From an uncultured Opitutia bacterium (GTDB taxonomy: Bacteria > Verrucomicrobiota > Verrucomicrobiia > Opitutales > Opitutaceae): a stretch of DNA of 42,765 bases. The notes below the pieces were generated by a model that was not told where the DNA came from, made no database searches, and saw only the letters and a program-made list of their open reading frames with translations. Positions 1 through 42,765 of this stretch are shown here, piece by piece (position 1 is the first letter of the stretch; each line of letters opens with the position of its first letter). The position numbers and the translations under genes are program-made. The stretch is taken from the NCBI GenBank assembly GCA_903840415.1, contig CAIMFY010000116.1, forward strand, positions 1 to 42,765, read 5' to 3'.

Positions 1-189
1 ACAGCTTGCGCTGCCGACGATGTCTGGTCGTTGATCTTCATGGATGGTGGTTTCTTTGGGTTTTCGACTTCCCTCTGCCTTTACTGGCAGCGGAACCACC
101 ATCCACCCAGCTAACTTTTAACGACTACAGGGACGCTTCCGTGCTATTGGGGCTGGAACGGATTCCGTGCTGTCGCGAGGAATAGAGAA

Positions 190-342
190 GTGGCCGCACA
201 AACCGCGCAGTGGCGGAAAAGAGCCGAAGGCGTCGAAAGCGATCGTTACAAGCGTTGGAGTGAATCTATTACGGTATGCTTGCTTCTCGCGTTTCTGCTA
301 GCCGTTACATGGTTCGTGGAACGTAGTTACATTCATCGGTGA
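190..342 (+). CDS. possible small membrane protein
   Basis: This is a 50-codon reading frame from a GTG start preceded by GAGG about 9 bases upstream. The predicted peptide has a charged N-terminal half and one hydrophobic stretch (CLLLAFLLAVTWFV) followed by a short basic tail ending in YIHR, as expected of a single-pass membrane peptide. The same frame is open upstream to position 115. No family is recognised and the surrounding 700 bases have no other firm gene, so it may be a remnant or chance frame. Confidence 0.2.
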   Translation: MAAQTAQWRKRAEGVESDRYKRWSESITVCLLLAFLLAVTWFVERSYIHR

Positions 343-696
343 AATCTACCGAGATGCAGACGCCTGGAACTTCGTCGGAGAATTTGTAGAGAACGTAAAC
401 GTGCGCGCGCCAAGATCGGGCAAGAGGAAGCAGTAACCTCATTGTGGCGGCGCAAGCAAAATTGCGCGTGCCAAAACCCAACGTCCTGAAACAACACTTT
501 TTCGCGGATCGTCCTTCAATGATTGATCGGTCACGCCCATCACCAGATTACTGGAAATCCGCGCTGGTTGTTGCGGCGGGCTTTGCCGCTGCCTGCTGCG
601 CTGTTCTTGTGCGGAATAATCCCGCCGAACCTCAGTTCGCCTCGACCACGCGCACGCGAGTGGTGAAGGTTTGCAACCTTAGAGCATCTCTATCGA
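343..696. other. region without a convincing gene, up to the comM break
   Basis: Positions 1-189 and 343-696 show no recognisable gene. The best frame runs plus from GTG 444 (or ATG 519) to 761 and has one hydrophobic segment (SALVVAAGFAAACCAVLV). Its last third runs antisense across the comM remnant and becomes an Arg-rich shadow, so if a gene was ever there it is truncated. The first 600 bases look less GC-rich than the genes that follow, which fits a foreign or rearranged segment. Confidence 0.35.
666..680. repeat. 15-base inverted repeat at the comM breakpoint
   Basis: The sequence AAGGTTTGCAACCTT has perfect 6-base arms (666-671 and 675-680) around a 3-base centre. It lies about 17-20 bases beyond the last codon that still matches ComM (around 697-702), and the stop codon of the broken frame (681-679 on the minus strand) falls in its edge. 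It may mark the end of an inserted repeat or the rearrangement point; by itself it is short enough to be chance. Confidence 0.35.
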
Positions 697-1356
697 GAGG
701 AGGTTGTGCGAGCCGGCGACGGCGACTTCGACCGCGCGCCGAAGCGCGTGCTGGCCATTGATTTCGGAAAAATCGGCGGCATCGCTCGTGGTGGGGTCTG
801 GGCGCGGGTGCGGGTCGCCGCTGAGTCGAGTTGGGCGATTTGAATTTCGCCGGCGAGAAACCGCGCCGCGCGATCGAGGGAGTCGACGCGGCGGACTTCG
901 AGCCCTTCGACGAGCGCCGCCTCGTCCGCGGAGATCGCGGGGAGCAACACCCCGCGTTCGCCAAGACGGCGGGCGAGTCGCGCCATTGCTAGCGCGCCGC
1001 GGACGGGGCGCGCGGCGCCGGAAAGGCTGAGTTCACCGGCGATGAGCCAGTCGTCGAGGTCGGTCGCCTTGAGTTGACCAGTCGCGGCGAGGATGCCGAG
1101 CGATCGGCCGATCGTAACAGGGGCCTTCTTTACGGAGCGTGCCGGGCGCCAGATTGATGGTAGTTCGGGTGCGTGGTGGGCGAAAACCGGTGTTGTTGAG
1201 CGCCGCCCATACGCGGTCGCCGGACTCCTTGACGGCGGTGTCGGGCAGGCCGACGAGATTGAGTTTTGGTTCGCCGGATTCGCCGGCGTTGACTTCAACA
1301 TAGACGACCTCGGCGTCGATTCCTTGGAGGGCGGCGGAGGTAATCGTCGCAAGCAT
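679..1356 (-). pseudogene. comM: truncated, frameshifted comM (YifB/ComM Mg-chelatase-like ATPase) remnant
   Basis: ComM is a hexameric AAA+ helicase that helps branch migration during natural transformation. The N-terminus is clear from ATG 1356: VGLPDTAVKES, then NLAP and LRKEGP, the usual start of the Lon-protease-like N-domain. Near 1100 the frame shifts: PIA continues as LGILAATGQL in another frame. Near 800 it shifts again to read DFSEINGQHALRRAVEVAV and AGSHNLL. Homology stops at about 697, just before the P-loop GPPGSGKT expected there, and the frame ends SIEML-stop. About 225 of roughly 500 residues remain and the ATPase core is gone. It follows the HD gene by 36 bases. Identification is firm; whether the shifts are real mutations or assembly errors is not known. 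Confidence 0.85.
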
Positions 1357-1392
1357 GGACGCGACTTTGTCGCGCGGTTCGCGATGGGCGAG

Positions 1393-2262
1393 TTACTTTT
1401 TCTTCGATTTGACCGCTGTCGCTGCAACTCGTCGCTTGATGAGGGCGATATTTTTTTCCACCGCCTTGATGTAGAGGTTCGGCCCGTGCGGGTAGGGGCG
1501 GGCGAGGAAACGATAGGACGCCTGAAAATCGCTTTCGAGTTTCGCGCGCACAAATTTTTGCCAAAAGATCGGAGTGCGGGCGGCCAGTTCGGCGGCGTTC
1601 TTGAAGACCCGACGCGAAGGGGGCAGATGGATGAAGTTATCCGATTCCTCAAACTCGTGGAACAGGATCTCGAGTTCGTCGGGGTAATCAGAGGCGGCCA
1701 TTTGTCCGAGATAATCGGCCGTCGCGAGCGCGCAACCGACGACACGTTCGAAGGGTTCGCGAAACCGCAGCCGACTGATTTCCTTCGTCGGCCCCGTGCA
1801 ATTGATCGCGCCGAGGACGGCTTCGACCTCGAGATCGGTCGCACCCAAGGTGGGCAGATAGGTGGCGGCGAAGGCACAGCTGCGCAGCACGTGACAGAAG
1901 GTGTATTTCGCGCCCGTGCCGATAGTATCGGAGCGCAATTTCAAGTAACCGGAGTCGTGCAAGAGCACAGCTGACACAGCGAGTTCGAACTGGCGCGAAT
2001 TGATCCGTGGCTCGACTCCCGCGGCATGGCGACCCTCGAGCACTAGAGTGATGCAGACGGTCGCCTGAAGCGTGTGCTCAAAATCATGGTATCGAACGTC
2101 GCACTTGGCGTAATCCGGATGCCGGCCTTCAAACAATCGCTCCATGTCGGCCATGATGGTTTCGATCCATTTCAGGCTCGCGCCAGGATACATCTGGACG
2201 AACTTTTCCTCGACAAACGCTGCGACGGCGCGCGGATCCTTGGTTTCGACTGGAGGAAACAT
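1393..2262 (-). CDS. HD-domain phosphohydrolase
   Basis: This 289-residue protein carries an HD metal-dependent phosphohydrolase fold. Metal-ligand candidates are H59 and H63 in YHDFEH and the HD pair H102-D103 in LLHDSGY. The YHxxxH...HD arrangement resembles the catalytic domains of cyclic-nucleotide phosphodiesterases and related HD enzymes, so a nucleotide or signalling phosphodiester substrate is possible but not shown. A Lys/Arg-rich tail ends the protein. There is no signal peptide or membrane segment, so it is probably cytoplasmic. Start ATG 2262 opens the longest consistent frame, although its Shine-Dalgarno is weak. It is divergent from coaE with 112 bases between start codons and lies upstream of the comM remnant. 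Confidence 0.8.
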   Translation of the reverse strand: MFPPVETKDPRAVAAFVEEKFVQMYPGASLKWIETIMADMERLFEGRHPDYAKCDVRYHDFEHTLQATVCITLVLEGRHAAGVEPRINSRQFELAVSAVLLHDSGYLKLRSDTIGTGAKYTFCHVLRSCAFAATYLPTLGATDLEVEAVLGAINCTGPTKEISRLRFREPFERVVGCALATADYLGQMAASDYPDELEILFHEFEESDNFIHLPPSRRVFKNAAELAARTPIFWQKFVRAKLESDFQASYRFLARPYPHGPNLYIKAVEKNIALIKRRVAATAVKSKKK

Positions 2263-2374
2263 GGCCGAAGGGTGAATGAAAAATTAGTCCACCACTGGAG
2301 GGGCTGGGAACGCTGGTGATTAAGGGTTTGCTCAACCGCGCAGCAAGCCCAAACCTAGGGGAAAACTACTATTC

Positions 2375-2959
2375 ATGATCGTAGGAATTACCGGCGGGAT
2401 GGGCTGCGGCAAGTCGACGGTCGCGCGTTTGGTTGAAGCGCGCGGATTTCGGCGGCTGGACTCGGACGAGCTGGTTCGTGAACGAGTGCTCACAACCGTG
2501 CCGGTGCAAGCGGCGTTGCGGGCGCACTTTGGTGGAGCGGTATTTCGCCCCGATGGCGAGGTCGACCGCTCGAAGCTGGCGGAGCGCGTTTTCGCTATCG
2601 ACGACGAGCGGCTCTGGCTTGAGGGGCTGACCCATCCGGTGCTGTTTGGTCTCTGGCGCGAGGAGTTTGCCGCTCATCCCAACGAGCGGTGGGCTGTTGA
2701 GACGCCGCTGCTCTTCGAGAAGCAGTTGGAGAATTGGTTTGATTTCACCGTATGCGTCGCGTGTGCTCCCGAACAGCAACTCGCCCGTCTGGAGCAACGC
2801 GGAATCCCGCGGGTGCTCGCCGGGCAGCGAATCTCCCAGCAACTGCCGCTCGCACGTAAAATTGAGCTGTCCGACTTTGTCCTCTTGAATGAGGGCTCTC
2901 CCGCGTTTCTTGAAACCGAGGTCGACCGTTTGATCATCGCGCTGAATGGCTGGAGTTGA
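2375..2959 (+). CDS. coaE: dephospho-CoA kinase
   Basis: CoaE phosphorylates the 3'-hydroxyl of the ribose of dephospho-CoA with ATP, the last step of coenzyme A synthesis, in the cytoplasm. The 194-residue length is normal for the family. The P-loop is GGMGCGKST at residues 7-15, followed by the family's RLDSDELV element, which carries the conserved aspartate of the substrate site, and by ETPLLFE in the CoA-binding part. ATG 2375 begins right at the first beta strand (MIVGITGG), leaving no room for a later start. It is the first gene of a plus-strand run, 62 bases ahead of rho. Confidence 0.96.
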   Translation: MIVGITGGMGCGKSTVARLVEARGFRRLDSDELVRERVLTTVPVQAALRAHFGGAVFRPDGEVDRSKLAERVFAIDDERLWLEGLTHPVLFGLWREEFAAHPNERWAVETPLLFEKQLENWFDFTVCVACAPEQQLARLEQRGIPRVLAGQRISQQLPLARKIELSDFVLLNEGSPAFLETEVDRLIIALNGWS

Positions 2960-3021
2960 GGTTTCGCTCCCAGTCGCGCGTTTGCGCGCTCACGCGAGCC
3001 AAAACTTTTTTGTAATCCTCC

Positions 3022-4974
3022 ATGGCCCTCCCTCCCAAATCTGGCGACAACTCGTCGTCTTCCGGCGCCGACAATGACGCCACTCCCGCCAAGAAAACGC
3101 GCCGCCCGCGTGCGATCACGACTCGCACTCGCAAACCCAAGGCCGCCGCCGCGGCTCACGCTGCTCCTGTGGCCGAAATGAGGATCGAGGCCGTGCCCGA
3201 ACCCGCGCCCAGGGAAATCCGGCAAGAACCACCGGCGCCTCCTCCGGCACCCGCGCCGACTCTTTCCGTGCCAGAAGCGCGCGACGTCGCATTTGAACCT
3301 CGCGAGTCGACCGCTCCTTCCGAGTTGCCGGCCTCCACCGAGTCCCAGCCGTCTGCACCTCCTCCTACCGGATACGGTGGTCAGCAACAACCGGGCAATG
3401 CCAACCAAAGTGGGCGCGGCGAATGGCAAGATCGCGGTGGTGGCGGGGGCGGCGGCGGCGGCGGCGGCGATCGCGGTGATCGTGGTTTTTGGAAACACGG
3501 CAAGCGCAAACGCGGCCGCCACGGCGGCGGCGGTGGTGGCGGACATTGGCAACCCGGTGGTGGCGGTGGCGGCGTCAGCCGCGAGCAGCACCCGCTACAG
3601 CCCCTGCCACCCCCCAGCAACACTCCCGTCTTCGGCGATCTGCCGAATCCCTCACGTTTCAACGATCTTGCGGCGCTCGATGCGCTCGCCATCAGCCTTT
3701 CCGCCGGCACGGGCGACGTGCTCTGGCTCAACGAACTCTTCGCGCTCACGCTCGCCGACCTCACCGCGTTCGCCAGAAACTTCGGCGCGACCTTCGAGGG
3801 TGCGCCCAACAAGCGCCAACTCCTCAACGCGATCTTCAAGACTGCCGTCGACGCCAAGCGCACCATCCGCGACCGCGGCCACATCGATGTGACCGATCGC
3901 GGCGCGTTTGTGGTCCACGAGCACGTCAACTACCGGCTTTATCCAGACGACGCCTACCTGCCGGAGAGCCTAATCAAACGCTACGGTCTCAAGCGCGGTC
4001 ATCGCGTCGAAGTCACCGTGCAAGCAGCGCAGGAAGGCGAACGCTGCCCCTCCGTCGTGCGCATCGACTCGGTGATGGGTGGCGATCCCGAAGCCATCTC
4101 AAAAGTCACTCCCTTCGAGGAACTCGTCCCGTATTATCCGCTCAAACGCATCCTCCTCGAAGCACCCGACATTCACCCGAAAGACATGTCGATGCGTGCG
4201 GTCGATATTCTCACGCCGATCGGATTTGGCCAACGCGGGCTCATCGTCGCTCCGCCGCGCACCGGCAAGACCGTGCTCCTGCAAAACATCGCGAACTCGA
4301 TTTCGGAAAATTCGCCCGAGGTGAAACTCATTCTCCTGCTCATCGATGAGCGCCCTGAGGAAGTCACCGATTTCAAGCGTCACACCAAAGGCGAAGTTGT
4401 TTCCTCGACTTTCGACGAGACACCAGAGAGCCACATCCACTGCGCCGAAATGGTGATCGAAATTGCGCGACGCCGCGTCGAGCAAGGCGACCACATCGTC
4501 ATTCTCCTCGACTCGATTACGCGTTTGGCCCGCGCCTACAACGCCCTCACCGGCAACCAAGGCAAGACCATGTCCGGCGGCCTCGAGTCCAACGCCCTCC
4601 AAAAACCGAAACGCTTCTTCGGTTCCGCCCGCAACATCGAAGGCGGCGGCAGCCTTACGATCATCGCGAGCGCGCTGATCGACACCGGTTCGCGCATGGA
4701 CGAAATCATCTTCGAGGAATTCAAGGGCACGGGTAACTCCGAACTTCACCTCGACCGCGGTCTCGTCGAGCGCCGCATTTTCCCCGCGATCAACATCGAT
4801 CGTTCGGGCACGCGCAAAGAGGAACTCATCTACCATCCCGAGGAGTTGCAGCGCATCTATGGACTCCGTCGCGCGATGCAGGGCCTCGGCCCGATCGAGT
4901 CGATGGAGATGCTCATCACGCGCCTGAAGAAGACCAAGTCCAACGCGGAATTCCTGCTCGGTCTCGCCCGCTGA
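3022..4974 (+). CDS. rho: transcription termination factor Rho with long Gly-rich N-terminus
   Basis: Rho is the hexameric RNA-dependent ATPase that ends transcription. Residues 1-205 are low complexity: a Lys/Arg/Ala start, a Pro/Glu/Ala part, and a Gly-rich stretch at about 131-185 with RG and poly-Gly runs. The conserved protein follows: N-terminal helical bundle (about 233-280), OB-fold RNA-binding domain (about 283-355), then the ATPase with Walker A APPRTGKT at 410-417, the catalytic-glutamate motif [11 protein letters not shown], the Q-loop region, the R-loop EFKGTGN and the arginine finger in SGTRKEEL. It totals 650 residues against about 420 in E. coli, the difference being the N-terminus. 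The leader after coaE has GCGCG/CGCGC hairpin potential (2976-2989) and six Ts at 3006-3011, a possible but weak attenuator. pilB follows after 10 bases. Confidence 0.97.
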
Positions 4975-4984
4975 ACTGCCGCCC

Positions 4985-6757
4985 ATGCGATCACCGTCGT
5001 CTGCTCCCTCGCCGCACTCGGCCTTGGCCGCCGACGACTTTGTCATCCAACTTGCGCTTGATCGCGGCCTCCTCCGCGCCGACCAAGTCGACCGGGCGAA
5101 AGCTCTCGTCGCCGGCCACACCGATCCCGCGGTGCCGGCGCCGCGACTGCTCGATGTGCTGGTGCAGCAAGGCGGCCTGAGCGCCCGTAGTGTCGCCGAA
5201 CTGCTGGCCACCGAATTTAGCATGGCGATGGCGCCCGATCTTGCGAACGTGCGTGTGACGGGCGACACCCTCGAAATCGTCCCGCGCGCCGTGGCTGCGC
5301 GCCACCTCCTCCTGCCACTCTCGCGCGACGCCCACACGCTTCGCGTCGCCATCGCCGATCCGTTCGACACTGATGGCATCGACGCGCTCGGCTACTTGTC
5401 CAAGCTCGCCATCGAACCGGTCGTCGCCACCGCCGCCGAAATCACCGCCGCCATCGATCGGTTCTACGGTAAGGACGCCAGTTCCATCGACGATCTGCTC
5501 AATGATCTTTCCGTCACCGGCAACGATGGCAATGCGGCCGTCACGACCGAGTCGAACACCGCCGCCACCGCTAGCAATACGGATGCCGACGCGCCGATCA
5601 TCAAGCTCGTCCACCAGATTATTCTGGAGGCGATTCAACGGCGGGCGTCCGATATTCACATCGAGCCGCTCGAAAAACGCTTTCGCGTCCGCTACCGGAT
5701 CGACGGCGTGCTGCTCGAGGTCGAGAACCCACCGAAGCGCCTCCAGCTCGCGATTATCTCTCGCCTGAAAATCATGGCGAATATTTCGATCGCCGAGAAA
5801 CGCATCCCGCAGGACGGTCGCATCCAGATCAACGTCGGCGGCAAGCAACTCGACTTGCGCGTGTCGTCTCTGCCGACGGCGCATGGCGAAAGCATCGTGA
5901 TGCGCATCCTCGACAAGGAAGGTCTCACCCTCGGCTTGCCCGAACTCGGCTTCTTCAGCGACGACGCCGCGACCTTTGAAAAACTGATCACGCTGCCTGA
6001 CGGCATCCTGCTCGTCACCGGCCCGACCGGCTCCGGCAAGACGACCACGCTCTACGGCTGCCTCCACTACATCAACAAACCGGACCGCAAGATCATCACC
6101 GTCGAGGATCCGGTGGAATATCAGCTCAACGGCATTAACCAGGTGCCCGTGCGCGCTGACGTCGGCATGACGTTCGCCTCGGCGCTTCGTGCGATGCTGC
6201 GCCAGGCGCCGAATATTGTGATGATCGGCGAAATCCGCGACCTCGAGACGGCCGAGATCGCGATCAACGCGTCGCTGACCGGCCACATGGTGTTCTCGAC
6301 GCTGCACACCAACGACGCTCCGAGCGCCGTCACCCGCCTCATCGACATCGGAGTGAAGCCGTTTCTCGTCTCCACGTCGCTCCGGGCGACGATGGCGCAG
6401 CGCCTCGTCCGAAAGATCTGCCCCAAGTGCAAACGCCCCTGCACCCCGGAGGCCAAAGAGCTGCGCGCGCTTAACATCACGGCGGCCCAGGCGGCAACGG
6501 CGACGTTTGCGAAAGGCGACGGTTGCGCTGAGTGCAACTCTACTGGTTATCGCGGCCGCATCGGCATTTTTGAAGTCTTCGTCGTGAACGAGGAAATTCA
6601 GAAAATGATTTACGAGCACGTCGGCTCCGCACGGTTGCGCGAAAGGGCCCGGGCACTCGGCATGAGGACGATGCGTGAGGATGGTTTGCGCAAGGTCACC
6701 GCCGGTTTGACCACCATTGAGGAAGTCGTCTCCATCACCGTCGGCGACGCGAATTAA
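4985..6757 (+). CDS. type IV pilus/type II secretion assembly ATPase (PilB/GspE family), copy 1
   Basis: This hexameric ATPase powers pilus or pseudopilus extension from the cytoplasmic face of the inner membrane. The 590-residue protein has an N-terminal MshEN/GspE-N-like region (about 15-165), a low-complexity linker (about 175-200), then the N2 and ATPase domains. Walker A is GPTGSGKT at 346-353. The Asp-box and Walker B follow, with [10 protein letters not shown] and the His-box [11 protein letters not shown] zinc-binding tetracysteine module has CxxC pairs at 479/482 and 514/517. It sits 10 bases after rho and 16 bases before pilT. It closely resembles the second ATPase at 7875-9566; the sequence alone does not say which is pilus-type and which is secretion-type. 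Confidence 0.93.
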
Positions 6758-6773
6758 ACTCCAGGATCACCCC

Positions 6774-7856
6774 ATGAGCTACGAAATGAACGACCTCCTC
6801 GACCTCATGGTCGAGCAAAACGCCTCGGATCTCCATCTGCAAGTGGGCCAGCCACCGACGCTTCGCCTCAGCGGCAGTATGACGCCCATCGACGGCCCGG
6901 CACTCACGCCTGACGACACGGAAAAACTCATGCAGGCCATCACGCCTGACTCCCAAATCAGCAACGTGAAGCTCAACGGCGGCGCCGATTTCGGTTTCGC
7001 GTTCGGTGAGAAAGCCCGCTTCCGCGTCTCGGTGCTCAAGTCGAAGACGAACTACGGCATGGTCCTGCGCCAGATTCCCTACAAAATGTTCGGCCTGCGC
7101 GACATTGGCATGCCCGACAAGATTCGCGAACTGCTCTACCGTCCTCGCGGCCTCATCCTCGTCACTGGCCCGACCGGCTCCGGCAAATCGACCACCCTCG
7201 CGTCGATGATCAATTACATCAACGAGAGTCGCGACGGCCACATCATCACCATCGAGGATCCGATCGAGTATTATCACAACCACAAGAAGTGCGTCGTGAC
7301 CCAGCGCGAAGTGCACGTCGACGTGCCGAGCTTCTCTGAAGCGATCCGCCGCGCGCTCCGCCAAGATCCCGACGTCATCATGGTCGGTGAAATGCGCGAC
7401 CTCGAGACCATCGAAGCCGCCATCAGCGCCGCCGAAACCGGCCACTTGGTCTTCGGCACACTCCATACCAACAGTGCGGCGAAGACCGTGGACCGCATCG
7501 TCGATGCGTTTCCGGCGAACATGAAGGACATGATTCGCACGCAGCTTTCGTCCTCGCTCGTTGCGGTCATCTCTCAGGTGTTGTGCAAAAAAATCGGCGG
7601 CGGCCGCATCGCTGCCTACGAAATCATGATCAACACGACGTCGATCGGATCGCTCATCCGCGAGAACAAGACCTTCCGCATCACGTCCGACATTCAGACC
7701 GGCGCCCAACTCGGCATGATCACGATGGATACTCACCTGATGAGCCTCGTGAATCGCGAACTCGTCTCGCCGGACGAAGCGCTGGAAAAAGCGCAGGATC
7801 CCAATGTGATGCGCGAGAAATTCCTGCAGGCTGGCATGAAACTCCGCGACGTCTGA
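6774..7856 (+). CDS. pilT: twitching motility/pilus retraction ATPase PilT
   Basis: PilT disassembles type IV pili at the inner-membrane base and so drives retraction, twitching and often DNA uptake. The 360-residue length is typical. The N-terminal PAS-like domain starts [19 protein letters not shown]. Walker A is GPTGSGKS at 132-139, Walker B lies in VGEMRDLET, and the His-box [12 protein letters not shown] is PilT-like. A variant of the AIRNLIRE retraction motif is visible as [10 protein letters not shown]. There is no tetracysteine module, as expected for PilT. ATG 6774 is chosen over an upstream in-frame ATG that overlaps the previous gene, because it gives the normal MSYEMNDLL start with AGGA upstream. 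Its neighbours are two assembly ATPases and the platform protein. Confidence 0.94.
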
Positions 7857-7874
7857 GCTCATTCCACCGGCGCG

Positions 7875-9566
7875 ATGTTCCCCGCTCACAGTCCTGCAAT
7901 CTACGAGTTCCTGCGCGAACAGCGCCTCGTTGAGTTGGACCAACTCGACGAGCTCAACGAGGAGCACAAGGCCACGGGCAAGCCACTGGCCGACGTTGTT
8001 GTCGATCTTGGAATCGTCGAGCGATCGGAGTTGTTGCGCCGGATTGCGGACCATTTGGGCTGCGATTACCTCGACGAATTGCCGGTCCAGTTTCCTGGCG
8101 AAGCCATCGCGGCGATTACGGGCAAACTCGCGAGGGACTATGGGGTGATGCCGCTTCGGGCGGACGATCAGAGTGTCGACCTGCTCGTCACCGATCCGTT
8201 CAACGCGCAGGCGGTCGATGATCTCACGTTCGCCTTGGGGCGGAATATCCGGATGTTTTTTGCCGATCCCGACAAGGTCGACATCCAGATCAAGCAGCAC
8301 TACGGCGAGGACGAGGAGAGTATCGACGATCTGTTGCAGGAAATCAGCAGCGGTGGGCTCGTGACCGAGGGCCGCGAGCTGTCCGAGCACGACATCGAAT
8401 CGATGGCAGAGCAGACGCCGATCATCCGGTTTGTGAATCTGGTCGTCGGTCAGGCGATCCGCGACAAGGCGAGCGACATTCACTTCGAGCCGTTCGAGCA
8501 CGAGTTCAAGATCCGCTATCGCATCGACGGTGCACTTTACGAGATGGCGCCGCCACCCAAGCAGCTCGCCGTGCCGATTATCTCGCGCATCAAGGTGCTC
8601 GCCTCGCTCAACATCGCGGAGCGACGCATCCCACAGGATGGCCGCATCAAGATCACGCTGGGCGGCCGGCAGGTGGACTTGCGCGTGTCGACGCTGCCGA
8701 CGCAGTTTGGCGAGAGCGTCGTGCTCCGCGTGCTCGATCAGGCAGCGGTGCAACTCGACATCACCCAACTCGGAATGCCGGAGGATGTGTTCAACGGGAT
8801 TCACGAAATCATCCGTCGACCGAATGGGATTTTCATCGTCACGGGCCCGACCGGTTCCGGAAAAACCACGACGCTCTACAGCGGCCTGCGCATTATCAAT
8901 ACCGTCGATCTCAAGCTCCTTACCGCCGAGGATCCGGTGGAATATGAGATCGAGGGCATCATGCAGGTGCCGGTGAACCCGCTCGTCGGGCTCACGTTCG
9001 CCTCGGCGCTGCGGTCGTTTCTCCGGCAAGATCCCGACGTGATCATGGTGGGAGAAATCCGCGATCTGGAGACAGCACAGATTTCCATTCAGGCGTCGCT
9101 GACCGGCCATTTGGTGTTGTCGACGCTGCACACCAACGATGCGGCGGGGGCGATCACGCGGCTCATCGACATGGGCGTGGAACCGTTTCTGATCGCGTCG
9201 ACGCTGGAGGCGGTGCTGGCGCAGCGGCTGGTGCGGCGCGTGTGTCCGCAGTGCAAGTCGGCCTATGAGCCGGCGCCGGAATTATTGAAACAGCTGGGAG
9301 TGAAACGGGAGAGCATCGGCGACCGGCAGTTCCACTATGGCAAGGGCTGTCCGGTTTGCACGCAGACGGGTTACCGCGGCCGGCTGGGCATCTACGAGTG
9401 GCTGCGGATGACCGAAGCGGTGCGCGATTTGGTGGTGCAACGATCGCCGACGCTCGTCATCCGGCAGAAGGCGCTGGAGCAGGGGATGCGCACCCTGCGC
9501 GACGACGGCCTGCGGGCGATTTTCGACGGCCACACGACGATCGAGGAAATCGTCAAATACACCTGA
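7875..9566 (+). CDS. type IV pilus/type II secretion assembly ATPase (PilB/GspE family), copy 2
   Basis: This is a second full assembly ATPase, 563 residues. It has an MshEN-type N-terminal domain (about 10-150), the linker [12 protein letters not shown]-like segment, then the ATPase with Walker A GPTGSGKT at 324-331, [13 protein letters not shown] as Walker B, the His-box [10 protein letters not shown], and zinc CxxC pairs at 457/460 and 492/495. It begins 18 bases after pilT, and the platform gene starts 2 bases after its stop, so it is probably translationally coupled to pilC/gspF. That coupling makes it the likelier partner of that platform. Against copy 1 it lacks the Thr/Asn-rich linker and differs throughout the N-domain, so the pair is an old duplication or represents two machines. 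Confidence 0.93.
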
Positions 9567-9568
9567 CC

Positions 9569-10765
9569 ATGGCCCAACTCCCGAATCGCAACCCGCCCGT
9601 TTCTACCGCTCCGGCCACCATTCCGGCCGTGCCAGCCAAGGCGCCGGGTCGCGGCGCGGTGCCTTACGCCGGCGCCATGGGCACAGCGAATAAGCGGAAG
9701 CGCCCGCTGACGTTTGGCCGCGTGGTCAACGGCAAGGGCCTCGCGGTGTTCACGCGGCAGCTTGCCACGTTGGTGAAGGCCGGCATGCCGATCCTGCGCA
9801 GTCTCGAAGTGCTGGCGCGCCAGGAAAAACGTCCGGCATTCAAGGAAGTGATCGAGAACATCGCCGATATGATCCGGTCGGGAGGGAATTTTTCTGATGG
9901 GCTAGCGGCCAACGAAAGGATTTTTGATCGGCTTTACATTAACATGGTGAAAGCCGGTGAGGCGGGCGGGGTGCTCGACACGGTGCTCGAGCGACTTGCC
10001 GTCTTCATGGAGAAGGCGCAGCGCATTCAGGGCAAGGTGAAGGCGGCGATGATTTACCCCATCATCATCGTGCTGGTCGCGAGTGCGATCGTGTCGGTGC
10101 TGATGATTTTCGTGGTGCCGACGTTTAAGGCGATTTTCCGCGACATGCTGAAGGGCCAGCCGCTGCCGTCGCTCACGGAGGGACTGCTCGCTGTGAGCAA
10201 TTTCCTGAAGGACCATTATCCCATCGCTCTAGGCCTCATCGTCGCGGCTTACGTTGGGGGCAATTTGTTGCATAAGACGCGGCCGGGTGCGCGTCTGTTC
10301 GACTGGCTGGTTATTCACATGCCGGTGCTGGGCGACTTGTTTCTGAAGGCCGCGATTGCGCGGTTCACGCGGACGTTTGGGACGTTGCTCGCGAGTGGCG
10401 TGCCGATCCTGCAGGCACTGATCATCACGCGCGACACGAGCGGCAACATCCATGTCGCCGATGCGATCAATGTGGTCCACGATCGCGTGAAGGAGGGCGA
10501 CAACGTCGCGAAGCCGCTGGAGTCGACGCAGATTTTCCCCGGCATGGTCACCAGCATGATCGAGGTGGGCGAGGAGACGGGCGCGTTGCCCGACATGCTG
10601 ACGCGCATCGCCGACACCTACGACGAGGAAGTCGACACGGCGGTCGCCGGCCTGACGTCGATCATCGAACCGATCATGATTGTGTTCATGGCGGTGATGG
10701 TCGGCACGATCGTGATCGCGCTGTTTTTGCCGATGGTGAGCATCATTCAGCATCTGCCGACCTGA
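9569..10765 (+). CDS. inner-membrane platform protein (PilC/GspF family)
   Basis: PilC/GspF is the integral inner-membrane platform on which the assembly ATPase acts to add or extract pilin subunits. The 398-residue protein has a Pro/Ala-rich cytoplasmic start (about 1-50), then two repeated T2SSF helical domains. The first opens FTRQLATLVKAGMPILRSLE and the second FTRTFGTLLASGVPILQAL. Hydrophobic segments occur near residues 155-180, 210-230 and 365-390, the usual three. ATG 9569 is preferred over an upstream frame that overlaps the ATPase gene; it lies 2 bases after that stop, with GAGGAAA some 25 bases upstream inside the previous gene. The closing LFLPMVSIIQ is typical of the family. Confidence 0.94.
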   Translation: MAQLPNRNPPVSTAPATIPAVPAKAPGRGAVPYAGAMGTANKRKRPLTFGRVVNGKGLAVFTRQLATLVKAGMPILRSLEVLARQEKRPAFKEVIENIADMIRSGGNFSDGLAANERIFDRLYINMVKAGEAGGVLDTVLERLAVFMEKAQRIQGKVKAAMIYPIIIVLVASAIVSVLMIFVVPTFKAIFRDMLKGQPLPSLTEGLLAVSNFLKDHYPIALGLIVAAYVGGNLLHKTRPGARLFDWLVIHMPVLGDLFLKAAIARFTRTFGTLLASGVPILQALIITRDTSGNIHVADAINVVHDRVKEGDNVAKPLESTQIFPGMVTSMIEVGEETGALPDMLTRIADTYDEEVDTAVAGLTSIIEPIMIVFMAVMVGTIVIALFLPMVSIIQHLPT

Positions 10766-10770
10766 GTCGA

Positions 10771-11763
10771 TCAGTCGCCGAGCTTGCGGGTGAGTAGCAT
10801 CGAACTCAACCCGGGGAGGCGTTCCGAAAATTCGTCACCATCGCTGGCTTGACGGAGGGCGCGCTGGACCATGCCCATCTTGGCGTCGAGGTTGTCGATC
10901 ATCGAAACAAAGACGGCTTCGGGCGTGGCGGCGTAGACGGCGGCGCCCCATTCAGGTTCGCCCTGATGGGAGAGGATGATGTGTTCGAGGCGTTCTAGAC
11001 GTTCGGGATCGAGCTTGGCCTTGATGGCGGCTTTGCGCGCGAGTTGGTAGCCGAGCACGACATGGCCCTGGAGAATGCCGCGGCGGCTGCGTTTGGTGGC
11101 GAGCGTGCCTTCGTATTCGATGGCCTTGCCGGTGTCGTGAAGTAGGATACCGGCAAGCGCGAGGTCGGCATCGATCTCGGTATAGAGCGGAAGCAGGGCC
11201 TTGCACACCCGCGCCATGTGAGTCGTGTGTTCCAGCAAGCCGTGGCGATAGGCGTGGTGCATCGCGACGGCAGCGGGCGACCACTTGAACGTCTCGCCGA
11301 TTTCGTCAAAGACGGCGCGAACGGTGGCGCGCAATTCGGCGTGACCAATGGATTCGATGAAGGCGTTGAACTCCGTCCACAGCGCTGCGCCATCTTCGGG
11401 CGCCACTTCGACGAGCGTTTCCAGCAGTCCGGGCGCGCCCAGTTCGCTTTCAGCGAGCACCGTGGCTTTCATCAGACGAGGCGAAAGACGACCTTGATAG
11501 TAGTCTATCTTTCCCTCGAGGCGAACGATGGCGCCTTCGCCGGCGTCTTTGAGCGTTTCGAAGGCGGGGCTGTCGCCGAACACGGTGCATCCGAACGAGC
11601 CGGTGCGATCGCCGAAATCGGCGCTGAAAAATGAATTGCCGTTCGACGCGGTTTTCGCGGCGAGTTTTTTCACGACGAGCAAGCTCGTGAACGGCCGGCC
11701 GTTGGCGGAAGGATCGAGCGCCTTAAGATCGCGAACGGTGGAGAGGGGCGGCGAATCAGCCAT
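10771..11763 (-). CDS. yhaM: YhaM-type 3'-5' exoribonuclease (OB-fold plus HD domain)
   Basis: YhaM proteins are single-strand 3'-5' exonucleases that trim RNA, and sometimes DNA, ends. The 330-residue protein shows the family layout: an OB-fold nucleic-acid-binding domain (about 10-100, with FFSADFGDRTG), then an HD domain from about 160 with HHAYRHGLLEHTTHM, the HD pair H209-D210 in LLHDTGK, ILSHQG and MIDNLDAKM. Its length matches Gram-positive YhaM. The start codon overlaps the end of the isochorismatase-like gene by 8 bases, which indicates an operon with the two genes upstream. Its 3' end lies 5 bases from the end of the convergent gspF gene. The family call is firm; the substrate is inferred. 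Confidence 0.88.
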   Translation of the reverse strand: MADSPPLSTVRDLKALDPSANGRPFTSLLVVKKLAAKTASNGNSFFSADFGDRTGSFGCTVFGDSPAFETLKDAGEGAIVRLEGKIDYYQGRLSPRLMKATVLAESELGAPGLLETLVEVAPEDGAALWTEFNAFIESIGHAELRATVRAVFDEIGETFKWSPAAVAMHHAYRHGLLEHTTHMARVCKALLPLYTEIDADLALAGILLHDTGKAIEYEGTLATKRSRRGILQGHVVLGYQLARKAAIKAKLDPERLERLEHIILSHQGEPEWGAAVYAATPEAVFVSMIDNLDAKMGMVQRALRQASDGDEFSERLPGLSSMLLTRKLGD

Positions 11764-12316
11764 GAGATTTGACGAGTTGCGTGTAGGCTTTGAAGAAAGG
11801 GTGTTTCACATCGTGGAGGAGTGAATAGAAAACGGTTTCGCTCGGGAGCACATGCACGCCGGCATGAACGAGCGCCTCCAGACAAAAGCTGGCGTCGTCC
11901 GGCCGCCGCGCGCCGACGGCATCGCTCAGGATCGTGACCTGGAGCTTGGCTGCGCGAGCGTCGAGGGCGGTCTGATAAATGCAGACGGAAGTTTCGAGGC
12001 CGCATAACAGCAGGTGTTCGACTCCGCGATCGCGGAGTAGGGTGTCGCGAATACCGTCATCCGCCAGCGCAGAGAAGGCGTTCTTGCCGAAGACGGGCGC
12101 GCCGAAGGCGAGCGCTAGCAGTTCCGGCGCGGTGCCGCCGAGTTTCTGCGGCACTTGCTCGGTGAAGGCAACGGGCAGCCCGAGGCCGAGTGCGGCAGCG
12201 ATGGCAAACTCGCACCGGCGCTGGACACGCGCGCCGTTGGTGACGGCCGAGACAAACACGGGCTGCATGTCGATGCAGAGGAGCATGAGTTCACCGGACG
12301 GATGAGGGGCTTTCAT
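11756..12316 (-). CDS. isochorismatase-like cysteine hydrolase
   Basis: This family hydrolyses amides or vinyl ethers (isochorismate, nicotinamide, N-carbamoyl compounds) using an Asp-Lys-Cys triad. The 186-residue protein shows D16 in LCIDMQPVF, K78 in VFGKNAFSAL and C112 in CGLETSVCIYQT, so the triad looks complete. The overall form is that of the small stand-alone YcaC-like members, and no specific substrate can be read. ATG 12316 is chosen because it overlaps the upstream phosphatase stop as ATGA and gives the normal N-terminus; a longer in-frame extension is antisense-like. It is the middle gene of a three-gene minus-strand unit. Confidence 0.87.
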   Translation of the reverse strand: MKAPHPSGELMLLCIDMQPVFVSAVTNGARVQRRCEFAIAAALGLGLPVAFTEQVPQKLGGTAPELLALAFGAPVFGKNAFSALADDGIRDTLLRDRGVEHLLLCGLETSVCIYQTALDARAAKLQVTILSDAVGARRPDDASFCLEALVHAGVHVLPSETVFYSLLHDVKHPFFKAYTQLVKSHG

Positions 12317-12972
12317 TTCCAGTAGCGTGTGTGGGCGCGGACCTGAACGAAACGTTTTTCGGGCAAAATGTAGGCGGTGAGCTTTTCGCCCACCACGCAG
12401 CCAGTGTCGATCCCGACGGACCACTTGAGCTTGTAGATCTCCGGGCGCGGCGTGTGGCCGTAGATGACGAACGGCGGCCCGCGCCACAGATCAGCCCACG
12501 CTGGCGCCTTGGGCGCTTCGGAGCGTTTTCCGGGGCGGCCGTCGCGCGTGACAACTTGGATGCGCGTGACGACGTCCGCAGTTTGGCGCGCCCACGGTTC
12601 CTTCGGCAGGAAACCGCCGTGGACAAACACGACATTGAGTTCCGGCTCTTCCAGAGTGAGCGGCATCTTTTTAAGATAGTCCCAGTCGGTGGGCCGTAGT
12701 TGCGCAAACGTTTCGAGGTCGCGCTCGCGGATGTATTTTTTGTTGCCCGTCTGACGGTATCTGAGCAACCGCAGTTCGTGGTTGCCGAGGAGTGCCGTCG
12801 CGTGGCAGGCCCGCGCAAGATCGATCACTTTGCAACTGTCGGGACCGCGGTTGACGAGATCGCCGAGGAGGATGACGCGATCGTGGCGCGTGAGGGCGAG
12901 GAGCGCGAGTAGTTCGGCGAACTCGGCGTGGCAGCCGTGGATGTCGCCGATGGCGATGAGTCGTCCGTTCAT
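12313..12972 (-). CDS. PPP-family metallophosphoesterase (serine/threonine phosphatase/ApaH-like)
   Basis: This is a two-metal phosphoesterase of the PPP superfamily, 219 residues. The metal and phosphate motifs are in order: GDIHG at 9-13, GDLVNRGPDS at about 37-46, GNHE at 63-66, VHGG, and YGHTPRPEIY near the C-terminus. Bacterial relatives include Ser/Thr protein phosphatases of the PrpA/PrpB type and diadenosine tetraphosphatase ApaH. The short length and single-domain form favour the small bacterial phosphatase group, but the substrate cannot be read. It is divergent from the next plus-strand gene with 52 bases between starts and heads the unit phosphatase-isochorismatase-YhaM. Confidence 0.88.
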   Translation of the reverse strand: MNGRLIAIGDIHGCHAEFAELLALLALTRHDRVILLGDLVNRGPDSCKVIDLARACHATALLGNHELRLLRYRQTGNKKYIRERDLETFAQLRPTDWDYLKKMPLTLEEPELNVVFVHGGFLPKEPWARQTADVVTRIQVVTRDGRPGKRSEAPKAPAWADLWRGPPFVIYGHTPRPEIYKLKWSVGIDTGCVVGEKLTAYILPEKRFVQVRAHTRYWK

Positions 12973-13024
12973 GCGGCGGGAAAGTGCTAGCGTCCGGCGC
13001 GCGCTGGAGTAAACAAGAAAGCCT

Positions 13025-13570
13025 ATGGAAATGCATCTCCAGCCGCTCGCGACGACGTGCTTCGTCTCTGGTCAGCCGTTCGCCGAAGGCGATCGGGTGG
13101 CTAGCTTTCTCGTGCGGGCGACGACGCTCGATGTCGTGCGCTACGATTTGCTCGCGACCGAAGCGTCGAGTTTCGCGCCGGAGGGCTTCGTGGCGTGCCG
13201 CTGGGTGCAGGCATTCAAGCCCCAAGCGCACGAGAACGCTGCCCGGACGCTCAAGTTGAATGCCGAAAACCTGTTTCTCACTCTTGCCGAACCAGCGAAC
13301 GAACTCAATGTGGAGAGCACGCGCCTCTTGCAGTTTCTCGCGCTCATGCTTGAGCGGAAAAAACTTCTCCGTCCCAAGGGGCAATCGGCCGACGGCACCA
13401 AGAGCGTCTACGAGCACGCAAAATCGAAGCAGCTTTTCGAGGTGCCAATGGGCGATTTGACGCCGGAGTTTTTTGTCGCCGTGCAAGAGCAACTGACGGT
13501 CCTGGTTGGCTCGAAACCCCAAAAACCTGTAATCTCCCAGACTGAGACGTCGGTCCAAGCTGCAACATAA
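13025..13570 (+). CDS. conserved-looking hypothetical cytoplasmic protein
   Basis: This 181-residue protein has no signal peptide or membrane segment. The N-terminus CFVSGQPFAEGDRVASFLVR reads like half of a small treble-clef or zinc-ribbon module, with further cysteines few (one in VACRWVQAF). The middle is helical with ESTRLLQFLALMLERKKLL. The last 20 residues are polar and likely unstructured. Third-position GC-rich codon use matches the neighbours, which supports a real gene. I recognise no named family, though similar short proteins beginning with a C-x-SG-x-PF motif seem familiar from Verrucomicrobiota and Planctomycetota. It is divergent from the phosphatase and separate from the ABC operon, which starts about 220 bases later. 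Confidence 0.65.
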   Translation: MEMHLQPLATTCFVSGQPFAEGDRVASFLVRATTLDVVRYDLLATEASSFAPEGFVACRWVQAFKPQAHENAARTLKLNAENLFLTLAEPANELNVESTRLLQFLALMLERKKLLRPKGQSADGTKSVYEHAKSKQLFEVPMGDLTPEFFVAVQEQLTVLVGSKPQKPVISQTETSVQAAT

Positions 13571-13788
13571 AGATGCGATCTGAATAAGCGGCGAAGGTTA
13601 CGGGGCGAAATTTTCGCGGTGCCTTGGCACTAAACGCTCAGGTTGTGCTCGGTGGTGCCGCAATTGTGAATCAGGCTTTGGAGCAGATTTTTGTAACTAT
13701 TATCCGCAGGTTCGTGTATGACGGGGACGACCGTTGGGGTCCGTCCTTCCACTTCTCCTGATTCGCCTTGAACGCGCCCACTCATGAA

Positions 13789-14742
13789 ATGTCGCCCGCA
13801 AACCTGTCGCGGCGGACCGCTGAGAATTTCATCATCGAGGCGGTGGGCCTGGGCAAGACCTATGGCACGCTCCGCGCGCTCGCGGATGTGAGCGTCCGCG
13901 TGCCGCCCGGCACGATCGGGCTGCTTGGACCGAATGGTGCCGGCAAAAGCACGTTCCTTAAGTGCCTGCTTAACCTTGAGACGCCGACGACGGGCTCAGC
14001 CAAAGTGCTCGGAGTCGACATCCGGGCGCGCAACCGCGCGTCGCGCGAAAAGGTCGGCTACAGCCCGGAGCAGGATTGCCACATCGCCGGCATGGCTGGC
14101 TGCGAATACGTCACTTACTGCGGCCAGCTCTCAGGCATGCCCTTTCGCCAGGCGCGCCAGCGCACGCACGAAATCCTCGATCTCGTCGGGATGGGGCAGG
14201 AGCGCTACCGGCTCGTCGACACTTACTCGACCGGCATGAAGCAGCGCGTGAAGCTCGCACAGGCACTGGTGCACGATCCCGAAATCGTATTTCTTGACGA
14301 GCCGACCAACGGCCTCGATCCGTCGGGCCGCGAACACATCCTCCAACTCATCGGCTCCCTATGGAAGGACCTCGGGATTAGCGTCGTGATGTGCTCGCAC
14401 CTCCTACGCGACATTGAGCGGGTGTGCGATCGCGTGATGATCATCGGCCACGGCCGGCTGCTCGAGCACGACAGTATCTTGGCACTCAAGAGCCGCCACC
14501 GCCGCATTGTTGAGATCGCGCCGGCGAGCGAGACAGAACGATTTCAAACCGTGCTCACGTCGGCCGGGCTCACGGTTGTGAAGCTCTCCAATGGCAAGCT
14601 CCGCGTTGAATCCGCGAGCGATTCCATCGAGTGGGTGCTCGAGCTGATGCGGGCGCATGGCCTGCCGCCCGCCGAAATCGTGTCGAACCCCGATGCTCTC
14701 CACGAGTTGTTCATCAAATCGATTTCCGCCGACCATGGATAG
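13789..14742 (+). CDS. ABC-2 type transporter ATP-binding protein, copy 1
   Basis: This is the ATPase subunit of an ABC exporter, 317 residues from ATG 13789; a TTG at 13768 in the same frame would add 7 residues. It has Walker A GPNGAGKST, signature YSTGMKQRVKLAQAL (TGMKQR variant of LSGGQ), Walker B VFLDEPTNGLDPSG and the H-loop in CSHLLRDIERVCD. A C-terminal domain of about 90 residues follows, as in CcmA/NatA-type exporters. A TATTAT hexamer at 13698-13703 could be a -10 box for the operon, but no good -35 box lies at the right spacing. It overlaps the first permease by 8 bases. The substrate is unknown. Confidence 0.9.
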   Translation: MSPANLSRRTAENFIIEAVGLGKTYGTLRALADVSVRVPPGTIGLLGPNGAGKSTFLKCLLNLETPTTGSAKVLGVDIRARNRASREKVGYSPEQDCHIAGMAGCEYVTYCGQLSGMPFRQARQRTHEILDLVGMGQERYRLVDTYSTGMKQRVKLAQALVHDPEIVFLDEPTNGLDPSGREHILQLIGSLWKDLGISVVMCSHLLRDIERVCDRVMIIGHGRLLEHDSILALKSRHRRIVEIAPASETERFQTVLTSAGLTVVKLSNGKLRVESASDSIEWVLELMRAHGLPPAEIVSNPDALHELFIKSISADHG

Positions 14743-15724
14743 TAGCCTCGATCTGAGTCGCTGGCGCGAAGCGCCGCGCGGAGTTGCCTACCGGCGTTGG
14801 TGTATCGTCGCTACCGGGTTGCGGCAGCTCCTGCGCACGCGCTATTTCAAATTCTTGCTCAGCGTGGCGTGGAGCGGCGGTCTGATGATTGCGGTCGCAG
14901 GCTTTGCGTTCAGCCAGTCGCTCGCGAGCGGCGGCTGGCTCGAAAACTTCGCGGTGCGCCTCGGGCCACGGGCCGAAGCGGTGTTTACGGTGATCACGGG
15001 GCTCGTGGCGATGTTTCCGGACGTCGTGGTGCACGGCGTCTTCACCTTGATTTTCTGGGCGCATTCGTTTCTCGGGCTGTGGCTCAGCCTGCTCGCGCTC
15101 ACGGTGCTTGTGCCGCAATTGATCACGCGCGATCGCGGCAGCAACGCGCTCATCGTCTACCTGGCGCGGCCGCTCACCTCGACAGACTATCTGCTCGGCA
15201 AGCTCGGTATCATCGTCGGCGTATTGGTGCTGGTGTGGACGGGACCGATGCTGTGCGGGTGGTTGCTCAGCATGCTGTTCGCCACTGATCGCGATTTCAT
15301 CGTCTATTCGTTTTCGCCGCTGCTGCGCGCGCTGCTGTTCAACGGCATCGCGCTGGTCGCCTTGGCCGCGATTGCGCTCGGCGTGTCCGCGCTCGGCCGC
15401 AAGACTCAGGTGGCAACAATCGTGTGGATCGGGCTGTGGCTGGTGCTCGGCGGCATGGCCGCGCCGCCGCTGGCGCCAGACTGGATCAAGCGGGCAAGTT
15501 TCACCCGTGACCTCTACGAGGTGCGGCAAGAGGTTTTCCGGCTCGACACCGCGCTGAGCGACGCAGCGGCGCAACTGCCGCTGCTCGACCAGCGGTTTGT
15601 GACCAATCTAGCTGCCGCCGGCAAAAAAGCCGAGCCGACCGATTTCAATGGCGCGCTGGCGGGCCTCGGTATCTTCGTCGTGGCCTCGTCGTTCGTGTTT
15701 TTCCGCAAGCTCCGACCCGAATGA
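14735..15724 (+). CDS. ABC-2 type transporter permease, copy 1
   Basis: This 329-residue membrane protein has about six hydrophobic segments: around 40-60, 90-135 (probably two), 165-185, 215-240, 250-265 and a final one near 305-325. The form is that of ABC-2 type permeases (NosY/CcmB-like) that pair with the ATPase encoded just upstream. ATG 14735 overlaps the ATPase end by 8 bases and gives a short cytoplasmic start with WREAPRGVAYRRW, followed by a basic region before the first membrane segment. Its stop overlaps the next ATPase start as ATGA. A soluble, probably extracytoplasmic, part lies between the last two membrane segments (about 265-305). Confidence 0.82.
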   Translation: MDSSLDLSRWREAPRGVAYRRWCIVATGLRQLLRTRYFKFLLSVAWSGGLMIAVAGFAFSQSLASGGWLENFAVRLGPRAEAVFTVITGLVAMFPDVVVHGVFTLIFWAHSFLGLWLSLLALTVLVPQLITRDRGSNALIVYLARPLTSTDYLLGKLGIIVGVLVLVWTGPMLCGWLLSMLFATDRDFIVYSFSPLLRALLFNGIALVALAAIALGVSALGRKTQVATIVWIGLWLVLGGMAAPPLAPDWIKRASFTRDLYEVRQEVFRLDTALSDAAAQLPLLDQRFVTNLAAAGKKAEPTDFNGALAGLGIFVVASSFVFFRKLRPE

Positions 15725-16650
15725 GTGCCATCGTCCAAGCCGAAAACCTCAGCCGCTTCTACGGGATGATTCTCGGGTTGAACAACGTGTCTTTCGCGAT
15801 CCGGCCTGGCATCACCGGCATCGTCGGACCGAACGGCGCGGGCAAGACGACGCTCTTTCGTTTGCTGCTCGGTCAAATCCGACCGAGTTCTGGCGAACTC
15901 ACCGTTTTCGGCGAGCGCCCTTGGAATAATCCCGCGGTGCAAGCGCGCCTTGCGTATTGCCCTGAGAGCGAAGTGATGCCCGCGGGCCTGCGTCCGCTTG
16001 AGTGGCTTAGCGGGCTTGGCATGATCTCAGGTCTGTCGGCGCCGGAAGCCGACACGCGCGCCCGCGCTGCGCTCGAACGCGTCAAGCTCGGCGCCGAGCA
16101 CTGGCGCAAACGCGTGACCGCTTACTCGAAGGGGATGAAGCAGCGTGTGAAACTTGCGCAGTGCCTCCTGCACGAGCCGAAGCTTATCATCCTCGACGAA
16201 CCGATGAATGGCCTCGATCCGATGGGCCGCGAAGATATCGCGGTGATTCTGCGCCAGCTCGCCTCCGACGGTGTGAGCGTGCTCATCTCGAGCCATATCC
16301 TCCACGATCTTGAGGCGCTGTGCGCGGATTTCATTCTGCTGCGCTGGGGCCGAATCCCGCGCTCGCTCAATGAAGCCGCTTCAGCCGACGCGCGCGCGCG
16401 CTGGCCGGAGGCGACGACATTCCGCTGCGACGCCCCGGAAAAACTCGCGCATTTTCTCTTCGAACGAGAACTGCTGCGCGGCTGCGATATCACGCCCGAA
16501 ACTGGCACGCTGCACGCCCGCTGGCGCGACCCCGAGAAGTTTTTTAGTCTCTACCACTCCCTGCTGCTCGAGAGCGGTGTGCGCATTTTTGAAGTGCAGA
16601 GCACCGCGTCGTTTCTTGAGAAAGCCATCGACCCCACGCTGCACTCATGA
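15721..16650 (+). CDS. ABC-2 type transporter ATP-binding protein, copy 2
   Basis: This is a second ABC ATPase, 309 residues, related to copy 1. It has Walker A GPNGAGKTT, signature YSKGMKQRVKLAQCL, Walker B IILDEPMNGLDPMG and H-loop SSHILHDLEALC. A C-terminal extension of about 95 residues after the nucleotide-binding fold may serve in dimerisation or regulation. It is joined by ATGA overlaps to a permease on each side, so the order is ATPase-permease-ATPase-permease, read as one transcript. The two halves may form one exporter with two different ATPases or two parallel exporters from a tandem duplication; the weakly similar permeases favour an old duplication. Confidence 0.9.
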   Translation: MSAIVQAENLSRFYGMILGLNNVSFAIRPGITGIVGPNGAGKTTLFRLLLGQIRPSSGELTVFGERPWNNPAVQARLAYCPESEVMPAGLRPLEWLSGLGMISGLSAPEADTRARAALERVKLGAEHWRKRVTAYSKGMKQRVKLAQCLLHEPKLIILDEPMNGLDPMGREDIAVILRQLASDGVSVLISSHILHDLEALCADFILLRWGRIPRSLNEAASADARARWPEATTFRCDAPEKLAHFLFERELLRGCDITPETGTLHARWRDPEKFFSLYHSLLLESGVRIFEVQSTASFLEKAIDPTLHS

Positions 16651-17432
16651 ACACGGCTTCCACGTTTTCACCGGCGCGTGTCGCGCCGAATCTCTCCCAC
16701 GTCTGGGGCGGGATCTGGCGGCTCACCGTTCGGCGGTTCCTGCTGCCGGGCCATTGGCTGACGCTCGGTCTTGGTCTCGCGGTGCTGACGCTATTGTTGA
16801 TCGGCGGCGGGCACAGTGGCAGCCCGGCCCGATTCCTCGATTGGACGGTCGGATTTTACATCACATTTCTGGTGCCCGCGCTCTCATTCGTGGCGGCGGG
16901 AGGCGCGATGCGGGACGAAATGAAATCCGGCAACGTCGACTATGTGCTCACCCGGCCGGTGCCGCGGCCTGCCTTTGTCGTTTTCAAATTCATTGCCCAC
17001 ACGATTGGCGTGCAGATCGATTTTCTTTTTGCATTCGGCGTGGTGACGTTCTTCGCGGTGTCGCGGCACGTGCCCGATCTCGGTTGGGTCACGATTAAAC
17101 TTCTGTTCGGCCAGATGCTGTTGATTACGGCCTTTAGCGCGTTGGGTTTTCTCTGCGGTGTGATTTCGTCACGCTATGTCGTGATTGGGCTCGCCTACGC
17201 TGGCATCATCGAGGCCGGCGTCGGCCAAATTCCCACCCAACTCAGCCGGCTTTCGATGACGCACCAAGTGCGCGATTTGCTCACGTTCCTGCTTGGTGGT
17301 TCCGCGCCGGTCACGTCTGTGCCGAGCCTGATTAGCACCACCAGCCTCGTGGCTCTATTTGGCGTAATATTCGTGGCCGCGGCCGCCGCGATTTTTTCGC
17401 TGTGCGAACTTTCCGGCCCCGCCGATTCTTGA
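16647..17432 (+). CDS. ABC-2 type transporter permease, copy 2
   Basis: This 261-residue membrane protein has six hydrophobic segments, the first near 37-56 and the last near 232-252. The stretch GGAMRDEMKSGNVDYVLTRPVPRPAFVVFK matches the cytoplasmic loop of ABC-2 permeases; copy 1 has its equivalent at ITRDRGSNALIVYLARP. It starts as ATGA on the stop of the second ATPase and is the last gene of the exporter operon, followed by 63 bases without a clear hairpin. The solute is unknown: no substrate-binding protein, immunity gene or biosynthetic gene lies next to it. Confidence 0.82.
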   Translation: MNTASTFSPARVAPNLSHVWGGIWRLTVRRFLLPGHWLTLGLGLAVLTLLLIGGGHSGSPARFLDWTVGFYITFLVPALSFVAAGGAMRDEMKSGNVDYVLTRPVPRPAFVVFKFIAHTIGVQIDFLFAFGVVTFFAVSRHVPDLGWVTIKLLFGQMLLITAFSALGFLCGVISSRYVVIGLAYAGIIEAGVGQIPTQLSRLSMTHQVRDLLTFLLGGSAPVTSVPSLISTTSLVALFGVIFVAAAAAIFSLCELSGPADS

Positions 17433-17495
17433 ACCACTTGTAACCAACACCAGCCAGTCGGTGTAGAGACCGGTAGCAACATTCTCCCTCCTCTT

Positions 17496-19022
17496 ATGAA
17501 AAAGCATTTCCTCCTCACAGCCCTTCTCCTTCCGCTCTTGTCCGCGCTCCCAGCCCTTGCCTCCGTCAACCCGGCCGTCGTTTCGGCCGACGCGAAGTGG
17601 CTCGTCTACGCCGATCTCAACGCCCTGCGCGCCAGCCCGATCGGCCAAGAACTCATCGCGATGGCCGAAAAAGCCCAGCTCGACACCGGCAGCGGCAAGG
17701 TCGGCATCGACTGGCAGAAACTCTCCGCCACCGTCGGTTCGGCGACAGCCTACGGAGCCAATATCTCGCCCGATCCCAAGCAAATTGACGGCACGCTCGT
17801 GGTCCAGGGCACCGCCGATCTCCGGAAGATCGCCGAGAGCATCTTGATTCAACTCAACCTCGCCCAGCCCGAGGAGGTCGCCGAGATCACTGACCTGCCG
17901 TTCCCCGCTTACGCGATCCGCGCTGTGAAGCACCAGCCTAAACCGCCGTCCGAGAAACCGAATGATGCCAAGGATGCCGACGAACTGGTGAAAGGAAAAG
18001 TGGACGGCAATAAGTCCGTGAACTCCACATCACTCGATTTGTTCATCGCGTTTCCACCGGAGGCGGTGGTGCTCGTCAGCAAGTCGCGGCCGCAAATTTT
18101 GAAAGCCCGCGAGGTGTTGCGCGGGATCGCGCCATCGCTGACGAAGACTCCGGACTCACCGCTCGCTAAATTTGTGCAAGCCTCCGACGGTGCTTATCTG
18201 ATCGCGGCGAGCATTGTGCCCACCGAAAAATTCTTCTCGGCCGATGCGACGCAAGCGCGCATTTTGAAAATGACCAGCGCTGGTTCACTCGCGTTCGGTG
18301 AACGCGGCGACACGACCTTTGCCCACAGCGAACTCGTCGCCAGCTCCGATCAGATGGCGGAGAAGCTTATGAAGATTCTCCAAGGTATGACCGCGATGAT
18401 GTCGCTCGCTGAGACCAATGACAAACAACTCGCCGAGTTTCTAAATTCTGCGGCCGTCAACCGCAACGGCGACACCGTCACGCTCGACCTCGCGTATTCG
18501 AGCACGCGCTTAGCGGCAATGATCAAGACGCTCCAGCAGCCCCAGCAATCTCGTTCGCCGGACCGCGCTGTCGCCCGCACCACGCAGATGATCAATGGCA
18601 AGTCGCTCGCAGAATGGCAGGCCGAATCCGGCCCTGCCAACGCCGACGGCACACCCGGCCCGATCGTGGTAAAAACCATCGAAAATATCGCGCTCAAAAA
18701 TGGCACGCTCCTCACACTCGCGCGGCAGAGCAACGGCGGCCGTAACATCCGCTACGATCACATCGAAATCGCGCCGGCGGATCACTCGGGGATGTCCCTC
18801 ACGTTTCGCCCTGAGTTCATGCGCGCCGCCGGCCCGCGCTGGCAGCAATTTCAGTTTCCCGGCACCGATGGAATCTATATCCTGAAAGTCGCCTATCTGA
18901 ACGATCCCGAGGGGAAGGCCACGTTTGCTGTCAGCGCCAAGGATCCGCGGGTCGAGGCACCGGCATCCGCGCCGGTCGCACCCTCAAGTGGACCACTCAT
19001 TTCAGAACCAAAGAATAAATGA
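17496..19022 (+). CDS. exported protein of unknown function, coupled to an ECF sigma factor
   Basis: This 508-residue protein has a clear signal peptide (MKKHFLLTALLLPLLSALPALA) with probable cleavage after ALA near residue 22. The mature part starts with alternating strands and helices (DAKWLVYADLNAL) and contains a Pro/Lys-rich charged linker near 150-170. A second similar half follows, and a Pro/Ala-rich tail ends in PKNK. No catalytic motif is recognised. The stop codon overlaps the start of the ECF sigma gene as ATGA, so the protein is made with the sigma/anti-sigma pair. A role as envelope sensor or as the main product of the regulon is inference only. The start is fixed by the signal peptide. 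Confidence 0.75.
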   Translation: MKKHFLLTALLLPLLSALPALASVNPAVVSADAKWLVYADLNALRASPIGQELIAMAEKAQLDTGSGKVGIDWQKLSATVGSATAYGANISPDPKQIDGTLVVQGTADLRKIAESILIQLNLAQPEEVAEITDLPFPAYAIRAVKHQPKPPSEKPNDAKDADELVKGKVDGNKSVNSTSLDLFIAFPPEAVVLVSKSRPQILKAREVLRGIAPSLTKTPDSPLAKFVQASDGAYLIAASIVPTEKFFSADATQARILKMTSAGSLAFGERGDTTFAHSELVASSDQMAEKLMKILQGMTAMMSLAETNDKQLAEFLNSAAVNRNGDTVTLDLAYSSTRLAAMIKTLQQPQQSRSPDRAVARTTQMINGKSLAEWQAESGPANADGTPGPIVVKTIENIALKNGTLLTLARQSNGGRNIRYDHIEIAPADHSGMSLTFRPEFMRAAGPRWQQFQFPGTDGIYILKVAYLNDPEGKATFAVSAKDPRVEAPASAPVAPSSGPLISEPKNK

Positions 19023-19609
19023 TGACCCTCGCCTCCGAGTCGCCACGCGCCGATGGACCCCTCGAGGGTTCGATTGGGGCGGACTGCGACGAGGCGGTGA
19101 CCCTTCAGGAGGCCGCGGAGGGTGACACGGTTGCTTTTGGCGAAATTGTTCACATCCACCATCGCCGCGTGTTTAACTTCCTCCGGCAGATGACCCGCCA
19201 CCACCAGGATGCCGAGGACCTCACGCAACAGACGTTCATCAAGGCGTTTCATTACCTCGCGCGCTTCGATCGAAAGCGGCCCCTCATAAACTGGCTCCTC
19301 ACCATTGCGCGCAACACCGCCCTCAACCACTTCCGCGACGAGAAAAAATGGGAGGAATTGCCCATCGATCCCGCCGGAACCGAGCCCACGCCGGCGCGCC
19401 AAATCGAGCAAAACGAGCAACAGGAAAATCTTTGGGCCCAGGCGCGCGCTCTGCTCTCGCCCCGTGAGTTCGAGGTGCTTTGGCTGCGTTTCTCGGAGGA
19501 ATTGTCCACGCGCGAGACCGCTCAGGTCGTCGGATTGACCGAAACGCATGTCAAGGTTATGGTGTTTCGGGCGCGCCAGACACTGCTGAAAGGAGCGAAG
19601 TTATCATGA
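19019..19609 (+). CDS. ECF-type RNA polymerase sigma factor
   Basis: This 196-residue sigma-70 family factor has only regions 2 and 4. Region 2 spans about 38-105 and includes DAEDLTQQTFIKAF (core binding) and the promoter -10 recognition part near WLLTIARNTALNHFRD. A linker with EPTPARQIEQNEQQE follows. Region 4 (about 145-193) holds LLSPREFEVLWLRF and the helix-turn-helix TRETAQVVGLTETHVKVMVFRAR. A non-conserved 35-residue N-terminal extension precedes region 2. The start codon overlaps the exported protein's stop, and its own stop overlaps the anti-sigma start, so all three should be made together. ECF factors usually control their own operon through an envelope signal. Confidence 0.92.
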   Translation: MMTLASESPRADGPLEGSIGADCDEAVTLQEAAEGDTVAFGEIVHIHHRRVFNFLRQMTRHHQDAEDLTQQTFIKAFHYLARFDRKRPLINWLLTIARNTALNHFRDEKKWEELPIDPAGTEPTPARQIEQNEQQENLWAQARALLSPREFEVLWLRFSEELSTRETAQVVGLTETHVKVMVFRARQTLLKGAKLS

Positions 19610-20172
19610 AAAATTCTGCCGACGTATCACCCCGCTTCACCTGCCGTGTCGTGCGCGGCGGTCTTTCGCTCTTCGGCGACACCTCGCGCAGCGTGCCACG
19701 CGGTGCTGGCGCCTCGCATGTCGCCGCGTGTGAGGACTGCCGGAAATTTTTCGGCTCCATTAACCAATTCGAACTTGCGCTCAAACGTGACGCGACGCAC
19801 CTGAACCACGGCCCGACCCTCGGGCTCGAGCAGCGGATTGTTCGCGCGGTGAACCTCTCAACGCCGGAACCGCAGTCGCTCGCAGCGCGTCACATCTCAT
19901 TCACTCTTGCGGGAGTGGCTGCGTGTGCCGGCCTGACTTTGCTGTTTCTTCAGCAACAATCCCCACCGCCACGTCCCGCCACGCCCTCGAATCCCATTAT
20001 CGCGGCGGACAACGTATGGACTTTGCTGAAGCCGTCGGCTGATGCGCTACTCTCGGGCGATCCCCTACAGCTTGAGGTCGACGCCGTGGTTTCTGACGCG
20101 CGATCAGCGGTCCGTTTTCTAGAGCGCAATTTCCTGCCTTCGCCGTTGGAACCGCTGGGCAGCAACGGATAA
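19606..20172 (+). CDS. zinc-type (ZAS) membrane anti-sigma factor
   Basis: This 188-residue protein begins with a cytoplasmic domain holding H38-x3-C42-x2-C45 (HVAACEDC), the signature of zinc-binding anti-sigma domains. One membrane segment follows (about 97-117, ISFTLAGVAACAGLTLLFL). A periplasmic tail of about 70 residues has a Gln/Pro-rich start and an amphipathic, acidic end. ATG 19606 overlaps the sigma stop as ATGA. The arrangement fits sequestration of the ECF factor at the membrane until a periplasmic signal acts. I call it from the motif, topology and position; overall similarity to any named anti-sigma factor is low. Confidence 0.75.
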   Translation: MKNSADVSPRFTCRVVRGGLSLFGDTSRSVPRGAGASHVAACEDCRKFFGSINQFELALKRDATHLNHGPTLGLEQRIVRAVNLSTPEPQSLAARHISFTLAGVAACAGLTLLFLQQQSPPPRPATPSNPIIAADNVWTLLKPSADALLSGDPLQLEVDAVVSDARSAVRFLERNFLPSPLEPLGSNG

Positions 20173-20248
20173 AATTCTGTTTCCAAAACCAATGCCGATC
20201 GGACATGCCGTTGGCGCGAGGTCGAATGGCCGGCAGGTGCGCAGATGC

Positions 20249-21022
20249 TTATGACTCCGGCCGCCAACGAACTGGCACGCCGCGCGTCGCGAGAAAAGAT
20301 TTCACCTGGGGAATCGTCAGTGTGCCGAAGTGAAAAAGACTCGCCGCAAGCACGGCGCTAGCGCGGCCGGCCTCGATCGCATCGGCGAAATGCACGAGCG
20401 TCCCGGCACCGCCACTCGCGATGACCGGGACTCCGACGGTGTCGCTCACGGCTCGGGTAAGTGCGCAGTCGTAGCCCGCCTGCGTGCCGTCGGCGTCCAT
20501 GCTCGTGAGCAGAATTTCTCCCGCGCCGAGCGCGACGGCGGTGCGCGCCCAGCCCACGGCGTCGAGTTCGGTCGGGTTGCGGCCGCCGTGGGTGTAAACG
20601 CGCCACGACTGACCGTCTGGTTCGCGCTTGGCGTCGATCGCAAGCACGATGCATTGCGCGCCGAAACGATCGGAAGCCCGGCGAATGAGATCGGGGTCTT
20701 TGATCGCGGCGGTGTTGAGCGAAACTTTATCGGCACCGCTTTTCAACATGGCCTCAATGTCGACCACTGTGCGCAATCCGCCGCCGACCGTGAGCGGCAT
20801 GAAGCATTGTTCAGCGGTCGCCGCCACGACATCGTGCATGATCGAGCGGCCGTCACTGGAGGCGGTGATGTCGAGAAAAACGAGTTCGTCGGCGCCCTGG
20901 GCGTCGTATGCTTTGGCGCACTCGACGGGATTGCCGGCGTCGCGCAGTTGCTGGAACTTCACTCCTTTGACGACACGGCCGGCGTTGACGTCTAGGCAGG
21001 GAATGATGCGGCGCGAGAGCAT
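20249..21022 (-). CDS. hisF: imidazole glycerol phosphate synthase subunit HisF
   Basis: HisF is the cyclase half of imidazole glycerol phosphate synthase, which with HisH converts PRFAR and ammonia to IGP and AICAR in histidine synthesis. The 257-residue length is normal. The (beta/alpha)8 barrel shows [15 protein letters not shown] with the catalytic aspartate, [19 protein letters not shown], the second catalytic aspartate in [25 protein letters not shown] and [10 protein letters not shown]. No hisH or other his gene lies beside it. The gene follows the toroid-protein gene by 58 bases on the same strand and may be cotranscribed with it. Confidence 0.97.
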
Positions 21023-21080
21023 GGCGGAGGGACGCGGCGTGGCAGCACAGGCGGGCGGCTTAACTTGCCACCCTTCTCAA

Positions 21081-22841
21081 TCAATTCTCCGTGTGCGTCA
21101 CATCCGGCTCAAAGTTCACCGCGAGCCGGTAAACATGGCCGGGTCGCATGATCAACGGATGATCACGGACGAGCGACTGCAGGTAGTGAATCTTGCCGTA
21201 GTTCGTGCGGTAAGTCGCATCGGCGCTGACGACTTCAGTTTCCTGCCAGACGCCTTGAAAATCGTCCTTCGCGACGCTGCACCGATGGCCTTGCGGTCCG
21301 AGTGCGAGCGCGCCGCTCACGTGGTATTTCGAGTGCGGCGCGGCGATGGCGAGGATGTAGCGGAACTTGTCGAGCGTGACCTGTTGCTTCACCGTGTAGG
21401 CAAATTCGCAGCTGATTTTGTTGCCCGCAAACGTCCACTGCACCTTCACACTACCGAGATTTTTCACGAACTCCTCTTTCGTCGTGATGAGTTCTGGTTG
21501 ATCGTAGCGGAAGTAGAAGCTGTTGCGCAGGCCCAGGCCGGTGACGCAGTTCTTGCCGTAGAATGAGGGCAGGGTGACGTGTTCCCCGAAAGTCAGCTCC
21601 GGAAGCATGATCGGCACGTAGATGTTGTTCGGCCAGTCAAAGATGCCGGGGCAGTGCGGAAACGCGAGCGAGTCGCTCGTGAGTTTGGAACCGGAGCTGA
21701 TGAGCGGAATCTGTAGGTGCAGACCGCTCTCGCCGTCGCGATAAAGAAAAAGACCCTGCTCTTTGCGATTCGATTTATCGAAAATGACGAAGCGACCGGA
21801 AGTTTTCGGTTGCTCGATTTTCGGGGCGCCGGACGGCATCTGGATCGTCTTGGCGAGTCGCGACCACTGGCAGAGGTAACGGGCCGCATCGAAATTCGCC
21901 ATGCGCGTCGTGTGCGAACTGTAGGCGGTGCGTTCGTCGTCGCGCAGATCGAGGAAGCCGTGCTCCTGATCAAGATAGGTCTCGTAGAAAAACATGAACA
22001 ACCGGCGGAGGATGTCGTAGTATTTGACCTTCTGCTCGTCGACGATCCAGCCATCGCGCAGGCCCTGCAAAATCAGGCTGATGCAGTGCATCTGACCGTA
22101 GGCGCCGGCGGCGCGCCCAAAGGCCCAGCCGAGACCGTCGGCGCGGACGAGGTCGGGCATCATCTTGATGTATTTCTCGGCGTAGGTGCGGAGCGTCGGT
22201 AGCTTCCGGTCGCGCACACCGCTGTTTGCATGCAGTTGCAGCGCCGAGCGGATGAACACGAAGCTCATCACGCCGTAGAGATTAAAATTGCCTCCGAAAC
22301 CATGGGTCGCGTCGTCGAAGAATCCCGCGGAGCTCGTCTGATTGATGCGTTCGCACATCCGCTCGATCAGGCGGGAGGTCTCATCCTTCTTGGACAAGCC
22401 GAAGGAGAAACGGGCGACTGCCTTGGCGATGTTGAAGCACTGCCAGTGGTTGTCGTAGTCGCTGCGATGGAGGAGTTGCTTGTCGATGCGCTGCTGCGTT
22501 TCATCGACGAGTCGTTCCCAGACGGGATTGCGTTCCTTTGACGGACCAAAGCACAAGAGACCGAGCGAGGCGTAGGCGAGGCCGTTTTCCGCGGCGGGCT
22601 CGGTGAACATCTGGGCCGTGATGCAGCGCGCCGCGTGGTCGACCAGGTCATGGCCTTTGAGCGTGCTTTCGCCGGTGGCACGATAGAATTCACCGAGCGC
22701 GAACGCTACGTGGCCGGGTTCGTCGGGACGAGACTCCTCGCCATTGGCGGGCAGCAAAGTGCCGTCTGGCTGAATCGAGTCGAGATTGTGGGCCAGCATC
22801 GAGCGGGCCATATCGAGACATTGCTCGGAAAAACTGTGCAT
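21081..22841 (-). CDS. predicted alpha/alpha-toroid (six-hairpin type) protein, glycan-active by analogy
   Basis: This 586-residue protein has no signal peptide. Residues 1-330 are helical and rich in paired helices with aromatic residues, such as [35 protein letters not shown] and [16 protein letters not shown], the style of alpha/alpha-toroid glycosidases and polysaccharide lyases such as the DUF2264 group. Residues 380-586 look beta-rich ([42 protein letters not shown]), as in the C-terminal beta-sandwich of lyases. No catalytic residue can be named with confidence. Being cytoplasmic it would act on imported oligosaccharides. It follows the second rho gene by 89 bases and precedes hisF. 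Confidence 0.65.
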
Positions 22842-22930
22842 TCGGAGGTTAAGCTGGTGGCTAAATCGGACGTGGCGCGGGCGGGAGCGTTGAGTCTCGG
22901 GAGATTCTGGGGCGGGGCAAGAGGGAAGTT

Positions 22931-24184
22931 TTAGCGGGCGATGAGTTTCAAAAACTCAGCGTTGGTTTTTGTCTTCGAAAGCCGCGCGATCATGGTCTCG
23001 GTAGCTTCCTCGATCTTCTGTTGGACGAGCGCACGGCGGAAGAAATGGATGCCTTCAAGCGTCTTCGCGTCGATCAGCAGTTCCTCTTTGCGCGTGCCGG
23101 ACGAGGCGATGTTGATCGCGGGCCAGAGGCGCATCTCGGCCGCCTTGCGGTCGAGCACGAGTTCCATGTTACCCGTGCCTTTGAACTCCTGGAAAATCAC
23201 GTCGTCCATGCGGCTGCCGGTTTCGACGAGGACGGAGGCGATGATAGTGAGCGAACCGGCTTCTTCGGTCTTGCGTGCGGAGGCGAAGATTTGGCGCGGT
23301 TTTTCCAGTGCACGGACATCGAGACCGCCAGAACCAGTGCGGCCGGAATTGCGGGCGGTGTTGTGTGCACGAGAAAGGCGCGTGATCGAGTCGACGAACA
23401 GGACGACGTCGCGGCCAACCTCGACGAGGCGCTTTCCACGCTCGATGCAGAGGTCGGCGATGCGGATATGATTCTCGATCTGTTCGTCGTTTGACGAAGC
23501 CCAGATTTCGGCGGCGGGCACACTGCGGCGGAAGTCGGTGACTTCCTCCGGGCGCTCGTCGACGAGGAGAATCATGACGTGGCATTCGGGATTATTTTCG
23601 AGAACGCCGAGCGCCATGTCGCGGAGCAGGGTGGTTTTGCCGGTGCGCGGCGGCGCGACGATGAGTCCGCGCGTGCCCTTGCCGATCGGGCAGAAGAGAT
23701 CGACGGCGCGCGTGGTGAGGCGGCCATCCTTCAATTCCATTTTCAAAAACTGGTTGGGCGAAACGGTCGTGAGTGCCGTAAATTCATATCGTGCGCGCCG
23801 ATCCTCGAGGGCGACGCCGTCGACGGTTTCGATGAACCGCATTTTCGGATTCGGAAAACGGCCGTCGGGAGGAAACGCCGTGCCGCCGATCATCGAGCCG
23901 GTGCGCATTTTGAAGCGCCGGATGAGTTCCTTCGGCACAAACGGATCGCTTGGGCGGCGCTTGCCGCCGCGCGAGAGATCGAGGAGTTGACCGTTGCCAC
24001 CCCGTTGAAGATCGATGTCGAGGACGCCCTCAACGTGAATGGTCTCGATGGGCGGCGGCCCGGAATTTTCGGGCGCGGCGATGGGAGCCGGCACTACTGG
24101 TGCGGGAGTGTCCTTCGACGGGCTTTGGACGGGCACGACAGTGGCGGAAGTGTCCGCAGAGGCGGACGGGGTTTTCTTTTCCAT
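22931..24184 (-). CDS. rho: second Rho-type transcription termination ATPase
   Basis: This is a Rho paralogue of 417 residues. A disordered Pro/Ser/Thr-rich stretch (1-45) leads directly to the RNA-binding OB-fold (about 48-125), so the usual N-terminal helical bundle is missing. The ATPase is intact: Walker A APPRTGKT at 177-184, [14 protein letters not shown] with the catalytic glutamate, the Q-loop region GRTGSGGLDVRAL, the R-loop EFKGTGN and SGTRKEELL with the arginine finger. It differs from the first Rho throughout the OB-fold (RGGNGQLLDLSRGGKRR) and at positions such as RLSRAHN for RLARAYN. It is divergent from acs, 103 bases between starts, and upstream of the toroid protein. Whether it ends transcription generally or has a special set of targets is unknown. 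Confidence 0.93.
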   Translation of the reverse strand: MEKKTPSASADTSATVVPVQSPSKDTPAPVVPAPIAAPENSGPPPIETIHVEGVLDIDLQRGGNGQLLDLSRGGKRRPSDPFVPKELIRRFKMRTGSMIGGTAFPPDGRFPNPKMRFIETVDGVALEDRRARYEFTALTTVSPNQFLKMELKDGRLTTRAVDLFCPIGKGTRGLIVAPPRTGKTTLLRDMALGVLENNPECHVMILLVDERPEEVTDFRRSVPAAEIWASSNDEQIENHIRIADLCIERGKRLVEVGRDVVLFVDSITRLSRAHNTARNSGRTGSGGLDVRALEKPRQIFASARKTEEAGSLTIIASVLVETGSRMDDVIFQEFKGTGNMELVLDRKAAEMRLWPAINIASSGTRKEELLIDAKTLEGIHFFRRALVQQKIEEATETMIARLSKTKTNAEFLKLIAR

Positions 24185-24215
24185 AACGAATTTGATACGA
24201 AATCACGGCCCGCGC

Positions 24216-24244
24216 TTGACGCTTGAAACTTGCGGCAGGATAAG
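24216..24244 (+). promoter_or_regulatory. candidate sigma-70 promoter for acs
   Basis: TTGACG at 24216-24221 and GATAAG at 24239-24244 are separated by 17 bases. They match 5 of 6 and 4 of 6 consensus bases and would leave a leader of about 35 bases before the GTG start of acs. It lies in the 103-base gap between the divergent second rho gene and acs. The position and spacing are good, but the evidence is by eye only. Confidence 0.4.
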
Positions 24245-24287
24245 TGGCGCGGTTTCGCGCTCTTAAACCCTAAAATCCGACACGCAC

Positions 24288-26246
24288 GTGCCAGACCAGA
24301 CGATTACCTCAGTGTCCCGGGAGAACCGGAAATTCAGGCCTTCGGCCGAGTTCAAAGCCCAAGCTAATCTTGGGAGTGATACGACTTACAAAAGGCTCTA
24401 CGCCGAGTCTGTCAACTCCCCAGAAAAATTCTGGGGCCGGCAGGCTACCGAACAACTGGTCTGGCGGAAGCCATTTAAGAAGGTCCTCGACTGGCAACCG
24501 CCGCACGCCAAGTGGTTCGTGGGCGGCAAGTTGAACGTCTCCGAGAACTGCCTCGACCGTCACCTCGGCACGTATCGCGAAAACAAGGCCGCACTTATTT
24601 TCGAAGGCGAGCCGGGCGACGTCCGCACAATCACCTACAAACAGCTCCATTTCCACGTTTGCCGGCTCGCGCACATTTTCGAAAACATGGGCATCGGCGA
24701 AGGCGATCGCGTCGCGATCTACATGCCGATGATTCCGGAAGCGGTGATGGCGATGCTCGCCTGCGCTCGCGTCGGCGCCGTGCACACCGTCATCTTCGGC
24801 GGCTTCTCCAGCGAATCGATCAAAGATCGCATCAACGACTGCAAAGCCAAGCTTGTCATCACCGCTGACGGCGGCTGGCGGCGCGGCAAAGTCATCGAAC
24901 TCAAGGCCAACGTCGACAAAGCCATCGAGGGCACACCCACCGTCCACACGGTCATGGTTGTCAAACGTTGCGGCAATCCGGTCACGATGGTCGAAGGCCG
25001 TGACGTCTGGTGGAAGGAAGCATGGGAAGGCGCACCGAATACCCACAAGGCGAAGGCGTTCGATTCCGAGCACCCGCTCTTCATCCTCTACACGAGCGGC
25101 TCGACCGGCAAACCCAAGGGCGTGCTTCACACGAGCGCCGGTTACCTGCTCGGCGCGAAGCTCAGCTCGCACTACGTTTTCGATCTCAAGGAAAACGACC
25201 GCTACTTCTGCTCCGCCGACATCGGCTGGATTACTGGCCACAGCTACGTCGTCTACGGGTTGATGGCGAACGGCGCGACGATCTTCATTTACGAGGGTGC
25301 GCCGAACCAGCCCGAGCCCGATCGTTTCTGGTCGATGATCGATCGGCACGGGCTGACGATTCTCTACACGGCGCCCACGGCGATTCGCGCGTTCATGCGC
25401 TGGGGCGACAATTATGTCCTCCGCCACCGGCTCGATTCGCTCCGCCTCCTTGGCTCGGTCGGCGAGCCGATCAACCCCGAAGCGTGGATGTGGTATCACA
25501 CGATGATCGGCAAGAAACGCTGCCCGATCGTCGACACGTGGTGGCAGACCGAAACCGGCTGCATCATGATCACGCCGTTGCCCGGCATCACGCCTACGAC
25601 GCCCGGTTCGGCGACGCGGCCGTTCTTTGGCGTGAAGCCGATGGTGGTCGACGAACGCGGCGAGGAAGTTCCGCGCAACAGTGGCGGCAAACTCGTGATC
25701 ACACAGCCGTGGCCGTCGATGCTTCGCACGCTTTGGGGCGACGACGATCGTTTCAAGAAAGCCTACTTCAGCGAATTTCCCGCGCACCCGCACTACTACT
25801 TCACCGGCGATGGCGCGCGCCAGGATAAGGACGGTTATTTCTGGATCGTCGGCCGCATCGACGACGTGCTCAACGTCTCCGGCCATCGCATCGGCACCGC
25901 CGAGATCGAGAGTGCACTCGTCTCGCATCCGGCCGTCGCCGAGGCCGCCGCCGTCGGTCGACCCGACGAACTCAAGGGGCAGTCGCTTGTCGTCTTCGTC
26001 ACCGTCAAAGCAGGCATCACGCCGAGCGAGGCGCTCAAAGAGGAACTCCGGAACCATGTCGGCAGGGAAATCGGTTCGCTCGCGAAACCTGATTCGATCC
26101 GCTTCGCTGCGGGTCTGCCGAAGACGCGCTCCGGAAAAATCATGCGCCGCATCCTCAAGGAGATCGCCGCCGGTGGCGCGATCAAGGGTGACACGACGAC
26201 GCTGGAAGATTTCTCCGTCGTGGCGGCGTTGCAATCGGAAGAGTGA
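24288..26246 (+). CDS. acs: acetate-CoA ligase (acetyl-CoA synthetase)
   Basis: Acs activates acetate to acetyl-CoA through acetyl-AMP in the cytoplasm and is the main route for acetate use or scavenging. The 652-residue protein is the usual length. It shows the AMP-binding P-loop [12 protein letters not shown], the acetyl-specific pocket region around [12 protein letters not shown] and DTWWQTETG, the hinge motif [20 protein letters not shown] and the C-terminal [11 protein letters not shown], whose lysine is the site of regulatory acetylation in the family. GTG 24288 is the start that gives the normal N-terminus. It is divergent from the second rho and ends 4 bases before a perfect hairpin. 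Confidence 0.97.
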
Positions 26247-26250
26247 AGTC

Positions 26251-26281
26251 ATCGGGGCGCAGTTTGGCTGCGCCCCGATTT
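26251..26281 (+). terminator. hairpin terminator after acs
   Basis: Perfect 12-base arms (26251-26262 and 26268-26279, ATCGGGGCGCAG and its complement) flank a 5-base TTTGG loop and start 4 bases after the acs stop codon. The following bases are TTGATT, so the T-tract is weak, but the very strong GC stem supports an intrinsic or mixed terminator that separates acs from the pseudopilin operon. Confidence 0.7.
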
Positions 26282-26398
26282 GATTCGGTCGGGAGGCACC
26301 GCAAGGCTGATTTCCTCCAAGTCGCGTTTGCGGAAGCGCTCACTTTCCGTTTGCTGCACAAGTAACGACCGCGCTTCTTTTGCGCCCACCCTTTCCCC

Positions 26399-27124
26399 AT
26401 GCTGTCTGTCCGCCGACCTCGCTGGCTTTCTGCGCCCACTGACCGACGCGCGACGTCGCGAATCGGGTTCACCTTGATCGAACTGCTTTTGGTCATGGCC
26501 ATCATTGTCCTGCTGGCCGGGTTTGCGGTGGTCGGGATCATCGGCGCGAAGCAACGCGCCGCGGTGGCGCGATCGAAGGCCGAACTCGCTTTGCTCGCCG
26601 CCGCGCTTGAAAACTACAAACGCCACTATGGCGACTATCCGCAGACCGGCGGTGCGGCCCAAGCTCCGCTAGCGCCGACTGCGCTCATCGGAACGACCAC
26701 GGCCCAGGCGCTGCTGTTCAACGCGCTCACCGGTGTTTACGCGCCGACAAATTTCACGACCCGCATCAATGGTCCATCGTTGATTGATGTGTCGAGATTT
26801 TCGCTCGAAGCCGCACTCACTGCTGCCACGTTTGCCGTGCCCACCGGCTCCCCGCCGGCCAAAACCGTCGTCGCCAATTCCTTCCTCGATCCGTGGGGCA
26901 ACCGCTATCTCTACTACTACAAAAATCCGCGCAACACTGCGAACTGGCTCGCGCCGGGCTACGTGCTTTATTCCGCCGGGCCTGACGGAAAATTGGGCAC
27001 AGGCGCACCGCCCGCCACCGGCACGACGGATAACGGGATCAATCCTGCAACCGGTCTATACAGTGGCACCTCTCAAACCACGGGCTTCAATGCCGACAAC
27101 CTTTACGCCGACAAACTCCCATGA
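26399..27124 (+). CDS. GspG-like major pseudopilin
   Basis: This 241-residue prepilin is the most GspG-like of the cluster. A 24-residue basic leader ends in G, followed by the processing site FTLIELLLVMAI with Glu at +5 and a hydrophobic helix. Further on it has DPWGNRYLYYY and later YVLYSAGPDGKLGTG, the DPWGN and C-terminal calcium-loop region of GspG major pseudopilins. It is longer than classical GspG (about 140), mainly through a middle insertion. A prepilin peptidase would cut after the Gly and an inner-membrane machine would assemble the mature subunit. ATG 26399 starts the operon, 118 bases after the acs hairpin; the next gene overlaps as ATGA. Confidence 0.85.
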   Translation: MLSVRRPRWLSAPTDRRATSRIGFTLIELLLVMAIIVLLAGFAVVGIIGAKQRAAVARSKAELALLAAALENYKRHYGDYPQTGGAAQAPLAPTALIGTTTAQALLFNALTGVYAPTNFTTRINGPSLIDVSRFSLEAALTAATFAVPTGSPPAKTVVANSFLDPWGNRYLYYYKNPRNTANWLAPGYVLYSAGPDGKLGTGAPPATGTTDNGINPATGLYSGTSQTTGFNADNLYADKLP

Positions 27125-27831
27125 CTTCGCGCCGCTCCCGCTCTTTCGGTTTCACCTTGATTGAACTGCTCGCCGTCGTGGCGGTCATCGGCATTCTCGC
27201 CACGATTCTCGTGCCGACGCTGAGCTACGCCCGCACCGCCGCGAGCAAAGCGCGCACTCGCACGCAGTTTTCGCAATGGGCCGCCGCGTTCGAGGCCTTT
27301 CGTCAGGAATACGGCGCCTACCCGCAGCTTTATCCGACCGGCTCGCAGCACCTCGTCAATCAAAGCGCCAGCACCACGGCCACCGCGGAGCACCTGTTCT
27401 ACGATACGCTCAGCGGCCGCCGCCGCGACCCGACGGGCAGTTGGAACGCTGCGACGACCCGCAACCCGCCAATGCCTCAGGCGCAGAACACTCGTCGGAT
27501 TCAGTTCGTCTCCTTCAACGATGCCGACATGGTCATCCAAGCCGACATTCCCACTTACAACACGGCCCTCGAACTTAACTTCATCCGCGACGGTTTCCAC
27601 AACACCTCCATCGCCGTCATCACCGACGCTAATCTCGACGGTGTCATCAATCTCAACGATTGCTCCGGCGGCTATCCTTCGGTCACCGTTTCCGGCGCTA
27701 CGACGACGCTCAAGCCGCTGACGACGGATTTACCTGCGGCCACGACTGGTGGCATTCACCAAGGCGTGATTTTCTACAGCGCGCCACCCGGTGCCTCGAC
27801 CGGCTCCGATCTCATCATGAGTTGGAAATGA
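27121..27831 (+). CDS. GspG-like pseudopilin, second copy
   Basis: This 236-residue prepilin-type protein has a 10-residue leader (MTSRRSRSFG) and the processing site FTLIELLAVVAV with Glu at +5. The extended helix carries FEAFRQEYGAYPQLYPTG, the tyrosine-and-proline element seen at the helix end in GspG/PilE-like proteins; the first copy has its equivalent at YKRHYGDYPQTGG. A stretch DANLDGVINLND resembles a metal-binding dockerin-like loop. The C-terminus ends in STGSDLIMSWK. ATG 27121 overlaps the previous stop and the next gene overlaps its stop as ATGA, so the cluster is one transcription unit. Confidence 0.83.
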   Translation: MTSRRSRSFGFTLIELLAVVAVIGILATILVPTLSYARTAASKARTRTQFSQWAAAFEAFRQEYGAYPQLYPTGSQHLVNQSASTTATAEHLFYDTLSGRRRDPTGSWNAATTRNPPMPQAQNTRRIQFVSFNDADMVIQADIPTYNTALELNFIRDGFHNTSIAVITDANLDGVINLNDCSGGYPSVTVSGATTTLKPLTTDLPAATTGGIHQGVIFYSAPPGASTGSDLIMSWK

Positions 27832-28556
27832 GCCACGCTCTCCGAGCAGTAGCGGCGGTCGGTGACCGCCGAATCCGTGCGCCCGGCGGTCACCGACCGC
27901 CGCTACTGCGGGCCTTCACCCTAATCGAACTGATGATCGTAATCGGTCTGATCATCGTGCTAGTCAGCGGGCTCAGCCTTTCGCTTGGCGACTCCAGCGG
28001 CAACTCGCTCGGCACCGCGCAAAATCTGGTCGCGAGCCTCGTCGGCACGGCGCGCGCCCAAGCTGCAGTCAACCAGACCGAGGCACGCGTGGTCATCTAC
28101 GCCACGCGACCGCCGAGTGGTGATCCCGACAAATACCTTCGGCTTCTGCAGGTTTTTGTGGCCAACCCGGAAGGTTCGCAAACGTGGCAGCCGGTGGGCA
28201 GTCCGGTTTACTTGCCGCGCGGTGTTTATGTCGTGCCGACTGCGACCGCGGGCCTGCTTGCGAGTGGCGTGATCTGGCTGGCAAACCCGCAACCCGTCTC
28301 GAAAACGATCGGCGCGTTCACGATGTCGACCCAGCCCACCGGCACGGTGTTTGCCGGTGCGCCATCGTGTTTCTACGTTGAGTTTGAACCCGACGGCTCA
28401 ATCAAGCCGGCCTCGACGCCCTACACCCAGATCGCCGTCGCGACCGCCACGTTGACCAATAATCTCCCGGCGTTCAACAACTCCGGCGCCGTCCGCGGCG
28501 TCATCATTCGTCCAAGCGGTGCCGTTACTTTTGTGAACGATGCGACGAGCTTTTGA
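27828..28556 (+). CDS. GspH-like minor pseudopilin (Verru_Chthon cassette D-like) with a REP-like insertion in its leader
   Basis: This 242-residue prepilin has processing site FTLIELMIVIGL preceded by Ala at -1. ATG 27828 overlaps the previous stop as ATGA and is the only start available: no ATG, GTG or TTG occurs between it and the cleavage site. Its 28-residue leader is therefore long, and 21 or so of those residues are encoded by the palindrome at 27846-27909. The body has the D-type and GspH-type features LVASLVGTARAQAAVNQTEA and a conserved-looking LRLLQVFVANPEG with VYLPRGVYV. GspH-type proteins sit in the pilus tip or fibre of type II systems. The next gene starts 4 bases downstream. 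Confidence 0.78.
   Translation: MSHALRAVAAVGDRRIRAPGGHRPPLLRAFTLIELMIVIGLIIVLVSGLSLSLGDSSGNSLGTAQNLVASLVGTARAQAAVNQTEARVVIYATRPPSGDPDKYLRLLQVFVANPEGSQTWQPVGSPVYLPRGVYVVPTATAGLLASGVIWLANPQPVSKTIGAFTMSTQPTGTVFAGAPSCFYVEFEPDGSIKPASTPYTQIAVATATLTNNLPAFNNSGAVRGVIIRPSGAVTFVNDATSF
27846..27909. repeat. REP-like double palindrome inside the leader of a pseudopilin gene
   Basis: Two inverted 26-base arms (27846-27871 and 27884-27909) are perfectly complementary and separated by 12 bases. Each arm is itself a hairpin: GTAG at 27849-27852 is followed by CGGCGGTC-GGT-GACCGCCG (8-bp stem, 3-base loop), and the mirror copy ends in CTAC at 27903-27906. A GTAG tetranucleotide at the foot of a GC-rich hairpin, in inverted pairs, is the layout of REP/BIME elements moved by RAYT transposases. 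No RAYT gene is in the window. The element is in frame and adds no stop codon. Confidence 0.8.
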
Positions 28557-28560
28557 TCCG

Positions 28561-29151
28561 ATGAGACGCACGCTTGCCGCATTCACGCTGCTCGAAGTCG
28601 TAGTAGCGATCGGAGTCTTCGCCGTTGGGATGGTGGCGGTCATCGGGCTGTTTTCGCCCGTCGTAAAATCCGTCGGCGATTCCGCCGACGCCGAGTCTGC
28701 CACGCGCGTCGCCGACTTGCTCAACGTGAAATTGCAAGCACAGGGAATTCCGGTCGTCGGCCCCAACCTAAAGATCTTTACCGGCAAGACTGCGCACCAG
28801 CTCACCACGGCCGACGCCAGTGGCTCCTACAACATCGCCACGGATTCCCAGCTCCTTTTCGCCAGCCGCGACGGCACGATGATTGGCGCCTTTAATGATC
28901 CCGTATGGGTCAATGGCAGTCGGGACAAATTTTTCGAAATCGCTCTCATTCGCAACGAGACGATTTCACCAGTCGGTTCCGACACCACTGCGCCCTTGCT
29001 TGCCTACACGGCGCGGGTGCGCTGGCCGGCGTTTATCGCTCTCGCCGGCGGCACCGGTTCCGTGCAAGTTGGCGCGAATCCCATCGCCGTCGTCCCGTTC
29101 GATCAAAGCCAGAAGCAAGTCCTCTTCTTCACCGGCGCCATCACCCGATGA
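28561..29151 (+). CDS. GspI-like minor pseudopilin (Verru_Chthon cassette B-like)
   Basis: This 196-residue prepilin has a very short leader (MRRTLAA) and processing site FTLLEVVVAIGVFAVGMVAV, Ala at -1 and Glu at +5. The FTLLEVVVAIGVF start is that of GspI and of Verru_Chthon B proteins, which have a LLEVVLA-like motif. The body is mostly beta and has YTARVRWPAF near the C-terminus, similar to GspI. ATG 28561 is preferred to an in-frame ATG at 28540 that lies inside the previous gene. It overlaps the next start as ATGA. Confidence 0.78.
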   Translation: MRRTLAAFTLLEVVVAIGVFAVGMVAVIGLFSPVVKSVGDSADAESATRVADLLNVKLQAQGIPVVGPNLKIFTGKTAHQLTTADASGSYNIATDSQLLFASRDGTMIGAFNDPVWVNGSRDKFFEIALIRNETISPVGSDTTAPLLAYTARVRWPAFIALAGGTGSVQVGANPIAVVPFDQSQKQVLFFTGAITR

Positions 29152-30347
29152 GCATGAAATATCATCGCAAGGAGGGAAACGACAAGCGGGTAGGGCGGGT
29201 TATCCTTCACCCGCCGCCTAAGCGCGGATGCCTCCTTTCACGGCGCATTTGGGATAACGCGCCCTACCGCCAAGCTGGCTTCACGCTTCTCGAGCTCCTA
29301 GTCGCCACGACGATCACCGCGGTCCTCGCGGGCTTTATTGTGCTCATCGTTTCCAACGTCGCCAGCGTTTGGACACGGACTAGCAACCGCCTCTCCGCCG
29401 ACACCCAGGCGCGCTACATCCTTGACCAACTCACGCTCGATCTCTCGTCGGCGCAGTTTCGCGACGACGGCAACGTGTGGTTTGCCGCCAGCGTGTTGGA
29501 TACCGCGACCAACTCCAGCCTGTGGCAGGCCGCCGCTGCCAACGGCAAACCAAGCGGGAGCACCTCGCTCGCGATGACCGCCGCCAATCTGACCGATGCG
29601 CGCTTTGGTCAAGCTGGCGTGTGGCTGCGTTTCTTCACGACGCGCCGCGGGGCGAACGATGCGACGAACGCAACGACAACACTCGCCACGGCTTCCGCTC
29701 CAGTGGCCGTGGGTTATCAAATCATTCGCCGTTTCAGCGCCGTCACCGCGACGAATCTGGGCACCGGATATTTCCTGCACCGGGCCGAAGTGCGCCCCGC
29801 GGCTTCCGGCACCGGTGCGGCCGCGCGTCCCGGCGTCCTGGAGTCGGGTTACAACATCCGGGCCGCGGCCTACACCACGAGCACGGCGAGCAATAACAAC
29901 GGTTCCACAGTCGGCGACCCGCGCACAGTCCAAGTCCCCGGCACCGCGCGTGATTTTACCTCGGTCATCGGCAGTAATGTGATCGACTTTGGCGTGCGGT
30001 GCTACGTCCGCGACAGTTCGCAAACGACCGGATTACGGCTGGTATTTCCAGCCACTAACGTTACCGGCACGATCTCCAACGTCGCTACCGCGAGTCTCTT
30101 CAGCTCTCTGCCCGCGACCACGCCCGCCACTGCCACGAATTTCAACCAAGTCATGCCCGACGTCGTCGACGTGATGGTGCGCATCCTCACCGACGACGGC
30201 GCGCGGCTCATCACGCTCTACGAACAGGCCAGCTCGCCGCTCACGCTGCCGACTGGCATCAACGCGCAGCAATACTGGTGGCAGCTCGCGCTGGCGCACT
30301 CGCAAATCTTCACCCGCCGCATCGTCCTCCACGCGCAACCGCTCTGA
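29148..30347 (+). CDS. GspJ-like minor pseudopilin (Verru_Chthon cassette C-like) with a REP-like insertion in its leader
   Basis: This 399-residue prepilin has processing site FTLLELLVATTITAVLAGF with Gly at -1 and Glu at +5. ATG 29148 overlaps the preceding stop as ATGA; no start codon lies between it and the processing site except ATG 29154, so the leader is about 44 residues. Most of it is encoded by the hairpin element at 29190-29267. After the helix, ARYILDQLTLDLSSAQF resembles the ADRLRRDLRRA-type region that follows the helix in GspJ and cassette C proteins. It is about twice as long as classical GspJ. The gene is followed 7 bases later by the GspK-like gene, and the order G-G-H-I-J-K is as in type II secretion operons. 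Confidence 0.78.
   Translation: MSMKYHRKEGNDKRVGRVILHPPPKRGCLLSRRIWDNAPYRQAGFTLLELLVATTITAVLAGFIVLIVSNVASVWTRTSNRLSADTQARYILDQLTLDLSSAQFRDDGNVWFAASVLDTATNSSLWQAAAANGKPSGSTSLAMTAANLTDARFGQAGVWLRFFTTRRGANDATNATTTLATASAPVAVGYQIIRRFSAVTATNLGTGYFLHRAEVRPAASGTGAAARPGVLESGYNIRAAAYTTSTASNNNGSTVGDPRTVQVPGTARDFTSVIGSNVIDFGVRCYVRDSSQTTGLRLVFPATNVTGTISNVATASLFSSLPATTPATATNFNQVMPDVVDVMVRILTDDGARLITLYEQASSPLTLPTGINAQQYWWQLALAHSQIFTRRIVLHAQPL
29190..29267. repeat. REP-like hairpin element inside the leader of a second pseudopilin gene
   Basis: GTAG at 29190-29193 is followed by a hairpin GGCGGGT (29194-29200) with ACCCGCC (29209-29215). At the other end CTAC at 29264-29267 closes a mirror hairpin GGCGC/GCGCC on the minus strand. 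The outer arms 29189-29205 and 29252-29268 match in 16 of 17 positions. It shares TAGGGCGGGT with the element at 35737-35778. The element runs in frame through codons of the leader of the GspJ-like gene and ends 15 bases before the cleavage-site phenylalanine codon. Confidence 0.72.
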
Positions 30348-30354
30348 CTCTGCC

Positions 30355-30390
30355 TTGCTCTCTCCACTTTCAGCTCTCAACTCTCAACTC
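30355..30390 (+). repeat. CTCTCAA tandem repeat forming the leader of the GspK-like gene
   Basis: CTCTCAA occurs twice in tandem (30374-30380 and 30381-30387), followed by CTC, in a pyrimidine-rich stretch that starts with the TTG start codon. It encodes the Ser/Leu/Asn-rich leader LSPLSALNSQLT. The unit resembles low-complexity CTCTCAACT runs that I associate with verrucomicrobial intergenic regions; that association is from memory and untested. Confidence 0.4.
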
Positions 30391-33300
30391 ACCGCGAAGC
30401 GCGGTTTCGCCCTGCTCATCACGGTCACGCTGCTCGCGTTTCTGGTCGTGCTGCTCGTTGGCCTCGCCGCCTACACGCGCGTCGAAACCGCCGTCGCTGG
30501 CAACACCCAGCGCCAGACTCAAGCCCGGCAAAACGCGCTCATGGCCCTCGACGTCGCCCTCGGCCAGCTTCAGAAATACGCTGGACCCGACCAACGCGTG
30601 ACGGCGCCGGCCGACGCGTTCGGAGGCACCAACGGCACGAAGCATTTCACCGGCGTTTGGCATAGCGATCCCACGGTGGCGGCCACACCCGCAACCCCGC
30701 TCACGTGGCTCGTCAGCGGCAACGAGTTGCAATCCGGTGGGCTCCCGACACCGCTCGCCATCAAGCCAAGCGCAGCGCTCACCACTACGAATGCCGCCGA
30801 ACTCGTCGGTATTCATACATCAGGCACCGCGAACGATGTCCTCGCGCCGCTGCAAACTGTCACGACGGTTGGTTCTCCGGGCGTGGCCGGGGCGACAGCC
30901 ACCACCATCGGCCGCTACGCCTGGTGGGTTGGCGACCAAGGCGTGAAAGCATCTGTCGCGCTCGCCGATCCCACTGCCACTGCGAGCAACTTCGCCTACG
31001 CGCCATACACGTCGGCCGAAATGCTCAGCCGCATCCGCCAGCAGATTTCCCTCGGCACTGGCCCCGCCGACAACTCTGGCAATCCCGTTTTCGAACCGCG
31101 CGACACCAACAACGCTCCGCTCGTCGCCAACCAGAAAGTCACTGCATACAACCAACTCGTGTTCCTTAAAAATTCCGGCAATGCCACCCTCGGCCTCACG
31201 CCGTTGAACACCTATTTTCACGCCTGGTCGTCGAATAATTTCGCGGTCCTCGCCAACACTTCCCCGTCACTCACGAACCTCGGCCTCCGGCAGGATCTCT
31301 CGCTTTATTCGCCAGCAAAGCCCAGCCCGCTCGGCACCGCCTTCGACGCTTGGGCGAACTACGATCCTGCCAACGGCGGCTACATGGAGGATCCGAATGC
31401 AAGTTCTGCGGGTAACTTCCCACCCCAACCGCAATTAACATCAGATCCGCTCCGGCGTAGATATCTCATGCAGGGCTCGTCTCCCTTGGTATCACCGATT
31501 CTCAGTTTATTTCTCCTTTCTTTTAATGTCCGCACGCAGCCGACCGGAAGTAATAGCCCCTCTGCCTCGCCTCAGCCTTTACAGGTGCGACTGCGTGGCG
31601 CTTTCACCCTTTGGAATCCTTACAGCAGCGCACTAGTCCCGGAAGCTAATCTACGGTTAGATTTGTCCGGTTTACCGAGTACTGTCACTCTAACGCATTC
31701 TGATGGGACGACCGCGTCTTCAATGACGGTTCCCTTCGCCAGTGCGTTTCAATCAGGCAATTCGATTCGGATAAGCCTGCCTTGGAGCGTGGATTTGTCC
31801 AACAGTGCCGCAGATTCCAGAAGTTCATGGCTACCCGGACGCACCTATAGTTGGACGATTGCCGAGGACCTTACCAGCAACACGCCTTCAACGAGTGGTT
31901 ATACCAGCCAAATAAACTCGCAGATGGACGCTTCTGTCTACGGGGACGGCGTGATCCAAAATATCGCCGGAACCATTGTAGACGGAGGTGATTCATGCGT
32001 GCTCAGCTTTGCGGGAACAACGCAAATTACTGCGCGCCTCGTGGCCGTTCGATCAGGAGTAGATGTCCCATTGGCCACATTTACTTCCCCCACATTTAAT
32101 TCGTTCACCGCTCAAAAAACCACAGTCGGAGCTTTTACTTACACTCCAACATTTGTTTTCCGGCTTGCAGAAAGTGACAATGGAACCGGCGCTTGGCTCA
32201 CCACACCCGGTTTGGATCCACGTGCATCGCCTCTGCCGGGCGATGCCGCTTACGTGGTCGGAACCACCGGCTACGTCAATGGCCCTTCGCCGGATTTGTA
32301 TCCTAACGTGACCAAAGTATCGGCGCCGGATCGGCTTCTTGATCGGGCGACGAACAGTTACACCTACAACGAGGATGTGCCTGTGTTTGAACTGCCGAGA
32401 TCGCCGATTCTTTCGATCGGAGAGTTGCAGCATCTTCAACTGGTCGGTTCACGTCCATTCGCCGTCGGCAACTCTTGGGGCGAAGCCGTTCAGTTGAACG
32501 GAATCAATACTGGCGCGCTGTTTGATCAGTTTTTTTTCTCCGGCCTCGCGCCCGGCGTCAAACCCACAGTCGTCAACGGTGCATTAGTCCTGCCGAATCC
32601 GCTGCTCAAGCCGATGCCACGTAATTCTGCGACTGGTGCCGCGGTGGTGCTCACCGATTTGCAAAATGCGCCCATCCAGCAGTCTTCAAAATTTTTGCTG
32701 CAGGGCGGAGCGTTCAACCTGAACTCGGTCAACCCGACCGCATGGATCTCCGTTCTACGTGGTGTGCGCTTTCCTGCGCCCGCGGCCTTCAACTATCTCG
32801 ATGCCGATCCAACGACGGGCACTGGACCAGATTCACCGCCTGCCTCGCCGCCGATCCAGTCGAGCAATGCGCAATTCCTACGCTTCGCCCAATCCGCCCA
32901 GGAAACCTACAAAGCCGAGGCGGGCAACTCAGGCGGTGCAGCGCAGACGCAACTATTCCGTCAAGGCATGAGAACACTAACGGCCGCGCAAGTATCCGCA
33001 CTCGCATCGGCGATCACCAACCTAATCAAGGTGCGTCAAACTGGGAGTGGTCCTTTTCGGTCACTTGAGGAGTTCTTAGGCCCGGCGACAACCGGAAATC
33101 CGAGCCTGCTCGAGCAGGCCATCTCCAACGCAGGAATCAATTCGAGCGTCTCCGAGTTCAGCTCCCAGTTTCTCACGCAGGCGGACATCATGACGGCGCT
33201 CGCGCCGGTGCTCTTTCCGCGGTCAGACACGTTTGTCATCCGCAGCTATGGCGAGGCGGTGAATCCGACGACCGCCGCGACCGAGGGCCGGGCTTGGTGC

Positions 33301-33462
33301 GAGGCCATCGTTCAGCGCGTGCCTGATTATTTCGATTCGAGCACAGCGACTGGCGATGCGGCCGAAATTGCTCCCGCCGCTCTCAAGAGTGCGATCAACC
33401 AGTCCTTCGGTCGCCGTTTCAAAATCATCTCTTTCCGATGGCTCACGCGTTCAGACATTTGA
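30355..33462 (+). CDS. GspK/PilX-like giant pseudopilus protein (Verru_Chthon cassette A-like)
   Basis: This 1035-residue protein is preceded by a leader of 17 residues ending in KRG, then FALLITVTLLAFLVVLLVGLAAY. Position +5 is Ile, not Glu, as in GspK, which normally lacks Glu5 and caps the pseudopilus. After the helix comes RQNALMALDVALGQLQKYAG, typical of the K/PilX/Verru_Chthon A start. Late in the protein RSLEEFLG and TVRSYGEAV-like text (FVIRSYGEAV) recall the C-terminal GspK region. Classical GspK is about 320 residues, so the middle is a huge insertion. Codon use changes around 31420-32400 (more TTA, CTA, AGT, GTA). The start is TTG 30355, since there is no ATG upstream of the helix. 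The next gene overlaps as TGATG. Confidence 0.75.
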   Translation: MLSPLSALNSQLTAKRGFALLITVTLLAFLVVLLVGLAAYTRVETAVAGNTQRQTQARQNALMALDVALGQLQKYAGPDQRVTAPADAFGGTNGTKHFTGVWHSDPTVAATPATPLTWLVSGNELQSGGLPTPLAIKPSAALTTTNAAELVGIHTSGTANDVLAPLQTVTTVGSPGVAGATATTIGRYAWWVGDQGVKASVALADPTATASNFAYAPYTSAEMLSRIRQQISLGTGPADNSGNPVFEPRDTNNAPLVANQKVTAYNQLVFLKNSGNATLGLTPLNTYFHAWSSNNFAVLANTSPSLTNLGLRQDLSLYSPAKPSPLGTAFDAWANYDPANGGYMEDPNASSAGNFPPQPQLTSDPLRRRYLMQGSSPLVSPILSLFLLSFNVRTQPTGSNSPSASPQPLQVRLRGAFTLWNPYSSALVPEANLRLDLSGLPSTVTLTHSDGTTASSMTVPFASAFQSGNSIRISLPWSVDLSNSAADSRSSWLPGRTYSWTIAEDLTSNTPSTSGYTSQINSQMDASVYGDGVIQNIAGTIVDGGDSCVLSFAGTTQITARLVAVRSGVDVPLATFTSPTFNSFTAQKTTVGAFTYTPTFVFRLAESDNGTGAWLTTPGLDPRASPLPGDAAYVVGTTGYVNGPSPDLYPNVTKVSAPDRLLDRATNSYTYNEDVPVFELPRSPILSIGELQHLQLVGSRPFAVGNSWGEAVQLNGINTGALFDQFFFSGLAPGVKPTVVNGALVLPNPLLKPMPRNSATGAAVVLTDLQNAPIQQSSKFLLQGGAFNLNSVNPTAWISVLRGVRFPAPAAFNYLDADPTTGTGPDSPPASPPIQSSNAQFLRFAQSAQETYKAEAGNSGGAAQTQLFRQGMRTLTAAQVSALASAITNLIKVRQTGSGPFRSLEEFLGPATTGNPSLLEQAISNAGINSSVSEFSSQFLTQADIMTALAPVLFPRSDTFVIRSYGEAVNPTTAATEGRAWCEAIVQRVPDYFDSSTATGDAAEIAPAALKSAINQSFGRRFKIISFRWLTRSDI

Positions 33463-34163
33463 TGTCTAAGTTTGCGGCGTGGCTGTTGGTAATCGTCGGA
33501 TTTTTCGCGGTCGCACACGGCCAGGCGCCGCGCATGCCTGAGCAACCACTGCACTTTACCGTATTTTCGGCGCAGCCGATTCAGGGTCTCAGCTACATGC
33601 CGCATCCGGGCGGTGCGGCGACGAAGGTGGTGTTTTATCCGACGGCGCGTTCGCCGCGTTACGACTACCGCGGGGCGATGCCGTTGCGTTTCACCGATGC
33701 CGGTTCGGGTGCGCCGATCGCTGGCGCGATCGTGCCGCCGGAGGTTCACGACGCGCTGCTGTTGTTTTCGCCCACCGAACCGTCGGCGGCGAGCGAAACG
33801 AAAGTGGCCAACGCGATTAAATATCGCGTGGCGGTGCTTGACGACGGAGCGGCCAGTCACGCCGCCGGCGGATTGGCGGTGATCAATTTCAGCGGGCTTG
33901 CGTTGAGCGGCACGATCGATGGCAGGGAGGTGACGTTGAAGGACGGGCTTAATCCTCCGCAAAACGTCGGTCGGTCGGTGAAGGTGCTGTTGAAAACCAC
34001 GGTCAAGGGGCGCACCTTCCAATCCTACGCAGACGACGTGAAATTGAAAAAAAACGAGCGTGCCTTGCTGATTCTGTTTCCGCCGTTTTACAAAGGATCG
34101 CTTGAGGTGCAGTCGCGGTTGCTGGTCGACGAACCGCCGGCCGCCGCATCGGCTGCGCGTTGA
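33462..34163 (+). CDS. exported protein encoded at the end of the pseudopilin operon
   Basis: This 233-residue protein has a signal peptide (MSKFAAWLLVIVGFFAVAHG) with probable cleavage near residue 22. ATG 33462 overlaps the giant K-like protein's stop as TGATG, which suggests translational coupling and a shared role; an upstream in-frame ATG at 33438 would remove the normal signal start. The mature part is beta-rich, with SYMPHPGGAATKVVFYPT, LRFTDAGSGAPIAGA and a Lys-rich region near residue 200, and a Pro/Ala tail. No domain is recognised. Its position after the pseudopilins suggests a periplasmic accessory or a cargo of the machine, but this is inference. Confidence 0.7.
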   Translation: MSKFAAWLLVIVGFFAVAHGQAPRMPEQPLHFTVFSAQPIQGLSYMPHPGGAATKVVFYPTARSPRYDYRGAMPLRFTDAGSGAPIAGAIVPPEVHDALLLFSPTEPSAASETKVANAIKYRVAVLDDGAASHAAGGLAVINFSGLALSGTIDGREVTLKDGLNPPQNVGRSVKVLLKTTVKGRTFQSYADDVKLKKNERALLILFPPFYKGSLEVQSRLLVDEPPAAASAAR

Positions 34164-34198
34164 GCAAGGCCGCTGTTCAGCAAAAGAAATCTCTCCTC

Positions 34199-35704
34199 AT
34201 GGCCCAACTCACCCGTCGCTCGTTTCTTCAGAAATCCGCGTTGATCACGGCGGGCGCGGCGTTCTCCGCGCGCTCTTGGTCGCAGGTCAGCGGAGCGAAT
34301 GGCGACATCCGTCTCGCCATCGCCGGGCTCAACGGCCGCGGCAAAGAGCTGGCGCGTGATTTTCGCACGATTCCCGGTGTGCGCATCGTCGCGCTGTGTG
34401 ACGTGGACACCGCGGTGCTCGATCGCGAGTTGGCGACAGCGCGGGCGGCGGGCACTTCGCCCGATACCGTGGTGGATTTTCGGGAGTTGCTGGCGCGGCG
34501 GGACATCGATGCGATCGCCATCGCGACGCCGAATCACCTGCATGCGTTGCAGAGCATCTGGGCGATGGAGGCGGGAAAGGATGTGCTCCATGAGAAGCCG
34601 GTGTCGCACAACATTTGGGAGGGCGCGCAGATTCTCGCGGCGCAAAAAAAATACCGGCGCATCGTGCAGGTGAACACGCAGAGCCGATCCAGCGTCGCGA
34701 TCGCGGAGGCGCTCGCGTGGACGCGGGCCGGAAACATTGGCAAGGTGACGGCGGTGCGCGGCCTCGTTTACAAGCGGCGGCTGAGCATCGGCAAAACGAC
34801 CGGCCCGGTGCCGGTGCCTGTGACCGTGAACTATGATTTGTTTCAGGGGCCGGCGCCGCTGGTGCCGTTGCGGCGCGTGAATTTCCATTACGACTGGCAC
34901 TGGCAGTGGGCAACGGGCAACGGCGATATGGTCGCGCAGGGGAATCACCAACTCGATATCGGCCGTCGGTTTCTCGGCGACCCGGGGCACCCGGCGGGGG
35001 TGTTTACGATTGGCGGGCGGTTCGGGTATGACGACGATGGTGAAACGCCGAACACGTTTATCATTCATTACGACTATCCAACGCCGTATTTTTTCGAAGT
35101 GCGCGGTCTGCCGGTCAAGCCGGATGAGCTGAGCGCGGCGGGCGCGATTGGCGGCGGACTCGGCACGGCGGAGAAACTCGCGGCTTCAATGGACCAATAT
35201 CGCGGACTCACCGTCGGCAACGTGGTGCATTGCGAGGGCGGCTATGTGACGATTCCTTCGCGCGACTATTCGCTCGCGCAGGCGTTCGACCATCAGGGGA
35301 AACTTCTGCAGGAGTTCAAGGGTGCTGGCTACCATCACGCCAACTTCCTCGACGCAGTGCGCAGTCGGCGCGAATCCGATCTGCATGGACCGCTCTCGCA
35401 GGGGCACCTCTCGTGCACGCTCGTGCATCTCGCGAACATTTCCTATCGGACTGGCCGCCACCTGAAGCCGGAAGAAATTCGCGACCAGATCAACGGGAGC
35501 AATCAACTGGCCGAACCGTTCGGCCGGTTCCGCGAACACCTCGCGAGGAACAGCGTCGATCTCGAGAAGACGCCGGCGCAATTCGGCGCGCCGCTGAAAT
35601 TCAATGCGACTACCGAACGCTTCACGGGCGAAAATAGCGAGGCGGCGAACAAACTTCTAAGCCGCGATTATCGCGCGCCTTTCGTCGTGCCACAGCTGGC
35701 GTAA
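34199..35704 (+). CDS. Tat-exported Gfo/Idh/MocA family oxidoreductase
   Basis: This NAD(P)-dependent sugar dehydrogenase-like protein has 501 residues. It starts with a twin-arginine signal: TRRSFLQKSALITAGAAF, so it is exported folded with cofactor. The Rossmann start IRLAIAGLNGRGKE follows, then IVALCDVD, IAIATPNHLHAL and the family's EKPVS (here HEKPVSHN), whose lysine is catalytic or cofactor-positioning. The second domain carries GNHQLDIGRRFLGDP. Secreted Gfo/Idh/MocA proteins are abundant in Verrucomicrobiota and Planctomycetota and usually act on plant or algal glycans. ATG 34199 is preferred to TTG 34160, which would precede the twin-arginine signal by 13 residues. Convergent with the GH28-like gene. 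Confidence 0.9.
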   Translation: MAQLTRRSFLQKSALITAGAAFSARSWSQVSGANGDIRLAIAGLNGRGKELARDFRTIPGVRIVALCDVDTAVLDRELATARAAGTSPDTVVDFRELLARRDIDAIAIATPNHLHALQSIWAMEAGKDVLHEKPVSHNIWEGAQILAAQKKYRRIVQVNTQSRSSVAIAEALAWTRAGNIGKVTAVRGLVYKRRLSIGKTTGPVPVPVTVNYDLFQGPAPLVPLRRVNFHYDWHWQWATGNGDMVAQGNHQLDIGRRFLGDPGHPAGVFTIGGRFGYDDDGETPNTFIIHYDYPTPYFFEVRGLPVKPDELSAAGAIGGGLGTAEKLAASMDQYRGLTVGNVVHCEGGYVTIPSRDYSLAQAFDHQGKLLQEFKGAGYHHANFLDAVRSRRESDLHGPLSQGHLSCTLVHLANISYRTGRHLKPEEIRDQINGSNQLAEPFGRFREHLARNSVDLEKTPAQFGAPLKFNATTERFTGENSEAANKLLSRDYRAPFVVPQLA

Positions 35705-35736
35705 GCTGAAGTGCGTCAGGCGCGGCGCGATCGAAT

Positions 35737-35778
35737 GTAGGGCGGGTGACCTTTAATCTGCAGACTCGCGCGTCCTAC
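35737..35778. repeat. third REP-like element, between convergent genes
   Basis: GTAG (35737-35740) and CTAC (35775-35778) bound a hairpin with arms 35737-35749 and 35766-35778. These pair over 13 positions with one mismatch and two G-U pairs. It shares TAGGGCGGGT with the element at 29190. It lies 32 bases after the oxidoreductase stop, and the GH28-like gene's stop codon (35777-35775, minus) falls inside the right arm. The element could serve as a bidirectional terminator for these convergent genes. Confidence 0.6.
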
Positions 35779-37202
35779 CTTGAAACCGAAGCAGGGACAG
35801 GCGGCCGCGGTCTGCCGGGTGCAAATCCCGTCGCGTTGCCAACCGGCGGATCGATCGGTGCTGGGATGGTTGAGGCACCGTCGAGGCCGGTGCCGGTGAC
35901 ATTGACGATGCCAAGAATCGGGCCCGGTGCAGGCTGGCCCGCGGCAGTCGGTGTCGCGGGAGTTACGGGCGCGACGCCGGGAATCACGTTTTTCAGCACG
36001 ACGCCGGTCATGTTCGCGAGCGTGATGCCGGTGTGCTTGCCGGTGACATTCTCGATCTCGAGTCCGTGCAAAGGTTTCAGTGCGGAGATCTCGGTGCCGA
36101 CGACGAGCGCCTTGCCACCGTTCATTTTGATATTCGAGAAACGGAAATTCCGGCCCTCGGGGTAACCGATCAGTCCCTCGACGGGATCGTCGGCGGTGCT
36201 GTTGTTGCCACCCTTGGTGAGATTGATGCGGAGGAAGTCGCCGCCGAGAATCTCAAGATCGTCGCCAAAAATATTTTCATTCAAACCGGCGCGGCCGATG
36301 CGAGTTTTGATGTAGATGGTGTGGGTGTAGGCCTTCAACTTGCAGTGCTCGATGCGGACATTGCGCACGCCGCCAGAGGTTTCGCTGCCGATGCCCAAGC
36401 AGGCGAAGCGACCGCCGGTCAGCGTGCAGTTCGTGATCAGGATGTCTTCGCACGGTCGGCTGAGGCGCGCGCCATCCATGCCGCGGCCCGACTTGAGACT
36501 GATGCAGTCATCACCGTTTTCGAGCACGCAACCGTCGATGAGCACGCCCTTGCACGAGTCGACGTCGATGCCGTCGCGACCGCCGGTGATGTGAACGTTT
36601 TTGATGACAACGTTGGTGCAGTAGGTCGGATGCGTGGCCCAGTTGCCGCCTTGAATCACGGTGAATCCCTCCCACCGGACGTCGTCGCACGAGACCGTTT
36701 CGATTACGACGGGATTTCGCGTGCCGTCCGGACTATTGGTGCCCCAACCACGCCCGCGGCCAGGCGCCGGGGGTGCTCCTGCTGGCGGCGAAGTTTGCGG
36801 CGGACCGACGGTGCCCTCGATCCGGCCGGGCCCGATAATGCCGACGTGATCGGCAGAGGTCGCGTAGATGAGTCCGCGATGGCCGGGCTGCCAGCGGCCT
36901 TCCCAACGGACATCGACGAGCGGATAGTCGGCGATGTCGGGCGTGCCAGCGAGGATGCTGTCCTGCTCGAGCCGCAGGATCGTGCGGTTGCCGATCTGGA
37001 TGCTGCCGATGGAATATTTTCCCGCGGGCACGAGCACTTCGCCACCGCCGTAGACGGCGCAGGTGTCGAGGGCTTTTTGAAACGCGAGGGTGTCCTTGGT
37101 CGTGCCATCACCGGCAGCGCCGAAATCACGGACGTTGTAGCTCGCGGCGAGGCCGGCGGTCGCCGTCAGCAGGGCAAGGAGCGGCACAAGGATCTTTCGC
37201 AT
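35775..37202 (-). CDS. GH28-family polygalacturonase-like right-handed beta-helix enzyme
   Basis: This 475-residue protein has a signal peptide (MRKILVPLLALLTATAGLAA) and is predicted to be secreted. The beta-helix begins YNVRDFGAAGDGTTKDT, typical of pectin-active beta-helix enzymes. GH28 motifs are GRDGIDVDSC (D213), GDDCISLKSG (D231-D232) and IYIKTRIGRAG (in place of RIKT). The motif that usually reads GHG, with a conserved histidine, is here GGRFACLGIGSE (263-274), so that His is missing. A Pro/Gly-rich insertion lies at 134-155. Substrates might be pectin, rhamnogalacturonan or another uronate polymer; GH28 groups without the His exist, so function is uncertain. It follows the CE15-like gene by 8 bases on the same strand. 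Confidence 0.85.
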   Translation of the reverse strand: MRKILVPLLALLTATAGLAASYNVRDFGAAGDGTTKDTLAFQKALDTCAVYGGGEVLVPAGKYSIGSIQIGNRTILRLEQDSILAGTPDIADYPLVDVRWEGRWQPGHRGLIYATSADHVGIIGPGRIEGTVGPPQTSPPAGAPPAPGRGRGWGTNSPDGTRNPVVIETVSCDDVRWEGFTVIQGGNWATHPTYCTNVVIKNVHITGGRDGIDVDSCKGVLIDGCVLENGDDCISLKSGRGMDGARLSRPCEDILITNCTLTGGRFACLGIGSETSGGVRNVRIEHCKLKAYTHTIYIKTRIGRAGLNENIFGDDLEILGGDFLRINLTKGGNNSTADDPVEGLIGYPEGRNFRFSNIKMNGGKALVVGTEISALKPLHGLEIENVTGKHTGITLANMTGVVLKNVIPGVAPVTPATPTAAGQPAPGPILGIVNVTGTGLDGASTIPAPIDPPVGNATGFAPGRPRPPVPASVSR

Positions 37203-37210
37203 GGGATAAG

Positions 37211-38758
37211 TTACTTTGAGGTGGAGGGCGTCGGAGTGGCCGTTGCCGAAGTGGCGGCAGGGCCGCGTCCGCTTTTCGATTGCGCGGTCGCGGCGGCGAC
37301 AGCGGCTTCGCGTTCCTGCGTCGTGACGAACCGATAGAAGGTGCGCTCAACCTTCAGGTCGCGCAGATTCTTGTCGGCGAAATCCATCATCGCCGTCCAG
37401 TCCTCGGCGGTGAACGCATGGGCGTGATGCGCGTAGTTTACGCCGAGGTTGGCTTCGGCTGCGTAGAGCGCGTAGGCGGGTTTCGCGGCGAGGATCGACT
37501 GCTTCACCGCCTCGGGCAGCGAGATTGTGTCGGCGTCGCCCTCAAGCGCGATGAAGGGACGCGGCGCGCACAGCGCCAAAAACCAGTGTTCGTCGAAGGG
37601 CAGTTTCTCGCGCTGGCCCCAGAATTCGTGGAGCCGGGGCGAAAACCAGTTCGGATATTTTTTCTGCATGATGTCGAGCGTCTCGCTGTTGCCCGGACCG
37701 GCGAAGCGATATGCCCCGACGCCGCCGCCGCCGGTGACGACCGGCGCGCCCATCAGTCGTTCGTCGAAGGCCGCGGCAACCATGGCGGATTTTCCGGCGC
37801 GCGAGGCGCCCGTGACGATCATGAGTTTTCCGTGGTCGATGGCGGAGTCGGTTTCGAGGTAGTCGGCGATGCGCGAGGCGCCCCAAGCCCAACCGGCGAG
37901 GACGCCCCAGTCGTAGCCCGGATAGGCGGGGTAGAATCGGGTGGTGCGAAACGAAAATGTGCCGTCGGCTTCGCGGAGCGTGGTGTCTTCGGCGCAGTCG
38001 TTGTCGTTATACATGACGAGTGCGTAGCCGCGACGGAGGATATCTGCGTTGCGCATCGCGAGGCTTTCGGCGGTGACGGGACCACCGAAGCCGCCGCGTC
38101 CGCCGCGCGCGGGGGCCGGGGGCGGAGCGGATTCTTGCCCGGGAATGACGGGAGCTGCGGCGGGTGCGGTCGCGGCAGCGGCGGGCGTCCGTCCGACCAT
38201 GAGTAGGACATCCTGCCCGCGACCCTGATTGGGGCCTTGCGGGAGCCGCGGCAAAATCGCGCCACCCGGAGGAGTGCCGCTTTGCGATATGATCGCGGGA
38301 AACGGGCCGCCCTCGCTGGGAGCAAAGATGCCGATGTCGAGGCTGAGCTTTTCATCCGGCCCGAAAGTCAGGTGGACGAGACGGTATTTCACTTTGCCGT
38401 TGGCGACGACCTCGCTGCTCAACTCTCGGCCTTTCACGTTGCCGGGTGCGGGCGGCATTTGGCCAATGGCGTAATACTCCAGGGTGCGCTTGATTTCGAC
38501 GCGACGTCGTAGCCACTGCTCGAGGCTCGTGACTTTGGTGCCGTCGTTCATGGTCAAAACGTCGGGAAGCGCCTTGCGGACGGGCAGCACGCTTACCCCG
38601 GGGAGTCTTCCCAGGGACCCGACGATTTCGGGCACCGGAATTTCCTTGGGATCGGGGCCCTCGGCGGTGGTAACCGGTTGGGCGTTGGCGGCAGTAATCA
38701 GCGTGGCAAACAATGCCACGGCGGCGAAGTGGGTGAAAGGCAAAGGGCGAAAGCGCAT
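37211..38758 (-). CDS. CE15-like glucuronoyl esterase
   Basis: CE15 enzymes cut ester bonds between lignin alcohols and glucuronic acid on xylan. The 515-residue protein has a signal peptide (about 1-26, with ITAANA). Its alpha/beta-hydrolase core contains the nucleophile motif GASRAGK (S319), the preceding WGVLAGWAWGASRIADYLETD-like region, FDEHWFLALCAPRPF and an acid candidate E406 or D408 in EGDADT, plus histidines H444-H447 in NYAHHAHAFT. A Pro/Ala/Gly insertion (about 190-228, with RGGRGG) and a Ser/Thr tail are unusual. It is upstream of the GH28-like gene and probably cotranscribed. Family assignment rests on motifs; specificity is inferred. Confidence 0.82.
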   Translation of the reverse strand: MRFRPLPFTHFAAVALFATLITAANAQPVTTAEGPDPKEIPVPEIVGSLGRLPGVSVLPVRKALPDVLTMNDGTKVTSLEQWLRRRVEIKRTLEYYAIGQMPPAPGNVKGRELSSEVVANGKVKYRLVHLTFGPDEKLSLDIGIFAPSEGGPFPAIISQSGTPPGGAILPRLPQGPNQGRGQDVLLMVGRTPAAAATAPAAAPVIPGQESAPPPAPARGGRGGFGGPVTAESLAMRNADILRRGYALVMYNDNDCAEDTTLREADGTFSFRTTRFYPAYPGYDWGVLAGWAWGASRIADYLETDSAIDHGKLMIVTGASRAGKSAMVAAAFDERLMGAPVVTGGGGVGAYRFAGPGNSETLDIMQKKYPNWFSPRLHEFWGQREKLPFDEHWFLALCAPRPFIALEGDADTISLPEAVKQSILAAKPAYALYAAEANLGVNYAHHAHAFTAEDWTAMMDFADKNLRDLKVERTFYRFVTTQEREAAVAAATAQSKSGRGPAATSATATPTPSTSK

Positions 38759-38809
38759 GACGAGGTTGGAGGTTGGATGCTGGTTGGCAGCAACGAGATT
38801 TGATACTCA

Positions 38810-38819
38810 GACACGTGTC
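38810..38819. promoter_or_regulatory. 10-base palindrome upstream of the CE15-like gene, candidate operator
   Basis: GACACGTGTC is a perfect palindrome 52 bases upstream of the CE15-like start (38758, minus). Next to it, TTACAGTAA (38821-38829) is a 9-base palindrome around one central base. A cytosine-guanine-centred palindrome in a carbohydrate gene promoter would suit a LacI- or GntR-type regulator, but none is encoded in the window. The match is by eye and could be chance. Confidence 0.35.
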
Positions 38820-38944
38820 CTTACAGTAAACGCATCCTGAACCCAAAAGGTGCGTGAAATCCAACTGCCCCGCGGTGATGTGGTGCCAGAGAACGGGAGA
38901 AGAGATGCGCGCCGAGAATTTCGCCCAACCGCTGCCGGGTCCTT

Positions 38945-41299
38945 TCACTTTGAACCGGAAACGCGGAATTGCATCGGCTCGATCACCCCGCCGCCCGGCA
39001 CTGCGCAGGGTGTGGCGCCAAAGTTAACCGTGACCTCAATGCCGTTTTCAAATCGCGTCTGCTGCACATTGCGGTCGGCGGTGAGAAAGCGGTGGTCGGT
39101 CATTTCCGCGGTGGCGACCTGCCGCACCACGGGGCAGGTGTTTTCATAACTCTGCACGAATCGCGCCTTCTCTTTTTCCCAAAGCTGGCGGTTGAACATG
39201 AACATCGGCGGGACCCCGTAGAGCACGTTGAAGAGGTCGCGCTTGTCCCAGAGCGCTGGCAGCTTGTTGTTGTAGTCGCCCCAATACCAGTAGGAGACCA
39301 CGCAGTCGTGAAAAACGAGTTCGAAGAGCGGGAGTCGGTAGTAGTGGCCGAGTTGAAATTTTGCCACGCGCTCCGGCACTTCGTCCCAAGTTTGCTGCAT
39401 CCGGCGCCCGGCATCGGGCACGCGATATGGCCCCAGGCTCATCATGCCCTCAAGAAAATGCAGGTAGGACACCGCGGCGTCGTGCCCGGTTTCGCTACCG
39501 GTCACGAGCCGGTTGTCCTCCGACATGTATCGGAGCAGTTCCATCTTCCAGTGTTTGCTCTCGGTGCGCGTCATCGGATGGGTGGGATCGTAGCATTCGT
39601 GCCACGGAGCGGCGGTGGTGGTGTCGATGAAGCGCCCAAGATAAGGGTGGGTGGCCAAGTCCGCCGGCACCCGCTCGCGGGCATAGTCGAGAGCGCGCCG
39701 ATCGCATATGACGCCGCAGTTGAGCATCGCGCCATCCTTGGTCTCGACGCCCCATCCTTTGAGCCACTGCCCCTGTCGATCGATGATAATATCCTTGGGC
39801 CAGGCCGCGGTGATCCAGTCAGAATGAAGGCTACGCAGTCGCGGGAAGTTGGCTGGGTCCATGACGTCCTGATAAATATCGTAGCGACTGGTGAGCACGC
39901 CGAGCGCGTTCATGGCCACAAGACCGGCAGGATCCTGCCGGTTGCTCCAAAGAATCCGCTGGATGCCCGCCGCCTGCAATTCTTTCACGATGGCGACCGC
40001 ATCCTTGTCCCAACACCAGACATTTACCGCGCCGAGCAGTCGGTCGACATTCGGGTTAAACCGCCGCTTCTCCTCAAGCGACTTGAAGAGTCCAATTTGT
40101 TTCGCATAGGCCCGGTAGCGTTTCGCCATCGCGACGTGCCCGCCCTCGCTGAAAAACACATAGCGCAGCCGGCGAACATAGCCGAACTGAGCGCGCTGCG
40201 ATTCCCACGAGGGCGCGATGACGAGCCCTTGGCCGAGTCGCTCGATTCGGATCGAGGCATCATCGGGAGTTTCGAGAATCGCCATTTGGCCCTTGGCGCC
40301 GTCGGTCAGGCCCCAAAAGGCCATGCAAATGCCGTGACCACCGTAGGCGACCAGTCGCATCGACGGAATCGTGGGATCGTCGACCGGGTAGGATATTCCT
40401 TCGTTCATCGGCACGACGAGATAGTCGCCCGGCACACCCTGGAACGGCTGAGGAAAAGTGAGCGAAGCCTGCATTTCGCCTTCCGCCGAAAGGGTAACGG
40501 TGAACTCGGGACGGTCCGCGTCGAGTTGCAGGTGCGCTGTCACTTCAAGTCCGCTGGTCGCATGAAGGAACTCGAAGTCGATCCAGTCGTGCGTGGCGGA
40601 CATTTTCTTTAGGACAATGTCCTTTCCCAGACTTTGCTGGTTCCACACCCGTTGGGCGCGAACATCCGTGACCGTAATCGTGCCGTCCACACCATGCAGC
40701 GAAACCTCCAGCGCCGCGTTGTGCACGCTGACGCTCGCGGGGAAGTCCTTGCCGCGGACCGCCAGTAAATTGAATTTTTTCTCAAGTGAAAAGTCGTCCG
40801 CCCACATGACGACGGGGCCGTTGCCAGTCAGGCGCGGTTGAATTTGCACCACTCCCTCAGGAATTATGAATCGGCATCGCAGGAGCTGCCAGCCGACTTT
40901 GGCTTGGGCGGACTGCGCCCCATCGGACCAGCTCACCGTTTGGCGGTTTCTGTCCCACGTCGAGACGCAGAGGCTAACGCTGCCGGTGCCCCGCAGTTTG
41001 ACCCATGCCTGCAATTCGAAGACGTCGCCGATCTCGACGTCGAGACGTTCGACCGAATCGAAGCTCCAGTCTTTTTGACCAGTGTGTTCGATGCGCGCTG
41101 CGGCCAGACCGGAGTGGACCTCTTCGCGCTCGATCGTGACGCGTCCAGTTTGCGGCTCACGCGTGAAGAGTGGCCGCCAGCCCTCGAGTCCCGTCTCAAA
41201 TCCGCCGTTGGGTAGGGCCCGTGCGGCGGGCGAGGCGAATGCCACACCTGCGAGCATGGAGAAAGCGATGATTGGGCGAATCCCGAATTTGAAAAACAT
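38945..41299 (-). CDS. large secreted protein with carbohydrate-binding-like domain and predicted glycosidase barrel
   Basis: This 784-residue protein has a signal peptide from ATG 41299 (MFFKFGIRPIIAFSMLAGVA, cleavage near ARA). An in-frame ATG at 41353 would add 18 non-signal-like residues. Residues about 28-175 resemble a CBM4/9 or carbohydrate-binding jelly roll (LPNGGFETGLEGW, AWVKLRGTGSV, WADDFSLEK). A beta-rich region follows (about 195-335), then a probable barrel (about 380-720) with WCWDKDAVAIVKELQAAG, WSNRQDP, RFIDTTTAAPW and GSETGHDAAV, where Asp and Glu at strand ends could be catalytic. The plan is like GH101/GH129 enzymes or DUF5696 proteins, from memory; I cannot fix the family. 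It is 186 bases upstream of the CE15 gene in the same direction and likely in the same regulon. Confidence 0.65.
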   Translation of the reverse strand: MFFKFGIRPIIAFSMLAGVAFASPAARALPNGGFETGLEGWRPLFTREPQTGRVTIEREEVHSGLAAARIEHTGQKDWSFDSVERLDVEIGDVFELQAWVKLRGTGSVSLCVSTWDRNRQTVSWSDGAQSAQAKVGWQLLRCRFIIPEGVVQIQPRLTGNGPVVMWADDFSLEKKFNLLAVRGKDFPASVSVHNAALEVSLHGVDGTITVTDVRAQRVWNQQSLGKDIVLKKMSATHDWIDFEFLHATSGLEVTAHLQLDADRPEFTVTLSAEGEMQASLTFPQPFQGVPGDYLVVPMNEGISYPVDDPTIPSMRLVAYGGHGICMAFWGLTDGAKGQMAILETPDDASIRIERLGQGLVIAPSWESQRAQFGYVRRLRYVFFSEGGHVAMAKRYRAYAKQIGLFKSLEEKRRFNPNVDRLLGAVNVWCWDKDAVAIVKELQAAGIQRILWSNRQDPAGLVAMNALGVLTSRYDIYQDVMDPANFPRLRSLHSDWITAAWPKDIIIDRQGQWLKGWGVETKDGAMLNCGVICDRRALDYARERVPADLATHPYLGRFIDTTTAAPWHECYDPTHPMTRTESKHWKMELLRYMSEDNRLVTGSETGHDAAVSYLHFLEGMMSLGPYRVPDAGRRMQQTWDEVPERVAKFQLGHYYRLPLFELVFHDCVVSYWYWGDYNNKLPALWDKRDLFNVLYGVPPMFMFNRQLWEKEKARFVQSYENTCPVVRQVATAEMTDHRFLTADRNVQQTRFENGIEVTVNFGATPCAVPGGGVIEPMQFRVSGSK

Positions 41300-41571
41300 G
41301 GGGCAAAAACTTGGCGCGCTTGGCCCTGCCGATCGGGCCAAGCACCCATTCATCTGTTGCCAGTGCCAATCATGACAAGCCGGATCCGTGGTAGTTCATG
41401 TCAAATGGTGTCGCTAGTTGATGCCACCATCGCTGGTTGCGACCGAACGTAACGGGTCAGTTCCCATGGGCGACGTGGTTCGACCAGCCCTGAACGATGC
41501 GGTTGATCCCCCGCATCGTTTTCACGCATCCGATCTGACTCGGCTGCGGACTCTCTCTGTCTGGGACCGAT
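41300..41571. other. 272-base gap with a hairpin and a possible promoter element
   Basis: This gap separates the large predicted glycosidase (minus) from the PRC-barrel gene, also on the minus strand. A TTGACA hexamer on the minus strand (41404-41399) could be a -35 box for the glycosidase gene, but no good -10 box sits 16-18 bases away. A hairpin is described separately. No gene is seen. Confidence 0.3.
41493..41520. terminator. hairpin downstream of the PRC-barrel gene
   Basis: AACGATGCGG (41493-41502) and CCGCATCGTT (41511-41520) form a perfect 10-base stem with an 8-base loop, about 50 bases after the stop of the minus-strand PRC-barrel gene. On the plus strand it is followed by TT. On the minus strand, where it would have to work, there is no T-tract, so Rho-type or structural termination is likelier than classical intrinsic termination. 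Confidence 0.35.
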
Positions 41572-42267
41572 TCAAGTGCCCACGGTAGCCAAGTGCTTTT
41601 CCTCGGTTCGTTCGAGGTTTCCTTTGGACAGCTTCACGAACACCTTCGACTCGGTGTAGCTGATGCGTTCGATCTTCGCGGGGGTGATCAGGATTTCCTT
41701 GCCGGAATACCAGTGTCCCGTTTCGACGGTAAGCTCGCGAATGACCCACTTTTTCTGATCGACCAGAAAGCCGCTGACCGAGCCCAATGAGCCGTCGGTG
41801 GCCTGAATGTCATAGCCGGTCACCGCATTGACGCTGCGAAGATGGATGTCGTCCCAGCGGGGATAGTCATAGGACTGGAAATCATACGGACGGTCCAACG
41901 GCGTGAACGCGGGATATTCGCCGGAGCCCCACAAGCCGTCGCCTTCCCAATAAGTCGGCCAGCCATAGTAATTGTAGTAGTTCTGCTCGTATTGGCGTGA
42001 GACCGGCCGGTTGGCATCGATCGAGGGACTGTTCTCGATCTGCTTTTTCGTCAGGTTGATCGACAGAACCTTTCCGTCGTGGTCCAAGCGCCCGAAAGAA
42101 TAGGGCGAAAGTAGCACTTGTCGTCCAGATAGCCAGTTGCCTGTGTCGGCGACCAGATAGCGAATGGCCCAGGTCTTATCGTCGAAATAGAAGTCTTTCA
42201 CATGACCGATGGTGCCGTCAGAAGCAGCCAGTTTGTGGCCGCTGATTTGTTTTAGATTATGGAGCAT
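41572..42267 (-). CDS. protein with two PRC-barrel domains
   Basis: PRC barrels are small beta barrels found in photosynthetic reaction-centre H subunits, RimM and stress-related proteins. This 231-residue protein has one at about 3-75 (LKQISGHKLAASDGTIG, WAIRYLVADTGNWLSGRQVLLSP) and one at about 140-215 (VNAVTGYDIQATDGSLG, WVIRELTVETGHWYSGKEILITP), joined by an aromatic linker (NYYNYYGWPTYWEGDG). There is no signal peptide. The two halves align with each other, which points to internal duplication. In many bacteria such proteins rise under stress; here the role is unknown. ATG 42267 has an A-rich stretch (AGAAAAAA) before it instead of a Shine-Dalgarno. Confidence 0.88.
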   Translation of the reverse strand: MLHNLKQISGHKLAASDGTIGHVKDFYFDDKTWAIRYLVADTGNWLSGRQVLLSPYSFGRLDHDGKVLSINLTKKQIENSPSIDANRPVSRQYEQNYYNYYGWPTYWEGDGLWGSGEYPAFTPLDRPYDFQSYDYPRWDDIHLRSVNAVTGYDIQATDGSLGSVSGFLVDQKKWVIRELTVETGHWYSGKEILITPAKIERISYTESKVFVKLSKGNLERTEEKHLATVGT

Positions 42268-42309
42268 ATTTTTTCTATTGGTTGGTTTCTAATCTGCAAA
42301 AATTGTACT

Positions 42310-42327
42310 ATGGAATTTGTTTTCCAT
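42310..42327. promoter_or_regulatory. inverted repeat upstream of the PRC-barrel gene
   Basis: ATGGAA (42310-42315) and TTCCAT (42322-42327) are perfect 6-base arms around a 6-base TTTGTT centre. They lie 43-60 bases upstream of the PRC-barrel start in an unusually AT-rich stretch (about 42268-42330), which is where its promoter must be. A regulator site is possible; a chance repeat is also possible. Confidence 0.3.
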
Positions 42328-42436
42328 CGATCAGAGTGGGGGAATTGATTTTGGAGAGGTGAGATTTGGTCTGAATGCGATGTGATATTTCGGGACGGTG
42401 ACCTGCCACCAGTGGAGCGTCACTGCGTCGGGCACG

Positions 42437-42625
42437 TTACGGGCAACGCAGGAAATGAATTTCGATATGGCGGCGTTCCGCTTCGCGCCGGAGTTCGCAG
42501 ACCAACGGGAGCGCTTGGCGGCTGACGGCGAGATGTCTGCGATAGTGCTCGATGCGTCGCACTTCGCGGAGTGCTTCTTCATCGAACGTGGGCTCACGCT
42601 CACCACTGGCTTGATCCGTGCCCAA
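42437..42625 (-). CDS. possible short hypothetical protein
   Basis: This 62-codon frame has a charged, helical composition (FDEEALREVRRIEHYRRHLAVS) and ends HIEIHFLRCP. The rest of the 42331-42765 stretch has other overlapping frames of similar length on both strands and no recognisable product. Being soluble and helical it is the least unlikely candidate, but codon use alone does not settle it, and the region may simply be non-coding or a fragment of a gene that continues past the window. Confidence 0.2.
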   Translation of the reverse strand: MGTDQASGEREPTFDEEALREVRRIEHYRRHLAVSRQALPLVCELRREAERRHIEIHFLRCP

Positions 42626-42765
42626 TCACGGCTGTCCAGTTATGAGTAGTTGATCTCCAATTGGTTGGGTATATCAACTCCCGATTCTGTTGTATCGACT
42701 TTCGCAAATAGCTCTTCCAATGGTATTTGCTCAAGTGAGGAGACACTGACAACTTGCAAGATTTC

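Follow-up and report, generated by a model that had tools for sequence, protein, structure and literature searches.

Opitutaceae are bacteria found in soil and water. The window analysed here, a stretch of 42,765 nucleotides from an uncultured member of this family, carries on its plus strand a run of six prepilin-like genes, two GspG-like ones followed by H-, I-, J- and K-like genes, in which the stops and starts of neighbors mostly overlap. The first GspG-like gene (26399..27124; TIGR01710, E 2.9e-14, below the cut-off) is followed by a second (27121..27831), which ends in ...MSWK* and whose stop overlaps the ATG of the H-like gene. The minor pseudopilin genes are GspH-like or Verru_Chthon-D-like (27828..28556; E 7.3e-9 and 36 bits against a cut-off of 70 for TIGR02596, E 1.3e-5 and likewise below cut-off for TIGR01708), GspI-like or Verru_Chthon-B-like by profile matches (28540..29151), and GspJ-like or Verru_Chthon-C-like (29148..30347; TIGR02599, E 6.1e-8). 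The GspK-like or Verru_Chthon-A-like gene, an open reading frame with profile matches, starts at a TTG (30355..33462).

None of these genes reaches the curated cut-offs of the Verru_Chthon cassette proteins A–D (TIGR02600, 02598, 02599, 02596), for which the scores are 24.4 against 332.3 bits (A), 19.8 against 51.4 (B), 32.3 against 256.5 (C) and 36 against 70 (D); at the level of profile similarity they appear cassette-like only. The cut-offs of the type II secretion pseudopilins GspG–K are not reached either, the best scores being 53.2 of 88.85 bits for GspG and 27.5 of 130 bits for GspK. Since the matches to both sets are weak and each lies below its curated cut-off, we use the label pseudopilin-like, with no equivalog assigned. 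The class III signal peptide pattern (Gly or Ala before Phe, Glu at +5, a hydrophobic stretch) is present by sequence in the H- and J-like genes; the J-like gene passes PF07963 and TIGR02532, and the H-like gene stays below the PF07963 cut-off (17.0 against 21.2 bits). In the K-like gene Glu5 is missing, and Pfam gives no match.

The predicted leader of the H-like gene comprises 29 codons (27828..27914) and ends in ..LLRA before FTLIEL. Within it lies a REPIN (27846..27909) built from two GTAG-headed REPs in inverted order, one at 27849-27871 and the other at 27884-27906 on the opposite strand. The arms of the inverted repeat (27846-27871 and 27884-27909) are 26 nt long, 100% complementary and separated by a 12-nt spacer; each consists of GTAG and a small hairpin, and the element measures 58 nt from GTAG to CTAC. 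As a single strand the palindrome folds with −69 kcal/mol (z −9.1), a value equalled by 0 of 200 shuffles. A CTG codon sits 9 nt 5′ of the cleavage codon.

The J-like leader is longer (44 codons, 29148..29279, ending in ..YRQAG before FTLLEL) and holds a REPIN of the GTAGGGCG family (29189..29268), a GTAG family other than that of the H-like element, identified by its inverted repeat, its fold and its family matches. It measures 78 nt from GTAG to CTAC; its arms (29189-29216 and 29241-29268) are 28 nt long and 79% complementary, and its fold (z −3.3) is equally good in 1 of 200 shuffles. Both window elements combine GTAG with an imperfect hairpin, as REPs do, and both pair two REPs closely in inverted order, as REPINs do.

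In each gene the ATG overlaps the preceding stop (ATGA), and the palindrome lies in frame between this ATG and the cleavage codon, a Phe at 27915 (H) or 29280 (J). The in-frame palindromes noted in an earlier sequence-only reading of this DNA are confirmed. That reading's further statement that the palindromes contain no stop in the used frame also holds: both elements are read in the GTA phase, the one forward frame of the three that is free of stops. Its claim of an only possible start codon was slightly too strict, as another ATG occurs at 29154 in the J-like frame, which is open upstream to an ATG at 28905, and the H-like frame is open to a TTG at 27660. All these starts precede the palindromes, however, and neither leader has an ATG, GTG or TTG from the end of the repeat to the cleavage codon.

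The K-like leader (17 codons, 30355..30405) carries a CTCTCAA heptamer tandem, CTCTCAACTCTCAACTC, at 30374..30390. The tandem is present as the sequence-only reading described it, but has only about 2.4 copies and a tandem score of 11 and does not fold (z +0.7), and taken alone it is unconvincing. It gains weight only because related heptamer tandems recur in the leaders of some relatives (L078, L091 and L129). The genome count of CTCTCAA (8 matches in the window's own genome, G000, and 7 for the control) has no evidential value, because the control, the pattern read backward, reproduces the tandem itself with a small offset of a few bases. The I-like gene, with a gap of 25 nt, has no scored repeat before its cleavage codon.

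We searched genomes for the repeat types and for their presumed transposases. With up to 2 mismatches allowed, G000 yields 19 matches to the H-type REP and none to its control, as expected of an element present in many copies; elsewhere the H type has 519 matches in G057 (the home of L090; control 1), 53 in G058, 20 in G060 (L147), 3 in G031 and 0 in G059, with controls of 0 or 1 in each genome. The H-type query has 0 matches in the genome of L129, a locus that also carries a leader REP. A further type, TTCCGCC (L125), occurs at 338 places in G058 (control 1 per strand), 4 in G031 and 0 in G000. The J-type REP has 39 matches in the relative G031 (L078) and 0 in G001 (controls 0), and in G000 it has a single match at up to 3 mismatches (controls 0); the J element thus looks like a REPIN of its family yet is not repetitive in its own genome. 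A Y1_Tnp (RAYT-type) gene was found in 10 of 12 genomes searched, a profile that also covers non-RAYT transposases; it is absent from G024 and from G000, which is 98% complete. The expectation of genomic GTAG elements with a RAYT was thus borne out for the copies of the H type, and not for the J type or the transposase. REPs are presumably placed by RAYT-type transposases, and those in the window may be remnants of a system that has since been lost. We also estimated the share of REPs lying inside genes with a heuristic gene caller (8/16, 1/12, 0/11 and 2/3), and dropped these figures because starts were over-extended upstream and some copies were doubled.

To compare leaders among relatives, we scanned genome records with 11 aligned K-like proteins, and the 80 best of the 427 candidates gave 77 loci, most of them titled Opitutaceae or Opitutae; they form a best-scoring set, not a random sample. 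A motif search found 275 prepilin or K-like genes in them, without exception on the expected strand. The K-like protein has relatives at 62% identity in G001, of the same genus, and at 60% in G031. The H-like leader carries GTAGCGGCGG in the window and in L090, GTAGGGCGGG in L078 and GTAGTTCCGCC in L125: G031 (L078) has a GTAGGGCG-family REPIN at the place of the window's GTAGCGGCGG type, and G001 (L055, L080) has an unrelated 13-bp palindrome. These different inserts at the same leader indicate that inserts vary by lineage. In the J-like leader, G031 (L078) has a GTAGGGCG-family REPIN whose left GTAG head is worn. It and the window's J-like REPIN are both about 78 nt long and in the same phase, with loops that look unlike; in the same-genus operon of G001 (L055, L080) the J-like leader is short and has no scored repeat. 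Leaders of 9 to 15 residues exist in orthologues.

Repeats were then counted in the gap between the preceding stop and the cleavage codon. Window included, 197 junctions from 52 loci had the preceding prepilin stop at most 260 nt from the cleavage codon, and the 189 with gaps of at least 24 nt form the basis of the counts. The thresholds (12 for inverted repeats, 13 for tandems) were set after an initial look at the data, in which inverted repeats at score 12 appeared in 21 of 271 leaders, 0 of 271 mature windows and 4 of 542 random windows. At a score of at least 12, inverted repeats occur in 20 of 189 leader gaps (11 loci; two of the gaps are the window's), against 0 of 756 length-matched mature windows (Fisher p 4.5e-15); with the window excluded, 18 of 184 gaps have them. 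Tandem repeats scoring at least 12 were found in 10 of the 189 gaps and 2 of the 756 mature windows. At the two set thresholds, 26 of the 189 junctions bear a repeat of either kind; they come from 13 of the 52 loci and have a median gap of 119 nt, as against 59 nt in the remainder. The other 39 loci have no scored leader repeat. Orthologous leaders, whose comparison the sequence-only reading had proposed, vary widely in length. A single conserved leader without repeats elsewhere in the genome is not what we find, because leaders vary and the H-type REP has its 19 genomic matches.

Among 26 extra stretches of the same family, 3 of which (L059, L062, L071) overlap loci counted before, a score of at least 12 was reached in 2 of 38 junctions (L066, L218) and in 0 of 152 mature windows; L207 (G004) has no repeat row. 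For other families of the order, 24 stretches yielded 1 junction only.

Densities per 10 kb place leaders above all other sequence. Inverted repeats scoring at least 14 reach 9.08 in leaders (17 in 18.7 kb), 2.94 in intergenic DNA (44 in 149.7 kb), 0.12 in other coding sequence (9 in 728 kb) and 0.03 in mature prepilin sequence (1 in 328.5 kb), as counted on approximate gene calls and with the N runs in L133 and L135 left out. At a score of at least 12 the values are 12.29, 4.08, 0.40 and 0.21, so that mature prepilin sequence is not empty at this score (7 in 328.5 kb). The excess of leaders over intergenic DNA (17 seen against 5.5 expected, p 6e-5) is less firm than their excess over coding sequence, because the gene calls are approximate. 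Some of the matches assigned to other coding sequence (for example in L091, L093 and L095, just past the K-like genes) look intergenic.

The pattern extends beyond the operon. A PF07963 search of G057, G058 and G062 gave 82 matches. In 80 distinct prepilin or K-like genes, taken from stretches of these three genomes and one G060 stretch, an inverted repeat scoring at least 12 lies in the open stretch reaching back at most 200 nt from the cleavage codon in 13 cases, 8 of them within K-like operons already counted (L277, L287, L301) and 5 elsewhere. Outside the operon in G057, three loci (L288, L294, L286) have leaders of 50, 50 and 44 residues that run from the ATG through the repeat to the motif. 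The leader at L278 has 92 residues, with the repeat 82 nt in, directly at another ATG; at L279 the ATG comes after the palindrome and placement in a leader is unsure.

The reading that we consider well supported, with good though not full confidence, is that GTAG REPINs, other palindromes and heptamer tandems have been inserted many separate times into pseudopilin leaders of Opitutaceae and are tolerated when in frame. Insertion would occur downstream of the start codon and upstream of the site cut by the prepilin peptidase. Because pseudopilin stops and starts overlap or adjoin, hardly any intergenic DNA separates these packed genes, and an insertion would survive on condition that the frame is kept. 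The reason would be that the extra peptide lies in the cytoplasm and is cut off by the prepilin peptidase, so that the mature subunit lacks it, and its cost is presumably near neutral. The leader as a tolerated landing zone for mobile repeats, which the sequence-only reading had put forward, is supported by the leader excess, by the frame bias described below and by the variable leaders.

An alternative is that the REPs are plain intergenic insertions, with true starts downstream and long leaders as annotation artefacts, as a published survey allows in the parts at hand when it cautions that N-terminal REPs may be extragenic (PMC3733652). One locus fits it: at 10973 of L147 the gap contains stops and the start follows the REPIN, which looks like an ordinary intergenic REP. 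A start codon (ATG, GTG or TTG) follows the repeat in 4 of the 26 repeat-bearing leaders. In the other 22, however, there is none, and L147 is the single exception to an open pilin frame, which is found in 25 of 26 repeat-bearing gaps against 10 and 12 of 26 for the other two frames (p 1.6e-6). The upstream gene gives a further argument: among 38 H-like junctions, chosen by an upstream protein ending like MSWK*, 31 have a start ATG that shares bases with the stop of the upstream gene (ATGA), whatever sequence comes after and although the distance to the cleavage codon ranges from 23 to 218 nt. At least one of the 38, L091, whose upstream protein ends in SLP*, is probably another junction, though it is counted among the 31. 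Start-codon conservation and frame bias are strong indirect evidence against translation starting downstream of the repeats, and the intergenic interpretation is unlikely; the extended leaders would be translated and cleaved.

A second alternative, also raised by the sequence-only reading, holds that the palindromes are kept because an mRNA hairpin, beginning 18 nt past the start codon in H, adjusts how much minor pseudopilin is made within one long mRNA. The very stable window folds (z −9.1 and −3.3) and their position near the start codon would suit it, yet among relatives the presence, family, position and gene of the repeats all vary, the same-genus loci L055 and L080 have another palindrome in H and no scored repeat in the J-like leader, no repeat at all is scored in 39 of 52 loci, and the K tandem of the window forms no fold (z +0.7). 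Regulation by hairpins is possible for single cases and leaves the pattern unexplained; as a general account it is very improbable. Least probable of all, by a small step, is that the REP-encoded arginine-rich peptide was selected as a useful leader through positive-inside topology and beyond mere tolerance. All 26 repeat-bearing gaps encode a positive net charge (+2 to +9), but charge increases with length in GC-rich DNA, and short leaders of 9 to 15 residues exist in orthologues. Neutral tolerance in a removable segment is the best explanation for the variety of inserts, their patchiness, the kept frame and their near-absence from mature sequence.

Each component of this account has precedents. 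Intragenic GTAG and CGTC REPs were reported in BMC Genomics in 2013, the GTAG ones most in Opitutus terrae (PMC3733652). That study describes, in the parts at hand, the same element class in the same bacterial family, with dimers encoding 20-30 residues in frame; its emphasis is on repair and replication genes, and N-terminal REPs are treated as possibly extragenic. In its main text the words pilin, pilus, leader and signal peptide have 0 occurrences. Rickettsia palindromic elements likewise are mobile palindromic DNA that has joined conserved genes in frame and is tolerated there, but they belong to other families and another host and stay in the protein, with peptidase removal undescribed in the parts of that account at hand (PMC2229807). 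The REPs linked to TnpAREP (RAYT) transposases share the GTAG head and imperfect hairpin, and Y1 genes occur in 10 of the 12 genomes here, whereas the system described there, as far as its account at hand goes, has a REP-linked RAYT and the window's genome has no Y1_Tnp (PMC8266576). Class III signal peptides are known to be cytoplasmic leaders that end in Gly or Ala, are cleaved and vary in length, but the portion of the review at hand does not link the variation in length to mobile repeats (PMC10191384). Among the papers listed in a literature search, none had a title or opening of the abstract describing prepilin leaders as a niche for REPs, palindromes or transposable elements. The sequence-only reading's statement that no description was known needs qualifying, since in-frame REPs in Opitutaceae genes are published, and stands as far as apparent novelty of the leader niche is concerned: the element and its capacity to enter genes are known, and its leader niche, a strongly preferred coding niche, is apparently new.

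For the bacteria, the finding names a protein segment in which selfish DNA can enter coding sequence cheaply, since the segment is removed after translation. The doubt over whether N-terminal REPs are coding or extragenic is now testable, because the conserved overlap with the upstream gene pins the start codon; annotation of these genomes should allow for pilin leaders that are long and yet real, and the repeat-bearing leaders are natural experiments on the leader length that prepilin peptidase tolerates. As a tentative extension, which we hold to be possible and well short of likely, cleavable prepilin leaders may be where REPINs and heptamer tandems mainly take refuge within the coding sequence of REP-rich Opitutaceae, and perhaps also of other bacteria whose pilin operons overlap tightly, with some hairpins or arginine-rich peptides possibly co-opted for expression or topology. 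If this is true, leader length would be a readable history of insertions.

The leaders of the K-like pseudopilin genes in four DNA stretches from related genomes (L081, L086, L090 and L143) repeatedly contain tandems of a heptamer, for example GGTCCTT or GAACCCAAAA. A tandem of the same kind is also present in the I-like leader of another stretch (L103), and some of these tandems form inverted pairs. The J-like leaders of L082 (cleavage codon F at 8879) and L116 (cleavage codon F at 5021) carry a similar insert encoding CQC..SDEAIQLDCHARL..ARNDRE, which resembles a widespread bacterial palindromic repeat.

Immediately upstream of the pseudopilin operon in the window lies a 652-aa ORF (24288-26246) that resembles an acetyl-CoA synthetase. 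Comparison of the K-like protein with genome G035 returned 23 matched pieces spread over many contigs; these are pieces rather than genes, and one gene may account for several. The matches suggest that pseudopilin cassettes with K-like genes are expanded in G035.

In genome G031, a GTAGGGCG-type REPIN (two REPs in inverted order) is located in frame within a dihydrouridine synthase gene (L339:709-1914), assigned by its match to PF01207 (E 2e-49, residues 28-253). The REPIN is positioned past the PF01207-matched part and encodes the peptide VGRVIPNPP...DHTPY. This REP is intragenic, and its residues would remain in the protein.
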